A stretch of DNA of 64,000 bases from positions 124,001 to 188,000 of the forward strand of contig JAPKZO010000028.1 in assembly GCA_026393755.1 (NCBI GenBank), written 5' to 3'. This document shows positions 1-64,000 of this stretch, in pieces (the first letter of the stretch is position 1; each line of letters opens with the position of its first letter). The stretch comes from Acidobacteriota bacterium. Lineage in GTDB: Bacteria > Acidobacteriota > Vicinamibacteria > Vicinamibacterales > JAKQTR01. The notes under the pieces are model-generated. The model saw only the letters and a program-made list of their open reading frames with translations, made no database searches and was not told the DNA's origin. Both the position numbers and the translations under genes were made by a program.

Positions 1-1346
1 TCCACACCCACTGGATGCCATTCGCGAAACGTGATCTGCCCGTCATCGCCGCGGCTCTGCACACAGGCGGATCCGCTATCCTGCTGGCCGCCGCACACGC
101 GATACGGAAAGCTGTTGTCCGTGTTGACGTGGAACATCTGCGCCGTCGGCTGGGTGTACCAACTGCTCCAGCTCGCACCGCCGTTCACCGTGATGACGGC
201 CCCCTGGTCCACGGTGAGCGCCATGATGTCGGGGTTGTCCGGGTTGATCCAGATGCGCTGATAGTCGTCGCCGCCGGGCGCGCCTCGAATGCCGGCGAAC
301 GTCTTCCCGCCGTCGATCGACTTCCACGTCACGATCGTCGGGACAAAGACGATGTCGGGGTTGCGCGGGTTGACGCGAACATCGGTAGCATCCGATGGCC
401 GTGCCACGACGCGCTGGTCGTTGCACACCAGGTACCAGCTTTCGCCGGCATCATCCGACCGGTAGAAACCGCTCTGACGCGCCTCGACCACCGCGTACAG
501 CCGGCGGGGATCGCTCGGCGCGACGGTAATGCCGATCCGCCCGAGCCCGTCCGCGTTGGACGGAAGGCCCTTGGTGAGCGGCTTCCACGTGTTTCCGCCA
601 TCGGTCGACTTGAACAGCCCGCCGCCAGGGCCGCGCCATTCGGCGTTTTCCCACGGCCCGAGCCGTGATTCCCACAGCACGGCATAGACGGTGTCGGGGT
701 TGGCGGGATCGAAGGCCAGATCGACACCTCCCGTGTTCTCGTCCTTGTAGAGCACTTTCTGAAATGTGGCGCCGCCATCGAGCGAACGGAAGATGCCTCG
801 CTCTTCGTTCGGGCCGTAAGGATGGCCCAGCACGGCGACGAACAGCCGGTTCTGGTCGCGTGGGTCGACGATGATCTGCGGAATCTGCTGGCCGTCTCGC
901 AGGCCCAGATGCGTCCACGTCCTTCCGCCGTCGTTGGATCGATAGAAGCCGTCGCCGGTGGACAGGTCGGGGCGCTGCATGCCCTCGCCGCTGCCGACGT
1001 AGATCCGGTTCGGGTTCGAGGGCGCCACCGCGATGGCGCCCACCGATCCGGTCGGCTGGTCATCGAACATCGATTGCCACGTCCGTCCGAAGTCGGTTGT
1101 TCTCCACACACCGCCGTTCACCGGGCCTATGTAGAACGTGCCCGGCTGGGACGGAACGCCCGACAGCGCCTTGGTGCGCCCGCCGCGGAAGGGGCCGATG
1201 TGACGCCAGCGGATCTCGCTGAACAAGCCTGGCGCAAACGGCACATCGGCCACGGGGGGGAGTAAGGCGGTCGGCGTCGCGGCTGCCAAGACACACGCCA
1301 TCGCCGCAACGGTTGACAGCCACACGACACACCGCTCTGAACGCAT
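1..1346 (-). CDS. Exported Asp-box (BNR/VPS10-like) beta-propeller protein, 3' end cut by the window
   Basis: Translation from ATG at 1346 is open to the left edge, giving at least 448 residues, so the C-terminus lies outside. Seen: an N-terminal signal-like segment (MRSERCVVWLSTVAAMACVL), then repeated Asp-box motifs of the S/T-x-D-x-G-x-T-W/F type, for example TTDFGRTW, SNDGGRTW, SLDGGATF, STDGGNTW, SDDAGESW and SIDGGKTF, each in a unit containing DPxNPxxxY/F-like text. Such repeats build sialidase- or sortilin-type beta-propellers. In the abundant exported Acidobacteriota members the ligand or substrate is unknown, and no sialidase active site can be judged here. A GGGAG Shine-Dalgarno lies 7 nt before the ATG. 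The family is often misnamed glycosyl hydrolase, so no enzymatic function is assigned. Confidence 0.88.
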   Translation of the reverse strand, partial: MRSERCVVWLSTVAAMACVLAAATPTALLPPVADVPFAPGLFSEIRWRHIGPFRGGRTKALSGVPSQPGTFYIGPVNGGVWRTTDFGRTWQSMFDDQPTGSVGAIAVAPSNPNRIYVGSGEGMQRPDLSTGDGFYRSNDGGRTWTHLGLRDGQQIPQIIVDPRDQNRLFVAVLGHPYGPNEERGIFRSLDGGATFQKVLYKDENTGGVDLAFDPANPDTVYAVLWESRLGPWENAEWRGPGGGLFKSTDGGNTWKPLTKGLPSNADGLGRIGITVAPSDPRRLYAVVEARQSGFYRSDDAGESWYLVCNDQRVVARPSDATDVRVNPRNPDIVFVPTIVTWKSIDGGKTFAGIRGAPGGDDYQRIWINPDNPDIMALTVDQGAVITVNGGASWSSWYTQPTAQMFHVNTDNSFPYRVCGGQQDSGSACVQSRGDDGQITFREWHPVGV

Positions 1347-1469
1347 GTTTCTTCTCCCGCCTGGGGCTGCGTGTTGGTTCACTACTGCCCAGCCTGAGTC
1401 TGGCGCCAGTGTAGCGCAGTCACTGATTTCGGTGGACCCAGTGGCTCCCCTCGCTGAAGAGGAGATTGG

Positions 1470-2144
1470 TCAGGACAACAGCGCGCGGAGAGCGCGTAGG
1501 CCATCGGCCAGCAAGTCCGGGGGATCCGTGTCCGCGAACGCCGCCTCGGCCGCGGCGCGTTCCCTGGCCAGCGTCAGGGGCAGCAGCGGGTCGATCCGGC
1601 TCTTCGCCTCGGCTGTCTCTTTCAACTGCGCCACGGCTTTCTGCATCTGATCCGGATCGAGGACGGCGACCGGCGTGCGGCAGAACCGGCAGGCCGCATC
1701 CTGTCCGAGATCGATCGGCGCGCCGCAGTTGGCGCAATTGATCTGCTTGATCCGGCGCCGCAGGTCGTTCACTTCGTCGGCGTTCAACACGCGCACGAAG
1801 CTCCTGGCCCGAAGAAACTGGTAGTACGTCATGATGCGGCCGTGCCCGGCCGGGCAGCGGAAGTAGGTAAAGCGCGTCGCCCGCTGCATGTCGTGAGTGT
1901 CCTCGAGCGGCGTCGCGCAGCGCGGGCACCGCAACGTGGCCGCCAGCGTAGTACGCGGAGCGTTCTGCTCGGTCGCAATCGCCGCCAGCAGATCGAGCGT
2001 CGCGCGCGGCGCCAGTTGCAGCATCTCCTGGTTGTCGAACCAGATCACCTGGCACACGTGGCAGATGTCGAGATCGATCGACCGGCCATAAAGACGATCG
2101 AACGGCCGGCCGGTCATCACCGCCTGGCAGTTTGGGCAGTTCAT
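1470..2144 (-). CDS. Multi zinc-ribbon protein of unknown function
   Basis: This is a 224-residue cytoplasmic protein with four CxxC knuckles: C3/C6, C28/C31, C73/C76 and C137/C140 followed by C152/C155, with a further Cys at 97. The first pair of knuckles resembles the zf-TFIIB (CPxC...DxCxxCxxxWxD) fold, seen as DICHVCQVIWFDNQE. The last pair resembles a double zinc ribbon (CANCGAP...CRFCRTP). Its C-terminal third is helical and charged. Such proteins may bind nucleic acid or act as assembly factors, but nothing in the sequence decides the role. It stands alone between the Asp-box gene and the S46 peptidase. No convincing Shine-Dalgarno precedes the ATG. Confidence 0.8.
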   Translation of the reverse strand: MNCPNCQAVMTGRPFDRLYGRSIDLDICHVCQVIWFDNQEMLQLAPRATLDLLAAIATEQNAPRTTLAATLRCPRCATPLEDTHDMQRATRFTYFRCPAGHGRIMTYYQFLRARSFVRVLNADEVNDLRRRIKQINCANCGAPIDLGQDAACRFCRTPVAVLDPDQMQKAVAQLKETAEAKSRIDPLLPLTLARERAAAEAAFADTDPPDLLADGLRALRALLS

Positions 2145-2241
2145 AGAAATCGGTCCGTCCCCAATTCCCTACAGCCGCTGCCTGACGAACCGGACGCCCG
2201 ACGATTCGGACGGCGGATCGAGATGACGAACCTCCTGCGGG

Positions 2242-4320
2242 TCAGCGAACCCCGCCGGTCAACTCCGCCACGAGCTTGTCGGCTCCGTACAGCTTCTTGA
2301 GGCCCTCGATGATGCCGGCCGAATGCACGCCGACAGCGCGTGATCCCTCGGCTTCGTCGATGTACATGTATCGGTTGGGCAGCTTCTGGATGTTGCTGTC
2401 GAAGTTGACACCCACGATCTCGGCGTTGCGGTTGATGATGGGCGTGCCCGAATTGCCGCCAATCGTGTCGGCGGTATAGACGAAATTGAACGGCGTCGCG
2501 AGATCGAGCTTGTTCCGCCCCTCCCGCCACCGCGTCGGAAGATTGAACGGCACCTTCTCGCTGAACGCCTCCGCCCGCTCGTACAATCCGTAGAACGTCG
2601 TCCGGTAAGGCACCAGCGTCGAGCCAAGTTCGTAGCCAAGCACCGTGCCGTACTCGAACCGGAGGTTCGAATTGGCATCCGGATACACCGACTTCCCGTA
2701 GGCGGCGAACCGCGCCCGGGCGATCTTCTCGCCCGCGCTCGACTCGACGCTCTGGATTTTCTCCTCCTGCCAGGCGCGCAACTCGCGGATGATGGGTTCG
2801 GCGCGGCGCGCCAGATCAATCAGGGGATCGGTCGACGCGTTGATGGCGGCCGGACCGCCCTCAATAAGTGCTTTGCGCGCGGCGACGTCGTTCAGCTTCG
2901 TTCCCGCCAGCACCTGTTTGACCACGGCGGCTGGTGACTGGCCGCCGAGCACGGCCTTCATGAACGGGTCCGCCGGCCCGAGCGTCTTGAGCCCCTCCGC
3001 GAGCCACCCGGTCAGTTGCGCCTCTTCCATGTCGAGATACACGGGGGCCGACGAGAAGAGGTTGAACTTCAGTCCTTCCAGACGCGCATCGGTGAATTCA
3101 GAATAGCGCTGCGAACTCGGCTTCGAAATCTGATCGGCGTAGCGGACAATGGTCGACGCCATCCCGCCCAGGCGGGACGCGGTGAGGTTGGAGAAGGCGA
3201 TACGCCTGGCGAAGGCGGGCAGCGCCGCGTACGCTGCGGCGATCTGGTCCCACCCAGCCGCGTACAGTTTCTGCCACTCGGGACTGGCCGCCACTTTCGC
3301 CCGGAGCGCCGATTCGTCGTCTTCCTTCTTCTTGAAGATCCGGGGATTCTTCAATCCGTCCTGCTGTCCGATGAGCCGCTTGATGGAGTTCTCGAGCCCC
3401 AGTCGCGGCGTCGATCCGCGACGAGCCTGCTCGGCCCCGAGTGCCTGGTAGCGGACGAGCGCGTCGCGCCGCGACGTCCACACGTGCATCTGAAGAAGGT
3501 TGCCGATGTCGCGCTGATACTTGAGCTGACCCACAGTCAGCAGCCGCGACGTCGCACCCGGATATCCCGGGGCGAAGATCAGCTCGCCTTCGACCGCCCC
3601 ATTCTTCGACCACTTGAGGAAGTGCTCGCTCTTGAGCGGCTGGCCGTTTTCGTACACGCGGAAGAACGTGATGTCGAAGTTCCACCGCGGATACGTGAAG
3701 TTGTCGTAGTCGCCGCCGAAATACGCGATGTCCTGTTCGGGAGCAAACACGAGGCGGATATCCGTGTACTTCTTGTTCCGGTAGAGCCAGTACTCGCCGC
3801 CGCTGTAGAGCGTGACGATCTCGCACTTGAGGCCGGTCTGCGTCGAGCACTCCTTCTCGATCGTCGCCATCTCGGCCTTGCGCTGCGCGTTGGCGTCCTT
3901 GTCGGTCGCCCCCGCCTTCGCGGCTCCCTGCACGCGCCTGGTCATGTCCTCGTATGAGACCAGCACGTTCGCCTCGAAATCCGTGCACTTAAGTTCCTCG
4001 TCGCGCGCCGCGGCGTAAAACCCGTCCTTGATCAGATCGCGCTGGGGCGTCGAAAGCTTGGCAACCTGATCCCGGCCAACATGCTGGTTGGTGAGCAGCA
4101 GGCCGTCCGGCGACACAAACGAGGCCGACGCGCCCGACACCCGCACCGCGGACAACCGGATGTGCTCGAGCCACTGATCCGTGATGTCGAATCCGTACTT
4201 CTCCTTGATCAGCTTTCGCGGCGGGTTGTCGAAGGTCCACATGCCGTCATCGGCGACGAGACCCGTGACGGCAAGTGCGATAGCAGCGGCGAGCAGCGGG
4301 ATGAATACGGCGCGTTTCAT
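2242..4320 (-). CDS. S46 family dipeptidyl-peptidase (DPP7/DPP11-like), exported
   Basis: This 692-residue protein begins with a signal peptide ([18 protein letters not shown]). Family S46 enzymes are chymotrypsin-fold dipeptidyl-peptidases that release N-terminal dipeptides in the periplasm. All three triad regions are visible: His80 in LLLTNQHVG (usually TNHHCG), the Asp loop [16 protein letters not shown], and Ser624 in [10 protein letters not shown]. Length matches the family (about 700). The C-terminal region that sets P1 preference is divergent, so DPP7 (hydrophobic) versus DPP11 (acidic) specificity cannot be assigned. It lies 15 bp downstream of the M14 carboxypeptidase gene and is probably cotranscribed, giving a paired amino- and carboxy-end peptide-degrading system. 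Confidence 0.92.
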
Positions 4321-4335
4321 AATTGCTCTACTTTC

Positions 4336-7245
4336 CTACTTTCCCGCATCCAGGTGATTCCAATTCAGAATCGCATTGAATCCAAGGAAGAACGTCCCCT
4401 GCGTCTGGAAGCGCCAGAACGGCCGAATGGCAAACATCACGACGTGGCCCGACCCGATCGGCGAATCGATCACCTGGGCCCGCCCGGCGAGCGCCCCGCC
4501 GCCAACCAGCACGCCCGACAGCAACATGTCATCAGCGTTGGCCGGGAACCGCAGGATGACGCGCGGAGCATCCGTCCCGGCCGCAAAGCCGGCCCCACCA
4601 CGGCCCCCGCGGCCGCCGATGTCAGCAAGGGGTCCCCCACCAGGCGACACCCCTGAGATTCCCGTCGGAGCCCACAGCGACAACTTCTGCGCGTTGCCCG
4701 CGTTTGGCGCCACAACCGCGCCCACGCCGGGGATCTGCGCGCCTCCACCACCGCCCCGTCCGCCGCCTCCCCCGCCCCCTACAGCCAGCACCGGACTCTG
4801 GCTGAAGTACACCGGGATCTGCGCGCCGTCATAGCCATACATGATCGGGCTCTTTGCATCAGCCACCACGCCGCGCAGGATCGATCCCCGCACGAACAGC
4901 CCCTGCGGGCTCTCGACGCTCACACCGTTCACGAGGTTGTAGTCGGGGAAGATCACCGACGTCGCGCCCTCGGTGATGAGCAACCCGCCCTCCTTGACGA
5001 ACTGGTAGAGGTTCATCAGGCCCTCGAGGCCCATCCCGCCACGGATGTCGTCGGCCTGGTCCTGCACACCGAGATTGGGCGTCAGTTCGGACTTCTTGTA
5101 CGGCACCGGATCGCCGACCTTAGGAATCCCGTTGACCTGCGACTGCGCCGTGCCGCCGACGTGCGGGTACACAATGACGTCGTACTTCGCGCGCAGGTTT
5201 CCCTCGCGCAGCTTGATGTCGGCGAAGTAGATGTACGGCACGCCAAAGGTGTCGAACGCCCCGCGCACCCACCCTTCGTTCTGGGTGTTCGACCACGAGT
5301 GCACATAGCCGATCCGCGGCACGTCGAGGCTGTGCATCTTGACGCTCGGCGCGGCGGCCACGCCCCAGGCCGACAGCCCGAGCTCCTTGAGTGTCCCGTC
5401 GAGTTTCGCCCGGTCCCCTGCCGGGATGATGAACGCCCCGGCCTTGAACTTATGGCCTCCGGCCTCGAAATCCTCTTCGGCCGCCTGCATCTTGACGTCG
5501 GCATGCTTGAAGCGGAACGTCACGACGGCGTTGTCGCTCGTGTGATCGACGATGACCACCGGGCCCGCGCCCTCAATGCCGCCCGCCGCCCTGACGTCGG
5601 CCGTGATGAGCGCCATCTGCTGGTCGAGCACGTTCTTCTCGCCAACCGGCACCACCGATACATTCCGCATCAACTGCATCGTCCACCCGGTGTCGTCGTA
5701 CGGGTCCGGATTGGCGGGTGCGTAGTTCTGCAGGCTGAAGTACATGTCGGCCATCGTTCTGTACGGCTGGTCGGCGCGGATGACGTAGTCACCCGCCGCC
5801 ACGCTGACCGTCCCTGCCTCGAACGCCGCGGTGGCGCGGGAAATCTCGAGGCCCTGGCGCCGGAGCGCGTTGACCAGATCGGCAGCCTCTGCTTTGCGGC
5901 GCTGCGCGGCCGGGATCACCCAGGCATACGGCGCCTGCGTCCGGCCCTTGTCGAGCGCGCGCTTGTTCTTGAGCCAGTAGTTCTCGAGGAACGTCTCGCG
6001 GTTCTTCGCCACGTAGTTGAGCGCGATCAGAAGCGCCGACTCCTGGATGTTCGTGTTGTTGCGCGGTCCCCACTTGATCGACGGGAGCGGCGGATTCGGA
6101 CGGTACCATTCCCGGCTGGTCGCGCTGGCGCCCATCCGCAGGTTCTCGACGATGTCCGGGCCATAGCTTTGGACTTCGTAGAACCGGCCTATCGAGTTCT
6201 TCGTGTGCGCGATGAAGAACATATAGTTCGGCGTCCAGCCGTCGTAGAACCCGTACGTCCACACGCCCGGCACGTTGCGCTTGGCCATCTCCATCACTTC
6301 GGCGTTGGCGAGCGCCCACCACTCGTCAATCGTGATGGCATCGAGCTGTTCGTTGTAGGGCCCCCGTCCGGTTGACGCATACAGGTAGTTGGACGCTTCG
6401 TGGAGATCGTGCAGGATGGTCGGCTTCCACTCGAGGAACGTCCGATTGACGTTCTGCGTGAGCTTGAGCATCTGGCCCATCGCGTCGCGGTTGTCGTCGT
6501 GCGCGACGTACTTGCCCCAGTACATGAGCGGCGGCCGCTGCTTGCCCGTCTTTTTCCCGTAGTAATAGGTGTCGACGTGCTTCTCGCGGCCGTCCACCTC
6601 GATCACTGGCGTGATCAGGACAATCACGTTGTTGCGGATGTTCTGGATGAACGGCGTCTCTTCGACCGCGAGGCGGTACGGCAGCTCGATCAACGTCTCC
6701 GGTCCGCCGGTCTCGCCCGAGTGCATGCCGGCCGTGATCCAGTAAATGGGCTTCGACGTCTTGAGGAGTTGCTGGGCCTGCGCTTCGGTTGTCTTGCGCG
6801 GATCGGTCAGCGCGGCCAGATTGGCCTTGTAGGTGTCGAGCGTCCTGATCGTCTGCTCGTCGGCCACCGCGAGCAGCACCATGTCCCGGCCTTCCTCGGT
6901 CTTGCCGATCGTCCAGTACTTGAAGCGCGGCGAGGACTTGGCGAGCGCCTCGTAATAACGCTGGATGTCCTTCGCATAGGTCAGCTCGCCCGGCGTTCCC
7001 GGGATGCGGCCCAGGAACTTGAGCGGCGACGGCACCTTGTCGCTCGCCGGCATGTGGTCCACCAGCTCCGTGCTGATGCGCGGATCCTGGGTGTACTCCT
7101 TGATCAGCTTCGTGTAGGCCTCGTCCTGCTTCTGAACAGGCGCGGGTTTCGCGTTCTGGGCCGACAGCGTGAGCGTGGCGCCACTTGCGATGGTGAACGC
7201 GAGCACGACGGCAATCCGGATCCGACGCGTGAATGGCGTGGTCAT
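4336..7245 (-). CDS. M14 family zinc carboxypeptidase, exported, with Gly-rich insert
   Basis: The predicted protein has 969 residues. The ATG at 7245 is chosen because AGGAG lies 10 nt upstream; an upstream in-frame start at 7272 lacks this. A signal peptide is present (MTTPFTRRIRIAVVLAFTIA). The M14 zinc site is seen as HSGE (H175, E178) in GMHSGETGGPETL, with a later His in LHDLHEASNYLY. The M14 domain occupies roughly residues 75-400. The C-terminal half resembles the glutamine-amidotransferase-like or beta-rich extension of large exported M14 proteins. A run of about 15 mostly Gly residues encoded near 4745-4790 interrupts it and is probably a flexible loop. Likely role: periplasmic or extracellular peptide degradation, with the S46 gene downstream in the same transcript. 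Confidence 0.92.
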   Translation of the reverse strand: MTTPFTRRIRIAVVLAFTIASGATLTLSAQNAKPAPVQKQDEAYTKLIKEYTQDPRISTELVDHMPASDKVPSPLKFLGRIPGTPGELTYAKDIQRYYEALAKSSPRFKYWTIGKTEEGRDMVLLAVADEQTIRTLDTYKANLAALTDPRKTTEAQAQQLLKTSKPIYWITAGMHSGETGGPETLIELPYRLAVEETPFIQNIRNNVIVLITPVIEVDGREKHVDTYYYGKKTGKQRPPLMYWGKYVAHDDNRDAMGQMLKLTQNVNRTFLEWKPTILHDLHEASNYLYASTGRGPYNEQLDAITIDEWWALANAEVMEMAKRNVPGVWTYGFYDGWTPNYMFFIAHTKNSIGRFYEVQSYGPDIVENLRMGASATSREWYRPNPPLPSIKWGPRNNTNIQESALLIALNYVAKNRETFLENYWLKNKRALDKGRTQAPYAWVIPAAQRRKAEAADLVNALRRQGLEISRATAAFEAGTVSVAAGDYVIRADQPYRTMADMYFSLQNYAPANPDPYDDTGWTMQLMRNVSVVPVGEKNVLDQQMALITADVRAAGGIEGAGPVVIVDHTSDNAVVTFRFKHADVKMQAAEEDFEAGGHKFKAGAFIIPAGDRAKLDGTLKELGLSAWGVAAAPSVKMHSLDVPRIGYVHSWSNTQNEGWVRGAFDTFGVPYIYFADIKLREGNLRAKYDVIVYPHVGGTAQSQVNGIPKVGDPVPYKKSELTPNLGVQDQADDIRGGMGLEGLMNLYQFVKEGGLLITEGATSVIFPDYNLVNGVSVESPQGLFVRGSILRGVVADAKSPIMYGYDGAQIPVYFSQSPVLAVGGGGGGGRGGGGGAQIPGVGAVVAPNAGNAQKLSLWAPTGISGVSPGGGPLADIGGRGGRGGAGFAAGTDAPRVILRFPANADDMLLSGVLVGGGALAGRAQVIDSPIGSGHVVMFAIRPFWRFQTQGTFFLGFNAILNWNHLDAGK

Positions 7246-7290
7246 CGTGGTGCAACTCCTATGGGCAAGCATGACGTGAGATTCACCGAA

Positions 7291-7791
7291 TCAACGGGCC
7301 GATGCATCGGGAGCAGTGCGGGCGGCTGGTGCGGGCTTCCGCTTCTTTCGCGGCCGCGCCCGAGACGCCAGTTTCTTGAAGCGGGCTTCTTCGCCAACGA
7401 CGAGCAGCGGCTGCTTCGGGTCCTTCAATAGGTTGAAGAACCGTCCGTCGGTCGTGCGCGCGTAGATGTCGCGGCAGTCGGTCAGCAGCGTGAGCGGCCC
7501 GCCGTCGCCTGACGCCTCGAAGAGGCGGATGCCGAAGTGGTCGATGAGCGTGTCAATAAGCTGACGCAGTTGCGGAAGCGAAAACCCACGGCGGCGCAGG
7601 TCGGCCAGCACCATGATCTCAAGCAGATCCACCGGTGTGTAGCGGCGCTCTGTGAAGCCGCCGGCCTCGGTCGGATGCGACGCGAGCGCCGGCTCGATGA
7701 GCTTCTGCCGTTCCCACCAGCGCAGTTGACCGGCGGTGAGACCGGTCAATGCCGTGACGTCTCGCGAGCTGTAGTACTGCTTCAGGCGCAT
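7291..7791 (-). CDS. MerR family transcriptional regulator
   Basis: This 166-residue protein has an N-terminal winged helix-turn-helix of the MerR type (SSRDVTALTGLTAGQLRWWE, then RRYTPVDLLEIMVLADLRRRGFSLPQLR). The C-terminal half carries no conserved metal-binding cysteines, so it is not a MerR/CueR-type metal sensor. The extreme C-terminus is Arg/Lys/Ala-rich. The ATG lies 4 nt after the stop codon of the upstream methyltransferase-like gene, so the two are almost certainly one transcript. MerR proteins usually act on promoters with a 19-20 bp spacer; no such site was identified here. Confidence 0.88.
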   Translation of the reverse strand: MRLKQYYSSRDVTALTGLTAGQLRWWERQKLIEPALASHPTEAGGFTERRYTPVDLLEIMVLADLRRRGFSLPQLRQLIDTLIDHFGIRLFEASGDGGPLTLLTDCRDIYARTTDGRFFNLLKDPKQPLLVVGEEARFKKLASRARPRKKRKPAPAARTAPDASAR

Positions 7792-7794
7792 CCG

Positions 7795-8544
7795 TCAACT
7801 CTCCAGCAACCGCGTGCCCTTCTTGATGGCGGCCATCACCACGAAAATCCCGGCGCTCGCCGCAAAGAACCAGAGCCAGATGTCGTCCACCGTCCAACGC
7901 CACGCCCGGCACGATTCCTGCGCTCCATCGAGAACGAAGGCGCCAGCCGCCACGACCATCAGACCGTGAAACTCCTGACGCGCCACCTTCCTCCAGGAAA
8001 ACGATGTGGTGGCGGGGATATAACAGGCAATCGAAGGGATGATGGCCGGTACGCGATTGGCCCAGGCATCAAACGCCGGCCCGAACGTCTCGAAGAGAAA
8101 GGCCTCTTCGCGCGCGGCGATCCGCTCGTAGTAAAGCAGCGTCGACAACACGAGAATGATCGGGAGATACCAGATCCCCGGAAAGAGCGCCAGGCCAAGG
8201 GCCATCAGCCCGTTGGCCAGATAGAGCGGATGCCTGACGATCGAGTACGGGCCGGTCGTGCGCAGTTGGGACGCGCGCGGGTTGACGGTGCTCCGCTCCG
8301 AGGTTCCGGACGGCGCCGAACCGACCGCCCACATTCGAAGTCCGAGGCCCGACAGCGCGACAAGAATGGAACAGGTCTCCCAGAATCGTTCCTGGGTGCC
8401 CGGGGTGAATGGCGACGAGGAGGTCCAAAGGCCGACGAGAAGAACGGGCGCCATCAGCAACGGGAAATAGCTACGCCAGCGGAACAGGCGGTCGCCATCG
8501 TCGACGAAACGGTCAAGAAGCCTCATCGCGCAGCCATTCTGCAT
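7795..8544 (-). CDS. Integral-membrane methyltransferase of the isoprenylcysteine/phospholipid methyltransferase (ICMT/PEMT) family
   Basis: This protein of about 249 residues has several hydrophobic segments and the ICMT/PEMT signature: GPYSIVRHPLYLANGLMALG (S-adenosylmethionine-binding RHPxY) and, further on, ERIAAREEAFLFETFGPAFDAW (conserved E-E near the active site). The bacterial substrate cannot be read from sequence; lipids, isoprenoids and small thiols are all possible. The start is uncertain: ATG at 8544 has AGGGCG 7 nt upstream, and ATG at 8526 is an alternative. The longer open frame to 8808 is rejected because it begins in low-complexity sequence before the first membrane segment. 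It is translationally adjacent to the MerR gene. Confidence 0.82.
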   Translation of the reverse strand: MQNGCAMRLLDRFVDDGDRLFRWRSYFPLLMAPVLLVGLWTSSSPFTPGTQERFWETCSILVALSGLGLRMWAVGSAPSGTSERSTVNPRASQLRTTGPYSIVRHPLYLANGLMALGLALFPGIWYLPIILVLSTLLYYERIAAREEAFLFETFGPAFDAWANRVPAIIPSIACYIPATTSFSWRKVARQEFHGLMVVAAGAFVLDGAQESCRAWRWTVDDIWLWFFAASAGIFVVMAAIKKGTRLLES

Positions 8545-8785
8545 GGGGGGACGCCCTATTTGCAAATGCGGGGCGGATTTCGAGCCCCTGGCTATGCCGC
8601 CTGACAGCGTCTCGACGCGCCTGAGGAAACCGCACAAGGACGCCCTGTCACCCACCGGCGACACCCGTTCAGGGGACTGGTTTTGGTAAACTGATGAAAC
8701 CAAACGGTGTTCCGGCGGCATCCGGGGTCCGGCCGAAGGTACGGGACTTGCTACCGACGGGTAGAGAGAACGCGGGAGAGAAAGT

Positions 8786-9853
8786 ATGCCCAGAACACTG
8801 ACCATCATCGTGCTCTTCGTCGTGTGCGCCCTGGCTGCCGCTGCGGGTGGATTTGTCGCGATGAGGCAGTCGTCGACCGTTGCCGTCTCCAGCGCGCCGC
8901 CAGCGGCCCAAGATGCCGTGGGCGGGGCACAGACGCAGGGCGCTGAGTCCAGGCCAGCCGCCGAAACAACGGCCGCGGCAGGAGTGAACCCTATCGGTGT
9001 CTCCGCACCGGCCGCGACGGCAACGGCGGTTCAGGAGCCTCCGATCACACCGGCCAATTTGAACGTCGCCCCGGTCCAGACAGCGACACCGCCTGCAACA
9101 TCCGTGGCTTCTGGCGCCCGGACCAGGCCGGCACCGACGCGGTCAGTTCCGACAGCCCCCGCCTCATCCCGGCCGACCGCTTCAGCTTCAGACATGATCG
9201 TCACCGGGCGGCCTGGAACAGCCGCCGCGGCAGGCACGCCGGCCAGTGTCGAATCGCCGGTGCTTTCGGCTCCGGCTACTCAGGCGTCGGCGCCTCAGGA
9301 GCCTGCGCGTCCGCTTCCGACGTTCGAGGAAGTCGTCGTGCAGGCCGAGTCGGTGCTCGGACTGCAGGTGATGACCACGACCTCGACAGAAGAGGCGAAA
9401 GTGGAAGACCCGGTCGAAGCCAAGGTGACGCGCGATGTGAGGATTGGCGGAACCGTCGCGATCCCGGCCGGCACCCGTGTCCTTGGTGTCGTGACGGTCG
9501 TTGAGCGCGGCGGCAAGGTTAAGGGCAAAGCGCGGCTCGGCGTTCGCTTCCACACGCTCGTGCTCGCCGATGCCGCGGCGACGCGCGTGCCCATCCGTAC
9601 GGACACGATCTTCCGCGAGAGCGAGTCCCAGGGTGCACAGAGCGCAACGAAGATCGGGGCGGCCGCTGCGGGAGGCGCGATTCTCGGCGCCATTATCGGC
9701 GGCGGCAAGGGTGCGATTCTCGGCGGCGCCCTCGGAGCCGGTGGCGGAACCGCCAGCGTGATGGGCGGCGAACGCAGTGTCGCCACGTTGCAGGCCGGCA
9801 CGGCAATCACGGTGCGCCTGCAGGATGCCGTGACGGTGACCGTCGAGCGGTAG
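8786..9853 (+). CDS. Membrane-anchored protein with Ala/Pro/Thr-rich linker and C-terminal glycine-zipper domain
   Basis: This 355-residue protein has an N-terminal membrane anchor or signal (LTIIVLFVVCALAAAAGGFVA), a low-complexity Ala/Thr/Pro/Ser-rich segment (about residues 30-165), then a conserved domain. In that domain a beta-rich part (VEAKVTRDVRIGGTVAIPAG) precedes a glycine zipper (AAAAGGAILGAIIGGGKGAI). The beta-rich part resembles the TrbI/VirB10-like fold of cell-envelope proteins, but the match is only by pattern. Glycine zippers typically pack in membranes. A GGGAG Shine-Dalgarno is 7 nt from the ATG. The gene has its own hairpin terminator and is convergent with the next gene. 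Function unknown. Confidence 0.8.
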   Translation: MPRTLTIIVLFVVCALAAAAGGFVAMRQSSTVAVSSAPPAAQDAVGGAQTQGAESRPAAETTAAAGVNPIGVSAPAATATAVQEPPITPANLNVAPVQTATPPATSVASGARTRPAPTRSVPTAPASSRPTASASDMIVTGRPGTAAAAGTPASVESPVLSAPATQASAPQEPARPLPTFEEVVVQAESVLGLQVMTTTSTEEAKVEDPVEAKVTRDVRIGGTVAIPAGTRVLGVVTVVERGGKVKGKARLGVRFHTLVLADAAATRVPIRTDTIFRESESQGAQSATKIGAAAAGGAILGAIIGGGKGAILGGALGAGGGTASVMGGERSVATLQAGTAITVRLQDAVTVTVER

Positions 9854-9870
9854 GAGCGCCCCTACTTTTT
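9850..9870 (+). terminator. Intrinsic terminator of the glycine-zipper gene
   Basis: A stem GTAGG (9850-9854) / CCTAC (9861-9865) with a 6-nt loop is followed by five T (9866-9870). The structure contains the stop codon of the plus-strand gene (9851-9853) and that of the convergent minus-strand serine hydrolase (9862-9864). The T tract favours termination of the plus-strand transcript. Confidence 0.65.
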
Positions 9871-11466
9871 GACCGGCTTCAGCAGCAGATCCTGAAAGTC
9901 GAAGCTGAAGTCGGTGGCGGGCGACACGGCCTGCATTTTCGCCTGGTCAATCGATCCGTCCGGGTTGAGCGCAAACGTCACGAACGCGTCGGCTCGCAAC
10001 TCGCGGTCCCTCCATCGCACAACAAACGTGTCGTGCTGCCAGTGCTCGATGTCACCTACCAGCGACGGCGTGTGCGAGAAGCGCATCACGAGCTTGCCCT
10101 GCTCGACCGCGATGGTGACGTCGCCGTACCATCCATCAGCATAGGTGCCCGCATACCCGGCCAGCGGCAGCGACGGCTTCGATGTGGCATCGCGCGCGGC
10201 GGCGGCCTTCTTCTCAGCGTCGGCCCCGCTGGCGTCCTGCCGCGCCGCCACGGCGCGGTACGCCTCAATCCAGTCGGTCTGCTGTGTCACGCCGAGATAG
10301 TGATCGACGACGTGGTACGCGATTGAATCGAAGGCCTCACCGGATTCCTGGTTCGTGAGCACGGTCACGCCAAGGCCGATCTCAGGCAGCAACATCACCC
10401 TCGACACGTAGCCGGGCAGTCCTCCCGTGTGCGTCACCATCTTCTTTCCGCGGTAGTCGCGGATGTTCAACCCCAGCGCGTAGCCCGAGAAGTTGTTGCG
10501 CTGAGGCGCCAGCTCGGCCGGCGGATTCGATGGCGAGAGCGGCGTGACGATGGTCGTCAACTGACGGGCCGTCGCCTCCGAGAACAGCCGCGAGCCGTCA
10601 GGGAGACGCCCGTTGGCCAGCAGCACGCGCATCCACTTCGCCATGTCTTCGGCGCTCGAGTTGATGCCACCTGCCGGATTCGTGTTGTCGCTGTCGAAGG
10701 GCGCGATCGGCCTGACCTTGCCATCCACGCTGGCATGCGGCGTCCCGATATTGCCCGAGGCCGCCGCAGCGGAGTGCCGCACGTTACTGCCGGTCATGCC
10801 GACCTTCGCGAGAATCCGCGTGCTGACAAAATCCTCCCAGCTCTGGCCGCTGATGGTCTCGATCAACTCGCCCGCCACGAGGTAGAGCACATTGTCGTAG
10901 GCATAGGCGCTGCGGAAGCTGGTGGCAGGCTTGATGAAGCGGAGCCGTGCGGCAATCTCCTTGCGGTTGTACGTCGATGACGGCCACCACAACAGGTCGC
11001 CGGCTCCGAGGCCCAGCCCGCTTCGATGAACGAGCAGATCGCGCACGGTCAATTCGCGCGTGACAAACGGATCCCACATCTGGAAGCCGGGCAGATAGCG
11101 GACAACCGGCGCGTCCCACGCAACCTTGCCTTCCTCAACCAGAAGCCCGATCGCCGTTGCCGTGAACACCTTCGTGTTCGACGCGATGCCGAAAAGCGTC
11201 CGGCCGTCGGCAGGCGCCGGATCGCCGAGCTTGCGGACACCGTAGCCTTTGGCCGCCACCACCGTGCCGTCTTTGACGATGGCCAGGCCGATACCGGGCA
11301 CTTCGAACGTCTTCATTGCGCGAGTGACCCAGGCGTCGAGATCGGCTGGCGCGGCGGGCGGTGCGGGTGCTGGTGCCGCGACAGGCGCTGACTGCCGGGC
11401 GTGAATGCTGCTGACGAGTAGAAGGACGGCAAGCGGGGCGAAGCCCCAGCGGCGTAGGGTGCGCAT
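9862..11466 (-). CDS. Exported serine hydrolase, class C beta-lactamase / DD-peptidase fold
   Basis: This 534-residue protein has a signal peptide (WGFAPLAVLLLVSSIHARQ). The penicillin-binding fold is recognised by S96-N-T-K99 in FGIASNTKVFTATA, a Y-x-N element in AYDNVLYLVAGE, and the third box HTG in VTHTGGLPGY. The C-terminal ~100 residues (YAGTYADGWYGDVTIAVEQG onward) look like the DUF3471-type beta-barrel often fused to such enzymes. Family members include esterases, D-aminopeptidases and penicillin-binding proteins; beta-lactam resistance should not be inferred. A TATACT box lies exactly 6 nt before the ATG and no Shine-Dalgarno is present, which suggests a leaderless transcript. Confidence 0.9.
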   Translation of the reverse strand: MRTLRRWGFAPLAVLLLVSSIHARQSAPVAAPAPAPPAAPADLDAWVTRAMKTFEVPGIGLAIVKDGTVVAAKGYGVRKLGDPAPADGRTLFGIASNTKVFTATAIGLLVEEGKVAWDAPVVRYLPGFQMWDPFVTRELTVRDLLVHRSGLGLGAGDLLWWPSSTYNRKEIAARLRFIKPATSFRSAYAYDNVLYLVAGELIETISGQSWEDFVSTRILAKVGMTGSNVRHSAAAASGNIGTPHASVDGKVRPIAPFDSDNTNPAGGINSSAEDMAKWMRVLLANGRLPDGSRLFSEATARQLTTIVTPLSPSNPPAELAPQRNNFSGYALGLNIRDYRGKKMVTHTGGLPGYVSRVMLLPEIGLGVTVLTNQESGEAFDSIAYHVVDHYLGVTQQTDWIEAYRAVAARQDASGADAEKKAAAARDATSKPSLPLAGYAGTYADGWYGDVTIAVEQGKLVMRFSHTPSLVGDIEHWQHDTFVVRWRDRELRADAFVTFALNPDGSIDQAKMQAVSPATDFSFDFQDLLLKPVKK

Positions 11467-11472
11467 CCGTGC

Positions 11473-11478
11473 AGTATA
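11473..11478 (-). promoter_or_regulatory. -10 box of a probable leaderless promoter (serine hydrolase gene)
   Basis: TATACT reads on the minus strand and ends 6 nt before the ATG at 11466, so transcription would begin at or next to the start codon. No TTGACA-like -35 is visible. Confidence 0.55.
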
Positions 11479-11499
11479 CGAAATCGGAGGGGCTTCTGA

Positions 11500-12894
11500 T
11501 TACTTAGTCATCGCGACGCGGCTCCTGGCGAGCAACTCGCTGGCGTCGAATACGCGGCCGCCCCGGATGACCGAGGAGATTCGGGCGAGATCGGCGGTAT
11601 TGTTCAGCGGATCGCCCGCTACGATGAAGAAGTCGGCGTCAAGGCCAGGCTTGATGCCGAACTGCGCGGCGGGGCGTCCCAACATCAGCGCGCCGTTGAT
11701 CGTCGCCGCGCGAATGGCCTGAATGGGCGTCAGGCCGGCTTCCACCAGCGCCGCCATTTCCCGCTGCACCGCGACGCCAGGCGCCGGGTACCCGCCCAGT
11801 TCGAAGCCTGAGCCGGCGGCCACACGGCCACCAGCTCTGACGAACCTGCGGATAAATGCCAGCTGACTGGTCCACACCTTGCGCGCCCGGGTCACTTCTG
11901 CCGGTGGGAGCTTCGCAAGCGCGTCAACAATCGCCTGCCGGCGCGCGGCTGGCAGCAATTGGAGCGACGCGTCCTTGGCGGCCGCCTTGGGGTACGCCCG
12001 CGCCCGCCCAGCCGCCAGCATCGGTACCAGGGTGATCTTCGCCCGCGCCAGACTGATGGCCAGCGTCGCCAGTTCCTTGGCGGAGGCCGCCAGCCATGTC
12101 TCGTCCGGCGTGCCTGTCCTAGCCTGAGTCGGATACGCCAGCGTCTCGATCGAATGGACGCGGGCGGCAACGAGATCCCGCATGGAAGACGCGCCGGGTT
12201 GAGCGCAGATGCGGACTCTTGATCCTCGCAGCGCCGCAACCATCGCCCGGTATGCATCCGGTGTCACGTTGTCGTACCCCGCGATCCAATCCACGCCGGA
12301 CGCCACCTGGCGGGCCGCTTCGTCGGCCGCGGCAGCCGCATCGGGAGCGTCAAACAACAAGCGCCCGGGGCTCGCCGCCTGATCGATGCCGCGTCCGCTG
12401 GTCGACAATGCCGGCGCATCGATCGCACCAGACGCCGAACGCCCGCGCTGCGCCACGCCCCACGCGGTTCGCACGTTGACCACGCGGGTGGTCGTCACAC
12501 CGTGCGCGAGGCTCAGCATGTAGAAGTAGTCGGCGTCCAGATCGCTGGTCGGTGCCGCCCACGCGTGCGCGTCAATCAGGCCCGGCACAAGCGTCGCATC
12601 TTTCAGAGTGAGACGCCTGACCGCGTCTGGAACATTCGGCGGCAGCCCCTCCGTGACGCTCGTGATCCGTCCCTTCTCAATCAGCACGGCTCCGACCGCC
12701 AGGTACTTCCCGGCGACCACGTCGAGGATGCGTGCGCCGGTGATGAGAACGGAGGAAGCGTCTGGTGGAGTGGCGGGCGCAGGCGATTGCGCGGCGATGA
12801 AGGTGCCGAGGACGAGGACGGCGACAAGCGTCACGATGCGCCTGGTTGCCCGCGCGGCCGACAGGATCGGGAACCAGCGGTTCGGACTGAACAC
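11500..12894 (-). CDS. Exported amidohydrolase-fold protein lacking the metal-binding residues
   Basis: This 464-residue protein has a signal-like N-terminus (RRIVTLVAVLVLGTFIAAQ) and the layout of imidazolonepropionase/prolidase-like amidohydrolases: a small beta domain, LVPGLIDAHAW, the HGVTTTRVV region, and the C-terminal LGRPAAQFGIKPGLDADFFI segment. The expected metal ligands look lost. HxH is HAW, the IK carboxylated Lys region reads WIAGYDN, the next His region reads CAQPGA, the IEH motif reads IETLAYP, and the usual GTD motif reads AGSGFE. It is therefore probably not a metal-dependent hydrolase. The start is GTG at 12894, 6 nt after a TATGAT box. Confidence 0.82.
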   Translation of the reverse strand: MFSPNRWFPILSAARATRRIVTLVAVLVLGTFIAAQSPAPATPPDASSVLITGARILDVVAGKYLAVGAVLIEKGRITSVTEGLPPNVPDAVRRLTLKDATLVPGLIDAHAWAAPTSDLDADYFYMLSLAHGVTTTRVVNVRTAWGVAQRGRSASGAIDAPALSTSGRGIDQAASPGRLLFDAPDAAAAADEAARQVASGVDWIAGYDNVTPDAYRAMVAALRGSRVRICAQPGASSMRDLVAARVHSIETLAYPTQARTGTPDETWLAASAKELATLAISLARAKITLVPMLAAGRARAYPKAAAKDASLQLLPAARRQAIVDALAKLPPAEVTRARKVWTSQLAFIRRFVRAGGRVAAGSGFELGGYPAPGVAVQREMAALVEAGLTPIQAIRAATINGALMLGRPAAQFGIKPGLDADFFIVAGDPLNNTADLARISSVIRGGRVFDASELLARSRVAMTK

Positions 12895-12900
12895 TGTGAG

Positions 12901-12906
12901 ATCATA
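12901..12906 (-). promoter_or_regulatory. -10 box of a probable leaderless promoter (amidohydrolase-like gene)
   Basis: TATGAT on the minus strand ends 6 nt before the GTG start at 12894. No Shine-Dalgarno lies in between. Confidence 0.5.
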
Positions 12907-13019
12907 TTCCTTCTTGCGTCTGACGGGGACGCGGCCCGGACCCTCGTCTCGATGGCTGACGTCGTATCATTGTGGGTCAGGGGTAGGGCTGTCGTTTCGT
13001 GCTCCATTGAGAGGAACCT

Positions 13020-13619
13020 ATGAAGAATCGCGTGCGCACGTCGGTTGGACTCTTCGTTGTAGTGCTCATCTTCGCCGGGTCCGCCCTGGCGCGGACCGGA
13101 ACGCCGGCTGGCTCGCCACCCTCTGTGTCAGGGGCCGCACAACAGGCCACAAAAATCCAGGACTTTCCGGGCGTGGTCAACTTCGCACCCGTCGACGACA
13201 CGTTTGCATGCGGCGGGGCAATGAAGCCGGAAGCCGCCGCCGAACTGAAGAAGCGCGGCTACAACGCGGTGGTCAACTTCAGGCCGTCCGACGAGGAGGG
13301 CGCCAATGTCGCGTCGGAGAAGGAGGCCGTCGAGAAGGCCGGCATGAAGTTCATCCACGCACCCTTCCGGCACACCGACGCAAACTTCCAGTCCGCGGTC
13401 GACACGTTTCTGGCTGCCGTAAAGGACCCGGCAAACCGGCCGATGCTGTTCCACTGTGCGTCTGGAGGCCGGGCTTCGGCGATGTGGTTCTTCAAGCGCG
13501 TATTGGTCGATGGCTGGACCATCGACAAAGCGCTGCCCGAGGCCGAGTCAATCGGCCTCACGTCGGCAGCTCTAAAGACGCTGGCCGTGGACTACGTGAA
13601 GAAGGCGCAGGCAAAATAG
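13020..13619 (+). CDS. Exported protein-tyrosine-phosphatase-like protein (DUF442/BLH-like, C-X4-R)
   Basis: This 199-residue protein has a signal peptide (TSVGLFVVVLIFAGSALA). The mature part has the dual-specificity-phosphatase layout: GAMKPEAAAELKKRGYNAVV (substrate/strand region) and the P-loop LFHCASGGRASAMWFF with H145, C146 and R151. The spacing is Cys-X4-Arg, not the canonical Cys-X5-Arg; DUF442/TIGR01244-type proteins share this shorter loop. Cellular substrate is unknown; export makes intracellular phosphotyrosine signalling unlikely. GAGAGGA precedes the ATG. The gene diverges from the amidohydrolase-like gene across about 125 bp and is convergent with the DUF4139 gene. Confidence 0.85.
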   Translation: MKNRVRTSVGLFVVVLIFAGSALARTGTPAGSPPSVSGAAQQATKIQDFPGVVNFAPVDDTFACGGAMKPEAAAELKKRGYNAVVNFRPSDEEGANVASEKEAVEKAGMKFIHAPFRHTDANFQSAVDTFLAAVKDPANRPMLFHCASGGRASAMWFFKRVLVDGWTIDKALPEAESIGLTSAALKTLAVDYVKKAQAK

Positions 13620-13622
13620 TTT

Positions 13623-15830
13623 TCACTTTCGTCCGTCGAATGACAGCGCCTGCACGAGCGCGTCGAGTTCGCTCTGCAGTTTCTGTTGCTTCGTCACGCG
13701 ATCGGCGATTTCGCGCTTGATCGCGTCGAGCCGGGTTTCCTGCTCGTCCAGTTGGCGCGTGTACCGCGTGACCAGATTCTTCTCTTCCGCGCTGCCCTTG
13801 AGCGCCTTCAGGTTCTCGCGCAGCCGCTCCTGATCCGCGAAGATCTGGCCCTTTTCGTTGTTCCGTGCGTTGATCTCGGAGACCACTGCCGCAATCTCGC
13901 CCTTCTTGGCCATCACGGCCCGCAACGCCTGCTCCACCTCAGGCGTCAACGTGCGCTGACTGACGAACAGCGTGAGTTGTTCGTCGGTCACGGCCGACAC
14001 CTGGTAGGTCGATTCCACCGGGCGTACCTCTTCGACCGCTAGCGTCGCCGTGGATTTCGCCGCAATCGGTACGCGGAACCGGTAGACGCTGGGCGCGGTT
14101 TCGTCCGGCTTCGTCGCGCTGACCAGCTTCCAGCCAGCCCGGTTTGGGTGTTCAACCACCAGCATCCTGGCCTTCGCGTCCTGGTTGCGCACGGTGTAGG
14201 TGCGCTTGTCGCGGAACTCGCGCTGGAAGATCATCGTGCCCTTCGCGATCCGCACGCTGCTGACGCGCTCGGGCCCGGCAGGATCCTGCTTCCAGTCGAC
14301 CAGTAGAGCGAGATCGGCCGCGTACGACAACAGCCGTTTCTCACCCGGTTTGACGGCATCCATCAGTCCCTCGCCGGTGAAGGTGGCGTCCTCCAGAACC
14401 GAGTAGCTTCCGCCATCGAGCGTGAACGGCGTCGAATTGGTCAGCCAGACGGCGCTGCGCGCCCGCTGCGCCGGCGATGCACTGCTCCACACCGACACGC
14501 GCTCGGCCTCGACCGCCGCTGACACGATCGGGACAAGCGCCGACTGGTTCTTGCGGATCGTCACAGGTTCCTTGAGCCGATATTCGAACAGGTCGCCCAG
14601 TTCGCGGCCCTGCACGCCGCTGCCAACCGCGTCGGCATTCGCGTAGAGTGCGTCGACCATGCTGGCTGCGGCAGAGACCGTCACCGCCTCGGCCATTCCA
14701 CCAACCAAGCCACCAACCACCCCACCGGGGATGCCGCCAGTGAAGCCGCCGGCAAGGTTGCCGCCAACGCGCACCGGCGCCCGGGGCGCTGCCATTAGCG
14801 CTGCCGGCGCCGCTTCCATCTTCGCGTCCGGCGACAGCGCGGCGTCGTGCGTCTGGGGCGTCAACTGCGCGGCCGACGGCAGCGGGATCACAGGCCGCCG
14901 CCCGTAGAACGGCTGCGACAGCGGCTGAATGAACGACTGCGGCGAGCCCGCAACGAGCGAGAGGTCGACGTTGGTCCAGTCCTCGCCGATGGTGTTGTCG
15001 ACAATCGCCCAGCCCTGAAGGAGCGGCTTGTCGCCGGCCTTTGCGGGAAGCACGAGGCGATACGTGCTCTTCCAGATGGGCACCTCGCTGATGTAACTCA
15101 CGTAGAGTTGCCGCTCACCAGCGCCAGCGGTCGCAATCGACATCCTCCGCAGGTCCTTCTGCCGCGTGGACGACACGATGTCGAGGTACCGGCGGATATC
15201 CGTCCTCAGGTCGCCTTCAAGAACACGCACCGAAAGACGCGGTGTGACGTCAAAGCTCTTGATGTCGCCGGCGTCGGTGACAATTGCCAGCTCGCGTGCG
15301 TCGACCTGCTTGTCGCCCTCCCCGCGCGTCCGCTGCTCGACCGCCAGGATGCGTCCCGTCACCGGGCCGCCGGCGCTCTGCACTTCGACCTTCGCTCCAC
15401 GCAGCGCGGAAAGAACCGCCAGCAGCGTGGTGTCCTCGCCGATCGGAAGCGACAGCGCCCCCAGCTTCCGGCTGGCGGGATCATCGGTGTTGAAACTGAC
15501 CCCGGTTACCTTCCCGTTGCCCAGATCGACTGTTGTGAGCGACATGAGCACGTCGTTCAACTGACCGCTCGTGAAGTCGATGGTCACCTGCTCGGTACCG
15601 CGCACGCGGCCGAGATGCTCGAAGAACCCGACGCCGTTCTTGTAGAGCACGACACGTTTGACGGGCAGTCGTGCCGGCGCGCTGCCGAGCATCCCCGTCA
15701 CAATGGGCCCGCCAACGAGCGGCGCCGCCGGGGGCGGATTCTTCGGCGGGACGGCCGGCGCCTGCTGCGCAAGCCCGGGGACCTGGGCGAGAAGGGCAAC
15801 GACGCACGTGACGGGAACCAGGAGTCGCAT
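13623..15830 (-). CDS. Exported DUF4139 domain protein with C-terminal coiled coil
   Basis: This 735-residue protein has a signal peptide (VPVTCVVALLAQVPGLAQQ). The body matches DUF4139-type proteins: an N-terminal beta region (VVLYKNGVGFFEHLGRVRG), a middle section with SYISEVPIWKSTYRLVLP and AIVDNTIGEDWTNVDLSLVA typical of DUF4139, and a C-terminal coiled coil from about residue 620 onward, rich in E/K/Q/L. A Gly-rich stretch (GGNLAGGFTGGIPGGVVGG) sits in the middle as a probable linker. The function of the family is unknown; E. coli-type relatives have been called mucoidy-inhibitor-like. GGAGG precedes the ATG by 5 nt. Confidence 0.85.
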   Translation of the reverse strand: MRLLVPVTCVVALLAQVPGLAQQAPAVPPKNPPPAAPLVGGPIVTGMLGSAPARLPVKRVVLYKNGVGFFEHLGRVRGTEQVTIDFTSGQLNDVLMSLTTVDLGNGKVTGVSFNTDDPASRKLGALSLPIGEDTTLLAVLSALRGAKVEVQSAGGPVTGRILAVEQRTRGEGDKQVDARELAIVTDAGDIKSFDVTPRLSVRVLEGDLRTDIRRYLDIVSSTRQKDLRRMSIATAGAGERQLYVSYISEVPIWKSTYRLVLPAKAGDKPLLQGWAIVDNTIGEDWTNVDLSLVAGSPQSFIQPLSQPFYGRRPVIPLPSAAQLTPQTHDAALSPDAKMEAAPAALMAAPRAPVRVGGNLAGGFTGGIPGGVVGGLVGGMAEAVTVSAAASMVDALYANADAVGSGVQGRELGDLFEYRLKEPVTIRKNQSALVPIVSAAVEAERVSVWSSASPAQRARSAVWLTNSTPFTLDGGSYSVLEDATFTGEGLMDAVKPGEKRLLSYAADLALLVDWKQDPAGPERVSSVRIAKGTMIFQREFRDKRTYTVRNQDAKARMLVVEHPNRAGWKLVSATKPDETAPSVYRFRVPIAAKSTATLAVEEVRPVESTYQVSAVTDEQLTLFVSQRTLTPEVEQALRAVMAKKGEIAAVVSEINARNNEKGQIFADQERLRENLKALKGSAEEKNLVTRYTRQLDEQETRLDAIKREIADRVTKQQKLQSELDALVQALSFDGRK

Positions 15831-15894
15831 TCATTCCTCCACTGCCATTAGACACCGGACCTCTCAGATCCAGTGGCTCACTTCGTACTGATCG

Positions 15895-18165
15895 TTAGAA
15901 CTCCACCCGCAGGCCCCCGACGTACGTCCGGCCCCACTGATAGGTCGGCTTCGGGCGGCGGAGCCTCCGGTCCCACTGGTAGATCAGCAGGTTGTCGCGG
16001 TCATAGAGGTTGTCGACCTCGAAGTAGACGATCGCTGACGCGCGGCCGCGCGTCAACGTCTTGTCGACGCGAACGTCCAACCGATGGTACGGCGCGTACT
16101 CGAGAGTGTTGATGCGCGTCAGATCAAAGACCGCCCGGCCCGCCTTGATCGAGGCCGTCGGGCTGAATGGCGTATAGGGATGACCGCTCACGTAGCGCCA
16201 CCGCAGGCTGGCAGCCCAGTTCGCGGGGCGGGTGTAGTTCAGTTCCAGTCTGGCCTGATGGCGAAGTTCGTGCTGGGCCCGCCGCCAGACATTGTCGAAG
16301 CCCATCTGTGACACCCGCCAGTACGAGTAGTTGGCGACAACCTTGAGATGCTCGCCGGGACTCGCCGACACCACGGTATCGACACCTCGGGCACGAACTC
16401 TGCCGCCGCTTGTCAGCTGCCCGACAAACGGCGATTCGAAGTCCGCCACCGCGTCAACCAGCACATGGCCTGGCGCCAGGCGGTCAACCGGGTAGTTGCG
16501 GTAGTGCTTGTCGAATCCTTCGATGCCAAGGTGAACCCCGCGGTGCATTTCAAGATCAACACCCCCACCGCCCTGTGTCGACGCGATCGGGACAAGCGAC
16601 ACGTTCTGCGGCGCGCTCGCCATCCAGATGTAGGGCACGGCCTGTCGATATTCGCCCCAGTAGCCGACCAGCCTCGCCCGGTTCCCGAGCAGGTAGTCGC
16701 CCTTGAGGCGCGGGCTTCCCGTCGTGATCCCCGACGCGCCCCATCTGTCGACACGCAGGCCCGCTGACACCCGGCCCCGGCCGAACAGCGGCTTCGTCGT
16801 CTCGACGTATCCGGCGACATCGGCGAACGACTGCCGGCTCTTCGCCGAGATGTTCTCGCGAATCGGCGAATAGGGCGTCCAGACGCCGTACGCGAGCAAC
16901 TCGTAGTCGAACGTGAAGGCCTTGACGGCCAGGCCAGCCAGCACGCTGCCAATCCGCGTCTGCCGCCGCAGATCGGCTCTGAACCTGATGTCCACATCGC
17001 GCCCGCGATCGAGTCCATCGACGATGGCCCCGTTCCGGGACTTTGCGTCGATCTCGCTCGTGCCAATGCTCGCCACCACGGTCGAGGCGGTCTTCGGCGA
17101 CCAGGTCGAGTCCAGCCTCACCCCGGCCAGACCGACCCGTTCAGTGCCGTCGATCCGGTCCGTCCCTCCGTCGTAATCCTCGATCTGGACGGAATCACTG
17201 GCTCCGATGCCAAGGAACCTGACACTGTGTCTGCCGCCCACCCTCCGTTCGACGCGCACCAGTGCGTCCGCGTACTTCGGGACGACCTGCCCTCCCTCCT
17301 CGTGGAACGTCAATTCGAGCAGGCTGCGCCGCACGGAAACGACCCATGACCCCTTGCCGTCGCCAAACGGCCGTTCGATCTCGCCCATCGCGCCGCCGAC
17401 GCCAAAGCCCAGCATGCCGTGCAGGCGGCCGGCCTTTGCCGGCCGCAGCGAGATGTCGGCGACCGAGGACATCCGTTCGCCAAACGAGGCGGAGAACCCG
17501 CCAGCCTCGATCGTGCCGACATCGATGAGCCACGGCGGGATCATCGACAGGCCTCCGCCGGTGCCGCCCTGCGCCCCGAAGTGATTCGGGTTTGGCACAT
17601 CGAACCCGTCGATGCGCGTCTGGTTCTCTATGGCGCCTCCCCCACGCACGAGCAGGTCGTTGCGGTTGTCCTGGGAAGCGGCCACGCCGGGTTGCGACTG
17701 AAACGCGCGGAACACGTCCTCGAGCGCGCCAGGGGCAGCCGCAATCGCGGCTCCCGTCAACACTGGTGCAGCCGCGTTCGTGATGGTCGTCGCGTCGGGC
17801 AATCGTGGAGCGGCGCCTCTGGACTCGACCTGCATCTTCAGCCGATACGCCACCTCGACGATGGCGTCGCACGGCGCTCCCGCGAGTTCAACGCGGAGCG
17901 GTGAGATCTCGGCGAAGCCCGGCGCGGACGCGGCCAGCAGATATGAGCCGCGCGCCAGGTTCAGGAGTTCGAAGCCGCCGTCGGCGCTGGTGGTCGTGGA
18001 TGCCGCGACGGTGTCGTCGTGCCGCGCGACGACGTCCACGCCAGCCACGCCGGCGCGCGACGCCTGGTCCACGACCGTTCCGGACAGGCGGCACGGACCC
18101 GGCTGCTGCGACGCAGCTTGCAGCAGGATGGCGACACCGATCGCCCCGATCGCGCCAACGGCCAT
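15895..18165 (-). CDS. TonB-dependent receptor-like outer-membrane protein with carboxypeptidase-regulatory-like N-terminus
   Basis: This 756-residue protein begins with a short signal segment (VGAIGAIGVAILLQAASQQ) and a carboxypeptidase-regulatory-like domain (CRLSGTVVDQASRAGVAGVD...). A plug-like region follows (DLLVRGGGAIENQTRIDGFD), then an outer-membrane barrel ending in a terminal Phe (GGLRVEF), the usual C-terminal signature for barrel insertion. The ATG overlaps the stop codon of the upstream ABC permease by 1 nt (TAATG), so it is the last gene of the efflux operon. Its ligand is unknown. The linkage suggests a role with the pump, either in regulation or in retrieval of the exported compound. 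A GC-rich perfect inverted repeat lies inside it at 17425-17446. Confidence 0.86.
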   Translation of the reverse strand: MAVGAIGAIGVAILLQAASQQPGPCRLSGTVVDQASRAGVAGVDVVARHDDTVAASTTTSADGGFELLNLARGSYLLAASAPGFAEISPLRVELAGAPCDAIVEVAYRLKMQVESRGAAPRLPDATTITNAAAPVLTGAAIAAAPGALEDVFRAFQSQPGVAASQDNRNDLLVRGGGAIENQTRIDGFDVPNPNHFGAQGGTGGGLSMIPPWLIDVGTIEAGGFSASFGERMSSVADISLRPAKAGRLHGMLGFGVGGAMGEIERPFGDGKGSWVVSVRRSLLELTFHEEGGQVVPKYADALVRVERRVGGRHSVRFLGIGASDSVQIEDYDGGTDRIDGTERVGLAGVRLDSTWSPKTASTVVASIGTSEIDAKSRNGAIVDGLDRGRDVDIRFRADLRRQTRIGSVLAGLAVKAFTFDYELLAYGVWTPYSPIRENISAKSRQSFADVAGYVETTKPLFGRGRVSAGLRVDRWGASGITTGSPRLKGDYLLGNRARLVGYWGEYRQAVPYIWMASAPQNVSLVPIASTQGGGGVDLEMHRGVHLGIEGFDKHYRNYPVDRLAPGHVLVDAVADFESPFVGQLTSGGRVRARGVDTVVSASPGEHLKVVANYSYWRVSQMGFDNVWRRAQHELRHQARLELNYTRPANWAASLRWRYVSGHPYTPFSPTASIKAGRAVFDLTRINTLEYAPYHRLDVRVDKTLTRGRASAIVYFEVDNLYDRDNLLIYQWDRRLRRPKPTYQWGRTYVGGLRVEF
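17425..17446. repeat. Intragenic GC-rich inverted repeat (9-bp arms)
   Basis: GCGGCCGGC (17425-17433) and GCCGGCCGC (17438-17446) are separated by CTTT. A related but imperfect GGCCGGC-TTTG-CGGCC element lies at about 4578-4596 (minus reading) in the M14 gene. Confidence 0.5.
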
Positions 18166-19292
18166 TACCTGAGCGTCTTTCTAGACCGCATGGTGGCCAG
18201 TGTGAGCACGGTCACTCCCCACGCCAGCATCATCAGCGCGTCCGGCCAGAACGATTCCAATCCAACGCCCTTCAGGAAGATCCCGCGGACGATGACCAGG
18301 AAGTACCTGAGCGGAATCAGGTACGTGAGGGGCTGAATGACGCGGGGCATGTTCTCGATTGGAAAGATGAACCCGGACAGGTAGATCATCGGAACGACGA
18401 AGAAGAACACCGCCGTCATCATGGCCTGCTGCTGCGTCGCCGAGATGGTCGATACGAGCAGCCCGAGGCTCAGCGTGCACAACAGGTAGACCAGTGACAG
18501 CCCGAACAGCAGGGCGAAACTGCCCCGCAGCGGAATCTGAAACCACAGCACGGTCACCGCCACGACCAGGAACACCTGAATGACGCCAATCAGCCCGAAA
18601 GGCAGCAGCTTGCCGACGGTCAACTCCCATCGGCGAAGCGGCGTGACGTTGAGCTGTTCCAGCGTGCCCAGTTCCTTCTCCCGCACAATCGCCACGGCGC
18701 CGAGCACCGTCGTCGTGATCATCAACAGCAGTGCCAGCACGCCCGGTACCATGAACCACTGGCTCAGCAGTTGAGGGTTGAACCAGACGCGTGTGCGGGC
18801 CTCAATTGAGCCGACGGGCAGCACGACTCCGCCGGCACCCAGTCTCGACAGCGCCACGTCAACGGCCTTCTCCGCGATCAGGCTGGTGGCGTAAGCCAAT
18901 CCGACCGTAGCCGAATTCGAATCCGTGCCGTCGGCGATCACCTGCACGGTCACTGGAATGCCGTCGGCGATGTCCCGCCCGTAGCCGGCCGGAATTGATA
19001 CGGCCATCCACGCGGTGCGGTGCTGCAGCGCGTCATCAACATCCTGGTGCCGCGACGTCACGCCAGTCACGCTGAAGTACGGCGAGCCCTCGAACCGACC
19101 GATCAGATCGCGGCTGGCCACCGTTCGGTCCGCGTCGACGACCATCATGGGCACGTTCTTGACGTCCGTGGTCGCCGCATAGCCGAGGATCCCGAGCTGA
19201 AACACTGGTGCGATCAGCAGCACGCGCAGCATGCGAGGGTTGCGCTTGATCTCCTGGAATTCCTTGCGGATGAGAAAGCCGAGCCGTCGCAT
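18165..19292 (-). CDS. ABC-2 type permease (YbhR/YbhS-like), second of a pair
   Basis: This 375-residue protein has an N-terminal membrane segment (RVLLIAPVFQLGILGYAAT), a large periplasmic loop (about residues 35-175), then five hydrophobic segments, the plan of ABC-2 permeases of the YbhS/YbhR/DrrB family. The motif REKELGTLEQLNVTPLRRWE is the cytoplasmic coupling segment that meets the ATPase. It follows the other permease after 1 nt, so the two probably form a heterodimeric channel in the inner membrane energised by the ATPase(s) encoded upstream. Confidence 0.9.
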   Translation of the reverse strand: MRRLGFLIRKEFQEIKRNPRMLRVLLIAPVFQLGILGYAATTDVKNVPMMVVDADRTVASRDLIGRFEGSPYFSVTGVTSRHQDVDDALQHRTAWMAVSIPAGYGRDIADGIPVTVQVIADGTDSNSATVGLAYATSLIAEKAVDVALSRLGAGGVVLPVGSIEARTRVWFNPQLLSQWFMVPGVLALLLMITTTVLGAVAIVREKELGTLEQLNVTPLRRWELTVGKLLPFGLIGVIQVFLVVAVTVLWFQIPLRGSFALLFGLSLVYLLCTLSLGLLVSTISATQQQAMMTAVFFFVVPMIYLSGFIFPIENMPRVIQPLTYLIPLRYFLVIVRGIFLKGVGLESFWPDALMMLAWGVTVLTLATMRSRKTLR

Positions 19293-19293
19293 C

Positions 19294-20412
19294 TCAGACC
19301 TTCTCCTTTCCGAGTCGCACCGAGGCCAGCCCGAGCACGCCTACGGCATATACGCCAAGCGCCACCAGTTGCGTGCTGACGACGTGCAGGTCGACGCCCT
19401 TCAAGACGATGGCTCGCAGCGCGGCGAGAAAGTAGCGGGCGGGCACGACGTACGTGATGGCCCGAATTGGCGCGGGCATGCTGGCGATGGGAAAGATGAA
19501 GCCGGACAGAATGATGGTCGGCAGCATCGAGATCAGCAGGCTGACCTGAAACGCGAGCGATTGGGAATCGACCAGCGTAGACACCAGCAGCCCGGTGCCC
19601 AGCGCGCCAACCAGGAACAGCGACACCGCAAACAGCAGGAGCAGCCACGATCCCCGCATCGGCAGCCCGAACAGCAGCATCGCGGCCGCAATGATGAAGA
19701 ACGCCGACACCAGCGAAATCGCGAAGTACGGAATCGTCTTGCCGACCACGTACGACACGTTGCTGATCGGGGCCATCCGCACCTGTTCCCACGTGCCACG
19801 TTCCTTTTCGCGCACGATCGACATCGATGTGGACACGACACTGCTGATCATCACGATGAACCCGATCAGGCCCGGCACCAGGAACAGCGTGCTGGTGAGT
19901 TCGGGGTTGTACCAGATGCGCGGCTCGGCGGAGATCGGCGGCTGCAGACGGCCCCCGGTGATGATCTCCAGTTGAAGTTGCGCGGACACGCCGCGAACGA
20001 TCGCCTGCGCGTACCCGAATACCGTGGTTGCCGTGTTGGCGTTGTCGCCGTTGATCAGCACCTGCACCTGCGCGACGCGGCCGGACCTCAGGTCGCGGCT
20101 CATGCCCTCCGGAATGACCAGCGCCGCGCGGATCTCGCCGCGGTCCATGAGCCGCTCGATGTCGGTCATCGAGGTCACGGTGGCAACGATGTCGAAGAAC
20201 GTCGAGTGGGTGAACGACGAGATCAGCTCCCGGCTGTCGGGATTGTGCTCGCGATCCATCACGGCCAGCCGGATGTGCCGGATATCGAAGTTGAGGGCGT
20301 ATCCGTAGAGCCCGAGGAAGAAGGCGGGGACAAACAGCAGAATCATCAGGGTGCGCCCGTCGCGCACGATCTGCCAGAACTCCTTGCGGCCGACAGCCAG
20401 GGCCTTTCTCAT
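19294..20412 (-). CDS. ABC-2 type permease (YbhS/YbhR-like), first of a pair
   Basis: This 372-residue protein has the same topology as its downstream partner: a first membrane segment (LMILLFVPAFFLGLYGYAL), a periplasmic loop to about residue 170, then five membrane segments. The coupling helix motif REKERGTWEQVRMAPISNVS is conserved. Its ATG overlaps the stop of the ATPase gene by 4 nt (ATGA). Similarity to the next gene suggests an old duplication. Exported substrate unknown; homologous systems move drugs, cations or lipids. Confidence 0.9.
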   Translation of the reverse strand: MRKALAVGRKEFWQIVRDGRTLMILLFVPAFFLGLYGYALNFDIRHIRLAVMDREHNPDSRELISSFTHSTFFDIVATVTSMTDIERLMDRGEIRAALVIPEGMSRDLRSGRVAQVQVLINGDNANTATTVFGYAQAIVRGVSAQLQLEIITGGRLQPPISAEPRIWYNPELTSTLFLVPGLIGFIVMISSVVSTSMSIVREKERGTWEQVRMAPISNVSYVVGKTIPYFAISLVSAFFIIAAAMLLFGLPMRGSWLLLLFAVSLFLVGALGTGLLVSTLVDSQSLAFQVSLLISMLPTIILSGFIFPIASMPAPIRAITYVVPARYFLAALRAIVLKGVDLHVVSTQLVALGVYAVGVLGLASVRLGKEKV

Positions 20413-21344
20413 GCCGGGCCTCCGCCTGCGCGTTCGACCACGTCCATGAACACGTCCTCGAGCGACGGCTGCACGAACTCAATGGAGTCGGTCTTCAGGC
20501 CCAGCTCGGCGAACCGATCCACGAGCGGCTGCGTGTCGCGCTTGCCCGGCCGGAGCCACACGTGAAGGGCGGTGCCGAACAGGCTCGTTTTCTCAACCGA
20601 CGGAACCGCGTCCAACGCGCGCAGCGCCTCCATCGGCGAGGGCGTGCGCACTTCGACCACCGCGCGGTCGGCGAACACGCCCTTCAGTTCGTGAACGGTG
20701 CCGAGCGCGGCAATCCGGCCGGCCTGCATCAGCGCCAGGCGGTGACAGTGTTCGGCTTCGTCGAGGTAGTGCGTGGTCACGAATACCGTCACGCCGCCTT
20801 GTGACAGTTGATGGATGAGCGCCCAGAACTGGCGGCGCGACACCGGGTCGACGCCGCCCGTGGGCTCGTCAAGGAAGAGGATGGGCGGTTCGTGGAGAAT
20901 CGCGCATCCGAGCGCCAGCCGTTGCCGCCATCCGCCGGCCAGGTCGCGGGCGAGCGTGCGTTCCCGGCCGTGCAGACCGGCCATCTCCAGCACAAAGTCC
21001 CGGCGCCGGGCGATGGCTTGGTCATCGAGACCGTAGAGGCCGCCGAAGAACGTGATGTTCTCCTCGACCGTCAGCAGTTCATAGAGCGAGAACCGCTGCG
21101 ACATGTACCCGATCCGGCGCTTGACGTTTTCCGGGTCGCGGCCGACGTCGATGCCGCCGACCAGAGCCGTGCCGGAAGTTGGTTTGAGCAGTCCGCACAG
21201 CATCCGGATCGTCGTGGATTTGCCCGCGCCGTTGGCGCCGAGGAACCCGAAGATCTCACCCTGTGCGACGTCGAACGACACGTGGTCCACGGCCACGAAT
21301 GCGCCGAAGCGCCGTGTGAGATCGCGAACCGTGACAGCCGGCAT
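20409..21344 (-). CDS. ABC transporter ATP-binding protein (efflux), permease-linked
   Basis: This 311-residue ATPase has Walker A GANGAGKST, signature LAGGWRQRLALGCA, Walker B ILFLDEPTGGVDP and a switch His in VTTHYLDEAEHC. The C-terminal ~80 residues (DRAVVEVRTPSPMEALRALD...) form the extra domain of DrrA/YbhF-type exporters. In E. coli YbhF two such ATPase domains are fused; here they are separate genes (this one and 22806-23732). The palindromic repeat block 21368-21424 begins 24 bp upstream of this ATG and separates the gene from tolC-like 21432-22799. Other cluster junctions are only a few nucleotides apart. Confidence 0.92.
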   Translation of the reverse strand: MPAVTVRDLTRRFGAFVAVDHVSFDVAQGEIFGFLGANGAGKSTTIRMLCGLLKPTSGTALVGGIDVGRDPENVKRRIGYMSQRFSLYELLTVEENITFFGGLYGLDDQAIARRRDFVLEMAGLHGRERTLARDLAGGWRQRLALGCAILHEPPILFLDEPTGGVDPVSRRQFWALIHQLSQGGVTVFVTTHYLDEAEHCHRLALMQAGRIAALGTVHELKGVFADRAVVEVRTPSPMEALRALDAVPSVEKTSLFGTALHVWLRPGKRDTQPLVDRFAELGLKTDSIEFVQPSLEDVFMDVVERAGGGPA

Positions 21345-21367
21345 CCAGTGATCCCCTACACCAAGCC

Positions 21368-21424
21368 AATTACTCCCGGAGTAATTGTTCCCGAACGTTC
21401 GGGAACAATCACTCCGGGAGTGGT
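21368..21424. repeat. Composite palindromic repeat: 19-bp element, perfect 20-bp palindrome, inverted 19-bp element
   Basis: The left part AATTACTCCCGGAGTAATT (21368-21386) has perfect 9-bp arms around one C. The centre GTTCCCGAACGTTCGGGAAC (21387-21406) is a perfect 20-bp palindrome. The right part AATCACTCCGGGAGTGGT (21407-21424) is the same element inverted. The whole 57 bp is a near-symmetric structure about 21396/21397. It lies between the tolC-like and ATPase genes of the efflux cluster. The 19-bp element recurs at 37864-37972 and 44635-44729. It could be an operator, an intra-operon RNA hairpin, or a REP-like element. Confidence 0.85.
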
Positions 21425-21431
21425 CGTCCGA

Positions 21432-22799
21432 TCAACGGCCGATTGTGCGATCGAGCCTGGCCTGGGCCAGCTTGACCGCCGCCAGCGTGCGCGTGCGGTC
21501 GAGCTTCGCGCCGAGCAGCGCCTGCTGCGCGTCGAGCACGTCCGTGTTCGACGCGAGGCCGGCCTTGAAGCGCTCGGCGACAACGCGCCTCGCCTCGGTG
21601 GCGCTCGCCACCTCGGCGGTGGCCGCGCCAATCGACGCCACGGCTGAGGTCAAATCGAGCTGCCGCTGCCGCACGTCGAAGTCGAGCACGGCGTCGGACT
21701 CGGCCAGCCGCTGCTGTGCGGCTCGCTCGGCGGCGCTGACCTGCGCCACTTCGGCTTTGACTCGTCCCGCGTCCCACAACAGCCACGCGACGTTGACGCC
21801 GACGTCCCACGACTCGTTCCATGCGCCCGCGCGCGGGAAGATCCTCGGGTTGGGGCGGGCGTAATCGACGCCGCCGCCCACCGACACGACAGGCTTCGAC
21901 GCAGCCGCAGCCGCCGTGCGTTGCTGGCCGACACCCTCGGCGCGAAATTGCAGGGCCTGACGCTCGGGACGGTCCTTCCTGGCCTCGGCCAGCAGTTGGT
22001 CGAACGGCGGAATGCCCGGCGGCGGTCCGTCGAGCGCTGCGGCAAGATCGATGCGGACGGTCGGCCCAAGGCCCGTTGCCCGCCGCAGGTCGGCATCGGC
22101 GACGTCGCGGGCGTTCCGCACTTCAATCAGCAGCACCTGCTGGCGCGAACGGTTCGTCTCGGCGGTCAGGACGTCATTGGGCGCGACCAGCCCGACGGCC
22201 AGCATGTTGCGCACATCCTGGAGGTGGGCCTCGACCAGCTTCAGGGCTTCTTCAACGACCTTGACCGACTCGCTCGCGGTCACCAGCGTCCAGAACGCGC
22301 GCGCGGCATCGAGCCGGATGTCGGCCCGCACCGTGGCCACGTCCTTCCCCGCAGCGTCCTGCTCGGCCTGCGCCGCTCGACCGAGTGCCGCCAGCCGCCC
22401 GGACGTGTAGACGGGCCACTGCACATCGAGACGCGTTCGCCAGTTGTCCGGCAGGTCGGGATAGATCACGCGCGGCGGCGTGCCGGGAATCTGAATCGCA
22501 AACTCGTCGACATGATTGGTCCGGGTATACCCGCCAAGCAGATTGAGAATGGGCTTGCCGGCGCTCGCCCGAACGGCGGCACCCGCCTTGGCCGCGTCTT
22601 CGCGCGCCTCGAAATCACCGAGGCGATGACTGGCCTTGAGCGCCAACTCGATCGCATCAGCCACCGTCAGACGGACGGAGTCCGGTGCGCCTGCCGTCCC
22701 GGCGGTCTGCGCCCGCCCGCTCGCGGCGCAGGCCAGCATCATCGCGGCCAGCGTGCCGGTGACACAGACAATCTGACTTGTTCTGTTTCTCATGGTCAT
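21432..22799 (-). CDS. TolC family outer-membrane efflux protein
   Basis: This 455-residue protein has a signal peptide (IVCVTGTLAAMMLACAASGR) and two tandem TolC/OEP repeats of long helices with Ala/Gln/Asp-rich heptads (for example AAQAEQDAAGKDVATVRADI and TAEVASATEARRVVAERFKA). Length is typical. It forms the trimeric outer-membrane duct of a tripartite pump and lies between the two ATPase genes. Two adjacent starts exist, 22799 and 22793. The second has AGGA at proper spacing; the first overlaps it in frame. Confidence 0.92.
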   Translation of the reverse strand: MTMRNRTSQIVCVTGTLAAMMLACAASGRAQTAGTAGAPDSVRLTVADAIELALKASHRLGDFEAREDAAKAGAAVRASAGKPILNLLGGYTRTNHVDEFAIQIPGTPPRVIYPDLPDNWRTRLDVQWPVYTSGRLAALGRAAQAEQDAAGKDVATVRADIRLDAARAFWTLVTASESVKVVEEALKLVEAHLQDVRNMLAVGLVAPNDVLTAETNRSRQQVLLIEVRNARDVADADLRRATGLGPTVRIDLAAALDGPPPGIPPFDQLLAEARKDRPERQALQFRAEGVGQQRTAAAAASKPVVSVGGGVDYARPNPRIFPRAGAWNESWDVGVNVAWLLWDAGRVKAEVAQVSAAERAAQQRLAESDAVLDFDVRQRQLDLTSAVASIGAATAEVASATEARRVVAERFKAGLASNTDVLDAQQALLGAKLDRTRTLAAVKLAQARLDRTIGR

Positions 22800-22805
22800 C
22801 CTGCG

Positions 22806-23732
22806 TTATTGCGCGCGAGTCACGCGGTCGATGAACACATCCTCGAGGCTGGTCGCCACCACGCGGAGGCTGGTGACCTCGACACCGGCCCGTTGGAGCG
22901 CCCCGCCCATCCGCGCGACCGCCGCTTCTCCCTGGCCCTTCTCCAGCCGTGCGTGCAGGCGTTCGCCAAACGTCTGGACGTCCCGCACGCCCGCATCCTG
23001 CTGCACGACGGCCAGGGCCTTCTCCTGCGGCTCGGCAATCACCTCCACGATCTCGCCCGGGAAGGTGGCGCGAATCGCCGACGGATGGTCGAGCGCCAGC
23101 ACGAGCCCCTCGCTCATCAGCGCCACACGCGAGCAACGCTCGGCTTCGTCCAGATACGGCGTCGCCATGAAGATCGTGATGCCCTGCGACAGGAACTCCG
23201 ACAGCAGCCGCCAGAACTCGCGGCGCGACACGGGATCGACTCCCGTCGTCGGTTCGTCGAGCAGCACGACATTGGGCTCGTGCACCAGCGTGCAGGCCAG
23301 CGCGAGCTTCTGCTTCATACCGCCCGACAGCTGGTCGGCGAGCCGATTCCGGAACCTGGTCAACTGCATCATGTCGAGCAGCCGGGTGCGCCGCGCCTGG
23401 TAGCCCTTCACGCCGTGGATCTCCGCGAAGAACGCGATGTTCTCGTCGATGGTGAGATCGCCGTAGAGGCTGAAACGCTGGGAGAAATAGCCGACCGTGC
23501 GGGTGATCGCGTGATGCTGCGTGATCGGGTCCTTGCCGAGCACGGTGATGGTGCCGCCATCGGCGCGTAGCAGGCCACAGAGCAAGCGAATTGTCGTGGT
23601 CTTGCCGGCGCCGTCCGGACCAATCAGCCCGAACATCTCGCCCTTCCGGACGTCGAACGACACGCCGCCGACGGCCTCCACCTGGCCGAAGCGCTTCGTC
23701 ACGTGGTCAAGCGTGATGGCGGCGTCGCTCAT
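22806..23732 (-). CDS. ABC transporter ATP-binding protein (efflux), HlyD-linked
   Basis: This 308-residue ATPase has Walker A GPDGAGKTTT, signature LSGGMKQKLALACT and Walker B VVLLDEPTTGVDP. The position after Walker B reads ATPYLDEAERC, with Pro where the switch His normally sits (TxHY/TxHD), whereas the partner ATPase at 20409-21344 keeps His. This one may therefore be the less active half of an asymmetric pair, as often seen in heterodimeric ABC exporters. ATG at 23732 is preferred over a TTG at 23747. It begins 21 nt after the HlyD-like gene and corresponds to one half of YbhF. Confidence 0.9.
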   Translation of the reverse strand: MSDAAITLDHVTKRFGQVEAVGGVSFDVRKGEMFGLIGPDGAGKTTTIRLLCGLLRADGGTITVLGKDPITQHHAITRTVGYFSQRFSLYGDLTIDENIAFFAEIHGVKGYQARRTRLLDMMQLTRFRNRLADQLSGGMKQKLALACTLVHEPNVVLLDEPTTGVDPVSRREFWRLLSEFLSQGITIFMATPYLDEAERCSRVALMSEGLVLALDHPSAIRATFPGEIVEVIAEPQEKALAVVQQDAGVRDVQTFGERLHARLEKGQGEAAVARMGGALQRAGVEVTSLRVVATSLEDVFIDRVTRAQ

Positions 23733-23753
23733 ACGGGTGTGCGGCAATCGCGG

Positions 23754-24794
23754 CTACTTCGCGAACAGGATCTCCGCCTCGACAGGCATGCCCTGCTTCA
23801 GCACGCCCTTGCGGTTGTCCACGCTCACCTTCAGCCGGAAGACCAGTTTCGATCGCTCGTCGGCGGTCTGAACATTGCGCGGCGTGAATTCGGCCTTGGC
23901 AGAGATAAACGTTATCTTGCCCTCGATGCCAGGCCCCCCGGCATCCGTGTAGAGCGTGACGGTCTGGCCCAGCGACACCTTGGGCACCAGGGGCTCGTCC
24001 AGGTACACGTTTGCCCACACGTTGTCGAGGTCGGCCATCACAACGAGCGGCACTCCCGGCGCGTGGAGTTCTCCCTGATCGACCATCTTCTGCGTGACCA
24101 AGCCGCTGATGGGCGCCAACACCGTCGCATCCTTGATGCCCTTATTGACGATCCCGATCTGGGCGTCGATGGAGGCAAGGCGCGCGCGGGCGGCCTCGAT
24201 CTCTTCGGGGCGGGCACCTGCCTTGAGCCGGTTGAGCGCCTCGGCCGAGGCGCGGACCCGCTGCTCGGCGCTCGTGACGCGTTTGCTGGCCATCTCTTTT
24301 CTGCTCGCCGCATCATCGCGCTGCTTCTCGACGCCTGAATTGGCGGCCATCAGCGACTCGAAGCGCTTGAGATCCCGGTCGGCAGCCATCAGATCTTCCC
24401 TGGCCGCGGCCAGATCGGCCTCACCGCCCGCACGCGTCGCCTCGGCCTGCCGGACATCCTCGACGCGCGCACCGGCGAGCAGCAGACGAAGTTGCGCGTC
24501 GGCGACCTCGCGATCCGCCTGCGCCCGCTTGAGGATCAGCAGCGCGTCGGCCGTGTCGATCTGCGCCACGACGCTGCCGGCGGCAACGCGGTCCCCCTCG
24601 GCCACCTTCAGGTCGAGCAGGCGGCCGCCGACTTCCGCGGACACCTGCACTTCGGTGGCCTCGACGTAACCCGACACGCGGACACGGTCGGCCGGTGCCT
24701 TCTTCGCGCACGACGGCCCGGTCAACAGGACGGCCGCGGCGGCGGCCCAGACGGTGGCGTGGCGCAGGATCTGGCGGTGCATAAACGGCGTCAT
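23754..24794 (-). CDS. HlyD/YbhG-type periplasmic membrane-fusion lipoprotein
   Basis: This protein of about 346 residues begins MTPFMHRQILRHATVWAAAA and has a lipobox ending at a Cys (LLTGPSCAKK), so it is probably lipid-anchored to the inner membrane. The barrel-sandwich half-motif (VSGYVEATEVQVSAEVGGRL) and its partner (LAPISGLVTQKMVDQGELHA) flank a long helical hairpin (residues ~100-210). This adaptor joins the ABC permeases to the TolC-like duct. ATG 24794 is supported by GGAG 8 nt upstream; a longer frame would overlap the divergent gene. It is the first gene of the efflux operon. Confidence 0.9.
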   Translation of the reverse strand: MTPFMHRQILRHATVWAAAAAVLLTGPSCAKKAPADRVRVSGYVEATEVQVSAEVGGRLLDLKVAEGDRVAAGSVVAQIDTADALLILKRAQADREVADAQLRLLLAGARVEDVRQAEATRAGGEADLAAAREDLMAADRDLKRFESLMAANSGVEKQRDDAASRKEMASKRVTSAEQRVRASAEALNRLKAGARPEEIEAARARLASIDAQIGIVNKGIKDATVLAPISGLVTQKMVDQGELHAPGVPLVVMADLDNVWANVYLDEPLVPKVSLGQTVTLYTDAGGPGIEGKITFISAKAEFTPRNVQTADERSKLVFRLKVSVDNRKGVLKQGMPVEAEILFAK

Positions 24795-24812
24795 GGACGG
24801 TCTCCGTCTTGA

Positions 24813-24818
24813 TATTCT
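24813..24818 (+). promoter_or_regulatory. -10 box of a probable leaderless promoter (TIGR01777 gene)
   Basis: TATTCT ends 6 nt before the ATG at 24825 and no Shine-Dalgarno is visible. Only 30 bp separate this start codon from the divergent HlyD start at 24794, so the two promoters must overlap each other or the opposite genes. Confidence 0.5.
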
Positions 24819-24824
24819 GTACCG

Positions 24825-25742
24825 ATGCGAATCCTTGTCGCCGGCGGATCGGGCTTCCTTGGCAGCCATCTTACGACTGCCCTCACCGCCGCCGGCCACG
24901 ATGTCAGCATTCTCTCACGTCGGGCGAATCCGGGATCTGCAAGCCGCGCGACGGGCCCGCGGACGATCGCCTGGACACCCGATGGCTCAGCGGGTCTCTG
25001 GGCGAAGGCCTGCGGCCCGATCGACGCCATCTTTAACCTCGCCGGCGAGTCGATTGGCGACGGCCGATGGTCGCCGGCGCGCAAGGCCGCGCTCGTCGCC
25101 AGCCGCGTCAACGCCACCCGAACCCTCGTGCACTTCATCGATCGGGCATCGCCCCGGCCATCGCTGCTGATCAACGCGTCGGCGATTGGTTTCTACGGTG
25201 ATCGCGGCAACGACGTCCTGACCGAAGACGCCGGAGCCGGTTCAGACTTTCTCGCCTCGCTCTGCAATGACTGGGAAACCGAAGCGCGCCTGGCACAGAG
25301 CGGCGAAACCAGGGTCGTTCTGCTGCGCACCGGCCTCGTCCTCGACCCACGCGGCGGCGCGCTGGCCAAAATGCTGTTGCCGTTCAGGCTGTTCGCGGGA
25401 GGGCCGTTCGGATCGGGCCGCCAGTTTGTGTCGTGGATTCACCGCGACGACTGGGTGGCCCTTGCGGTGTGGCTGCTTGCTGCACAGAACGTCTCGGGTC
25501 CGGTCAATGCAACGGCGCCAGCCCCGGTGACCAATGCGGAGTTCGCTCGTACGCTCGGTCGCGCGCTGCGCCGACCGTCGTGGCTGCCCGCCCCGGCCTT
25601 CGCCCTGAGAGCGGCGCTCGGCGAGATGGCCGGCCCGCTGCTCCTGTTCAGCCAGCGCGTCATGCCCGAGCGCGCGATCAGCGCCGGGTTTTCGTTCAGG
25701 TACGCCACGCTGGAGCGCGCGTTGTCGAATCTGCTCACTTGA
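24825..25742 (+). CDS. TIGR01777 family NAD(P)-dependent epimerase/SDR39U1-like protein
   Basis: This 305-residue extended-type SDR has the N-terminal nucleotide motif GGSGFLGSHL (residues 7-16), followed by FNLAGESIGDGRWSPARKAA, which is typical of TIGR01777 (NLAGExI...RW), INASAIGFYGDRGNDVLTED and the C-terminal ALRRPSWLPAPAFALRAALGEM domain (DUF1731-like). E. coli YfcH is a homologue. The substrate is not established for the family. Its 3' end overlaps the convergent VWFA gene by 8 bp. Confidence 0.93.
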   Translation: MRILVAGGSGFLGSHLTTALTAAGHDVSILSRRANPGSASRATGPRTIAWTPDGSAGLWAKACGPIDAIFNLAGESIGDGRWSPARKAALVASRVNATRTLVHFIDRASPRPSLLINASAIGFYGDRGNDVLTEDAGAGSDFLASLCNDWETEARLAQSGETRVVLLRTGLVLDPRGGALAKMLLPFRLFAGGPFGSGRQFVSWIHRDDWVALAVWLLAAQNVSGPVNATAPAPVTNAEFARTLGRALRRPSWLPAPAFALRAALGEMAGPLLLFSQRVMPERAISAGFSFRYATLERALSNLLT

Positions 25743-27855
25743 CGATCTTGATTTCGGTCTCGGCCTTCACCTGGAAGCGCCGGAACTTCGAATACGTGGC
25801 GACCGCGTCGATTGCCCCGACAGTCGCGTCGATCGAGCTGTACGGGCTCCGAGAGTAGGCCTCCTTCATCTCGACCGGCACCCACAAACCTAACGTCGGA
25901 TCCCTTGTGTACTTGACGGTAAACTCGATAATGCTCTCGCTGGGAAAGGTGAACTCCATCCGCGAACCGGTGATCGCGCCGCTTGCGGGATCGATCAGGA
26001 ACCACCCGCGAGCGGCAATGTCGGTATCCTGGTTGTGCCGCACGAGCGTGGGCCGCCCCGTTTCTTCGTAGTCGATCCGCGTGGAGACCACACCGCCAAC
26101 CTCCTCGGTCCCGCCGAGCTTGAAGCGAGCGCGCCAGAGGTTCTTGTGCTCCAGGAACGACAATGCGAAAAGGGGCACGTTGATATTCCGCTGGATCTGG
26201 CCGATGTTGTACCTGGCGCTCTCGTTCTTGATCAGCACCAGCTGAGCCTGGGCTTCGGTGCTCGAATCGAGAAAGAGCCGCTTCAGGCGATCATCGTGAT
26301 CGCGCACGGCCTGGCCATTCACTTCGTAGACGTCGCGGAACGACACCCAGCCGTCGGTGCGCTCCGGCCGGACCAGCAGGAGATCGGATCGGATCTGCTG
26401 GCTTTGGTACTTCGTCGACTGAATGTAGGTCTCCTCGGCCACCAGCAGCGAATACTCGCGCTCGTACCCGGCGACATAGTCGGCGGCGCGGGCCACCAGT
26501 CGCTGCAGTTCGATCTCGCGCGGCGACAGGGTGGCAGGCGCGGCTGCCGGTGAGCTCGCCCGCGCGTTTGACGACCGGCTGGGCACCACGCCCGGAGCGG
26601 CCGTAGCGTTCTCGATCGGCGGCGCGGCCACCGCCGGAACCAGGTCGTCGACGTCCGCTCGCGGAACGAACCACCCCGGGGCGCGAACGGTGAGCGATTG
26701 TCGCGGTGTCTCGACGCGCAGGGTGTGGCGGCCGCCATCGGCATCGGCCGGTCCCGCTTCGATTCCCAGGACATAGCTCGCAGCGAGTTCCGGCATCACA
26801 CGCTCGAGGCTCTTGTCCGCGTTCTTGCCGAGCATCGTGAACGTGCCGCCGGTCGCCCTGGCCAGCCGCTCCACTGCCCCGACATCGAACCGGTCGGCCA
26901 CGTCGTCGCGGGCACCGGGCAGGCCAATCGCGTAGATGGTCGCGTGCGCCGCCAGGGCCGCGCGCGCAACATCGGCGATTCTCGATTCCTCGCCCTGGGA
27001 AAATCCTGTCGAGAATATTGCAATGATCTTGCGGCCGCGCGACTCCCGCACCGCGTCCAGCGTACGCTGGAAGTGGTGAAGAAATCCTGGCTGCAAAGCG
27101 GCCTCGTCGTCTACTCGGCCCGAAACGCGGTGTTCGTCCGGCGGGCGCTCGCGCTCTGGAGGTGCGGACCGGTCGGGATCGCCGGCCGCGCGGCTCGAGT
27201 CGATTACGGGAATCTGTGGCTTGGCAAAGGGTGAAGCCACGCCCAGTCCAGGCGATGGCGCGGCTTGCCCGACAATCTGGCCCAAAGCCTTCCGAACGTC
27301 CGGCCGATCGGTCGTCAGGGCCAACTGCCCGTCGCGCGCGACAGGAATGCGGAGAACCCCGACGCGATCGTCGAGACCCAGGCGGTCGACCAGCGCTGCA
27401 GCCGCCTGGCCCACCAGGCGTTCGCTTCCACGCAGAATCGAAAACTCGTCGACTACGACAAGGACGTTGCGAGCCGGTTCGGCAGCAAAGCTGAGTGTGT
27501 CCGTGCGACCGGACAGGCGCCGCGCAGCCTCGCCTGTCGCACCAGGGCCTCGGCTCACATAACGCACCCACAACACGCGCCGTGGCTTGCCATCGACGGC
27601 GACGGCAAAACTGGACGGTGTCAGGCCGTCGGCGACCTTGCCATCCCTGGTCACGACGACGATCTCGACCGGAATGGCCGGAACCTGTCCGGCCGGTGGC
27701 GTCTGTTGCGCGGCGATCACGCTGCCGGCGAGAACCGGGAGAGCTGTCGGCAGGGTCTTTGGATCTGGAGGCCGGGTCTTCAGACCCGGCAACAGCACAA
27801 CAAGCGCGCACGTCGCCGCGAAGCCGAAATTTCGAAAGCGGCGCGCTTGAAACAT
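25735..27855 (-). CDS. VWFA-related Acidobacteriota-type protein (TIGR03436-like), exported
   Basis: This protein of about 706 residues has a signal-like N-terminus (FGFAATCALVVLLPGL), a von Willebrand A domain (RNVLVVVDEFSILRGSERLV, a degenerate metal site, and KIIAIFSTGFSQGEESRI), and a C-terminal half (from about residue 440) ending in SSIDATVGAIDAVATYSKFR. The VWFA family TIGR03436 is widespread in Acidobacteriota and of unknown function. The canonical MIDAS motif DxSxS reads DEFSI here, so metal binding is uncertain. A 20-bp near-palindrome (27771-27790) is embedded in the codons just after the signal peptide. ATG 27855 is chosen; TTG 27858 is adjacent. Confidence 0.85.
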   Translation of the reverse strand: MFQARRFRNFGFAATCALVVLLPGLKTRPPDPKTLPTALPVLAGSVIAAQQTPPAGQVPAIPVEIVVVTRDGKVADGLTPSSFAVAVDGKPRRVLWVRYVSRGPGATGEAARRLSGRTDTLSFAAEPARNVLVVVDEFSILRGSERLVGQAAAALVDRLGLDDRVGVLRIPVARDGQLALTTDRPDVRKALGQIVGQAAPSPGLGVASPFAKPQIPVIDSSRAAGDPDRSAPPERERPPDEHRVSGRVDDEAALQPGFLHHFQRTLDAVRESRGRKIIAIFSTGFSQGEESRIADVARAALAAHATIYAIGLPGARDDVADRFDVGAVERLARATGGTFTMLGKNADKSLERVMPELAASYVLGIEAGPADADGGRHTLRVETPRQSLTVRAPGWFVPRADVDDLVPAVAAPPIENATAAPGVVPSRSSNARASSPAAAPATLSPREIELQRLVARAADYVAGYEREYSLLVAEETYIQSTKYQSQQIRSDLLLVRPERTDGWVSFRDVYEVNGQAVRDHDDRLKRLFLDSSTEAQAQLVLIKNESARYNIGQIQRNINVPLFALSFLEHKNLWRARFKLGGTEEVGGVVSTRIDYEETGRPTLVRHNQDTDIAARGWFLIDPASGAITGSRMEFTFPSESIIEFTVKYTRDPTLGLWVPVEMKEAYSRSPYSSIDATVGAIDAVATYSKFRRFQVKAETEIKIVK
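27771..27790. repeat. 20-bp near-palindrome inside the VWFA gene
   Basis: GCCGGGTCTTCAGACCCGGC has 9-bp arms around TC. Read on the minus strand it supplies the codons PGLKTRP directly behind the signal peptide, a position that tolerates insertions. Only one copy occurs here. Confidence 0.55.
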
Positions 27856-27868
27856 CAAGGATCTGGCC

Positions 27869-28552
27869 TTACTGGAAATACCTTTTCAGCATGGCGATCC
27901 ACGCCGGAACCGGATCAACGGTGGCGCCCACGCCTTCGTACACGATCTGGCTGGTGGAGAGCCGCCGGCCGTAGAAATCCGAGTTCGCGTTGCCATCGGA
28001 CGTGAGAGCCGACCCTTTGAGCGTCGCTCCCGCGAACAAGCCGCGAGTGCGCGAGTAGCTCAGAATCTGAGCGCGCATCTGGATGTCGGTCGAGGCCTCG
28101 GCATCGCGGCCGACAGGACCAGCCGCGACGCCGGCATCAGCGCCAATCTTGAACTGGTTGCGCAGGAGATTCTCGATGCCTCGCTGATTCAGCACGATCA
28201 GCACGATGTCGACTTCTTCCACGCCAATCTGCGCGCCGAAACTGCCTCCGGTGAGCGTCATGAACGCGGGCGGCGACCACGTGTTGGTCTTGGGATCACG
28301 AACGCTCAGAATGCCATGGCCACGATGGATGCCGGCGCCGAATCCGCCCTTGATTGTCCCGGGAAGCACGACGATGGCCTCGGCCTTCTTGAGATAGATA
28401 TTGGGCACCGCCTTGTCGGGCGCCTGCATGATCTCCTCGAACACCGCAATGGCGCGCCGGATGCGATCCGCCTGGTCCTGCTGCGCGACCGCGCGGACCG
28501 GCCACAGGAACGCGGTGACCAGCGCCGCACATGCCACGATTCGCCACTTCAT
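27869..28552 (-). CDS. SYLF domain (lipid-binding) exported protein
   Basis: This protein of about 227 residues has a signal peptide (IVACAALVTAFLWPVRAVA). SYLF/YSC84-type features: AEAIVVLPGTIKGGFGAGIH (nucleating strand-Gly loop), ILSVRDPKTNTWSPPAFMTL, SFGAQIGVEEVDIVLIVLN, and the closing ARGLFAGATLKGSALTSDGN-like segment (seen as TRGLFAGATLKGSALTSDGN). Eukaryotic SYLF domains bind phosphoinositides; the bacterial role is unclear. GGAGG is correctly spaced for the second ATG (28552) rather than the first (28555). It precedes the VWFA gene by 13 nt, so the two probably form one transcript. Confidence 0.9.
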   Translation of the reverse strand: MKWRIVACAALVTAFLWPVRAVAQQDQADRIRRAIAVFEEIMQAPDKAVPNIYLKKAEAIVVLPGTIKGGFGAGIHRGHGILSVRDPKTNTWSPPAFMTLTGGSFGAQIGVEEVDIVLIVLNQRGIENLLRNQFKIGADAGVAAGPVGRDAEASTDIQMRAQILSYSRTRGLFAGATLKGSALTSDGNANSDFYGRRLSTSQIVYEGVGATVDPVPAWIAMLKRYFQ

Positions 28553-28598
28553 CATCGCCTCCAGTCATGACTCGAAAACAAACACAGCCTGATCCCTA

Positions 28599-29582
28599 TT
28601 AGTACGCCACGAGCCGTCTCAATGCTTCGGTGATCTTGTCGGCGTTCGGTAGATTGTGCTGCTCGAGCACGCTCGAAAACGGGCAGTGCGCGTCGGGATA
28701 CGTCACGCGCATCACCGGGGCATCGAGCTTGTCGAACCGCTCTTCCATGATGGCCGCCGAAATCTCTGCCCCCATCCCAAGCGTCTTCACATCCTCGTGC
28801 ACGACCACGACGCGATTGGTCTTGTCGAGCGAGGCAAACACAGCTTCTTTATCCCAGGGCGCCAGGCTCCGCAGATCGATCCCTTCTGTTTCGACGCCCT
28901 CGCCCGCCATGCGGTCTGCCGCCTCGAGCGCCGGCATCACCATCGCGCCATAGGTGACCAGCGTAGCATTGCGACCTTCGCGCCGGATGGCAGCCTTCCC
29001 AATCGGCACAATCTCGTCGCCTTCGGGCACCGGCCCCTTGGCTCGCCGGTAGAGGTACTTGTGTTCCAGGTAGATCACCGGGTTGTCGTCCCGGATGGCG
29101 GCCTTGAGCAGGCCCTTCGCATCCCACGCGGTGCCTGGTGCGACCACCTTCAATCCCGGGCGATGAACAAACCACGACTCGGGATTCTGCGAATGGTAGA
29201 GTCCCCCGGCCACGTTGCCCCCGACCGGTGCGCGAACGACCAGGGGGCATGCCGCGCGTCCGCCGTAGCGGTAGCGAAGCGTGGCGGCCTGGTTCACGAT
29301 CTGATCGAAACCACAGGTGATGAAGTCGCCGAACTGCATCTCGGCCACCGGCCTGTAGCCGCGCAGGGCCGCCCCGACACTGACGCCGATGATGCAGGAT
29401 TCGGAGATCGGCGTGTCAAGACAGCGGTACTCGCCAAACTCGTCGTACAGCCCCTTGGTGGCGCCGAACGCCCCGCCGTAGGCACCCACGTCCTCGCCGA
29501 GCACGAACACCTTGTCGTCGCGGCGCATCTCTTCGACGAGCGCCTCGCGGATGGCTTCCAGGTAGGTCAGTTCGTGGGACAT
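28599..29582 (-). CDS. Thiamine-dependent 2-oxoacid dehydrogenase E1 beta subunit (pyruvate or branched-chain type)
   Basis: This 327-residue protein begins MSHELTYLEAIREALVEEM. Typical PdhB/BkdB features include VFVLGEDVGAYGGAFGATKG (thiamine-binding Glu), DTPISESCIIGVSVGAALRG, MQFGDFITCGFDQIVNQAAT and VVHEDVKTLGMGAEISA near the C-terminus. With the alpha subunit it forms an alpha2beta2 E1 that decarboxylates a 2-oxoacid and acylates E2 lipoyl groups. The gene follows E1 alpha after 8 nt; an alternative GTG at 29594 would overlap the alpha stop. No E2 or E3 gene is in the window, so the substrate is undecided. Confidence 0.93.
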   Translation of the reverse strand: MSHELTYLEAIREALVEEMRRDDKVFVLGEDVGAYGGAFGATKGLYDEFGEYRCLDTPISESCIIGVSVGAALRGYRPVAEMQFGDFITCGFDQIVNQAATLRYRYGGRAACPLVVRAPVGGNVAGGLYHSQNPESWFVHRPGLKVVAPGTAWDAKGLLKAAIRDDNPVIYLEHKYLYRRAKGPVPEGDEIVPIGKAAIRREGRNATLVTYGAMVMPALEAADRMAGEGVETEGIDLRSLAPWDKEAVFASLDKTNRVVVVHEDVKTLGMGAEISAAIMEERFDKLDAPVMRVTYPDAHCPFSSVLEQHNLPNADKITEALRRLVAY

Positions 29583-29590
29583 GTCAGCGA

Positions 29591-30574
29591 TCACGCATAG
29601 AGATCCGTCGCCGCGTCTTCGGGTGACGGCTCCGGGCTGCTCTCGGCGAACGCCACCGCGGCGTCAATCTCGGTCCGAATGCGCTGGTCGATCCCCTGAA
29701 GGATGTCGTCGGTCAGCACGCCCTGGCCTCGAAGATACGACGTGAAGGTCGGCAGCGGGTCGCGACTCTTCCACACCGCTTCCTCGTCGGCCGTCCGGTA
29801 GAACGGTTTGTCGTGCTCCGAGTGGCCGTGCCAGCGATACGTCTTGCATTCGACGAGCGTGGGGCCCTCTCCGGCCCTCGCACGCGCGATGGCGCCCTGC
29901 GTGGCCTGGTACACGGCCAGCACGTCGTTGCCATTGATGGCCACGCCGTCGAATCCGTACGCGTCGGCGCGATCGGCCACATCCTCGATGGCCATCGACT
30001 TCTCAATCGGCGTCGAGTACGAGTAGATGTTGTTCTCGCAGATGAACACCAGCGGAAGCTTGTGGACGGCGGCGAAATTCATCGCCTCGTGCACGTCGCC
30101 CGTGTTCGACGCGCCCTCTCCAAAATAAACCAGGACAATGTTGTCGGATTGCTCGAGCTTGAACGTCAACGCCAGTCCGGCGCCAACCGGTGCGTTCGCG
30201 CCGAGCATGCTCGTGTTTCCGAAAATGCCCAGTTCGGGCACACCGCTGTGCAGCGCGGAGTCGCGGCCCTTCGACAGCCCGGTGGCCTTTCCATACATCT
30301 GCGCCATCATGACGCCCGCCGGCACGCCCTTGATCAGGAACGTCCCCAGATCGCGATGGAGTGGACAGATGTAGTCTTCTGTCCGCAGCCCGTAGCACGT
30401 GCCGACGACGATCGCCTCCTGACCGATGCCGGAATAGACGCCGCTGCGCACAAGCCCCTGACGGACGAGAATGCTCAGTCGCTCATCGAACGACCGGATG
30501 AGCTTGAGCCAGTACAACATCTCGAGCAGTTGTTCAGACGACAGCTTGAATTTGTGTCGTTTGATCGATGGCAT
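29591..30574 (-). CDS. Thiamine-dependent 2-oxoacid dehydrogenase E1 alpha subunit
   Basis: This 327-residue protein contains the thiamine-diphosphate motif region YFGEGASNTGDVHEAMNFAA...FICENN and the conserved alpha-subunit regions RVGQGLVRSGVYSGIGQEAI-like (seen as VRQGLVRSGVYSGIGQEAIV) and YRWHGHSEHDKPFYR. It pairs with the beta subunit encoded immediately downstream. Pyruvate, 2-oxoisovalerate and acetoin dehydrogenases share these features, so only the class is certain. The gene starts 40 bp downstream of the GGR-like gene and may be read from its own promoter. Confidence 0.93.
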   Translation of the reverse strand: MPSIKRHKFKLSSEQLLEMLYWLKLIRSFDERLSILVRQGLVRSGVYSGIGQEAIVVGTCYGLRTEDYICPLHRDLGTFLIKGVPAGVMMAQMYGKATGLSKGRDSALHSGVPELGIFGNTSMLGANAPVGAGLALTFKLEQSDNIVLVYFGEGASNTGDVHEAMNFAAVHKLPLVFICENNIYSYSTPIEKSMAIEDVADRADAYGFDGVAINGNDVLAVYQATQGAIARARAGEGPTLVECKTYRWHGHSEHDKPFYRTADEEAVWKSRDPLPTFTSYLRGQGVLTDDILQGIDQRIRTEIDAAVAFAESSPEPSPEDAATDLYA

Positions 30575-30614
30575 AGAAGGCCTGAAGGCAGTTTAGCACC
30601 AACCGCCTGCCGGT

Positions 30615-31829
30615 CTACCGCGCCAGGCCCAGCAGAAAGTTCGCCGCGAGCCGCATGCCGACGCGAGGGAAGCGGATCAGGAACTGGCGTCGTGCTTCCT
30701 GGTAGCTCAGTTCGCCGACCGCGTAGGACACCAGCAGCCGGTTGACGTCCGGAATGACGCGCACGGCTCGCACGAGCCGATCGACGCGCGATAGATCCGC
30801 GAAGAGGTACCGGCTGAGAAGGCGCGAATCGCGCAGTTCCGTGCCAATCTCCCGGCGCCAGTACCGGCGGTACCGGCGAGGCGACGGGCCGGCGAGAATC
30901 GCGCGGCCGGCGAGATCACCAGTTACCATCGCAAAGAACATGCCCTCGGCGGAAAACCCGTTGACGAAGCCGCCGGCGTCGCCCGCCAGATAGACGCCCC
31001 GCCGCGCGGTCACCGGCAACGGTCCCCCGATTGGAATCTGGTACGGTGTAAACCGCGCCCGATCGGACGCGCCAATCAGCAAGCCGCGGCTCTTCGCCTT
31101 CGCCACGAACGATTCGTGCACCTGGTACGGCGGCCGGGACACATCGGCCTTGAATGACGACAGCAGGTAGCCCACGCCCACATTGACCCAGTTCGTCTTC
31201 GGGAAGATGTAGCCGTACCCGTGAGCGGCATCAGGCGCAAACGATACCCACAGCGTTGTTCCGTCGGTCGCGCGCAACTGGTCGGCCGGCGTCTCCTCCA
31301 TCATGTCGAGCGCCACGCTCGACGAAGGCCATCCCCGGTTGAACCCCAGGCGCCTCGCCACCACACTGTGGACGCCATCGGCGGCCACCACGAGCGGGGC
31401 CTCGAACGAGCGGGCCTCGCGCGTTTCGAGGTGGACCATCCCGCCCCGATACTCCACCCGGGAGATCTCGGCACCTTCAATCAACTCGGCACCCGCCTCC
31501 TGAGCCAACTGCAGCAGCAGGTGATCGAACTCAGTGCGGCGAACCATCAGGACGGTCGGGCGGCCGCCTTCGACGGTGACGGCCTGTCCGCCCGGTCCCT
31601 CCATGTAGAGCCGCGTGACGGCGTGGGTCTCAATGCGCGGGAGGACGCATTCCAGATACGGGAATCTGGCAAGCACTCGCCAGGTCAGGCCCCCGCCGCA
31701 CGGCTTGTAGCGCGGAAACGTGGCCCGGTCGACGATCAGGACGCGCGCTCCGCCAAGCGCAAGGGTGCGGGCGGCCGTCGAGCCAGCTGGCCCGGCGCCG
31801 ACAACGATGACGTCAGGAGACTTAGCCAA
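30615..31829 (-). CDS. Geranylgeranyl-reductase-family flavoprotein (FAD-dependent)
   Basis: This protein of about 404 residues starts VIVVGAGPAGSTAARTLALG (Rossmann FAD motif), has the family motif RYKPCGGGLTWRVL, and a C-terminal FAD motif YLAGDAGGFVNGFSAEG. Such proteins reduce isoprenoid chains (menaquinone, archaeal lipids, chlorophyll phytyl) or hydroxylate aromatics; here the substrate is unknown. No ATG exists: TTG at 31829, which overlaps the upstream flavoprotein gene by 8 nt, or TTG at 31841 are the candidates. A longer open frame to 32252 lacks similarity and runs antisense through its neighbour, so it is rejected. The overlap suggests translational coupling. Confidence 0.86.
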   Translation of the reverse strand: MAKSPDVIVVGAGPAGSTAARTLALGGARVLIVDRATFPRYKPCGGGLTWRVLARFPYLECVLPRIETHAVTRLYMEGPGGQAVTVEGGRPTVLMVRRTEFDHLLLQLAQEAGAELIEGAEISRVEYRGGMVHLETREARSFEAPLVVAADGVHSVVARRLGFNRGWPSSSVALDMMEETPADQLRATDGTTLWVSFAPDAAHGYGYIFPKTNWVNVGVGYLLSSFKADVSRPPYQVHESFVAKAKSRGLLIGASDRARFTPYQIPIGGPLPVTARRGVYLAGDAGGFVNGFSAEGMFFAMVTGDLAGRAILAGPSPRRYRRYWRREIGTELRDSRLLSRYLFADLSRVDRLVRAVRVIPDVNRLLVSYAVGELSYQEARRQFLIRFPRVGMRLAANFLLGLAR

Positions 31830-33051
31830 GGATCCGCGCAAAGCCGAACAGTTCGTCGCCCTTCTCGGCCTGGCCCAGGAAGTGACGCAGCAGCACACGC
31901 GCGGCCAGGTAGGACGCCGCGCTCCCGTTGTGGCCGACGCCCATTGCAAACAGATGATGCGGGTAGTTACGGTGCGGCCCCGCGCACGGCAAGCCGTCAG
32001 CCGTTGTCGATACCGGCACGTCCCAGCCGTATTCGGGTCGGATGCCCGAGATGGCGGGATAGAGCCTGGACAACTCGTACATGAGCTGGCCGGTACGTTG
32101 GACCAGCACCTTCTCGCGCGACCGCGGCGCAACGCGAGGCTGGTCGGCACCCATGAACAGCACTCGCTCGTCGCTGGTCCGGCGCAGCACGTGGCGCGGT
32201 TCCTCCTGATCGAGAACGAGGGCGCGCGACCGCCCGAACCCGCGGCGTACAAACGAGGGAACCGGCGCCGTGAGGACGCAGTACGCGTCCATCACGCTGA
32301 AGTGGCGGCGCAATGGCGCGTAGGCGGCCGGCGGATGATCGCTCGCCACGATCAGCGTCTCGGCCTTCACGAGGCCGCCATCGACGGTCAATTCGACGCC
32401 GCGCGATCGGGAGCGTACCCTCGTGATGGGCGTGCGCTCGAAAATCGCCGCCTTGCGTCCTGCGGCCGACGCGGCCAGACCAATCGCAACCCGGTACGGA
32501 TCTACGTAGCCATCACCGGCCGACCTGATGCCGCCGGTCGTCTCCAGACCAGTCTCGAGACGCACACGCCCCGGTGTCAGCCACGTGCCGTCGACGCCGC
32601 TGTCACGCAGCGCCTTCATCTCGCGGCGCAAAGCCTGCTCGTCGGCCCCGTCTGTCCCTATTCGGAGTGCGGCATCCGTCACGAGCTCCCCGCGGATGTG
32701 CAGCCGTCGAATCGTCGCCGCGAAGTCGAGTCCCGCCCGCCTGAATGTCTGCCAGATGTGGCGCGCGGCGCGCCGGCCGTACCGTTCCTCGAGCGACCGG
32801 AACGGCACGGAAGGCTCGAGCCGCAGGAGCCCTGGATGGTGCGCCGTGCCGCCCTGCGCGAGACGATCGGCTTCAAACAACGCCACGCGAAGGCCGGCCG
32901 CCGCAAACACGTACGCCGTCGCACAGCCCGTGAGGCCGCCGCCGAGAATGGCGACCTGCGTGGTCAGTTCCCCGCGATGCCTGGGGTACAGCGGCTGTCG
33001 CGATTTCGGAAACCGGTCCAGCCAGTACGAAACGCCGTAGCGGGTTTTCAT
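31822..33051 (-). CDS. FAD-dependent amine/amino-acid oxidase (DAO family)
   Basis: This 409-residue protein has the N-terminal FAD motif AILGGGLTGCATAYVFAAAG (about residues 34-53) and the DAO fold with ALFEADRLAQGGTAHHPGLL. Its C-terminus has a second nucleotide-contact segment (GPHRNYPHHLFAMGVGHNG). Relatives oxidise glycine, sarcosine, proline or gamma-glutamylputrescine; the substrate pocket gives no decisive clue. The ATG precedes an isolated 30-residue leader (YGVSYWLDRFPKSRQPLYPR) that is common in gamma-glutamylputrescine-oxidase-like proteins. It lies about 50 bp downstream of the SIS gene and overlaps the GGR-like gene. Confidence 0.88.
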   Translation of the reverse strand: MKTRYGVSYWLDRFPKSRQPLYPRHRGELTTQVAILGGGLTGCATAYVFAAAGLRVALFEADRLAQGGTAHHPGLLRLEPSVPFRSLEERYGRRAARHIWQTFRRAGLDFAATIRRLHIRGELVTDAALRIGTDGADEQALRREMKALRDSGVDGTWLTPGRVRLETGLETTGGIRSAGDGYVDPYRVAIGLAASAAGRKAAIFERTPITRVRSRSRGVELTVDGGLVKAETLIVASDHPPAAYAPLRRHFSVMDAYCVLTAPVPSFVRRGFGRSRALVLDQEEPRHVLRRTSDERVLFMGADQPRVAPRSREKVLVQRTGQLMYELSRLYPAISGIRPEYGWDVPVSTTADGLPCAGPHRNYPHHLFAMGVGHNGSAASYLAARVLLRHFLGQAEKGDELFGFARILG

Positions 33052-33100
33052 GACAGAAGAGTCTCGTATCCCGAGCGACGCGATCTTACACGAACAATCG

Positions 33101-34210
33101 CTACGTCGTCTTCGTTACTTTGCGCAGGCCACGCGGGTGATCGGGATCAAGCCCACGAATGCGGCTCAGGTGAAAGGCGAGCAACTGCCCAGGCACGATC
33201 GCGGCAATGGGAGACAGCCACTCGGGCATGTCGGCCGGGAGCGGAATCGGCGCCGCCGCCAGATCGAGCGACGAACGGAGATTCGACAGCACAACCGGAC
33301 GCGCGCCGCGCCCGTTGATGTCGACGATCAGCCCATCCACTTCCTCGCTCACCGCGCCGGCCACGTTAATGACAATCGCAGCAAACCCGGTTTCAATCAA
33401 CGCAATCGGCCCGTGCTGAAAATCAGCCGACGAATACGGTTCCACCGCCACGTGCGCCAGTTCCTTGGCCTTGAGCGCCAGCTCGAACGCCGTCGCAAAG
33501 TTGAATCCCCGGCCCAGGACCACTCCGCCCCGTGCGCCGCGCAGCGTCTCGGCCGCCGCCACGACCATCTCGTCATCGACGCCCGCCGCGCTCGCCACGA
33601 ACTCCGGAATGCGCGTCAGATCGCGCCGCCTGGCTTCGTCCTGCGCAAGTTCGGTCGAGAGCATCGCCAGCACGGTGAGCTGGGCGGTATACGTCTTGGT
33701 CGCGGCAATGCTCCGCTCGGGTCCCGCACGAAGCTCAATCACGTGGTGGGCCGCCTTCGCCAACGGCGAGTCCGCGGCGTTGGTGATGGCCAGCGTCTGA
33801 CAGCCCTGCCTGCGCCCCTCCGATACGACGGCCACCAGGTCCGGTGATTCGCCCGACTGGGAGACACCAACCACCAGCGCGCCCTCCATCTGTGGCGCCG
33901 CGTGATACCGCGTCATCAAGGACGGCGTCGCCAGGGACACGACGAGGCGGTTGTAGGCGCCGAACACGTATTGCGCGTAGCGGGCGGCGTTGTCGGACGA
34001 TCCGCGTGCCGCAATCACGATGTGCCGGATCGGGTGCGCCCGCAGCCGCTCGGCCACTCTCTCAACATCGGACACGCCGTCACGCAGGAGGCGACAGAGC
34101 ACCTCTGGCTGTTCGGCGATTTCGGCGCGCAGCACGGAGTCGGTCAATTCACGTCCCTCGAGTCTCGCGACGGGATTCTGTATTGGCTGCGTCACCCCGG
34201 CGCAGGCCAA
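33101..34210 (-). CDS. SIS-domain sugar-phosphate enzyme, GlmS isomerase-half / NagB-II type
   Basis: This 369-residue protein carries two SIS domains without the N-terminal glutaminase domain of GlmS. The first has IRHIVIAARGSSDNAARYAQ and LVVGVSQSGESPDLVAVVSE, the second GVVLGRGFNFATAFELALKA and YSSADFQHGPIALIETG, closing with DPDHPRGLRKVTKT, which matches the GlmS C-terminal active-site tail (QPRNLAKSVT-like). NagB-II deaminases and related aldose-ketose isomerases have this design, converting glucosamine-6-phosphate to fructose-6-phosphate and ammonia. The start is TTG at 34210 or GTG at 34195. It follows the phosphodiester-glycosidase gene by 2 nt, which supports an amino-sugar role. Confidence 0.85.
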   Translation of the reverse strand: MACAGVTQPIQNPVARLEGRELTDSVLRAEIAEQPEVLCRLLRDGVSDVERVAERLRAHPIRHIVIAARGSSDNAARYAQYVFGAYNRLVVSLATPSLMTRYHAAPQMEGALVVGVSQSGESPDLVAVVSEGRRQGCQTLAITNAADSPLAKAAHHVIELRAGPERSIAATKTYTAQLTVLAMLSTELAQDEARRRDLTRIPEFVASAAGVDDEMVVAAAETLRGARGGVVLGRGFNFATAFELALKAKELAHVAVEPYSSADFQHGPIALIETGFAAIVINVAGAVSEEVDGLIVDINGRGARPVVLSNLRSSLDLAAAPIPLPADMPEWLSPIAAIVPGQLLAFHLSRIRGLDPDHPRGLRKVTKTT

Positions 34211-34212
34211 AC

Positions 34213-35412
34213 TTAGTTTCGCCCGCGCGCCACGACCAGCAGCGCGTCACTCACCTTCCGCGGCCCGGTTCGATCCGATGGGTGATTCACGACGGTCCCG
34301 CCCGCCACCATCGTCGTCGAGCCGCCGCCATCCAGATTCAGGGCATTCTCCAGCTTCAGGCCCGTCGCGAGCTTCTGAAGCTCACTGAATGTCATTCCCA
34401 CACTGACGTCCGGATTCCGGCCGTCGACCGTCACGAGCCAGATGATGCCGCCCCGGCTGGAGCCAATCATCGTTCTCGGATGCCGCTCCGTGTTGAAGCC
34501 GGCGCGCAGCTGCTCGTCCACCCAGTCGGTCAGCATCTGGCCATTGCGGATCAGGAGTCCGGCGCCGCCCACGACGTCGGTGGCGGCCGCCCAGTCGGCG
34601 ACTGGCGTGCCCAGCCGTGTCTCGAATCGCGTGTCGAGCGCCACGACCTGATCGCGATCGAGCGTCTCGAGGCCGGTCGGCAGGACCGTGCCTCCAAACG
34701 ACAGCACCGCGCCATCCCTGGGGATAGCCGTCTTGCCGGCATTGGGCCGCCGTTCTGTGACCCGAAGCGGCGACCCGGCCAGTTGCCACTCTATGCCCGT
34801 GTCGGCGGTGTCGCTGTCTGGCCCGAACCGGGGCGTATATAGCATGAGCTTGCTCCGCGCGCGCGTCGTGTCCACGCCGTCGACCGGGACGTTGACCGTC
34901 TCGGTGCCCTGCCGGTACGTGAGCGTCACCGACGCGCCGACTCGATCAAACAGCAAGCGCAGCGGCTTCCCGGGCGCCCGCACGATGCCGACGGCCCCTC
35001 GCGTCAGCGCGGCATCGCTCACCAGTTCGCGATCGAGCTCGAGCACGCCAGCCGGATCGCCGTTCTTCAAGACGAAGAATCCGGCATTGATCGCGGCGAT
35101 GGCATGGTGACGGGCCGCGATGTCTGGAACCGTCTCGAGGTTCATCGGGCGATCCAGGGCAAGCGCACATCGCAGGTCGACGCTGAACGGATCGATGCGG
35201 AGAATCTGGATCGCAATGGCGCCCGGAGGGTCGATAAGGCCGGGGTCGTTCAATTTGTAGAGTTGGACGCCGTCGGCGATCTTCTCGGACTTGCCGAGAC
35301 TGAGCGTGGTCTCGCGTTCGCAGGCCGCGGAGAGCGCGGCCACCGAGAGCAGCAGCAGAATCGGCGACCACCGCCTGAGTGCCGCAACGCGAATTCTGCC
35401 GATCATGTCCAC
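34213..35412 (-). CDS. Phosphodiester glycosidase family lipoprotein (NAGPA domain)
   Basis: This protein of about 399 residues has a hydrophobic leader ending in a lipobox Cys (VAALSAACER), so it is probably a lipoprotein. The NAGPA domain is seen as HHAIAAINAGFF, SRGGIIWLVTVDGRNPDVSVG and ENALNLDGGGSTTMV. In mammals this fold removes GlcNAc from a phosphodiester; bacterial members probably cleave sugar-phosphate diesters of wall or exopolymers. A released GlcNAc could feed the SIS enzyme encoded 2 nt downstream. Starts: GTG 35412, 8 nt after GATAAT, or ATG 35406. Confidence 0.87.
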   Translation of the reverse strand: MDMIGRIRVAALRRWSPILLLLSVAALSAACERETTLSLGKSEKIADGVQLYKLNDPGLIDPPGAIAIQILRIDPFSVDLRCALALDRPMNLETVPDIAARHHAIAAINAGFFVLKNGDPAGVLELDRELVSDAALTRGAVGIVRAPGKPLRLLFDRVGASVTLTYRQGTETVNVPVDGVDTTRARSKLMLYTPRFGPDSDTADTGIEWQLAGSPLRVTERRPNAGKTAIPRDGAVLSFGGTVLPTGLETLDRDQVVALDTRFETRLGTPVADWAAATDVVGGAGLLIRNGQMLTDWVDEQLRAGFNTERHPRTMIGSSRGGIIWLVTVDGRNPDVSVGMTFSELQKLATGLKLENALNLDGGGSTTMVAGGTVVNHPSDRTGPRKVSDALLVVARGRN

Positions 35413-35420
35413 GCGCGCCT

Positions 35421-35426
35421 ATTATC
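35421..35426 (-). promoter_or_regulatory. -10 box of a probable leaderless promoter (phosphodiester glycosidase gene)
   Basis: GATAAT on the minus strand ends 8 nt before the GTG at 35412. The M1 aminopeptidase gene at 60226 has the same GATAAT-N8-GTG layout. Confidence 0.4.
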
Positions 35427-35470
35427 GCCTCAACGCAGGAAGAAGGGACCCGGGCGTCAGAATGTCCGCA

Positions 35471-36859
35471 TCAGATCTGGACCTGTTCCCGGTACTCCGG
35501 CACGTGCAGCTTCCATCCCAGCTCCTTCTCAATTCGTGCCCGGAGCGCCTCTTGAGCGGGCGGCTCGCCGTGGACCATGTAGGTGATCGCCGGAGGACGC
35601 GAGAACCCGCCAAGCCACCTCATGATTTCGTTTTGATCCGCGTGAGCCGACATCGAATCGATGCGTTCGACGCGCGCGGCGACCGGTATCAGTTCGCCGT
35701 GGATCTTGACGGTGGCCGCACCTTCGAGCATCTGGCGTCCGCGGGTGCCGGCAGCTTGATAGCCGACAAAGAGCACCGTGTGCCGCGGGTTCGGCAGCGC
35801 TGCCTTCAGGTAGTGCAGCACGCGCCCGCCGCTCGCCATGCCGCTCGATGAAATGACGATGCACGGCGCCGGCGATGCCTGGATCTGTCGCGACTGCACG
35901 ACCGACGACACGGCCGTGAACCGCTGCGTCGTGAACGCTGACACCTGTCCCCGCCCCGTCTGCATGTCCGGATCGAGATCGCGATTGTGATTGGCGTAAT
36001 GCCGAAGCGCTTCGACGGCCATCGGGCTGTCCAGATACACGGGCACGACTGGGATCCGCCTGGCGGCCTCGATCCGCTTCAGCCAGTAGATCACTTCCTC
36101 GACGCGGCCCACCGCAAACGACGGGATGATCACCTTGCCGCCACCCGCGATCGTCGCGGCAATGATTCCGGCTAGATGCTCTCCGTCATCGTCCTGTTCG
36201 TGAAGACGATCGCCGTAGGTCGATTCGACCAGGAGGACGTCGGCGGTTTCGATCCTGGTGGGATCCGGCAACACCGGACGTTGGTAGCGGCCCAGGTCGC
36301 CGCTGAAGAGAATCTGCCGGCCCCCGTCTCCACCGCCAAGCGTCATCTGGACGAATGACGAGCCGAGCAGGTGCCCCGCGTCGATAAAGGTAATCGTGAT
36401 ATCGCCGCTGGCTGGCACCGGCCGGTCGTACCCGACCGGCTGCAGCAGCGTCAGCGCCCGCTGCGCATCTTCCTCGGTGAACAGCGGCAACGCCGGAGCG
36501 TGCTTGGTGTAACCGCCGCGGTTCGCCTCGCGCGCGTCTTCTTCGGCGAGCCGGCCCGCGTCCGGCAGCATGATGCGGCACAAATCGGCCGTGCCCGGAG
36601 TGCAGAACACGCGGCCGCGAAAGCCGTCCTTCACCAGGCGAGGCAGGTAGCCCGTATGATCGATGTGCGCGTGTGTGAGCACGACGGCGTCGATCGCTTT
36701 CGGATCAACCGGAAGCGCCTGCCAGTTTCGTTCGCGAAGCTCCTTTAATCCCTGGAACAGGCCGCAGTCAACCAGGATGCGCCGTCCGCCCGCCTCGACC
36801 AGATGCTTGGATCCGGTGACCGTGCGCGCCGCGCCAAGAAACGTCAGTGTGCTTGTCAT
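35471..36859 (-). CDS. Beta-CASP metallo-beta-lactamase nuclease (CPSF73/RNase-like)
   Basis: This 462-residue protein begins LTFLGAARTVTGSKHLVEAG, typical of bacterial CPSF-like MBLs. The zinc motif is H63-A-H65-I-D67-H68; further motifs are FIDAGHLLGSS and VLLVESTYGDR, and the beta-CASP section has PAPCIVISSSGMASGGRVLH (motif B) and SMSAHADQNEIMRWL (motif C). Such enzymes are endo- or 5'-3' exoribonucleases; the substrate here is unknown. Its ATG overlaps the PLP-dependent gene stop (ATGA), so the two are cotranscribed. Length is about 70 residues below RNase J and it lacks the extra C-terminal domain. Confidence 0.92.
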   Translation of the reverse strand: MTSTLTFLGAARTVTGSKHLVEAGGRRILVDCGLFQGLKELRERNWQALPVDPKAIDAVVLTHAHIDHTGYLPRLVKDGFRGRVFCTPGTADLCRIMLPDAGRLAEEDAREANRGGYTKHAPALPLFTEEDAQRALTLLQPVGYDRPVPASGDITITFIDAGHLLGSSFVQMTLGGGDGGRQILFSGDLGRYQRPVLPDPTRIETADVLLVESTYGDRLHEQDDDGEHLAGIIAATIAGGGKVIIPSFAVGRVEEVIYWLKRIEAARRIPVVPVYLDSPMAVEALRHYANHNRDLDPDMQTGRGQVSAFTTQRFTAVSSVVQSRQIQASPAPCIVISSSGMASGGRVLHYLKAALPNPRHTVLFVGYQAAGTRGRQMLEGAATVKIHGELIPVAARVERIDSMSAHADQNEIMRWLGGFSRPPAITYMVHGEPPAQEALRARIEKELGWKLHVPEYREQVQI

Positions 36860-37839
36860 GCAAACAGACCTACCTGTCCACCTGTGTGCCAGAACAGCAC
36901 CGTCTGGCTCGCCGGGAAGACTCCCCGTCGGACGTAGGAAAGAAGGCCGGCCATCGCCTTCGCCGTGTACGTGTGATCCAGGAAGATCGCCTCGTGGCGC
37001 GCGAGCAGACTCACTGCCTCGCGCGACGCGGGAGTCGGCACGCCGTAGCCGTCACCGATAAACGTGTCGTCAACCTCGATCGCCTGCGCGTCGGCGAGAG
37101 CCTGCCCGTCGACGCCGAGCAGATTGCCCATCCCCGTCATCACGGTTCGAACGGTGTCCCGAATCACGGCCACCGGATCGTCGGCGCTGATTCCCACGAT
37201 GCGTGCCGGCAGATCGTAGATGGCGCAGCCGCCCACCAGGCCGGATTGCGTGCCCCCCGACGAGGTTGAGTGCACGATGACGTCGGGCCGGACGCCCTGC
37301 GAGACGAGTTCGCCGACGCCGCGCGCAAGACCCAGCGCGCCAAGCGGCATCGAGATCCCCAGGGCGATTTCGAACGGGTGGCGGCCCTCCCGCCGCAGCC
37401 GATCGGCCATCGCCGCCATTGCGGGCGCGCGCTCCTCACGGGTGGCCACGTAGTGCACCTCGGCCCCCAGCAGGTCGTCGAGAAGGGCGTTCGCCGTCAG
37501 CCGCTCCGGCCGGGTGCCATTGGCGACGAGCACGCACTTCAATCCCAGGCGTGCCGCCGTCGCCGCCACCACGCGCGCAGAATTCGATTGGACGCCGCCG
37601 ATGCTCAACAAGGTGTCGGCGCCCTCGGCGACCGCGCGCGCGGCCACGAGCGCAACCTTCCGGACCTTGTTCCCCCCGAATCCGAACGGGATGGCATCGT
37701 CGCGCTTGATGAGCAGACGGGGCCCGCCGCCCAGCGCCTGACGGAGCCGCGACAGTTCTTGGACAGGTGATGGCGCCGGCCAGAGATCGAGCGCCGGGAT
37801 CGCGGCCAGACGTTCTCGCATGAATGCGGTCGACAGCAT
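36856..37839 (-). CDS. PLP-dependent D-cysteine desulfhydrase / ACC deaminase family protein
   Basis: This protein of about 327 residues is a fold-type II PLP enzyme. The lysine is in FGFGGNKVRKVAL (the NKxRK motif of ACC deaminase and D-cysteine desulfhydrase), the SIGGVQSNSARVVAATAARL motif is the amide/phosphate loop, and STSSGGTQSGLVGGCAIYD lies near the centre. It may degrade D-cysteine or related amino acids to 2-oxoacid and ammonia. ATG 37839 is chosen: the longer frame to 37959 merely translates the upstream palindromic repeats. A TACAAT -10 box ends 6 nt upstream, indicating a leaderless transcript. It shares a 4-nt overlap with the beta-CASP gene. Confidence 0.9.
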   Translation of the reverse strand: MLSTAFMRERLAAIPALDLWPAPSPVQELSRLRQALGGGPRLLIKRDDAIPFGFGGNKVRKVALVAARAVAEGADTLLSIGGVQSNSARVVAATAARLGLKCVLVANGTRPERLTANALLDDLLGAEVHYVATREERAPAMAAMADRLRREGRHPFEIALGISMPLGALGLARGVGELVSQGVRPDVIVHSTSSGGTQSGLVGGCAIYDLPARIVGISADDPVAVIRDTVRTVMTGMGNLLGVDGQALADAQAIEVDDTFIGDGYGVPTPASREAVSLLARHEAIFLDHTYTAKAMAGLLSYVRRGVFPASQTVLFWHTGGQVGLFA

Positions 37840-37845
37840 CCGCGT

Positions 37846-37851
37846 ATTGTA
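37846..37851 (-). promoter_or_regulatory. -10 box of a probable leaderless promoter preceded by a repeat array (PLP enzyme gene)
   Basis: TACAAT on the minus strand ends 6 nt before the ATG at 37839. The expected -35 region falls inside the first palindrome of the array (37864-37882) and has no TTGACA. Confidence 0.55.
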
Positions 37852-37863
37852 TCCCCGCTGGAA

Positions 37864-37972
37864 AATCACTCCCGGAGTAATTAGGTCGTGGCCAATCACT
37901 CCCGGAGTAATTGGGTAGTGGCTACTCACTCCCGGAGTAATTAGGGTGTGGCTAATCACTCCGGAGTGGTTT
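37864..37972. repeat. Array of four 19-bp interrupted palindromes on a 30-bp period
   Basis: Copies begin at 37864, 37894, 37924 and 37954, exactly 30 bp apart. The first two are AATCACTCCCGGAGTAATT, the third differs at one base and the fourth is shortened (AATCACTCCGGAGTGGTTT). The core is ACTCC-C-GGAGT. Interposed 11-bp segments are similar but not identical (AGGTCGTGGCC, GGGTAGTGGCT, AGGGTGTGGCT). The array lies between the TonB-dependent receptor-like gene and the PLP enzyme, about -25 to -133 relative to the ATG of the latter. The 30-bp step places every copy on the same DNA face. Confidence 0.9.
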
Positions 37973-37980
37973 GCTCACGC

Positions 37981-40641
37981 TCAGAATGTGAACCGGGCGC
38001 CTACCTGGAGTTTGCGGGGTTGTGAGGCGGCCAGCGGCCGGCCAAAGAACGGCGACGTCATCACAAAGCTGTAGGCGGTGTAGTTGGTGCGATTGAGCAG
38101 GTTCTGACCCGATACATAGAACTCCAGCCGAAGGCGCTTGTCAGCGGCCGCGCCGCCAAATCCTGGCGCCAGACCACCGCCGCCCCCGGCATTGATGACC
38201 ACCTGCCCGCCCCCCGGACCGCCCGCCTGTCTCGGCGTCCCGAATCCAAATCCATACGAGATTCGGCCGCCAAGATCCCACTGCGCCGCCCCTCGCGCGG
38301 AATTGCGCGCGACGCCCGCAGGACGATCGTTGAACACCCCATCGGCATTGTCATCGCGGCCCGTCGTAATGTTGAAGGGCATGCCCGACTGGCCTCGCAG
38401 GTTGATGCCGACGGTGACGTTGGGGATCGGCGAGATGTTGAATGACGCGCCAACCCGGTGGCGAATGTCCCCGGCACTCGGGCCCCACTCGGACTGAAGG
38501 GAGTCGCCGCTCGGAGGAATCGAGAACGCTCCAGTGGTGTTGGTCTCGCTCTTGCTCAACGTGTAGTTGAGCATGAGGAACATCCGCTTCTTGTCCATCC
38601 GCACAAAGCTGTAGTACATGCTGACGGCCTGAGATCGCGATGCGGCGTCGGTGACCAGTTCAACTCTGTTGGCGAAGGCGGGATCCGGCCGCACGCCGCC
38701 CGCCGGAGCGTTCAGGTTCCGGCCGCGCAGCAAGTCGATGCCCCAGCCGCGCGTGTAACTCACGCTGAGGCGTCCATTCTGTGAGAGCGTCCGGTCAACG
38801 CCCAGACTCACTCGATTCGCCGATGGCAATACCAGACTGTCGGACCACAAGTACTGATTGGTTGGCGCGGTCGCCCCATCGACACCGGGATCGGGATACG
38901 ACGGATTGAAGATGTTCGACTCGCGCTGCCGGTACCCGTCGACGAGCAGTGTCTGTTTGTATAGATCGCCCGCGAGCCAGTCGTAGAAGTAACCATAGCT
39001 TCCACGAAGAGTCATTCGCCCGTCCTTGAACGGCGACCACGCCGCCGACATGCGGGGCGAGAGGTTCCACCGGTCTGAGACCTGGCTCTGCACGCCATAC
39101 CGCACCCCCGGCGAGACCAGCAGGCTGCGCGTGATGCGGTAGTCGTCCTGAACATAGATGGCCGCGCGATACGTCGAGTACGTAACATTTGGATCGCCGA
39201 TCCTGCGCGAATAACTCATCGGCCGTCCCGCCAGAAAGTCCGTCAGGCTCGCAAACCCATACGTGCCAAGGTAATTGGTCGTGTCATCGGATCGGTATCG
39301 ACCGCCTTCGAGCAGGACTCCCGTCCGCCACGAATGCGCCCCCCGCACGTAGTCGAGATCGCTCGCCAGCTCGAACTCGGTTGAGCGCTGGCCGCCCCGC
39401 TGCTGCGCACCGCCGCTCGTGAAGGCGTCCTGCACGCGAATCGTCTCCGCCTCCACCGCCGATCGGTTGCTGGCGCCGGTCGTCTTCAGCTGAAAACGCG
39501 ACTCGGTAAAGAACTTGCGCCCAAGCGCGCCGTTTTCTGACATGCGCAGCAGGTTGGTAGACGACGAATTGTCGTAGGCGCGATCGAACAGGTTGAAACC
39601 GCCCACGCCAAGGCTGCGGGACGTGCTGCTGGTGCGGTCGACGCTGAGGCGCATCGCGTGGTCCCTGGTCAACGCGTGATCAAGGCGGGCGCTGAAGTTG
39701 TAGGCGTCCCGCGGCTGGCGCAGTGTGTCGGTCACCGTCGAACCGCTCGGGAGCACCGCGAGCAGGTTCGGTGACGTGTACTGCGACGAGCCGCCGCCAT
39801 TCAATGAGAATGACGTCTTGTTGGGCGTGATCGTGCCGGACAGGCTGGCGCCGTACTGCCGCAGTTGTTCCTGGGGCTTCGTGGTGGTGAACGGATTCCT
39901 CGCGTTGAAGGCATCATCCAGGAAGTGCACGTCGACGCTGCCCCGGATCGGTCCATTGCCTGGCATCGTCATGATGTCGATGAACATCATGCCGCTCATG
40001 CCGCCGTGATTCTGGGCCGCGAACATGTCGAGGCGCGGCAGGCGGATCGAACGAATCTGCGACTTGTGCGGCAGCCGGCCACCGGTGAATCCGTCGACGC
40101 GGATGACGGAGCCGGGCGGGGCCATCGCCTTGAGCACCTCCGCCATCTCGTCTGGATCGTCGGGCAAGGCGTCGATCTGGTCGCGCGTGAGCACAGTGCT
40201 GAAGGCGCTGCCTGCCGGATCCAGAGACGACGACTGTCGGTCGCGCCGCACCGTGATTTCCTGATCCAGCTTCTTGATGCGCAGCGTGATCCGACGCCGT
40301 GTTTCGGCGCCGCGCACGCGGACATCACGGACGTCGACCGGGTCAAAGCCGGGAAACTCCACGTGAATCGTGTAGCGACCCTCCGGCAGGCCCTCGACGA
40401 CCGCGATGCCGACGCCGTTCGTGGAGGTCGGCGGGATCGCGGCCGACTGCGTGAGGCTCTCGCTGCCCGTGACGGTTACGACGGCCAGCGGAATCACCGC
40501 CCCCGACTGGTCCGCCACCGTCATGACCAGACGCCCTCGCCGCTCTGGCGTTTGCGCAGAGGCTCCGCCCGCCGCCAGCACAGCGGCGGCCAGCGCGAAT
40601 CCGCAGGCAAACAACGCCCGGCGCGGCGTACGTCGCGTCAT
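37981..40641 (-). CDS. TonB-dependent receptor-like (Oar-type) outer-membrane protein with carboxypeptidase-regulatory-like domain
   Basis: This protein of about 886 residues has a signal peptide ([20 protein letters not shown]), an N-terminal carboxypeptidase-regulatory-like domain ([20 protein letters not shown]...), a plug region ([40 protein letters not shown]) and a large beta-barrel. The closing [15 protein letters not shown] ends in Phe, as expected for barrel assembly. It belongs with the Oar/TonB-like proteins abundant in Acidobacteriota; the ligand is unknown. ATG 40641 and GTG 40668 are both possible. Near residue 790 there is a Gly-rich loop ([20 protein letters not shown]). Confidence 0.87.
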
Positions 40642-40671
40642 GTCTCTGGAGTTGCTACGCGCCCGCACGGC

Positions 40672-41700
40672 CTACTTCGACGCCTCGAACTTCTTCGCGT
40701 CGATCTTCGGATTGAGCTTGATCGTGTCGAACAGCATCTCCTCGGTAGTCTTCCCGTCGATCGATCGCGCAATCCTGAACGGCAGCTTCACGCCGCCGAC
40801 CGACTTGTACTCGCTGTAGTAGACGCGGAACTCGACCATGCGGCGCTTGGCCTCGGCTTCCTTGCGGCGCTCCTCGAAGTCCTTCTGCATCTTGTCGATG
40901 TCTTCCTTCGACATCTTCTGGGCGCCGCCCTGCGCGGCGCCTGGCGCGGCCGCGGTGAACGTGCTGCTGCCACCGCCGCCGCCGCCAGATGCGTCCGAAC
41001 CACCGGGGCCGCTAGTCCTGGTCGTCTGAATGACGAGGGGCTCCTTGTCCGTCCAGCTCAGCATCAGCGGCATGTGCGTCTGCGCATCAAGAAAGAGCGT
41101 GACGCGGAAATCGCCCTCACCCTTCACATTGATCACATCCGCCTTGCCTTCTGCGGCTTCGGCCTGCCCCGCGTACGTGAATTCCAGCGGAAAGGCGGCG
41201 AGCGATGACGCAAACATGCCGAGCGTCAATCGGGCGAATTCCTTCTTGTTGACCATCAGACGCAGGCGGTTCGCCTCCACCTTTTGCTCCGGTGTCATCT
41301 TGGCTGGATCCAGCGTCGCGCCGCCGGGACCCGCGATCCGGATCACGATGTTGCCGCCCTGAAGGTTTGGCGGTCGGTCGATCTCCTCGATCACCTGGCC
41401 GCCGTTGAAACCGGTGTTCCGGTACACGCTCATGTTGCCCATCGCCGCCATCACGCTGCGCATGAGGTACTTGTCCGGCAGCTCCATTGCCATCTCGAAT
41501 TCGCTCTCCGTCGTGTTGCCGGAGGGACCGGTTCGCAGCGTCCGGCCGAGAGCGGTGATGGTCTTGACCGTGGCGATCTTGTCGCCGCCAAGCGCCGCGC
41601 GCGCGTCGGCCATCACCTGATTCACGTCCTTGCCCTGCCCGGCCACCAGCGCTTCAATCGCGACGACCGCCATCGCCGCCGACATAACGTTCCGTCTCAT
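40672..41700 (-). CDS. Exported lipoprotein-sorting-like beta-protein with charged helical insert
   Basis: This protein of about 342 residues has a short signal (NVMSAAMAVVAIEALVAG). The beta-rich body (ALGRTLRTGPSGNTTESEFE, VTLFLDAQTHMPLMLSWTDK) resembles the LolA/LolB/outer-membrane lipoprotein-sorting fold. Near residue 275 a charged helix (KMSKEDIDKMQKDFEERRKE) interrupts a Gly/Ser-rich loop (GGGGGGSSTFTAA). Strong AGGAGG precedes the ATG, so the longer frame to 42015 is rejected. It directly precedes the receptor gene (30 bp) and is probably its transcriptional partner. Function unknown. Confidence 0.8.
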   Translation of the reverse strand: MRRNVMSAAMAVVAIEALVAGQGKDVNQVMADARAALGGDKIATVKTITALGRTLRTGPSGNTTESEFEMAMELPDKYLMRSVMAAMGNMSVYRNTGFNGGQVIEEIDRPPNLQGGNIVIRIAGPGGATLDPAKMTPEQKVEANRLRLMVNKKEFARLTLGMFASSLAAFPLEFTYAGQAEAAEGKADVINVKGEGDFRVTLFLDAQTHMPLMLSWTDKEPLVIQTTRTSGPGGSDASGGGGGGSSTFTAAAPGAAQGGAQKMSKEDIDKMQKDFEERRKEAEAKRRMVEFRVYYSEYKSVGGVKLPFRIARSIDGKTTEEMLFDTIKLNPKIDAKKFEASK

Positions 41701-41813
41701 ACACTCCTCCTGAACCCAATCCTGCCGTGCCACCAGTGTTAGACGACTCGACGCCGCTCCCGGTCTGCCCAATATGTGGCGGAAAAGAGGCGCCCGACGG
41801 CAGCTCCGCGCCA

Positions 41814-42998
41814 TCACGCCCGAAACACTTCCTGCATCGATTCGAGCGCCCCATCGAGCTCGGCGCGACTGCGGGCGAAACAGAAGCGCACGTGGTTCTC
41901 GCCGGCCGGACCAAAATCCACGCCAGGCACGCAGCCAATCCGGCCCCGGCCGATCAGGTGCTCCACCATTGCCCACGATCGCGACTCCGACGTGGCTGCC
42001 TCCGGCGGGTGCCACGCATCCGCGATGCGGAGGAACGCGTAGAAGGCGCCGGGCGGAGGCGAGGCGGTCAGCGCACCCCGCGAAACGTCAGCCGCACGGG
42101 CACAGAACAGGTCCCGCCGTGCCTGAAGCTCCGCGCGAAACTGGGCGACAACATCCTGCGCCCCCTCGAGGGCACCGATGCCGCCGAACTGCACAACCGA
42201 CGACACGTTGTTGGTCGTGAGGCCGATGAGCTTGCGAACCCGGTCCTGCACCGTCGCGTCCTTCGCCACGACATAACCAAGCCTGAGACCGGTAATCGCG
42301 TAGGTTTTGCTGAACGTGAAAACCGACACCGTCCGCTCGTGCATGCCGGGCAGCGACGCAAGGCTCACATGCACGTGGCCGTCGAACACGACGTCCTCGT
42401 ACGCCTCGTCGGCAATCACCCAGAGGTTGTGCGCGGCCGCAAGGTCGGCCACGCCAGCCAGGTCCGATTGCGTCAGCATGCCGCCCGTGGGATTGTGCGG
42501 CGAGTTGATGTAGAGGCCCCTGGTCCTGGACGTCACACGCGACGCCAGTTCGTCGAGGTCAAACCGCCAGCCGAGCGATTCCCGCAGCGGTACCCGGACC
42601 GGGACCGCGTGCGCAGCCACGAGTGCACTGAACATCTGCGGCCAGATCGGATCGGGAATCAGCACCTCGTCTCCCGGCTCGATCAGGGCCTGGCACGCCA
42701 GATAGAGCGCGTGGACGCCGCCGTTGGTCATCATCACTTCGTCGGGGCTCGCCACCGGGATTTGGTTCTTCGCGCGCAGCTTCTCGGCCAGCAGTTGCTG
42801 CAGCCGCGGCAGGCCCGCGGTCTGGATATAGTGCGTCTGGTTGGCGTCAACCGCAGCCTTGAGCGCCGCCTTGAGCGAATCGGGCGCGTCGAAGCTCACA
42901 TCGCCCTGATCGAGCCGGAACGGCTTGTCGACCGAGTACATAAGATCCCGAACGCGAATGATGCCCGAGGTCGGAACCGAATCCAGAAATACGCCCAT
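41814..42998 (-). CDS. PLP-dependent class I/II aminotransferase (aspartate aminotransferase family)
   Basis: This protein of about 394 residues shows the AAT-I fold: INSPHNPTGGMLTQSDLAG (NPTG), ADEAYEDVVFDG (Asp-x-x-Tyr), the PLP lysine in SVFTFSKTYAITGLRLGYVV and the C-terminal ENHVRFCFARS (substrate Arg). The substrate cannot be fixed from sequence; aspartate, aromatic and methionine-type enzymes share these motifs. ATG 42998 is preferred because GGAGA lies 5 nt upstream; a GTG at 43010 also fits. It is separated from the upstream SDR gene by a 20-bp perfect palindrome. Confidence 0.93.
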   Translation of the reverse strand: MGVFLDSVPTSGIIRVRDLMYSVDKPFRLDQGDVSFDAPDSLKAALKAAVDANQTHYIQTAGLPRLQQLLAEKLRAKNQIPVASPDEVMMTNGGVHALYLACQALIEPGDEVLIPDPIWPQMFSALVAAHAVPVRVPLRESLGWRFDLDELASRVTSRTRGLYINSPHNPTGGMLTQSDLAGVADLAAAHNLWVIADEAYEDVVFDGHVHVSLASLPGMHERTVSVFTFSKTYAITGLRLGYVVAKDATVQDRVRKLIGLTTNNVSSVVQFGGIGALEGAQDVVAQFRAELQARRDLFCARAADVSRGALTASPPPGAFYAFLRIADAWHPPEAATSESRSWAMVEHLIGRGRIGCVPGVDFGPAGENHVRFCFARSRAELDGALESMQEVFRA

Positions 42999-43051
42999 GG
43001 GGTTCTCCACTACGAGTTAGACGGTAGTCGGTGGCCAGTAGAAACGCGTAG

Positions 43052-43071
43052 GGGCACGGCATGCCGTGCCC
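43052..43071. repeat. Perfect 20-bp palindrome between SDR and aminotransferase genes
   Basis: GGGCACGGCATGCCGTGCCC is a perfect palindrome at 43052-43071, inside the 76-bp gap between the SDR stop codon and the aminotransferase start. No T tract follows on either strand, so an intrinsic terminator is unlikely. REP-like element or operator are alternatives. Confidence 0.75.
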
Positions 43072-43074
43072 TCA

Positions 43075-43815
43075 CTACTTCAGATGTCGCCCGCCGTCGA
43101 CGCGAATCACTTCTCCTGTGATGAAATCCGATTCAATCAGAAACAGCACCGCTTTCGCCACCTCCGCCGCCCCTCCCCATCGGCCGAGCGGCGTGGCCTG
43201 TTCGACAGCCCGGATGCCTTCCTCATCCAACCCGGGCGGCGCAAGGATGGGTCCAGGAGCGATCGCGTTGACGAGAATCTGATCCCCGGCCAGTTCGAGT
43301 GCGAGCGCCTCGGTAAGGGCGATCACGCCACCCTTGGCCACGTAGTACGGCAGATATCCTGTGTAGCGGGTCCGTCGACTGGCCGGCAGCCAGTCGGCAA
43401 AGTTCACGATACGGCCGCCTCCCGCCGCCCGCATGTGCGGCACCGCCGCCGAGGCGCAGAGAAACGCCGCCCGCAAGTCAACGGTCAGCCCGCGGTCCCA
43501 CTGAACTTCGGTCAATTCGTCGAACGGCGTCGATGCGTAGGTCGACGCCATGCTGATCAGCACATCGAGCCGCCCGAGTTGCTTCACCGTCTCGGCAACC
43601 AGGGCGCGGCAATCGTCCGCCTGTGCGAGATCGGCCTTGATGCAGGCAGCTCGCCGGCCAGCGCCGCGAACAGCCGCCGCCGCCAGTTCGGCTTCTTCGC
43701 GAGACCGGTTGAAGCTCAGCCCGACATCCGCGCCGCGATCCGCAAGCTGAGTCGCCAGAACGGCGCCGATTCGCCTCGGGCCCGTGATGAGAACAACCCG
43801 ACCCTTCAATTCCAT
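43075..43815 (-). CDS. Pteridine-reductase-like short-chain dehydrogenase/reductase
   Basis: This 246-residue classical SDR has an N-terminal cofactor motif VVLITGPRRIGAVLATQLAD (the G-PRRIG form typical of pteridine reductases, which use NADPH), Asn in the DVLISMASTY region and YYVAK as the catalytic YxxxK. The usual Ser is missing and an Asp occurs in NFADWLP; pteridine reductases (PTR1/FolM) also have Asp instead of Ser. The spacing is 16 residues to the Tyr rather than 13. It ends IRVDGGRHLK. TAAGAT ends 6 nt before the ATG, suggesting a leaderless transcript. Confidence 0.88.
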   Translation of the reverse strand: MELKGRVVLITGPRRIGAVLATQLADRGADVGLSFNRSREEAELAAAAVRGAGRRAACIKADLAQADDCRALVAETVKQLGRLDVLISMASTYASTPFDELTEVQWDRGLTVDLRAAFLCASAAVPHMRAAGGGRIVNFADWLPASRRTRYTGYLPYYVAKGGVIALTEALALELAGDQILVNAIAPGPILAPPGLDEEGIRAVEQATPLGRWGGAAEVAKAVLFLIESDFITGEVIRVDGGRHLK

Positions 43816-43821
43816 ACCGCT

Positions 43822-43827
43822 ATCTTA
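43822..43827 (-). promoter_or_regulatory. -10 box of a probable leaderless promoter (SDR gene)
   Basis: TAAGAT on the minus strand ends 6 nt before the ATG at 43815, with no Shine-Dalgarno between. Confidence 0.5.
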
Positions 43828-43863
43828 CCGCCGGGGCCAGTAGCGGTTCGGGCGTCCCCTAGC

Positions 43864-44265
43864 CTACTCAACCAGCTCGACCCCGGTGAACGGATCGACG
43901 GCAGCCGCGAGAGCGCGGTCGCGCGTCACCAGGTCTGCACCGAGGAACCCGGCAAGCCACATATAGCTCGCGTCGTATGGCGACAAACCTGTGGCATTCG
44001 CCAACACGACGACATCCATCGGATTCGGATCCATCCAGACGATACCCTTCCGAGGATCGAGCGTCAGTTCAAGAGCCGTCAGAATCTCGCGTGTCCGTTC
44101 AGGGCGCTGCCGACATTTCTTGCGCGCCACGTTCGCCATCTCATACTGGAGCAACGTCGGGGCATACAGAGTCGCGCCGTCAAGTCGCACGCTCCACTCC
44201 TGAGCCATCGACTCGCCGAACGTGATCGCCGCAAGCACTGATGTGTCGACGACGACGCGCCTCAT
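43864..44265 (-). CDS. vapC: PIN domain ribonuclease toxin, VapC family
   Basis: This 133-residue PIN-domain protein has the acidic quartet D7 (VVDTSVL), E42 (QYEMANV), D98 (SPYDASYMWLA) and D116 (VTRDRALA). VapC toxins are Mg-dependent endoribonucleases that cleave tRNA or rRNA. The ATG overlaps the antitoxin stop by 4 nt, the usual arrangement for coupled translation with antitoxin made first. RNA target unknown. Confidence 0.94.
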   Translation of the reverse strand: MRRVVVDTSVLAAITFGESMAQEWSVRLDGATLYAPTLLQYEMANVARKKCRQRPERTREILTALELTLDPRKGIVWMDPNPMDVVVLANATGLSPYDASYMWLAGFLGADLVTRDRALAAAVDPFTGVELVE

Positions 44266-44501
44266 CGGCTTCTCTCATCGCGATCTTCACGGACGATCTG
44301 CGTCGAATCGTCGTCGGTGTGGAGCCCAAGCTTCTGAATCTCCTGCCACAGCGCCATCGCCTTGAACGGCCGGGCGCGAGTGTGCGTTTCAACCATCGCC
44401 ATCAACTCGCCCTGCAGCGACCGATGATTCCATCGCGCGCGATCCCGCAGCGCCTCTGCCAGTTCGTCGGGCACTTCCTTGATTGAGAGATTGACGGGCA
44501 T
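44262..44501 (-). CDS. vapB: Antitoxin of the VapB/FitA ribbon-helix-helix type
   Basis: This 79-residue protein begins MPVNLSIKEVPDELAEALRD, a ribbon-helix-helix (FitA/Arc-type) strand-helix pattern, followed by ARWNHRSLQGELMAMVETH and a C-terminal tail that would bind the PIN toxin. The start at 44501 is set by GGAGG about 8 nt upstream; a frame opening at 44516 would place the start inside the Shine-Dalgarno region. The operator candidate at 44511-44523 overlaps the ribosome-binding site, consistent with autorepression. Confidence 0.92.
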   Translation of the reverse strand: MPVNLSIKEVPDELAEALRDRARWNHRSLQGELMAMVETHTRARPFKAMALWQEIQKLGLHTDDDSTQIVREDRDERSR

Positions 44502-44510
44502 CTGTTTTGC

Positions 44511-44523
44511 CTCCAATATGGAG
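44511..44523. promoter_or_regulatory. Candidate autoregulatory operator of vapBC
   Basis: CTCCA-ATA-TGGAG is a perfect inverted repeat with an AT centre. It sits just downstream of the -10 box and overlaps the vapB Shine-Dalgarno sequence. Confidence 0.6.
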
Positions 44524-44525
44524 CT

Positions 44526-44555
44526 ATTATGAATCCATTACGGAGGCAGTGTCAA
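44526..44555 (-). promoter_or_regulatory. Sigma70-like promoter of vapBC
   Basis: On the minus strand TTGACA (44555-44550) and CATAAT (44531-44526) are separated by 18 bp. This is the only near-consensus -35/-10 pair I found in the window. Confidence 0.7.
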
Positions 44556-44634
44556 TACCTTGCATCGGAATGGCCCCGCAGACCGGACCGCTCGCGTGTG
44601 GCATACTTGATTCCGCCAGTCACTCGCGGCCGTC

Positions 44635-44729
44635 AATCACTCCCGGTGTGATAATCACTCCCGGAGTAATTACGAAACTGTAATCACTCCGGGAGTAATT
44701 GGGCGGCGGTAATCACTCCGGGAGTGTTA
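44635..44729. repeat. Array of four copies of the 19-bp interrupted palindrome
   Basis: Copies begin at 44635 (degenerate), 44653, 44682 and 44711. The last three are spaced 29 bp and the first 18 bp from the second. Copy 44653 has the C-centred form AATCACTCCCGGAGTAATT; copies 44682 and 44711 have a G centre (AATCACTCCGGGAGTAATT and a variant). The interposed 10-bp segments differ. The array lies between the divergent vapBC promoter and the aminotransferase gene, ending 12 bp before its ATG at 44742. Confidence 0.88.
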
Positions 44730-44741
44730 CTCAGGTTCAGC

Positions 44742-45968
44742 ATGCCGACGATGAACGCAGAAAGACAAACGGCCATCCCGGTCGCCAACCGCGTCGAGGG
44801 CTTCACCTACGCCATTCGGAACATCGTCTCGGAGGCTCGGAAAGTCGAGGCCGCCGGGCGAACGGTGAAGTACCTGAACATCGGCGATCCCATCCCGTTT
44901 GGCTTCAAGACGCCAGCCCACCTGATCGAGAGCGTGATCAAAGCCCTGCGCGACGGCCACAACGGCTACGGCCCCTCGCCCGGCATTCAGCCCGCGCGGG
45001 ATGCGGTGGCCGCCGACTTCTCGGCTCGCGGCGTCCCGATGACCCCCGATCGCGTCGTGCTGACCGCGGGCACGTCAGAAGGCATCGAGATCGCATTGAA
45101 CGCGCTCGTCAATCCGGGCGACGAAGTGCTCATCCCGATGCCGACCTATCCGCTCTACACCGCGGTGACAGCCAAGATCTCGGCGCGGACGATCTACTAC
45201 CGGACCGATCCGAATCGAGAGTGGTTGCCGGACGTCGATCAGATCAAGTCACTCATCACGCCGCGCACTCGTGCGCTGGTCGTCATCGATCCCAACAATC
45301 CCACCGGCGCCATCTATCCCGACAGCATCCGCCGCGAACTGCTGACCCTCGCCGACACGCACGGCTTCGTGCTGCTGGCCGATGAGGTCTACGCCGATCT
45401 GTCTTACGCCGCGACGGCCCCGCCGATGGCCAGCCTCGCGACTGACGCGCCAGTGATCTCGTTCGGCAGTCTGTCGAAAGCCTATCTCGCGCCTGGCTGG
45501 CGGGCAGGCTGGATGGCTGTCGGGACGAACCCGCGCCTCGAGGGCGTGCTGGCGGGCATTCGCAAACTCGCTGACGGGCGGCTGTGCGCAACCGTGCCGA
45601 TGCAGTACGCCATCACGGCCGCGCTCACCGGCGACCGGTCGCACCAGGTGGCCTTCAGGGCCGCGCTTCGCGAACGGGCCGCGTTGACGGTCGCTCGCTT
45701 GAACGCAATCCCCGGAATGCGTTGCGTCGCGCCGAAAGGCGCGTTCTATGCGATGCCGCAAGTGACGTTGCCGGCGGGCCGTACAGACGAGGATTACGTG
45801 CTGGCCCTGTTGCGCGAGGCTGGCGTGCTCTGCGTGCATGGATCCGGATTCGGCATGCCGCCCGAGCAGGGATTCTTTCGCGTTGTCTTCCTCGCCTCGC
45901 CTGCCGAATTGAGCCGGATCTACGACGACGTGGCGCAGTTCACGAGGGAGTACCTCGCGCGAGGATAG
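44742..45968 (+). CDS. Alanine/aspartate-type aminotransferase (AlaA-like)
   Basis: This protein of about 408 residues has the family opening YAIRNIV...GRTVKYLNIGDPIPFGF, characteristic of AlaA-type alanine aminotransferases, then VVIDPNNPTGAIY, LADEVYADLSY, the PLP lysine in SFGSLSKAYLAPGWRAGWMA and the C-terminal FFRVVFLASPAEL (substrate Arg). It probably interconverts pyruvate and alanine with glutamate. ATG 44742 is used; the only weak ribosome-binding signal is AGG 7-9 nt upstream. The nearest copy of the repeat array ends 12 bp before the ATG. The GT2 gene follows after 19 bp. Confidence 0.92.
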   Translation: MPTMNAERQTAIPVANRVEGFTYAIRNIVSEARKVEAAGRTVKYLNIGDPIPFGFKTPAHLIESVIKALRDGHNGYGPSPGIQPARDAVAADFSARGVPMTPDRVVLTAGTSEGIEIALNALVNPGDEVLIPMPTYPLYTAVTAKISARTIYYRTDPNREWLPDVDQIKSLITPRTRALVVIDPNNPTGAIYPDSIRRELLTLADTHGFVLLADEVYADLSYAATAPPMASLATDAPVISFGSLSKAYLAPGWRAGWMAVGTNPRLEGVLAGIRKLADGRLCATVPMQYAITAALTGDRSHQVAFRAALRERAALTVARLNAIPGMRCVAPKGAFYAMPQVTLPAGRTDEDYVLALLREAGVLCVHGSGFGMPPEQGFFRVVFLASPAELSRIYDDVAQFTREYLARG

Positions 45969-45987
45969 CGCTTACGAAGGATCTGGG

Positions 45988-46779
45988 GTGAGCGTGCGAG
46001 CCTTCATCGTCATCCCCGCCTACAACGAATCAGCCCGCTTGCCGGGGCTCCTGGCTCAGTTGGCAGACTATCTGCGATCCGACGCCGCCCGGACAGCGGG
46101 CCTCGTCGTTCATTTCTGCATCGTCGACGATGGAAGCCGCCAGGAACAGTTCGCGGCCGCGGAACAACTGGTGCGCGAGTGCGGGTTTGGCGCGGCGGTC
46201 CGGCTTATTCGCCTCAACCGCAACCAGGGAAAGGGCGGCGCCATCCGCGCGGGTTTCCGAATCGGGCTGGCCGAAGCGTTCGACTACCTGGGCTTTATCG
46301 ACGCAGACTGTGCCGTCTCCGTGCCGGAAATGCACCGTGCGCTGGTGTATCTGGTGGGGGCGCATCGAGACGCAGGCGTCGCCGGCGTGATCGGGTCTCG
46401 TGTCTGCATGCTTGGCCGATCGGTGGTGCGCAATCCGCTCCGGCATTATCTCGGGCGCATCTTTGCCACGTTCGTCTCGGAGTGGTTCGGCCAGGCCGTC
46501 TACGACACGCAGTGCGGTCTGAAGATCTTCGAACGGGAGGCGTTGCAGTGCCACCTGGAAACCCCCGACGACGATCGGTGGGTCTGGGATACCGAGCTTC
46601 TCATGGCCATGCTGTACGCGGGGGAGCGGATTCACGAGTTCCCGGTTGATTGGCGGGAAGCGGGTGGTTCGAAAGTGTCAATGGTGCGCGATCCTCTGGT
46701 GATGATCTGGCACCTGGTCAAGTTCAGGAAGCGGCTTCGGATGCAAGGCGCGGTGCCTCGCCGGTCGGAGATCGCGTGA
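45988..46779 (+). CDS. Glycosyltransferase family 2, DPM1/GtrB-like
   Basis: This 263-residue protein has the GT-A fold: AFIVIPAYNESARLPGLLAQ, CIVDDGSRQEQF, NQGKGGAIRAGF and FIDADCAVSVPEM (DxD). Further on, YDTQCGLKIFEREALQCHL is typical of dolichol-phosphate/undecaprenyl-phosphate sugar synthases. No C-terminal membrane segments are visible, so it is a soluble DPM1 type. It probably makes a polyprenyl-phosphate sugar donor. The two GT39 transferases directly downstream use such donors, and the first overlaps this gene by 4 nt. The start is GTG. Confidence 0.92.
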   Translation: MSVRAFIVIPAYNESARLPGLLAQLADYLRSDAARTAGLVVHFCIVDDGSRQEQFAAAEQLVRECGFGAAVRLIRLNRNQGKGGAIRAGFRIGLAEAFDYLGFIDADCAVSVPEMHRALVYLVGAHRDAGVAGVIGSRVCMLGRSVVRNPLRHYLGRIFATFVSEWFGQAVYDTQCGLKIFEREALQCHLETPDDDRWVWDTELLMAMLYAGERIHEFPVDWREAGGSKVSMVRDPLVMIWHLVKFRKRLRMQGAVPRRSEIA

Positions 46780-48590
46780 CCGACGGCCGGGGTCGTTTCC
46801 GACGGCTGACCGCCCGGATGTCGCACGACGGCCTCTGGCTGCTGCTGGTCGGGGCGCTCTTCTGCCTTCCGCTCTTCGTCGGCCTCGGGCGCATTGACAT
46901 GCAGAGCGACGAGGCCATCTATTCCTTCGGCGCCGACGCGATGGCGGCGTCGGGGGACTGGCTGACGCCCAGGAGTTGTCCGTGGGAGACCGTCGCGTTT
47001 CTCGAGAAGCCTCCGCTGAAGTTCTGGATCGTGGCCGCGCCCATTCGCCTGGGCCTTCTGCCTGACAACGAATTCGGGCTCCGCTTCTGGGATGCGGTCT
47101 TCGGCAGCGCGGCGTTCCTGTATCTGTTCGCGATCGGTCGCCGGATTGGCGGCCCGATGTGCGGCGTGACCGCCGTGTTGATGCTTTTCGTTCATCGTCC
47201 GCTGCTGTTCGAGCACGGCCTGCGCAGCAACAACATGGAAGCGGCACTCGTGCTCGCCTACTGCGGAGGCCTTTTTCACTTCCTGAAGTGGAGAACATCC
47301 AGCGAGGACTCGCGAGGGTGGATCCACGTTTTCGCCATCGCCTTGTGCTTCGTGCTGGCGTTCATGACGAAGTTCGTCGCCGCGCTGTTCCTGCCGGTGA
47401 TCATCGCTGCGTCCCTTGTGTTGAGCCGGGACGATCGTTTGCGGTTTGCCCGGCGGTGGCGTGTCTGGCTGGCGGCGGCCACGCTGGCCGGGGTGTTGAT
47501 TGTGCCGTGGTTTATCTACCAGTACGTCCGCTTCGGTGCGTTGTTCTGGGAGAGCCTGTTCGGTGCGGCGGTCTATACGCGGTTTACGTCCTACCTCGAT
47601 CCGACCCACGTCGAGCCCTGGCACTTCTACTTCAGCACGATCTGGCGCGAGTTGGCAGCCGCGCAGACATTGGTGTGGACGTTGGGCGGCCTCGGCCTGA
47701 TCGTCTGGAGAACGATGCGGACGGGTTGGTCTGATGGGGCCACGATCCTGCTCTGGTTTGGATTGCCGCTCGGTCTCATCTCGCTCGGAACGTCGAAGCT
47801 CTATCACTACGCGTATCCCTTCCTGCCGCCTCTGGCCCTGGCGGCAGGCTACCTGGCTTCCGTCGCGCTCAGGGCCCTTGTGAAAACGTTCTCCTGGCTC
47901 CACGAGCGGGGGGACCGGATCCTCCCGCGCGCGGCGCGAGAAGCGCTGGATCTGCCGGCGGTGCGACGGCTGCTATTGATCGTTATCGTGGCGAGCAGCC
48001 TCATCGTCATATCGACGCTCGTCCTCGGTCCCGTCAAGATTGCATTCTGGGGGGCGGTGCTGCTGCGTGCCTCGTCGCCGTACCGCGTGCTCCCGATCGT
48101 CGTGCTGGCCTTCATCTTCTGCCGGCGAGCCGGCCCGCTGGCGATGATGGTCGCCCTGCTGATGGTCGCGGCGATGCTTCCTCTCGATGCGTATCGGCGC
48201 GACCTTTCGCAGATGACGGTGGAACATCATCCCCTGCGCTCGCTGCGGGACTGCGTTCGGCAAGTCGCCACAAGCGACTCCAACGCGGCTGGCCGGCCGC
48301 CCGTCTATGTGGAGAACGGCAACATCAGTCATCCGGCCGCCTTCTACCTGCGCACGCTCGGCAGGTGGTCGCCTGAGGCTCCGTCTGATGCCAGCGTCCA
48401 TGCGTCTGTCTATCTGAAGCCGCGTCCGGTTCTGCTGGCGGAGGCCCGTTTCCATACGATGGAAGGCGCGGGGCCGACAGGCGGTGGCCTGGCGGATGTT
48501 CTGGCGGTCCCCGTGCTGGGCGACGTGCTGCTGCTGCCGGGTCCGTATGGTGCGTGCGCGATCGATTACGTCCGCGCCCTACGTCGGTGA
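46776..48590 (+). CDS. Glycosyltransferase family 39 (ArnT/PMT-like) membrane protein, copy 1
   Basis: This protein of about 604 residues has about 10-12 membrane segments. The first extracytoplasmic loop holds the catalytic acidic motif (IDMQSDEAIYSFGADAMAAS) and the substrate loop VAFLEKPPLKFWIVAAPIRL, both conserved in ArnT/PMT-type lipid-donor transferases. A periplasmic C-terminal domain follows the last membrane segment. GTG 46776 overlaps the GT2 stop (GTGA); ATG 46818 is an alternative. It transfers a sugar from a polyprenyl-phosphate carrier to a lipid or protein acceptor that is not identifiable. A paralogue lies immediately downstream. Confidence 0.9.
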   Translation: MTDGRGRFRRLTARMSHDGLWLLLVGALFCLPLFVGLGRIDMQSDEAIYSFGADAMAASGDWLTPRSCPWETVAFLEKPPLKFWIVAAPIRLGLLPDNEFGLRFWDAVFGSAAFLYLFAIGRRIGGPMCGVTAVLMLFVHRPLLFEHGLRSNNMEAALVLAYCGGLFHFLKWRTSSEDSRGWIHVFAIALCFVLAFMTKFVAALFLPVIIAASLVLSRDDRLRFARRWRVWLAAATLAGVLIVPWFIYQYVRFGALFWESLFGAAVYTRFTSYLDPTHVEPWHFYFSTIWRELAAAQTLVWTLGGLGLIVWRTMRTGWSDGATILLWFGLPLGLISLGTSKLYHYAYPFLPPLALAAGYLASVALRALVKTFSWLHERGDRILPRAAREALDLPAVRRLLLIVIVASSLIVISTLVLGPVKIAFWGAVLLRASSPYRVLPIVVLAFIFCRRAGPLAMMVALLMVAAMLPLDAYRRDLSQMTVEHHPLRSLRDCVRQVATSDSNAAGRPPVYVENGNISHPAAFYLRTLGRWSPEAPSDASVHASVYLKPRPVLLAEARFHTMEGAGPTGGGLADVLAVPVLGDVLLLPGPYGACAIDYVRALRR

Positions 48591-48680
48591 TGGCTTCGTC
48601 GCGGCGAGCGTCCTCCGTGTCGGTCTGGCCTCGGGTTCTCGGGAGGTGGCGTGTTCAAGCCTGATGGTGGGAGTGGCGCG

Positions 48681-50666
48681 ATGATCGCCGACGAAACCCG
48701 CGCGCGAACCCTTGCGGACGCGGTCTGGATCTGGCTGCAACGCTGGCAGAAGCCGTTGTGGCTGGCGCTCGTCATGGTGATGTTCTGTGCGCCGTTGTTC
48801 GTGGGACTTGGCGGGACGGATCTGGACAACGACGAGGCGATCTACTCCTACGCGGTCGACAGCATCCTGGAGACGGGCGACTGGCTGAACCCGAGCAGCA
48901 GCCCGAATCCCGATATCGTGTTCGTCGAAAAGCCGCCGCTGAAGTTCTGGCTCGTCGCCCTGCCGATGCGAGTCGGCTTGCTCCCCCACACTGAGTTCGG
49001 GTTCCGGTTCTGGGACGCACTATTCGCCAGCGCCGCGTTTCTATATGTGTTTGCCCTGGCGCGGCGCATGGCGGGGCCGCTCTGCGGCCTGATTGCGTTG
49101 TTTGTCCTGTACGCGTTTCCGCCCCTGTTGTTCATCCACGGTCTGCGCGCCAACGTCATGGAGGCACCGCTCGTCCTGGCCTATTGCGGCGGGGTCTTCC
49201 ACTTTCTGCGTTGGTCAGCGTCGATCGATCCTGGCCCGCGAAGGTGGCACGCGTTGGCTGTGGGTCTGTTCTTCGTCCTCGGCTTCATGACCAAGTTCGT
49301 CGCTGTTCTCTTCCTGCCGATGATCCTCATCACGACGAGCCTGCTGGTTCCGGCGATGCGCGCGAAACTCCGCCGCGACTGGCGGTTGTGGGGAGGCGTG
49401 GCGGCGCTCGCAGCGGCGCTCATCGTTCCCTGGTTCGCCTACGAGGCGGTCCACGTCGGCCATTTTCTCTGGGACGTCATATTCACCACACACGTGGTCC
49501 AGCGGATGACCGGCACGCTTGAGCCTGGGCATCTGCAGCCGTGGAGCTTCTATCTCTCGGAACTCGACGCGTGGACGCTCGGATCTGGGACGGTGTGGTT
49601 GGCCGCGGCCGGCGGGCTGCTGATCGTGGTGCGATCCGTGCGGGATCGCTGGCCGGAAGGCATCGCGGTGCTGATCTGGGCTGTGTTGCCGTTGACGGCG
49701 ATCTCGTTCGGCACTTCGAAACTGCTGCACTACGTGTACCCATTCTTGCCGCCATTCGCGCTGGCAGCCGGATATGCCATCAGTTCGCTCCTCGAAATGT
49801 CCCGCGTTCCCACCGATCGGTTGACCACGATGCTGCATGAGCGGTCGCTCGGGCTGAAGATGCCCCGGAGCCTGCGCACCGTATTCCTGATGATGGGTGC
49901 CACGGCAACGGCGCTGGCCGTCGTGGCGCTGGTCTACGGGCCGATCGAGATTTGGGTGGGGGCGGTCAGGATCTTCCGCAATGCATCGATCTTTCGCCCG
50001 ACGGCGTTCGCCCTGGTGTTCGGCTTCCTGGGAGGGTTGGGGCTCACCGTCGCGCGACCGGCGGTTATCGTCATGCTCATGACGCTGGTGCCGATTCCGC
50101 AGTACCGCTCGACGCTGGCCCGCACCGTGGTCGAACAGCACACGCTTCGGTCGGCAAGAGACTGCGTTCTCGAGGTGCGCGACCAGGAACGCCGTGCTGG
50201 CAGGGCGACTCCGGCGCTGCTCGCCGCACTGCCCCCGGACCGTTTCGTGCACCCCTTCTATTTCTACATGCGCGGCGCCGGTTTCGAGTGGGCCAACCCT
50301 GTCTCGGACAACACGTTGGCTGACGCGCTCCACCTCGCCGGAGGCCAGCGGCCGGTTCTGTTGCCTTTGGATCGCTATGTGGAGTTCGTTCGGGGGCGTT
50401 CACGAGTACCAATCCAGCCATGGCCTCCCGCGCTGTCGACGTGGGCCGGCCCGATGCCAGCCGTTGCCGCGTGGATCAGCCGGTCGCAGGCCATCGGCGT
50501 AGTCGGCCTCGAGGTGGCCAGCGTCCAACTCCTGCTGCCCGGACCCTATGCTGGCTGCGGCACGCCGCGCGTGGGTCCGCTGCTGCCAACTGCGTGGTCT
50601 CCAGGGCCGTGGCGATCAGCGGACATCTTCGTCGGTGATTCGGATTCGGGCAGCCGTCATCGATGA
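48681..50666 (+). CDS. Glycosyltransferase family 39 (ArnT/PMT-like) membrane protein, copy 2
   Basis: This protein of about 661 residues is a clear paralogue of the preceding gene. It shares GGTDLDNDEAIYSYAVDSIL, VFVEKPPLKFWLVALPMRVG and the same membrane layout, but has a longer C-terminal part. ATG 48681 is preferred because GGGAG lies 7 nt upstream; GTG 48651 is an alternative. The pair may differ in acceptor or act in sequence. The gap of about 90 bp to the first copy has no clear promoter. Confidence 0.9.
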   Translation: MIADETRARTLADAVWIWLQRWQKPLWLALVMVMFCAPLFVGLGGTDLDNDEAIYSYAVDSILETGDWLNPSSSPNPDIVFVEKPPLKFWLVALPMRVGLLPHTEFGFRFWDALFASAAFLYVFALARRMAGPLCGLIALFVLYAFPPLLFIHGLRANVMEAPLVLAYCGGVFHFLRWSASIDPGPRRWHALAVGLFFVLGFMTKFVAVLFLPMILITTSLLVPAMRAKLRRDWRLWGGVAALAAALIVPWFAYEAVHVGHFLWDVIFTTHVVQRMTGTLEPGHLQPWSFYLSELDAWTLGSGTVWLAAAGGLLIVVRSVRDRWPEGIAVLIWAVLPLTAISFGTSKLLHYVYPFLPPFALAAGYAISSLLEMSRVPTDRLTTMLHERSLGLKMPRSLRTVFLMMGATATALAVVALVYGPIEIWVGAVRIFRNASIFRPTAFALVFGFLGGLGLTVARPAVIVMLMTLVPIPQYRSTLARTVVEQHTLRSARDCVLEVRDQERRAGRATPALLAALPPDRFVHPFYFYMRGAGFEWANPVSDNTLADALHLAGGQRPVLLPLDRYVEFVRGRSRVPIQPWPPALSTWAGPMPAVAAWISRSQAIGVVGLEVASVQLLLPGPYAGCGTPRVGPLLPTAWSPGPWRSADIFVGDSDSGSRHR

Positions 50667-50731
50667 ACACGGGACCGCGATTCGGTGTTGTCTTGTTTTC
50701 CGACTTCCATCACAAGTTGTCGCGTGCCGAT

Positions 50732-50761
50732 CTGACCGATCGACAGAAATACCCTTAAAAT
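50732..50761 (+). promoter_or_regulatory. Candidate promoter upstream of the DUF5658 gene
   Basis: CTGACC (50732-50737) and TAAAAT (50756-50761) are separated by 18 bp. It lies about 165 bp before the GTG start. The 258-bp gap (50667-50925) shows nothing else clear. Confidence 0.35.
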
Positions 50762-50925
50762 GGCCCAAAGTGGGGCGGTCCGCGCGCTGATGCGTTTGTG
50801 ATCGCATCTTGCAGTATCGACGGTTGTCCGCCGGTCGCCGGCCATCTGGTCCGCGTGGCGGTCTCAAGGTCATCACACCAGAAATGGTCTCGAGTCGGGG
50901 CGGGATCGCTTCGGGGGAGGAAGTC

Positions 50926-51249
50926 GTGCGTCCGTTTCGGTGGAGTCCAACGCGATCGTGGTTTGGGGACGCCGTCATCCTGCTCTTTCTGCTCGCGCAG
51001 GCGGCCGACGGGATGTGTACCTATATCGGCCTTTCGACGATGGGCGTGGGGCTTGAAGCCAATCCCCTGTTGCTCACCCTCATCACGTCGTTCGGCCTCG
51101 GCGCCGCCCTCACCAGTGCCAAGATCTTCGCGGCCATCCTGGGCATGTCTCTGCATCGGCTTGGCGTGCACGGCATTCTCGCCGCGTTGACGGGTATCTA
51201 CGTGGTCGCCGCCCTGCTGCCATGGGTGGGGATCTTCCTGATGTACTGA
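50926..51249 (+). CDS. Small integral-membrane protein, DUF5658-like
   Basis: This protein of about 107 residues has three hydrophobic segments (FGDAVILLFLLAQAADGMC, LLTLITSFGLGAALTSAKIF, GILAALTGIYVVAALLPWVG). The conserved pattern around LLAQAADGMCTYIGLSTMG and VGLEANPLL matches the short DUF5658-type membrane proteins. A GGAGG precedes GTG 50926, so the long upstream extension (to 50809) is not used. It is tail-to-tail with the aldehyde dehydrogenase gene with no gap. Function unknown. Confidence 0.75.
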   Translation: MRPFRWSPTRSWFGDAVILLFLLAQAADGMCTYIGLSTMGVGLEANPLLLTLITSFGLGAALTSAKIFAAILGMSLHRLGVHGILAALTGIYVVAALLPWVGIFLMY

Positions 51250-52683
51250 TCAGTAATTCCTGTTATATCGCGCCAGGATCTCTTCCGGTCCCACCTTCTC
51301 GTCCAGTGTCGTCTCCCACGCCCCGAGCCATCGCGAGTTGGGTCTGAACCTGGCGACGCGATGGATGTTCAGCAGATGATCGACCGAGATGTTGTCGGTC
51401 GTCATGTTGCCGGCACCGGCGCCGCATCCCAGCGAGAGTGACGGCCGAAGGCTGTTGAAGATGCCGCCAATCGCGCCCTGTGTGGAGGGCGTATTCACCA
51501 GAATCCTGGCGGCGTCCATCTTGGCGAAATCATCGAGCACGGACTGGTCGTTCGCGTACACGCCAACCGTGTGGCCGATCCCGCCCCGGTGGTTCACGGC
51601 CCGGCACACGCTCAGTGCCTCTTCATAGGAATCGCAGCGATAGTACGAGAGCACCGGCATCAGGAGTTCGTGCGACAACGGATGCTCGGGGCCGACGCCA
51701 TCCGGCTCGGCAACGAGCAGCCGCGTCCCCTTCGGCACCTTGAACCCGGCCCGTTCAGCGAGTGCCGCCGCAGGCTGTCCAACGGCCTCCGGCCGCATCC
51801 GCAGCGTGTCCATGTCGAAGCACACGGGCCCCAGCGCGACGGCCTGATCGGTGGTGCAGAAGTACGCGCCGCGTTCCTCGAGCAGCGGCTGCAGGCGCTC
51901 CGCAACATCGCGTTCCACCACCAGCGCCTGTTCGCTCGCGCAGACGGTGCCATTGTCGAACGTCTTCGAGTGCACGATCGATCGTGCGGCCATCGGGAGA
52001 TCCGCGGTGGCGTGCACGTAGACCGGGACATTGCCAGGGCCGACCCCAAGCGTGGGTGTTCCCGAATGCTGGGCCAATTGGACGATTGCGCTGGTGCCGG
52101 TCGCCAGAATCATTGCCAGCTCAGGATGTTTCATCACGTGCTCGAGGTGATTCTTCTGGCCGTGCGTCATGATCTGGATCGCGCGCGCCGGCGCCCCAGC
52201 TGCTTCGGCGGCCTCGGCCAGAATGCGGACGGTCTCCTTGACGCACTTCCTCGCGCCCCGGTGAGTACTGAAGATCACGGGGTTCCGTGTCTTCATGCAG
52301 ATCAGCGTCTTGAAGATCGCCGTGGAGGTCGGGTTGGTGATCGGAACGGTCGCGAGAATCGGACCCTTGGGTTGTGCAATCTTGGTGATTCCGCGCACCG
52401 AATCGGTGTGGATCTCGCCGACGGTCCTGACGTCGCGGATGTCGTCGTACACCAGCAGGCTCGCCCACGCGTTCTTGACGACCTTGTGCTCGTAAAGCCC
52501 CATGCCTGTCTCGGCCGACGCGAGCCGGGCCAGGTGCATTCTGGCCGAGTAGGCTGCCTCGTAGACCGCACGGACGATGAGATCGACCTGAGCCTGGTCG
52601 TACTGCTTGAATCGGCGCGCGGCCTCGCGCGCCCGGCCGACCAGTTCATCGGCATAGTGGGAGGCCGATTCAGTTGTGCCCAT
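51250..52683 (-). CDS. CoA-acylating aldehyde dehydrogenase (AdhE-N/EutE-like), stand-alone
   Basis: This 477-residue ALDH has the catalytic Cys248 in FDNGTVCASEQALVV (NGxxCASEQ, as in the aldehyde half of AdhE and EutE-type enzymes) and the CoA-dependent pattern ILATVPITNPTSTAIFKTLI and ILATGTSAIVQLAQHSGTP. It reduces an acyl-CoA to the aldehyde, or the reverse, with NAD(H). No alcohol dehydrogenase or microcompartment gene is nearby, so the source of the aldehyde is unknown. A TATAAT box ends 8 nt before the ATG, suggesting a leaderless transcript. Confidence 0.9.
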   Translation of the reverse strand: MGTTESASHYADELVGRAREAARRFKQYDQAQVDLIVRAVYEAAYSARMHLARLASAETGMGLYEHKVVKNAWASLLVYDDIRDVRTVGEIHTDSVRGITKIAQPKGPILATVPITNPTSTAIFKTLICMKTRNPVIFSTHRGARKCVKETVRILAEAAEAAGAPARAIQIMTHGQKNHLEHVMKHPELAMILATGTSAIVQLAQHSGTPTLGVGPGNVPVYVHATADLPMAARSIVHSKTFDNGTVCASEQALVVERDVAERLQPLLEERGAYFCTTDQAVALGPVCFDMDTLRMRPEAVGQPAAALAERAGFKVPKGTRLLVAEPDGVGPEHPLSHELLMPVLSYYRCDSYEEALSVCRAVNHRGGIGHTVGVYANDQSVLDDFAKMDAARILVNTPSTQGAIGGIFNSLRPSLSLGCGAGAGNMTTDNISVDHLLNIHRVARFRPNSRWLGAWETTLDEKVGPEEILARYNRNY

Positions 52684-52691
52684 GGAGAAGG

Positions 52692-52697
52692 ATTATA
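52692..52697 (-). promoter_or_regulatory. -10 box of a probable leaderless promoter (acylating aldehyde dehydrogenase gene)
   Basis: A perfect TATAAT on the minus strand ends 8 nt before the ATG at 52683. Confidence 0.5.
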
Positions 52698-52733
52698 GAC
52701 TGGCGCCGTTCGCGGTGGAGGGAACGAACGGAC

Positions 52734-54173
52734 TCAGAACCGCCGCCAGCTGAACGAATTCATCATCCACGGGCCGACCGTCATGGATCCGGTCTGGAGA
52801 CGCCGGTCGTAGTGAATCTGAGAATGGCCCGCTGAACTCACCTTCTTCCCGATCACCGCGCCGTACCACTCGGAGTTGGCGCTGGTGTCTTGTATGGTGG
52901 CATTGGGCGCATAGATGAGCCCCGTGTTCTTCGCGCCGCCGGCCATCTTGATGGTCCCCGTGCCAGCATACGTCAGCTGGAAATTGGCCGGATCAAAGCC
53001 GGCGGCGGTGGTCAACGACCCGCCAGTCATGTTGATTGGGGTGGCGCTGAGCCCGCTCGCGGGATTCCCCGCCGTCGAATAGCCCGCCACGTTCAGAATC
53101 ACCGGCCCGGTGAGAATCTCCAGGATGCCACCGGCGTTCATCGTCAGTGTGTTGATGTTGTACGTGCCGGCGCTTAGCTGCAGCTTGCCTTTGATGGTGA
53201 TGTCCCCATAAGAACCACCACCCGTCTTGCTGACAGTCGCGCCGTTATTGACCGTGAAGTTGCCGGTCGGCGCCGGATTCGGAACATCAGGCGTCGGGTA
53301 GGTCACGTTTTGCGCCAGCTCGATCAGGCCCGCAGACGGCGCGGGCGACCCGGACAAGGTGAGGGCCGTCACGGTGCCCTGCGTGCAGGATCCGACGCCG
53401 GTGCGAGGCGTAGATAAGCTGCCATTGATGATGGTCGGGGCTCCGTTCTCGTCGAGGTTGCCGTTGGTGCCGACGTTGCCGCCCGATTCCGAGATCACCG
53501 GCTCTCCCCCGACCAGCGCCGCGCTGGAATCATAGCTGTCGGTATTCGCACCGCCCGACCACGACAGCGCCGCGCACCCCGGGTCGGTCGCAAACGCCGC
53601 GTAATTGAACATCGGCTGGATCTGCCGTTCGACGATGGCCGAAACATCGACCCGCGCCGGTTTCCCTCCAGCAATCGAGCCTTCCCCGACGATCTGCCAT
53701 GTCTGGACAGTCACCGGCGTCGCCGATCCATAGACCACGACCTGGCGCATGGAGAGCAGCGTGGCGCGCGCGTCATAGACCAGCGGGTATCCGCTCGTCA
53801 GCGTCCCGTGCGCGTTGGTGGTGAATGCGTCCTTGATGGACTGGACCGGGTAATTGGAGGCCCCGTTCGATCGCAGCTGAACCGGTTGCCCGTTGTATTC
53901 CACAGGCGATTTCGTGATGTTGTAGTTGCTCAACGGGTCGGCCGGGGTGCCGGGCGCCGAGGAGGAGTAGCTGGTGCTGTAGAGGAAGAAGTTCGCCGCC
54001 CTGTGGATCCCCGATTCGGCCCCGTAGCGCGCGTCGGACATGAGCCGGTAGTTCTGGCTCGCCCAGGTCTCGGTCTGAGACACGAAGATGAGCGATGCAC
54101 CCAGAACTGAGAGGACCCCCATCAGGATCAACACCATGATGAGCGCCACGCCCTTTTCGTCAGCCAGTCTCAT
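52734..54173 (-). CDS. PilX-like exported pilin-associated protein with large passenger domain
   Basis: This protein of about 479 residues starts MRLADEKGVALIMVLILMGV, the type IV pilin-like PilX N-terminus (hydrophobic helix after a charged tip). The rest is a long beta-rich, Gly/Asn/Thr-rich passenger, closing with SEWYGAVIGKKVSSAGHSQI, similar to DUF7305-type repeats of pilus-associated proteins. Strands such as GTYNINTLTMNAGGILEI suggest a beta-helix. It is probably a minor pilus or adhesin component. ATG 54173 follows GGAAGG. It is the fourth of the pilin-like cluster. Confidence 0.78.
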   Translation of the reverse strand: MRLADEKGVALIMVLILMGVLSVLGASLIFVSQTETWASQNYRLMSDARYGAESGIHRAANFFLYSTSYSSSAPGTPADPLSNYNITKSPVEYNGQPVQLRSNGASNYPVQSIKDAFTTNAHGTLTSGYPLVYDARATLLSMRQVVVYGSATPVTVQTWQIVGEGSIAGGKPARVDVSAIVERQIQPMFNYAAFATDPGCAALSWSGGANTDSYDSSAALVGGEPVISESGGNVGTNGNLDENGAPTIINGSLSTPRTGVGSCTQGTVTALTLSGSPAPSAGLIELAQNVTYPTPDVPNPAPTGNFTVNNGATVSKTGGGSYGDITIKGKLQLSAGTYNINTLTMNAGGILEILTGPVILNVAGYSTAGNPASGLSATPINMTGGSLTTAAGFDPANFQLTYAGTGTIKMAGGAKNTGLIYAPNATIQDTSANSEWYGAVIGKKVSSAGHSQIHYDRRLQTGSMTVGPWMMNSFSWRRF

Positions 54174-54282
54174 ATCGGCCTTCCCTCGGCTCACCCGGTA
54201 TTGACATCCCCAACGCCGCCCTCGCCGCAGCCCGCCATTCGATCCGCGCCGCACCCGGGACGTTCCGGGCCTTGAAACAGGT

Positions 54283-55242
54283 CTAGTGCGGAGGCGCCAG
54301 CAGATTCGTGACGGTCGCCGGCATCGGCTGGATGCGGTTGGTCGAGCCCATGCTCGCCAGTTGCCAGGCCTCGAACACGTTTCTCGGCGCCACGTTGAGG
54401 AGCGCCTTCGTCTCGGTTTGAAACTGTCTCGTGATGCGGTCCACGAACTGCGTCTGCGTCGTCAGCGTAATCGCGACGTTGATCACGTACGCCTCTCCAT
54501 TCACGACCTTCTGCTCGTAGGTGAAGCACGGCGTGTTGCCGGGATTCGAAAGCAGGTTGGTCAGCAGGATCTGCCCGGCGTTCGGCGCTGCCTTGCTGGC
54601 CGCGGAATACGACATCGTGTTGCGGTAGAGGAAGCCGGGGACGGCTTCCGTGCCCGTGGCGCACACGTACTCGACGTACACCATGTTGCCGTCGCCGTTG
54701 ACGTCGCCATAGAGCTTCAGCACGCCGCCGGTCGACCCGTTGGTCATCGTCGTCGGGACCACGCCGCTGGCGAAGCCGCCCCGCACCGTCACCGCCGACC
54801 CGGAGTTGTGCGGCAACGCGAAGGTCGCCGTGAAACTCGTGGCCGAATCGACCGCCGTCACCGTCACCGTCTCTTCGCTCTGGCCGGCATCGATCACCAG
54901 CTGTTCGCCCACGAACATGTTGGTGGTCGAGGTGACGTTGACCGTCTGCGATCCGCCTGTGGTGGTGGCCGAGCTTGTCGTCAGACCGGGCGCCAGCGAC
55001 ACGCGACCCGCCTGCCCGACCTCCTGCTGCAGCAGCTCCGTCGCGCTTCGGACCGCGCCGTGCATGTTCGCCCGGTTCCACACCAGACTCTGCGTCTGCG
55101 AAAACTGAATCATGCTCGTCATCACGACGCTCATCACCGTCAGAAGCACCGCCAGCGCCACGAGTGTTTCGAGCAGGGTAAATCCCTGATCCGCTGATGC
55201 GAACCGCAACCGGATCGATGGGCGAACGGATCCAACTCTCAT
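54283..55242 (-). CDS. PilW/GspJ-like minor pseudopilin
   Basis: This 319-residue protein contains the prepilin-type site GFTLLETLVALAVLLTVMSV (cleavage before the Phe, Glu at mature position 5), followed by a helix and a C-terminal beta-rich domain. Minor pseudopilins of this size (PilW) prime type IV pilus or secretion-pseudopilus assembly. It follows PilV after 13 nt and is probably translated from the same transcript. The leader of about 21 residues is longer than usual. Confidence 0.85.
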   Translation of the reverse strand: MRVGSVRPSIRLRFASADQGFTLLETLVALAVLLTVMSVVMTSMIQFSQTQSLVWNRANMHGAVRSATELLQQEVGQAGRVSLAPGLTTSSATTTGGSQTVNVTSTTNMFVGEQLVIDAGQSEETVTVTAVDSATSFTATFALPHNSGSAVTVRGGFASGVVPTTMTNGSTGGVLKLYGDVNGDGNMVYVEYVCATGTEAVPGFLYRNTMSYSAASKAAPNAGQILLTNLLSNPGNTPCFTYEQKVVNGEAYVINVAITLTTQTQFVDRITRQFQTETKALLNVAPRNVFEAWQLASMGSTNRIQPMPATVTNLLAPPH

Positions 55243-55255
55243 AGGTCGTCCGGGC

Positions 55256-55798
55256 TCAGAACGGAAGGCTCTTCAACGCCACAAGAGTGGCCTGCGGTGT
55301 CCGGCCGTGGCCGAATCCTCTCGCAACAATCGTGGTCACCGCCACCTGCTTGATGTTGGTGAACGGGCTGGTGATCTGCCAGACGCGCTTGTAGAACCAG
55401 CCGGCGGGCGCAGCGGTCCCGACCGACGGCACGAGATTGCCGGCCAGGTCGAGGTAGTCAACGTAGCTGGCCGCCGGGGCGTTGGGATCGGAGCTCCCGC
55501 CCACGGCCAGCCCGGTGCCTCCAGTGGTCGCCGACGGGAAGACGCGGGTGTCGGTGACCGCATCGTTGTAGGCCAGCGACAGCAACTGTTCCATCTTGTC
55601 CTGCGAGTACTCGGTGGTGCGCGCGGCCAGGTGGCCTTCGTTCTCGGTCCGCGCGATCGCGAGCACGCCGAGCGGAAGGATCCCCAGCGAAAGGACCAGC
55701 AGGATACTCAGCGCGATCACGACCTCGAGCAGACTGAGCCCGGCCTCCGATCGCAGGCGTGCCTTGTGCCCGGCATCCAACGTATGCCCCACCGTCAT
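55256..55798 (-). CDS. PilV-like minor pseudopilin
   Basis: This protein of about 180 residues has the prepilin N-terminus GLSLLEVVIALSILLVLSLG (Glu at position 5) after an 18-20 residue leader. ATG 55798 is supported by AGGAAGGGC immediately upstream. It is 8 bp downstream of the FimT-like gene. It belongs with the PilW-, FimT- and PilX-like genes to one minor-pilin operon. Confidence 0.85.
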   Translation of the reverse strand: MTVGHTLDAGHKARLRSEAGLSLLEVVIALSILLVLSLGILPLGVLAIARTENEGHLAARTTEYSQDKMEQLLSLAYNDAVTDTRVFPSATTGGTGLAVGGSSDPNAPAASYVDYLDLAGNLVPSVGTAAPAGWFYKRVWQITSPFTNIKQVAVTTIVARGFGHGRTPQATLVALKSLPF

Positions 55799-55806
55799 GC
55801 CCTTCC

Positions 55807-56424
55807 TCACTGTCGCTGCCACGAGGTCACCTGGACGGGAGTTCGCCACTGCTGAGTCATGCCCGTGGCGGATACCGTCGTCCCGTACACCGCTGAGCCG
55901 TCGGTCAAGTAGACCGCGTCGTCACCGGTTGGCGCGCCCGTCGCGTCGATGGGAACGCCACGCGAATTGAACACGACGCAACTGCTGCTATCCACCGTGC
56001 CCGATGCGGTGTCGACACCGTTGAGACACGCCGCGGCCTGGCCGATGGCGCCCTGCGTACTGGGCGGAGGCGCATCGGCGGAACCGACGCTGAAGCTGAT
56101 GAGCCGAGGCAACTGCTCGGTGCCTCCGTCCACAGTCCAGAGGCTCGTCGTGGAGTTCCACGTCTCGAGACGATAGGTCTTGTTGGCCAGGTCGATGAAC
56201 ACGCGCGCCTGCGTGAAAGAAGCGGCCGCCCGCATCTTGGCCAGCGCAATCTGGTACGCAATCGCATGCGCCTGCCCGGACAATTTGTAGCTGTCCACCG
56301 CCGCGCCGCCCACCGGCATGACAATCGCGGCCAGAATGCCGAAGATCGCCAGGACGATCAGGATCTCGAGCATCGAGAAACCCCTGTTGTGGCGGTCACG
56401 GAGCCGTCCAGGTCGATGGTCCAT
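55807..56424 (-). CDS. FimT/GspH-like pseudopilin
   Basis: This protein of about 205 residues has the prepilin site GFSMLEILIVLAIFGILAAI (Glu at position 5). The downstream region QIALAKMRAAASFTQARVFI matches GspH/FimT pseudopilins, which sit at the tip of type II secretion or type IV pilus fibres. ATG 56424 is chosen; a longer frame to 56511 lacks support. It is the first gene of the cluster, preceded by about 310 bp without a gene. Confidence 0.87.
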   Translation of the reverse strand: MDHRPGRLRDRHNRGFSMLEILIVLAIFGILAAIVMPVGGAAVDSYKLSGQAHAIAYQIALAKMRAAASFTQARVFIDLANKTYRLETWNSTTSLWTVDGGTEQLPRLISFSVGSADAPPPSTQGAIGQAAACLNGVDTASGTVDSSSCVVFNSRGVPIDATGAPTGDDAVYLTDGSAVYGTTVSATGMTQQWRTPVQVTSWQRQ

Positions 56425-56733
56425 GTTGATGCTCAATCCCCCCGCAAGATCCACACTAGACGTATCGGCCGATCTCGGCGGCAAATTAGCCGGACGGGTC
56501 CACAGGCTCACCCGATTCTCGATCTTTACATGCAGGATTCAGACCATACACCGGGGGCGCGGCGAGGGTTGTGAATTTCGCGGAACGTGTTGAAAAACGG
56601 CCGTTTAGGCCGTGCCGCCAACCCGGCGGGGGCGGCCAGGCAACCGACGGACTGACAGTCTTTGGCGCGCGCCGACACGATTCGTAGAATCGCGCGGTCT
56701 TTCAGGCAAAAAGAGGCAGCACAAAAGGCGGCG
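56425..56733. other. Non-coding region between the Kbl-type gene and the pilin cluster
   Basis: These 309 bp hold no plausible gene. A 12-bp palindrome, AAACGGCCGTTT, lies at 56595-56606. The promoter of the pilin operon is probably near 56425-56510, but no clear -35/-10 pair is visible. Confidence 0.6.
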
Positions 56734-57981
56734 TCAACTGCCGAATTTTTCGATGATGCCTTTCTTGTCGAGCCCCAGAATCCCGTGTTTCGCGCCCACT
56801 TTCTTGAACGACTCCAGCGCGCGCGCCAGCATGGGAATGTCGTGATCCGCAGACAATTGGGTGCGAATCCTGGCCTGGCCGGCCGGCACCACCGGAAAGA
56901 AGAACCCGACCACGTAGATGCCCTCGAAGTAGAGATCGCGCGCGACATCCTGGGCGAGTTTCGCGTTGAAGAGCATCACCGGCACAATCGGGCTGTCGCC
57001 TTCCTTGATGACGAATCCAGCCTCTTTCAGGCCCTTTCGCCAGAATTTCGCGTTCGCCTCGAGCCTGTCGCGGCGCTCGGTGCTGGCGCTGAGCAACTCG
57101 AGCACTTTGATGGTCGAAGCCGCGATCGGCGGCGGCACGGCATTGCTGAACAGATACGGCCGCGCGCGCTGGCGGCACAGTTCGACAATTTCCTTCCGGC
57201 CCGACACGCAGCCGCCACTCGCTCCGCCGAGCGCCTTGCCGAGCGTGGTCGTCAGAATGTCGATCTTGCCCATCACGCCGAAATGCTCGTGCACGCCGCG
57301 CCCGGTCTTGCCGATGAAGCCGCTGGCGTGGCTGTCGTCGAGAAATACCAGCGCGTCGTACTGCTCGGCCAGCCGGCAGATCTCATCCATCGGCGCCAGA
57401 TCGCCGTCCATGCTGAAGACGCCATCCGTGATGATGACGCGCACGCGCTTGTCCTGGTGTTCCTGCAGCTTCTGCTCCAGATGCGCCATGTCGCAGTGCT
57501 TGTAGGTGTCGTGCATCGCCTTGCACAGGCGGATGCCGTCGACGATGCTCGCGTGGACCAGACGGTCCGAGATCATCACGTCGTCTGGCCCGAGAATCGC
57601 CTCGAACACGCCGGCGTTGGCATCGAGACAGCTGGCAAACAGGATCGTGTCTTCGGTGCCGAGGAACTCCGTCAGCTTGTTCTCCAGGATCCGGTGCAGG
57701 TCCTGGGTGCCGCAGATGAACCGCACGCTCGACATGCCGTAGCCGCGCTCGTCGAGCGCTTTGTGCGCCGCGGCCACCACGTCCGGATGGCTCGACAGCC
57801 CGAGATAATTGTTCGCGCAGAGATTGATGACGTCGCGCAGCTCTGCGCCGCGCGGAAACTCGACCTTGATGTGCGCGGACTGCGGAGAATGGATCGCGCG
57901 CTCTTCCTTGAACAGGCCCTTCTCGCGAATCCCCGCCAGCTCACCCTGGAATGCATCCTTGACAGCAGCCGGGTACGCCAT
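56734..57981 (-). CDS. Alpha-oxoamine synthase of the glycine C-acetyltransferase (Kbl) type, ACP-linked
   Basis: This 415-residue PLP enzyme has the AOS pattern FLDDSHASGFIGKTGRGV (Asp215, His218), PLP lysine K249 in TLGKALGGASGGC and FSNAVPPPIAAS. The C-terminal text IYVVGFFFPVVPAGQARIRT is characteristic of Kbl, which condenses glycine with acetyl-CoA to 2-amino-3-oxobutanoate. A close sequence match to Kbl sits beside a dedicated acyl carrier protein and an acyl-CoA ligase-type gene, so an acyl-ACP substrate (as in serine palmitoyltransferase- or CqsA-like enzymes) cannot be excluded. GGGAGCTTGAG precedes the ATG; the same GGGAGCTTG occurs before the ACP gene. Confidence 0.88.
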   Translation of the reverse strand: MAYPAAVKDAFQGELAGIREKGLFKEERAIHSPQSAHIKVEFPRGAELRDVINLCANNYLGLSSHPDVVAAAHKALDERGYGMSSVRFICGTQDLHRILENKLTEFLGTEDTILFASCLDANAGVFEAILGPDDVMISDRLVHASIVDGIRLCKAMHDTYKHCDMAHLEQKLQEHQDKRVRVIITDGVFSMDGDLAPMDEICRLAEQYDALVFLDDSHASGFIGKTGRGVHEHFGVMGKIDILTTTLGKALGGASGGCVSGRKEIVELCRQRARPYLFSNAVPPPIAASTIKVLELLSASTERRDRLEANAKFWRKGLKEAGFVIKEGDSPIVPVMLFNAKLAQDVARDLYFEGIYVVGFFFPVVPAGQARIRTQLSADHDIPMLARALESFKKVGAKHGILGLDKKGIIEKFGS

Positions 57982-57982
57982 C

Positions 57983-58240
57983 TCAAGCTCCCTTCTTCGC
58001 CAGATGCTTGTTTACCAGCGCGAGAATGCTCGTCACTGTGTCGAACGCCTCCGGAGACGCCTCGGCATCGGGGATGCTGATAACAAACTTCTTCTCCAGA
58101 AACCGCTTCAGGCTCACCATGCTGAAGCTGTCGACGATGCCGCCGGAGATCAGGGGCGTGTTCTCGTTGAGATCGATATCGTCGGCCTCGTCTTCGTCGA
58201 GGTATTCATTCCTGATGTAGTCCAGAATCATGTCTTTCAC
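57983..58240 (-). CDS. Acyl carrier protein
   Basis: This 85-residue acidic helical protein has the phosphopantetheine site GGIVDSFSMVSLK with Ser38. The acidic loop (YLDEDEADDIDLNENTPLI) and the hydrophobic helix after the Ser are typical of ACPs, but the DSF sequence is a variant of the canonical DSL used by type II fatty-acid ACP and closer to dedicated ACPs. It is a single-domain protein separated from the Kbl-type gene by 1 nt, so it probably carries the acyl substrate for that enzyme. The start is GTG with GGGAG 7 nt upstream. Confidence 0.9.
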   Translation of the reverse strand: MKDMILDYIRNEYLDEDEADDIDLNENTPLISGGIVDSFSMVSLKRFLEKKFVISIPDAEASPEAFDTVTSILALVNKHLAKKGA

Positions 58241-58338
58241 GGCAAGCTCCCTTCACACCCGTTGTACCTTCTCGCGCGCCCGTGGGCGCCATAGCCAGAC
58301 GAAGCGCGAAGCGCGAAGCCGTGGCGACGGCGGCCAGG

Positions 58339-60039
58339 CTAATCGTCATCCATCGTACTGATATCGCCGATCGGTTGTCCAAGTTCTTTCGCCTTCAGCA
58401 CGCGCCGCAGGATCTTCCCGCTGCGCGTCTTCGGCACCTTCTCGACAAACTCTATCTCCTGCGGCATCGCCAGCGGCGACAACTTTTTCCGCACATAGTT
58501 CATGATGTCGAGCTCGAGATCCGCGTTCGGCGAGAACCCCGGCCGCAGCGCCACGAATGCCTTCACCACCTCCATGTTGACCGGGTCGGGCTTGCCAATG
58601 GCCGCCGACTCGGCGACGGCCGGATGCTCCAGCAGCGCGCTCTCGATTTCGAACGGTCCCACCAGGTGGCCACCGGTGTTGATCACATCATCATCGCGGC
58701 CGCAGAACCAGAAATACCCGTCCTTGTCGACGCTGGCCTGGTCGCCGCAGATGTACCAGCCGTTCAGGAACTTGCCGTAGTAGGTGGCGGTGTTGTTCCA
58801 GTACGTCCGCATCAGGCTCGGCCAGGGCGGCCGGATGGCAATCAGGCCGACGCGCCCTGGTTCGGTGATGGGCTCGCCCGTCTTCGGCTCCACCACCGCT
58901 GCGGTCAGCGCCGGGAACGGCCGCCCCATGCTCCCTGGCTTCACCGGCATGCCGGGCAGGTTCGTCACGACAATGGAGCCCGTTTCGGTCTGCCAGAACG
59001 TGTCGTGAAACCACAGCCCGAACGCCTCGTGGCCCCAGCGCACGGCCTCGGGATTGAGCGGCTCGCCCACGCTGCACATGTGCCGAAGACTCGTGAGATC
59101 GTGGCCGCGGACCGGCTCCAGTCCGTCTCTCATCAGCATGCGGATGGCGGTCGGTGCGGTGTACCACACCGTCACATGATGCCGTTCGATCGTCGCGTAC
59201 CAGCGATCGCTCGAGAACCCCGCATCGAGCACCACCTGCGTGGCGCCCATCACCCATGGCCCGATGATGCCGTAACTGGTGCCCGTCACCCATCCGGGGT
59301 CCGCCGTGCACCAGTAGATGTCGTCGTCTTTGACGTCGAGCACGAGCTTGGTCGTCAGATACTGCGCGAACACGCTGCCGTGCACGTGCATCGCGCCCTT
59401 GGGCGCGCCGGTCGTGCCGCTCGTGTAGTGCAGCACGCTCGGGGTCTCGGCATACGTGGGAGCGATCGCGAAGGCGTCGGCCCGATGGTCCGTCATCCGG
59501 TAGGCGATCTCGCCGTCTCTCAGCTGGCGCCCGTCTTCGTCGTGATCGATGACGATGATCGTCTTCAGGTCGGGCAGCCGGTCCTTGGCTTTGCGGACCT
59601 TGCCGACGTGCCGCTTCTGCGTGATGATCGCGGTCGCCCGGCTGTCCTGCATCCGGGCGATAAGCGCATCTTCACCAAACGCCGAAAAGAGTGGCTCGGC
59701 AACGGCGCCGGTCTTGAGCACGCCGAGAAACCCGATGTAGAGCTCGGGAACCTTGTCGAGAAACAGGCAGACGCGGTCGAGTTGACGAATAGACACCGTG
59801 GCGCGCAGGAAGTGGGCCCACCCATTGGATAACTGCTGCACGTCACTGAATGTGAACTGCCGGAGCGTTCCGTCGTGACTCTCGTGAACGAGCGCCAGCT
59901 TCCCGCCGCGGCCCGCTTCGACGTGGCGATCGGCCGCGAGGTAACCAATGTTCACCTGGCCGCCCTCGGTGCAGCCGAGCTCCCGGCGGGCAACATCCCA
60001 CGTCGTCTCGCGACGCAACTGCTCGTAATCAACGGTCAT
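58339..60039 (-). CDS. acsA: AMP-forming acetyl/acyl-CoA synthetase (AcsA type)
   Basis: This 566-residue ligase has the P-loop YTSGTTGAPKG (205-215), the family motif FWQTETGSIVVTNLPGMPVK, YICGDQASVDKDGYFWFCGR (hinge and ribose-binding Asp) and the acetylation site TRSGKILRR (catalytic Lys) near the C-terminus. AcsA of Bacillus has this short N-terminus and about 570 residues. Acetate is the likely substrate, but the ACP and Kbl-type genes downstream may point to another acyl group. The ATG has GGAG 9 nt upstream. The ACP gene follows after 98 bp. It is divergent from the M1 aminopeptidase gene across 186 bp. Confidence 0.9.
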   Translation of the reverse strand: MTVDYEQLRRETTWDVARRELGCTEGGQVNIGYLAADRHVEAGRGGKLALVHESHDGTLRQFTFSDVQQLSNGWAHFLRATVSIRQLDRVCLFLDKVPELYIGFLGVLKTGAVAEPLFSAFGEDALIARMQDSRATAIITQKRHVGKVRKAKDRLPDLKTIIVIDHDEDGRQLRDGEIAYRMTDHRADAFAIAPTYAETPSVLHYTSGTTGAPKGAMHVHGSVFAQYLTTKLVLDVKDDDIYWCTADPGWVTGTSYGIIGPWVMGATQVVLDAGFSSDRWYATIERHHVTVWYTAPTAIRMLMRDGLEPVRGHDLTSLRHMCSVGEPLNPEAVRWGHEAFGLWFHDTFWQTETGSIVVTNLPGMPVKPGSMGRPFPALTAAVVEPKTGEPITEPGRVGLIAIRPPWPSLMRTYWNNTATYYGKFLNGWYICGDQASVDKDGYFWFCGRDDDVINTGGHLVGPFEIESALLEHPAVAESAAIGKPDPVNMEVVKAFVALRPGFSPNADLELDIMNYVRKKLSPLAMPQEIEFVEKVPKTRSGKILRRVLKAKELGQPIGDISTMDDD

Positions 60040-60211
60040 CGGTCATGCTCCTTCGCATCTCGTCACGCCGCAACGACGGGGTTGCGGCGCTTGGCTAGTC
60101 ACAGCCGCGAATCATGGGATATCCGCCGCGTCTCGCAGTGTCTCGGGGGGACTGACCGGTCGGGGGAAACACGGAGGAAGAACAGCAAAAGTGTACCACA
60201 GAAAATCGAGG

Positions 60212-60217
60212 GATAAT
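60212..60217 (+). promoter_or_regulatory. -10 box of a possible leaderless promoter (M1 aminopeptidase gene)
   Basis: GATAAT ends 8 nt before the GTG at 60226. An alternative TAATAC reading ends 6 nt before it. Confidence 0.4.
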
Positions 60218-60225
60218 ACGTCACG

Positions 60226-62922
60226 GTGACGCGTCTGGTCGTGCTGATGTTCGTCGCGGCGTTGGTCGTCGTCCAGACTGCGGGCGCCGCGCCGCAGAAG
60301 ACCGCGCCGCCCCGGAACGGCGTCGCATCGCTCCTGCTCAAACTCGAACAGACCATCGCCGCAGGCCTGCCCGACGCGTACTTCGATCTGCTGTCCGAAC
60401 GGGCGATTCCCCTCCGGGCCGCGCAGGCAGCGCAATCGCTGATTGATTCGGATATCACCCGCGCGGTGGTCCGCGAACGGGATCGCGCGCCGCTGGACGG
60501 CACGCTGCCAGGCGACGGCTACCGACTCATGATCGAGATCCTGACCGAGCGCGGGATCCGGGCGCGCATCACGACCTGGCAGCTGGATGTCCGGCGCACG
60601 GCTGGCACGACGGCTGAGGGGGAATGGCGAATCAGTGATCAGAACGCGTTGACCGCGCTCGATGGCCTGTTTCGGCTCGCGCTCAATCCCGTGAAGCAGT
60701 ACCGGGTGCGCAATCTCTCTCTCCGGTCGGACGATCTCAGCATCGATCTGGCCGACGGCCGCATGTTCGTCGCCGAGGCCACCGGGGGCCCGACCGCCGT
60801 CGTCCTGATGCCGTCGCGCGGCGGGAAGTTCGTCTTCAAGCCAACGCCCGCAACCGAGCGCGGCCAGGTCAGGATCTACTGCGGATCCGACGTCTTGCAG
60901 GATCAATACACCACCGTCTTCGTGCGCGTCCACCCCGACGATTTCGACACGTGGTTCCCGGCAGCCACGCTGTCGGCCGAACCGGTCGATCAGGGGCTCT
61001 TTGGGCGCGCCGCGGCCGTCTTCCGCGAAGATGTGACCAAGTCGTTCGGCCTGGACCTGGCGGACTTGAGCCGCGACGCCTGGTCGTCCGGGCCGCAACG
61101 TGGCGATCTGCTGGCCGAAATCCACACGAAGCAGTTCCGGACGCTGACCTACACCAAGGTGTTGGGCGAGCCCGAAGACATCTCGCTGTTCGATCGCGCG
61201 CGCCGGCGGAATATCAGCGTCTATCCGTCGGCATCCCGCGAAGCGTCGCAGGGCCGGTTCTTTAACGAGGACGCGCACGCGCCATTTGCGGTGGAGAGTA
61301 CGGACCTGAACCTGACGATCGATCCGGATCGGTACTGGCTCGAAGGCGTGGCCCGCATCCGGCTGCGCGTCAAGGATCCGGCGCTCAACAGGCTGACGCT
61401 CCGGCTGGCAGAATCACTCGCCATCACCGGGATCTACAGCCCGGAATTTGGGCGCCTCCTGTCGCTCCGCGTTCGCAACCAGGCCAGCGCCATGATCTCT
61501 CTGCCCGCCATTGCCGCCAGCGGCACGGAGATCACCCTGCTGGTGGGCTATTCCGGACGGCTTGTTCCGCCGCCGCCCGATCACGAAGGCATCGGCCCGC
61601 AGTTTCCCCAGGACCCGGCCGGAGTGGTAGACGAGGTCCGCTTCACCGGCGAGCCGAGCGCGCTGTACTCAATCAACAGCGCGTGGTACCCGCAGGGCGC
61701 CGTCGCGTCGTACGGATCGGCCCGCATGAAATTGACCGTGCCGGAACGGTTTCAGGTCCTGGCCAGCGGCAGCCTCGTGCCGGGATTCCCGAAGGCCGCC
61801 CCTGCCATCAACGGGAAGATCCCCGCCATCCAGTACGAGTTCGACACGACGCAACCAGTCCGGTATCTGGCCTGCGTCATCAGCCGCTTTGAACGCGTCG
61901 GCACGACGACAATCCCGACCACCTACGAGGGTGCGGGTGATGTCGGCGGCGTCTCGCTGAGCCTCGAGGCCAATCCGCGCCAGGTCACGAAGGGACGCGA
62001 GATGCTGCCAATCGCCGAGCGCGTGTTCCGGCACTACACGTCCATCATCGGCGACGCGCCCTATCAGAGTCTGACCGTCGGCCTGATCGAAGGCGAAACG
62101 CCCGGCGGCCACAGCCCCGCGTATCTGTCCCTGCTGAATCAGCCGCTGCCAGCCTCGACGTTCAACTGGAGCCACGACCCCGCGGCGTTCCCCAACTTTC
62201 CGGAGTTCTTCGTCGCCCACGAACTGGCGCATCAGTGGTGGGGCCAGGCGGTCGGATGGCGCAGCTATCACGAACGCTGGATCAGTGAAGGATTCGCGCA
62301 GTACTTCGCGGCGTTGTACGCGCGCCAGGTCCGCGGCGACGAGGCATTTGACGACCTGATTCGCCAGATGGCCCGATGGGGCCGAGACAAGACCGAGGAT
62401 GGACCCATCTCGCTCGGCTATCGGCTGGGGCACATCCGCGGAGACTCGCAGATCTTCCGCGCCATCGCCTACAACAAGTCGGCCGTCGTGCTCGACATGC
62501 TGCGCCGGCGTCTGGGCGACGAGATGTTCTTCCGCGGACTCCGGCGATTCTACAAGGACTGGCGTTTCCGCAAGGCGGGAACCGACAACGTGCAGCAGGC
62601 CTTCGAGGCGGAAAGCGGGCAATCGCTCGAGCAGTTCTTCGAGCAGTGGATCCACGGAACAGGCGTACCCGTACTGAAACCGTCCTGGCAGCAGGACCCG
62701 GAAGCCTCCAGCCCGACCGTCGTCGTGCGGCTGGAACAGATCGGCGTTACGTACGAATACCCGGTGACGGTGACGGTGCGTTACACAACCGGCCCGGCCG
62801 AAGATGCGCTCGTTTCGATCGTCGACCGCGTCACGGAGCTCCGCCTGCCCCTCAAGGGCCGGCTGCGCGACGTCGTTGTCAACCGGGACGGCCTCACGAT
62901 CGTCGACATCGCCCGGCGGTAG
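60226..62922 (+). CDS. M1 family aminopeptidase, exported
   Basis: This 898-residue protein has a signal peptide (VVLMFVAALVVVQTAGAA). The gluzincin zinc site H665-E-L-A-H669, with Glu688 exactly 18 residues after the last His (SEGFAQYF), matches M1 HExxH-x18-E. The usual GxMEN exopeptidase motif is replaced by EGETPGGHSPAYLSLL, so substrate N-terminus recognition is probably altered. Residues 1-350 form an N-terminal region not typical of M1 enzymes. The start is GTG, 8 nt after GATAAT. Likely role: periplasmic peptide trimming together with the M14 and S46 enzymes. nuoG follows after about 32 bp. Confidence 0.9.
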   Translation: MTRLVVLMFVAALVVVQTAGAAPQKTAPPRNGVASLLLKLEQTIAAGLPDAYFDLLSERAIPLRAAQAAQSLIDSDITRAVVRERDRAPLDGTLPGDGYRLMIEILTERGIRARITTWQLDVRRTAGTTAEGEWRISDQNALTALDGLFRLALNPVKQYRVRNLSLRSDDLSIDLADGRMFVAEATGGPTAVVLMPSRGGKFVFKPTPATERGQVRIYCGSDVLQDQYTTVFVRVHPDDFDTWFPAATLSAEPVDQGLFGRAAAVFREDVTKSFGLDLADLSRDAWSSGPQRGDLLAEIHTKQFRTLTYTKVLGEPEDISLFDRARRRNISVYPSASREASQGRFFNEDAHAPFAVESTDLNLTIDPDRYWLEGVARIRLRVKDPALNRLTLRLAESLAITGIYSPEFGRLLSLRVRNQASAMISLPAIAASGTEITLLVGYSGRLVPPPPDHEGIGPQFPQDPAGVVDEVRFTGEPSALYSINSAWYPQGAVASYGSARMKLTVPERFQVLASGSLVPGFPKAAPAINGKIPAIQYEFDTTQPVRYLACVISRFERVGTTTIPTTYEGAGDVGGVSLSLEANPRQVTKGREMLPIAERVFRHYTSIIGDAPYQSLTVGLIEGETPGGHSPAYLSLLNQPLPASTFNWSHDPAAFPNFPEFFVAHELAHQWWGQAVGWRSYHERWISEGFAQYFAALYARQVRGDEAFDDLIRQMARWGRDKTEDGPISLGYRLGHIRGDSQIFRAIAYNKSAVVLDMLRRRLGDEMFFRGLRRFYKDWRFRKAGTDNVQQAFEAESGQSLEQFFEQWIHGTGVPVLKPSWQQDPEASSPTVVVRLEQIGVTYEYPVTVTVRYTTGPAEDALVSIVDRVTELRLPLKGRLRDVVVNRDGLTIVDIARR

Positions 62923-62941
62923 GCGCCCGGCCAAACCCTTG

Positions 62942-62947
62942 TTATGA
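62942..62947 (+). promoter_or_regulatory. -10 box of a possible leaderless promoter (nuoG)
   Basis: TATGAT ends 7 nt before the ATG at 62955. Because the preceding gene ends only 32 bp upstream, readthrough from it is equally plausible. Confidence 0.4.
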
Positions 62948-62954
62948 TGGCACG

Positions 62955-64000
62955 CATGGATACCGTCACCCTGCGCATCGATGGGCGCGAGATTACAACC
63001 GAGAAGGGCAAGACCATTCTTCATGCCGCCCTCGACAACGGCATTTCGATCCCCTACTACTGCTACCACCCCGGTCTCGGGGTCGACGGCTCCTGCCGCG
63101 TCTGCATCGTCAAGGTCGAGAAGATGCCGAAGCTGCAGACGTCCTGCTCGACTGTCTGCACCGATGGCATGGTGGTCGAGACGCGCAGCCGCGAGGTGAT
63201 CGAGGCGCGCGCGAGCGTGTTCGAGTTCCTGCTCATCAACCACCCCCTTGATTGCCCCGTGTGCGACAAGGGCGGCGAGTGCCCGCTGCAGGATTACTCG
63301 TACACGTTCGGCACGGCCGGCAGCCGGATGGAGTTCCCGCGCCGCACGTTCGACGGCGAGGGCGTGAAGGCCGACGTCGATTTCGGCCCGACGCTGATGT
63401 TGAACCGCAATCGCTGCATCCTGTGCACGCGCTGCGTGCGCTTCATGCGCGAGGTCGGCGGCGAGGCGCAGATCGGAATCGTCGATCGCGGCAACAGGAG
63501 CCAGATTTCGACGTTTCAGGAACGCGGCGTGCACTCGCTCGTCTCGGGCAACCTGATGGACGTGTGCCCCGTGGGGGCCATCACGACGCGCGACTACCGC
63601 TTCAAGTCGCGGCCGTGGGACAACCCGGTGGCGGTCGACACGACGTGCACACTCTGCGCAAAGGGCTGCAACACCACCGCGTGGATCAAGGCCAAGCCCG
63701 AGTGGGCGAAGGGCGCCCGGCTGATTCGGATCACACCACGGTACAACGCCGACGTAAACGGCTACTGGATGTGCGATATCGGTCGCTTCCAGTATCACTG
63801 GGTCGAACGCGACGCGCGGCTGACGGCGCCCCTGGCGCGCCACGGCTCGGGCGCGCAGACCGCCGCCACCTGGCCCGATGCCCTTGCCCGCCTCGCCGAG
63901 ATCGTCAGGCCGGTGCTGCAGACCAATCCGTCAGCGTTCCGTGTTCTGGTGTCGGCGCATGCATCGCACGAAGAGCTGTTCCTCGTGCGCCAGATCGTAC
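62955..64000 (+). CDS. nuoG: NADH-quinone oxidoreductase subunit G (NuoG), 3' end cut by the window
   Basis: The frame is open to the right edge and at least 348 residues are present. The N-terminal ferredoxin [2Fe-2S] site is seen as YYCYHPGLGVDGSCRVCIVK and later SCST. The His-Cys3 [4Fe-4S] motif is HPLDCPVCDKGGECPLQDYS, the next cluster is NRCILCTRCVRFMREV and CPVGAITTRD, and the [4Fe-4S] site of the molybdopterin-fold domain is DTTCTLCAKGCNTT. This order is that of NuoG (complex I electron-input arm). Formate-dehydrogenase- or hydrogenase-linked homologues share it, but the pattern is usual for NuoG. ATG 62946 is an alternative start. The rest of the nuo operon probably lies to the right. 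Confidence 0.92.

Follow-up and report, generated by a model that had tools for sequence, protein, structure and literature searches.

A 58-bp palindromic block in an acidobacterial efflux gene run very probably belongs to a dispersed, lineage-specific repeat family of REP/REPIN-like form

In the broad sense set out in part of PMC12306157, REPs are short palindromic sequences that are extragenic, share a consensus and occur in multiple copies. According to the passages of PMC3733652 that deal with them, tagged REPs lie mostly between co-directional or convergent genes, CGTC-tagged REPs are without a dedicated transposase, and TIR repeats of TIRYT genes are noted for Acidobacteria. This work indicates that a block at 21368-21425 of the window, i.e., of the whole 64,000-nt stretch of DNA analysed here, very probably represents a copy of a non-autonomous dispersed repeat that is lineage-specific, forms hairpins and has a REP/REPIN-like form. 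Rather than a dedicated switch, the likeliest reading is a small mobile element whose arrival in this efflux gene cluster was fortuitous. A search of the literature on REP-like repeats in Acidobacteria, on REPIN/RAYT systems and on RAYT-free repeats found no description of this family, nor of its core string.

The block lies within a co-directional run of genes encoding an HlyD-type adaptor, an ABC ATPase, a TolC-like outer-membrane efflux (OEP) protein, a second ABC ATPase and two ABC2 permeases (Table 1). In line with an earlier note on this DNA, it separates the tolC-like gene from the second ATPase gene in a run where the other junctions are short: this gap of 87 nt is the sole long one, the neighbouring junctions measuring -1, 1, -4, 6 and 21 nt (the last value depends on start-codon choice and becomes 6 with a TTG start). 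Between the block and the ATPase start codon (21344) there are 23 nt. The 24-25 nt offset that the same note had seen both here and at the array starting at 37864 is real, but does not hold as a rule, arrays as a whole lying at a median of 80 nt from a gene 5' end. From a structural point of view, two 19-bp units in inverted order enclose a perfectly palindromic linker. The symmetry announced earlier was thus found again, while the length is 58 nt, one more than the 57 bp then given. The block is indeed the same element as that at 37864, and also as that at 44639-44725; the former array has a large minus-strand ORF (37981-40668) on one side and a PALP-family gene on the other. Such recurrence exceeds chance: when one mismatch is tolerated, the window contains 9 cores where 1.1 would be expected, a count reached by none of 100 shuffles, and a search for 20-bp arms that differ at three positions or fewer finds the block at 21368-21425 and the array near 44.65 kb, and nothing in 19 of 20 shuffles. 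What lies beyond chance is the combination of palindromes, the 20-bp palindrome being less improbable on its own.

Table 1. Coordinates of the block, its parts, the adjoining efflux genes and the related arrays of the window.
Feature	Position	Strand	Remarks
19-bp unit AATTACTCCCGGAGTAATT, central C, perfect arms AATTACTCC / GGAGTAATT	21368..21386	+	core at 21372-21382
Perfect 20-bp palindromic linker GTTCCCGAACGTTCGGGAAC	21387..21406	.	a single further near-copy in the genome
19-bp unit AATCACTCCGGGAGTGGTC, central G, inverted order	21407..21425	-	core at 21411-21421
58-bp inverted-symmetric composite, the dispersing unit	21368..21425	.	second copy at C40:71248-71305
Outer-membrane efflux protein (OEP, tolC-like) gene	21432..22799	-	upstream of the block
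ABC ATPase gene	20409..21344	-	downstream of the block; ATG at 21344
Two ABC2-type permease genes	18165..20412	-	downstream of the ATPase gene
Same-element array: three central-C units at 30-bp spacing and a decayed fourth	37864..37967	.	
Same-element array: a decayed unit, then C, G, G	44635..44729	.	upstream of an aminotransferase gene

At the scale of the 4.43-Mb genome, the core ACTCCSGGAGT was found in 138 exact copies, against 1 for the reversed control pattern, and 134 of these form the 69 arrays considered below (contigs are designated C, sequence stretches L and genomes G). According to our own codon-usage gene caller, 68 of the 69 arrays are intergenic, i.e., outside called genes. 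The building block of the repeat would be the 19-bp palindrome AATYACTCCSGGAGTRATT; decayed units are named from a loosened count, which includes some overlapping false units and was used for that sole purpose. Adjacent units are spaced by 29 or 30 bp in 52 of 65 cases, and in 31 of the 32 arrays having both kinds of unit no central-G unit precedes a central-C one, which makes the arrays inverted-symmetric as wholes. Their usual higher form would accordingly have C units on the left and G units on the right, joined by linkers of 10 or 11 nt or by longer, private ones. Indeed, a 10-nt linker of the ACAGTTTTGT type recurs in many arrays, alternating with GC-rich 11-nt linkers, and, of the 38 arrays with several units, 15 have the CG form, the most frequent one. 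A second genus (G034, G051) provided five doublets with the opposite order, G then C. Among lone exact units on the contig + strand, 23 have a central C and 8 a central G, where equal numbers are expected. Around the palindromes, the profile of 100 + 38 outer sides holds no conserved tetranucleotide other than AAT / GATT.

Some arrays are remarkable for their surroundings. Twelve of them occupy 13 kb (L031:6570-19450, corresponding to C28:290569-303433) between Phd/ParE, MNT/HepT, PIN, AAA_14-DUF4143 and sigma-54 activator modules, and some module ends of this supercluster are themselves repeated. Lengths of inter-array intervals recur, with 859-878 bp found four times and 1509-1519 bp also four times (once at the distant locus L035, 2168-3676); the enclosed genes differ and the recurrence may be due to chance. 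The sole genic array keeps the reading frame of the family-4 glycosyltransferase gene that contains it (L048:1779-3002, C21), with four exact units versus one in the congener, and by eye its expansion adds peptide repeats of the ITPGVI type.

The composite itself was found a second time, at C40:71248-71305, flanked by a DsbD_N-domain gene and by the gene of a TPR protein. The two copies are identical at 56 of 58 positions and their flanks at 13 of 41 on either side, which is the chance level; the composite has thus spread as one unit. A genome search for the 20-bp palindrome that allowed up to three mismatches gave just two sites, that of this block and C40:71267 (one mismatch), and both lie between two 19-mers. 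The combination that the earlier note had proposed to look for therefore does recur, once and between unrelated genes. Its view that two different units had been combined calls for rewording, as the palindrome behaves as a private linker of the composite and is never seen alone genome-wide. Other doublets are repeated too, with three related ones of 38 bp and two copies of the 39-bp doublet of the 21368-21425 block. From a mechanistic point of view, the composite would copy itself into intergenic DNA, mostly just behind stop codons, and arrays may later gain or lose 29/30-bp units through slippage. Against this explanation, slippage alone does not account for a central C/G that tracks the position in the array while the orientation of the linkers does not.

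The position of the arrays relative to genes was clearly uneven. When the array inside a gene is set aside, the remaining 68 lie at a median of 16 nt from a gene 3' end (25 nt or less in 37 of 65) and of 80 nt from a gene 5' end (25 nt or less in 11 of 71). Flanking genes are co-directional for 31 of the 69 arrays, divergent for 20 and convergent for 17, one array being inside a gene. The preference for 3' ends is in line with the placement of tagged REPs, while the divergent share (20/69) is not. A Pfam scan of 114 array-flanking genes (of 125 flanking proteins past the length filter, 11 were left out) revealed no function common to these neighbours. PADLOC matches were obtained among such genes, many of these matches being to what look like generic ATPase and kinase models.

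Comparison with relatives sheds light on the age of the insertion. OEP orthologs were identified in five relatives, with 83, 63, 61, 64 and 50% identity, and the gene order is kept, the same ATPase gene adjoining each of them. The orthologous junction is devoid of the block in all five, including the congener: the two genes overlap in one relative and are 37, 7, 7 and 35 nt apart in the others, as against 87 nt here. This argues against a conserved operator and for the recent insertion of a REPIN-like non-autonomous element. One composite would thus have landed between the tolC-like and ATPase genes since this lineage diverged from the closest relative available, through an act of transposition and an enzyme acting in trans, both of which we infer. 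At 83-87% identity, neither a target-site duplication nor a clean empty site was readable. The array at 44635..44729 is absent from the orthologous place in the congener, which retains a one-mismatch remnant, ACTCCGAGAGT, at the place orthologous to the 37864 array. On congener contig C5 (99 kb, taken whole), 0 of 5 mapped arrays have an exact core, and one, that at 37864, is represented by the remnant just mentioned. Conversely, at least four arrays share their position with the congener (C8:30306, C15:54354, C21:26824, C40:170529), with different unit numbers and linkers; this sharing is biased upward, since the comparison covered contig C5, 14 element-holding stretches (L091-L094, L110-L119) and L120, which holds a Y1_Tnp gene. 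Not every copy is therefore recent. Judging from these sequences, array turnover is high and some copies are old, and selection may act at some sites.

The taxonomic range of the repeat is narrow. Within the order, a near-complete 17-mer was detected in 6 of 162 genomes, namely the two that represent this genus, three of one genus of another family, and one with a single match. A slightly stricter pattern was found in 2 of 396 genomes drawn from the phylum, this one and the congener, the other genus being outside the draw. A contig scan with the perfect 17-mer matched once in each of 21 stretches from unrelated taxa, which we took as chance, and a plasmid collection gave no match to the repeat. 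Several soil viral contigs (L156, L158, L159 and others) carry several copies of RTTACTCCSGGAGTAAY, in an operator- or stoperator-like manner, and share the palindrome of the bacterial repeat.

Other explanations must be weighed against such a chance landing. The earlier note had suggested an internal operator or promoter; the palindromes would then be binding sites of a regulator under which the tolC part and the ATPase-permease genes are uncoupled, and whose regulon would be the 69 arrays. The high information of a palindrome present in 138 exact cores and the four array positions common with the congener speak in favor of this, as do the soil viral contigs, whose multiple and closely similar RTTACTCCSGGAGTAAY copies indicate that such a palindrome can look operator-like. 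It is nevertheless very unlikely, and is not supported for this operon, as the junction is empty in 5/5 relatives that keep the genes and the 19000-26000 region has no promoter-like site, sigma-70-like promoters included. Elsewhere, moreover, arrays hug gene 3' ends, lie between convergent genes in 17 of 69 cases and in one case in frame within the glycosyltransferase gene, and have neighbours without a common function. The strong RNA hairpin evoked by the same note was better borne out, provided that the block is transcribed: the predicted fold has a 23-bp stem and a 4-nt loop (z = -6.6, with 0 of 200 shuffles as stable), and RNA of either strand is predicted to form a long hairpin, of -44 and -42 kcal/mol, respectively. 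An RNA element kept by selection would use this hairpin to terminate, pause, stabilise or direct cleavage of the mRNA, thereby setting the TolC : ATPase : permease stoichiometry, in line with so stable a fold and with the proximity of upstream stop codons, where 3'-UTR hairpins would be expected. We consider it quite unlikely, as the block is not conserved at this junction, lacks a T-tract and goes unreported in the terminator scan of 19000-26000, and as 20 of 69 arrays lie between divergent genes, where they would often fall outside mRNA 3' ends. The more specific case of an intrinsic terminator was rejected on the missing T-run after the stem and on the same silent scan, and the window gave no match in Rfam. 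Under the preferred reading of a dispersed repeat, the modelled 23-bp stem may still affect the downstream ATPase and permease genes of this species, weakly and incidentally, as a possible RNase III substrate or as an obstacle to ribosomes or RNA polymerase.

Integron attC sites are defined by a RYYYAAC...GTTRRRY pair and a link to intI. The repeat could be such a gene-cassette recombination site and the toxin-antitoxin-rich supercluster, with an array between nearly every gene module, a cassette array. This fits the 12 arrays in 13 kb (C28:290569-303433) that separate Phd/ParE, MNT/HepT, PIN and AAA_14-DUF4143 modules, and both this genome and the congener do have an integron-type integrase gene scoring above the curated cut-off. 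However, the stretches of 3-20 kb that surround the integrase genes (L150-L154) contain no exact core, a home-made scan found no attC-like R''/R' pair in L031, L150, L151, L152, L154 or the window, and the repeat is dispersed genome-wide, mostly outside gene clusters. On the missing core and the missing pair, attC was rejected as extremely improbable. The integrase genes of L150 (C36:101592-102536) and L151 (congener C16) are near contig ends, in stretches with no recognisable attC array. CRISPR loci consist of repeats with unique spacers of ~25-50 nt and of cas genes, and were rejected too, the linkers between 19-mers being mostly 10-11 nt long and recurrent.

The question then arises of what mobilises the dispersed repeat. 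RAYT-borne REPs and REPINs flank the gene of a RAYT-type transposase (Y1_Tnp, PF01797). No match to such a transposase was obtained in this genome, a draft assembly in which a gene may have been missed. The congener has two Y1_Tnp genes, one flanked by a different repeat (L114) and the other without a copy of this core nearby (L120). A RAYT was thus rejected as the resident mobiliser. The repeat flanking the former gene (L114:10596-11685, on C30) is the palindromic CCTGGGATCGCCGGGCTCCAGCCCGGC, which also fills the congener gap orthologous to the 37.86-kb array and is a candidate RAYT-linked repeat. Among the 114 array-adjacent genes, AAA_14 was the most-matched Pfam family (5, and DUF4143 in 3). 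Arrays lie within 600 bp on both sides of 3 of the 10 AAA_14 genes of this genome (C28:231011, 295282, 302404), versus 0.1% of random 1250-bp intervals. By eye, from listed positions, 2 of 6 AAA_14 genes are likewise bracketed in G034, from another family of the order (C18:10261 and C309:3148), and 0 of 8 in G001 (among the sites listed), 0 of 3 in G024 and 0 of 4 in G051, all three of which carry the core. The AAA_14-DUF4143 ATPase gene bracketed by palindromes might be the autonomous form, or the partner, of an undescribed RAYT-free mobile system, a speculative and rather unlikely proposal. The sober alternative is an island bias, two of the three cases here being in one toxin-antitoxin-rich supercluster. 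If the proposal were true, DUF4143, still labelled in Pfam as a domain of unknown function, would gain a role in mobilising hairpin repeats; bracketed genes in two distant genera offer a specific candidate.

This family adds a tag-less and RAYT-less palindromic repeat, with an odd polarity (C units left, G units right), to those described, and it makes the question of what moves REP-like repeats without RAYT concrete and testable. It also calls for caution, as a symmetric block by a start codon need not be an operator. With regard to MITEs, which have terminal inverted repeats and a target-site duplication, the inverted symmetry is present, the state of the target site being unreadable at 83-87% identity. 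Intrinsic terminators place a stable RNA hairpin behind genes. The block is similar in this respect, and also to BIMEs as characterised in part of PMC2817692; unlike terminators and BIMEs, it has no T-run and is not conserved at the junction. The TIRs of TIRYT genes, in the passages of PMC3733652 concerning them, are self-complementary, dimeric or clustered, as is the repeat studied here; they flank a tyrosine transposase gene, whereas none was found in this genome and those of the congener are not flanked by this repeat. The CGTC-tagged REPs of the same source share with it the lack of a dedicated transposase and differ in sequence and in their tag, the 100 + 38 outer sides showing no conserved GTAG/CGTC tetranucleotide beside the palindrome, where tagged REPs have theirs unpaired at one end. 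This absence of a tag, together with that of a Y1_Tnp gene, makes the repeat REP-like by form and places it outside the described tagged superfamilies. Unlike REPs and REPINs, it forms regular 29/30-bp arrays in a genome devoid of a RAYT gene and, unlike REPs, shows no shortage of copies between divergent genes. In its form, by contrast, it has all five features of REPs in the broad sense, with 68 of 69 arrays intergenic, 138 copies and a 19-bp palindrome, and that of REPINs, in which an inverted doublet is the replicating unit, as seen in the CG form (15/38) and in the composite duplicated as a whole. As in the REPs and REPINs of Pseudomonas and others, in the parts of PMC3116915 and PMC3733652 that describe them, the palindromes are short, intergenic, near 3' ends and present in more than 100 copies, and they combine into inverted doublets folding into one hairpin and, in some cases, into tandem clusters.

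Follow-up and report, generated by a model that had tools for sequence, protein, structure and literature searches.

A phased palindromic array upstream of a PLP enzyme gene in an Acidobacteriota bacterium is very probably part of a dispersed REP/BIME-like repeat family

The four-copy palindromic array lying between a TonB-dependent-receptor-like gene and the gene of a PLP-dependent enzyme in an Acidobacteriota genome belongs, in all likelihood, to a family of short palindromes of the REP/BIME type that are extragenic, dispersed, and specific to the lineage, a reading that includes a putative role as a 3′ hairpin. Members of this family are repeated, intergenic, located at gene 3′ ends and arranged as inverted pairs or arrays, and they vary in copy number and turn over between congeners. 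The window analyzed here is the whole 64-kb stretch G000:C28:124001-188000 of a 4.43-Mb genome. An initial annotation of the window had interpreted the array as an operator or activator array controlling the transcript of the PLP enzyme and a β-CASP nuclease, and had named a REP-like expansion as the alternative. Genome-wide copies at gene 3′ ends support that alternative; the same copies, close to stop codons and beside unrelated neighbors, speak against the operator. The array is more likely an RNA-hairpin-forming REP-like repeat than a switch for the neighboring genes.

The array consists of four palindromes whose starts are exactly 30 bp apart, separated by mutually related 11-bp spacers (AGGTCGTGGCC, GGGTAGTGGCT, and AGGGTGTGGCT) (Table 1). 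The initial annotation had described both the four palindromes on a 30-bp period and the alike but nonidentical spacers, and sequence comparison confirmed both, with the refinement that the fourth copy lacks the central base. Its suggestion that a 30-bp step places all copies on the same DNA face is weak: because 30 bp is ~2.86 turns at 10.5 bp per turn, the copies are not quite on one helix face, and elsewhere both 29-bp and 30-bp steps are found. Searching the 64-kb window for the 19-mer with up to three mismatches gave 14 strand hits in three arrays, compared with 0.01 expected from dinucleotide-preserving shuffles. The two additional elements were absent from the initial annotation. In one, the 20-bp spacer between the two copies (21387-21406) is itself a perfect palindrome, GTTCCCGAACGTTCGGGAAC, which recurs with one base changed in an element at C40:71248. 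The other has four copies with steps of 18, 29, and 29 bp and adjoins a PIN/FitA-like toxin-antitoxin pair (43864-44501).

Table 1. Positions of palindromic elements, genes, and promoter box in the window, with gene identities assigned from the sequences themselves
Feature	Position	Strand	Remarks
Palindrome copy 1	37864-37882	none	19 bp, AATCACTCCCGGAGTAATT
Palindrome copy 2	37894-37912	none	19 bp, AATCACTCCCGGAGTAATT
Palindrome copy 3	37924-37942	none	19 bp, ACTCACTCCCGGAGTAATT
Palindrome copy 4	37954-37971	none	18 bp, AATCACTCCGGAGTGGTT (ACTCCGGAGT), central base deleted
Whole array	37864-37971	-	minus-strand RNA folds into two ~20-bp hairpins
Second family element, left copy	21368-21386	none	
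Second family element, right copy	21407-21425	none	pairs with left copy
Third family element	44635-44729	none	four copies
TonB-dependent-receptor-like gene	37981-40668	-	upstream of array; stop codon 37981-37983
PLP-dependent enzyme gene	36856-37839	-	D-cysteine desulfhydrase/ACC-deaminase-like
β-CASP/MBL nuclease-like gene	35471-36859	-	downstream of PLP gene; order PLP-β-CASP kept in G001-G004
-10-like box TACAAT of PLP gene leaderless promoter	37846-37851	-	conserved in five genomes, independent of array

Genome-wide, about 140-160 sites carry the 19-bp palindrome AATYACTCCSGGAGTRATT, compared with 1 for a reversed-pattern control. The exact core ACTCCNGGAGT accounts for 138-139 occurrences (reversed control pattern, 1), and 163 sites are found when up to three mismatches in the 19-mer are allowed. 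The consensus of a single copy is approximately GAYAATCACTCC-S-GGAGTGATTRTC, and each site contains one to five copies. Steps between copies are 29 bp in 26 cases and 30 bp in 33, the two often alternating, and the others range from 15 to 63 bp. Spacers of 10 nt mostly read ACARNNYTGT, which extends the inverted repeat, and those of 11 nt are mostly GC-rich. In 36 of 48 multicopy groups, the leftmost copy is C-centered and the rightmost G-centered, and the opposite order was never found (0/48), so most groups are inverted pairs resembling head-head REP dimers. A variant, AATCAATCCSGGATTGATT, is present in two copies at C28:229339-229394 with both arms altered together. Contig C28, which carries a dnaA-like gene at 390992 and makes up 9.6% of the genome, holds 18 of the 58 groups located outside a toxin-antitoxin island (described below), an excess with a binomial p of about 3e-6. 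The same genome has another palindrome family, often GTAGGGGCACGGCATGCCGTGCCCCTAC, that bears the GTAG tag of classical REPs; it occurs at 43054-43069 of the window and at 15 further places in the fetched sequence, C28:5629 and C28:358322 among them, twice within ~40 bp of the ACTCCSGGAGT family.

The position of the elements relative to genes was analyzed in 977 kb of stretches picked because they contain sites, so that background figures are approximate; genes were called with a simple codon-usage model, and copies <130 bp apart were treated as one group. The 70 intergenic groups lie a median of 5.5 bp from a flanking stop codon and 79 bp from a start codon, the starts being taken from our own gene caller and less certain than the stops. 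Overlaps with coding sequence are confined to gene ends, with few calls inside ORFs. Of 66 flanking stops, 27 are at, inside, or within 2 bp of the element, and 11 of those 27 genes end on the identical palindrome base, with TGA located within GGAGTGATT (GGAGTGA). For tandem gene pairs outside the island, the element is closer to the upstream stop in 20 of 25 (p = 0.002). Convergent gaps, which hold no start codon, are enriched (15 of the 58 elements outside the island), as are single copies between convergent genes (7/17).

This distribution bears directly on the proposal of an operator at which a dimeric regulator, bound cooperatively to the four phased palindromes, controls the PLP/β-CASP transcript. 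The 19-mer is dyad-symmetric, and the phased array immediately precedes a leaderless -10 box that is conserved, as would suit an operator; furthermore, arrays of at least three copies outside the island are overrepresented in divergent gaps (10/17, compared with an expectation of about 25%, itself an approximate background figure). However, the copies favor stops over starts, distances to start codons run from -36 to 1070 bp with no preferred value, and the convergent gaps offer no start codon to regulate. The flanking genes share no common function and include truA, dnaA, dnaX, purC, fabZ, accC-like, and MutS-like genes among others, as named from their sequences. Because ~150 scattered copies sit just after gene ends, the operator is the less likely reading, and together with the promoter evidence given below we consider it quite unlikely. 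The divergent arrays also count against a general 3′-hairpin role for the REP-like family, since a 3′-UTR function is impossible in a divergent gap.

When the array was folded as RNA on the strand of the TonB-like and PLP genes, it formed two ~20-bp hairpins (-58.3 kcal/mol, z-score -7.3), in which copy 4 pairs with copy 3 and copy 2 with copy 1, beginning 9 nt past the TonB stop codon. Bidirectional intrinsic transcription terminators would likewise form stem-loops where genes end and be enriched in convergent gaps, yet the GC-rich stem is not followed by a U-tract, the outer flanks just outside the stem being about 15-30% T, and the classical form, a GC-rich hairpin with an A/T run, occurs separately beside one element at C28:5668, and also in G001. 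A terminator function for the elements is therefore most improbable. No Rfam covariance model matched the array at E values up to 1.

The promoter of the PLP gene was examined together with its relatives. Both strands of the palindrome can be read through in frame (ITPGVI repeats), so ORF callers run the PLP gene through the array, and the GTG starts called at 37959 or 37899 are artifacts; the start that is conserved lies no further upstream than 37839. In agreement with the initial annotation, 6 nt separate the end of TACAAT from the ATG at 37839, and no σ70 -35/-10 pair scores. A box reading TATACAAT, TACAAT, or TATAGAAT is present 6-8 nt before the PLP ATG in all five genomes compared, namely, the window genome, its congener G001, and three genomes of a sister genus (G002-G004). 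Across the window genome, TATAAT-like boxes are most frequent at 6-10 nt ahead of start codons, an overrepresentation that supports leaderless promoters in this genome and suggests that leaderless transcripts are common in it. The box conservation and this genome-wide excess together bear out the leaderless promoter proposed initially.

The array does not share this conservation. The TonB-PLP-β-CASP order is kept in G001 with 85-91% protein identity, and the PLP-β-CASP order in the three sister-genus genomes, but the array is absent from the PLP locus of all three, and G001 has a single decayed copy, ACTCTCGGAGT, at the corresponding site but 4 bp further from the box. Thus, the promoter is genuine and has been conserved, the array being an addition specific to this lineage. 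Conservation of the promoter without the array was the very observation that the initial annotation had named as refuting its operator. We found neither a preferred start-codon geometry nor retention of the site with its promoter in close relatives, the two marks of a dimeric regulator. The locus illustrates that regular phasing of palindromes close before a start codon does not by itself make an operator, as palindromes are gained and lost here beside a conserved promoter. The remainder of the G001 TonB-PLP gap consists of unrelated hairpins, among them about two occurrences of another hairpin motif, GCCGGGCTGGAGCCCGGCGATCCCAGG; it seems that the gaps used by the palindrome family also receive hairpin repeats of other kinds.

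Turnover was also evident elsewhere. Among nine other junctions with conserved neighbors, G001 clearly shares the element at C40:170525 and also one of two copies, partly decayed, at C8:30302, and most of the remainder have no element in G001, whose intergenic DNA is too diverged to define exact element ends or target duplications. Within the window genome, the duplicated contexts C28:292389 and C28:297323 have matching flanks with one and three palindromes, respectively, the difference being one 59-bp unit, so that arrays seem to gain or lose complete units. In a survey of 149 related genomes, copy numbers were near background except in G001 (26 copies) and the genus g12 (30, 11, and 10 copies); the common form in g12 is GAAACCACTCCSGGAGTGGTTTC, which is mostly intergenic too. 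The family is patchy within one order. When a pattern of two arrayed copies was searched against GTDB genomes, one other record was returned, an Acidobacteria metagenome-assembled genome. A phage or plasmid origin was rejected, as the palindrome array had no match in viral contigs, plasmids, or phages.

A 13-kb island at C28:290.5-303.5 kb (290565-303437) contains 12 palindrome groups between Phd/ParE, NTase/HepT, PIN/Phd, and AAA-DUF4143 modules, and a similar picture is seen in G034, from a different genus, where clusters on two contigs lie near AAA-DUF4143 and PIN genes. Island palindromes have a common right flank (105-157 bp, 88-90% identical), starting at the palindrome, and differing left flanks. 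Such an arrangement could be produced if the palindromes were recombination sites that shuffle toxin-antitoxin-like modules in the manner of integron attC, the arrays in the window being stray sites. Against this, the common right flank has a ribosome-binding site and ATG at its end, as if the 5′ regions of paralogous modules had been duplicated. In addition, a palindrome lies near only about 5 of the 34 PIN genes and 4 of the 10 DUF4143 genes genome-wide, mostly in the one island, and most elements flank ordinary genes in conserved order. We regard shuffling sites as highly improbable. Since few PIN or DUF4143 genes elsewhere adjoin a copy, the island is a hot spot rather than a sign of the family's role, and we rejected a cassette boundary as its general function. 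A combined proposal, in which, within a single bacterial lineage, the REP-like family spreads and grows into inverted arrays without a tyrosine (Y1) REP transposase and its copies act as recombination joints around toxin-antitoxin-like modules, is unlikely; if true, a repeat usually seen as an RNA or nucleoid element would also shape a defense/toxin island. Our literature search on toxin-antitoxin systems together with palindromic repeats found nothing close.

For the REP-like family, the following mechanism can be proposed. It may spread as a small nonautonomous repeat or by recombination, with arrays growing by duplication of whole units, 30 bp in the array studied here and 59 bp elsewhere. 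Once transcribed, the array would give the TonB mRNA, whose gene lies upstream, a putative hairpin at its 3′ end that acts as a decay barrier or an attenuator. The array would also separate the TonB gene from the PLP/β-CASP transcript, which would start at its own conserved leaderless promoter between array and ATG.

REPs are defined as extragenic palindromic stem-loops of 14-40 nt that seldom overlap coding sequence, have a common consensus and many copies, and are transcribed (PMC12306157). The family has elements of 19-25 bp in numbers and with a consensus of this kind, its palindromes fold stably and form inverted pairs, its groups are extragenic as described above, and its position after stops suggests that it is transcribed. 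REP hairpins at gene ends are reported to stabilize upstream mRNA or serve as attenuators, and in E. coli about half of the REPs are able to stall ribosomes close to the stop codon (PMC12306157). REPs are found within 20 bp of 3′ ends, supply stop codons, and form inverted dimers and clusters (PMC3733652). Like the REP/BIME elements of E. coli and Pseudomonas, including GTAG REPs, the family consists of short extragenic palindromes within about 20 bp of 3′ ends, its termini give stop codons to flanking ORFs, it varies between related species, and it forms inverted dimers and clusters with structured or conserved spacers (PMC3733652); the C-to-G inverted groups and the two spacer classes correspond to BIME organization. 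Because these published properties are also seen here, we take the array to work like REP/BIME, and counts, position, polarity, fold, turnover, and patchiness all match published REP behavior (PMC3733652, PMC12306157). The family sequence differs from the REP families in both of those studies and, unlike GTAG REPs, its copies are nearly symmetric and carry no GTAG tag, as judged from base frequencies at the outer ends of the elements.

No match to RAYT (Y1_Tnp, PF01797) was detected in the window genome, and of the PF01797 genes of relatives (two in G001 and one each in G024 and G059) none is flanked by the palindrome, so a RAYT-mobilized REP was rejected. That no transposase is linked to the family is a point against the REP-like reading itself. 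CGTC REPs, dRS3, and RPE likewise have no dedicated transposase, and they resemble the family in their stems of 8-9 bp, which have A/T at the ends, their mostly head-head dimers, and their readability in frame within ORFs (PMC3733652). CGTC REPs carry a terminal CGTC, TGTC, or CCTC tag followed by a short tail. The outer ends of the family weakly read TRTC, with a weak RTC beyond both ends, and the CGTC motif itself appears not to be conserved, C reaching only about 55-62% at the third flanking position; a CCA tail was not seen. The family also differs in its loops, which have either a single base or 10-20. The TIR repeats of TIRYT genes, described in the acidobacterium Koribacter versatilis, are also self-complementary and occur in dimers or clusters (PMC3733652), but no transposase gene flanked by our palindrome was found here. 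CRISPR arrays share palindromic repeats and regular spacing, whereas the family has conserved spacers of 10-11 bp and at most five copies per array and is dispersed over the genome. These comparisons add a REP-like repeat, apparently without the usual transposase, in a little-studied lineage, and the presence of carriers and noncarriers among close relatives makes it a usable case for RAYT-free REP-like spread. On the best reading, the palindromes are a new family within a known class of repeats, resembling REP/BIME elements but lacking GTAG tags and a detectable RAYT.
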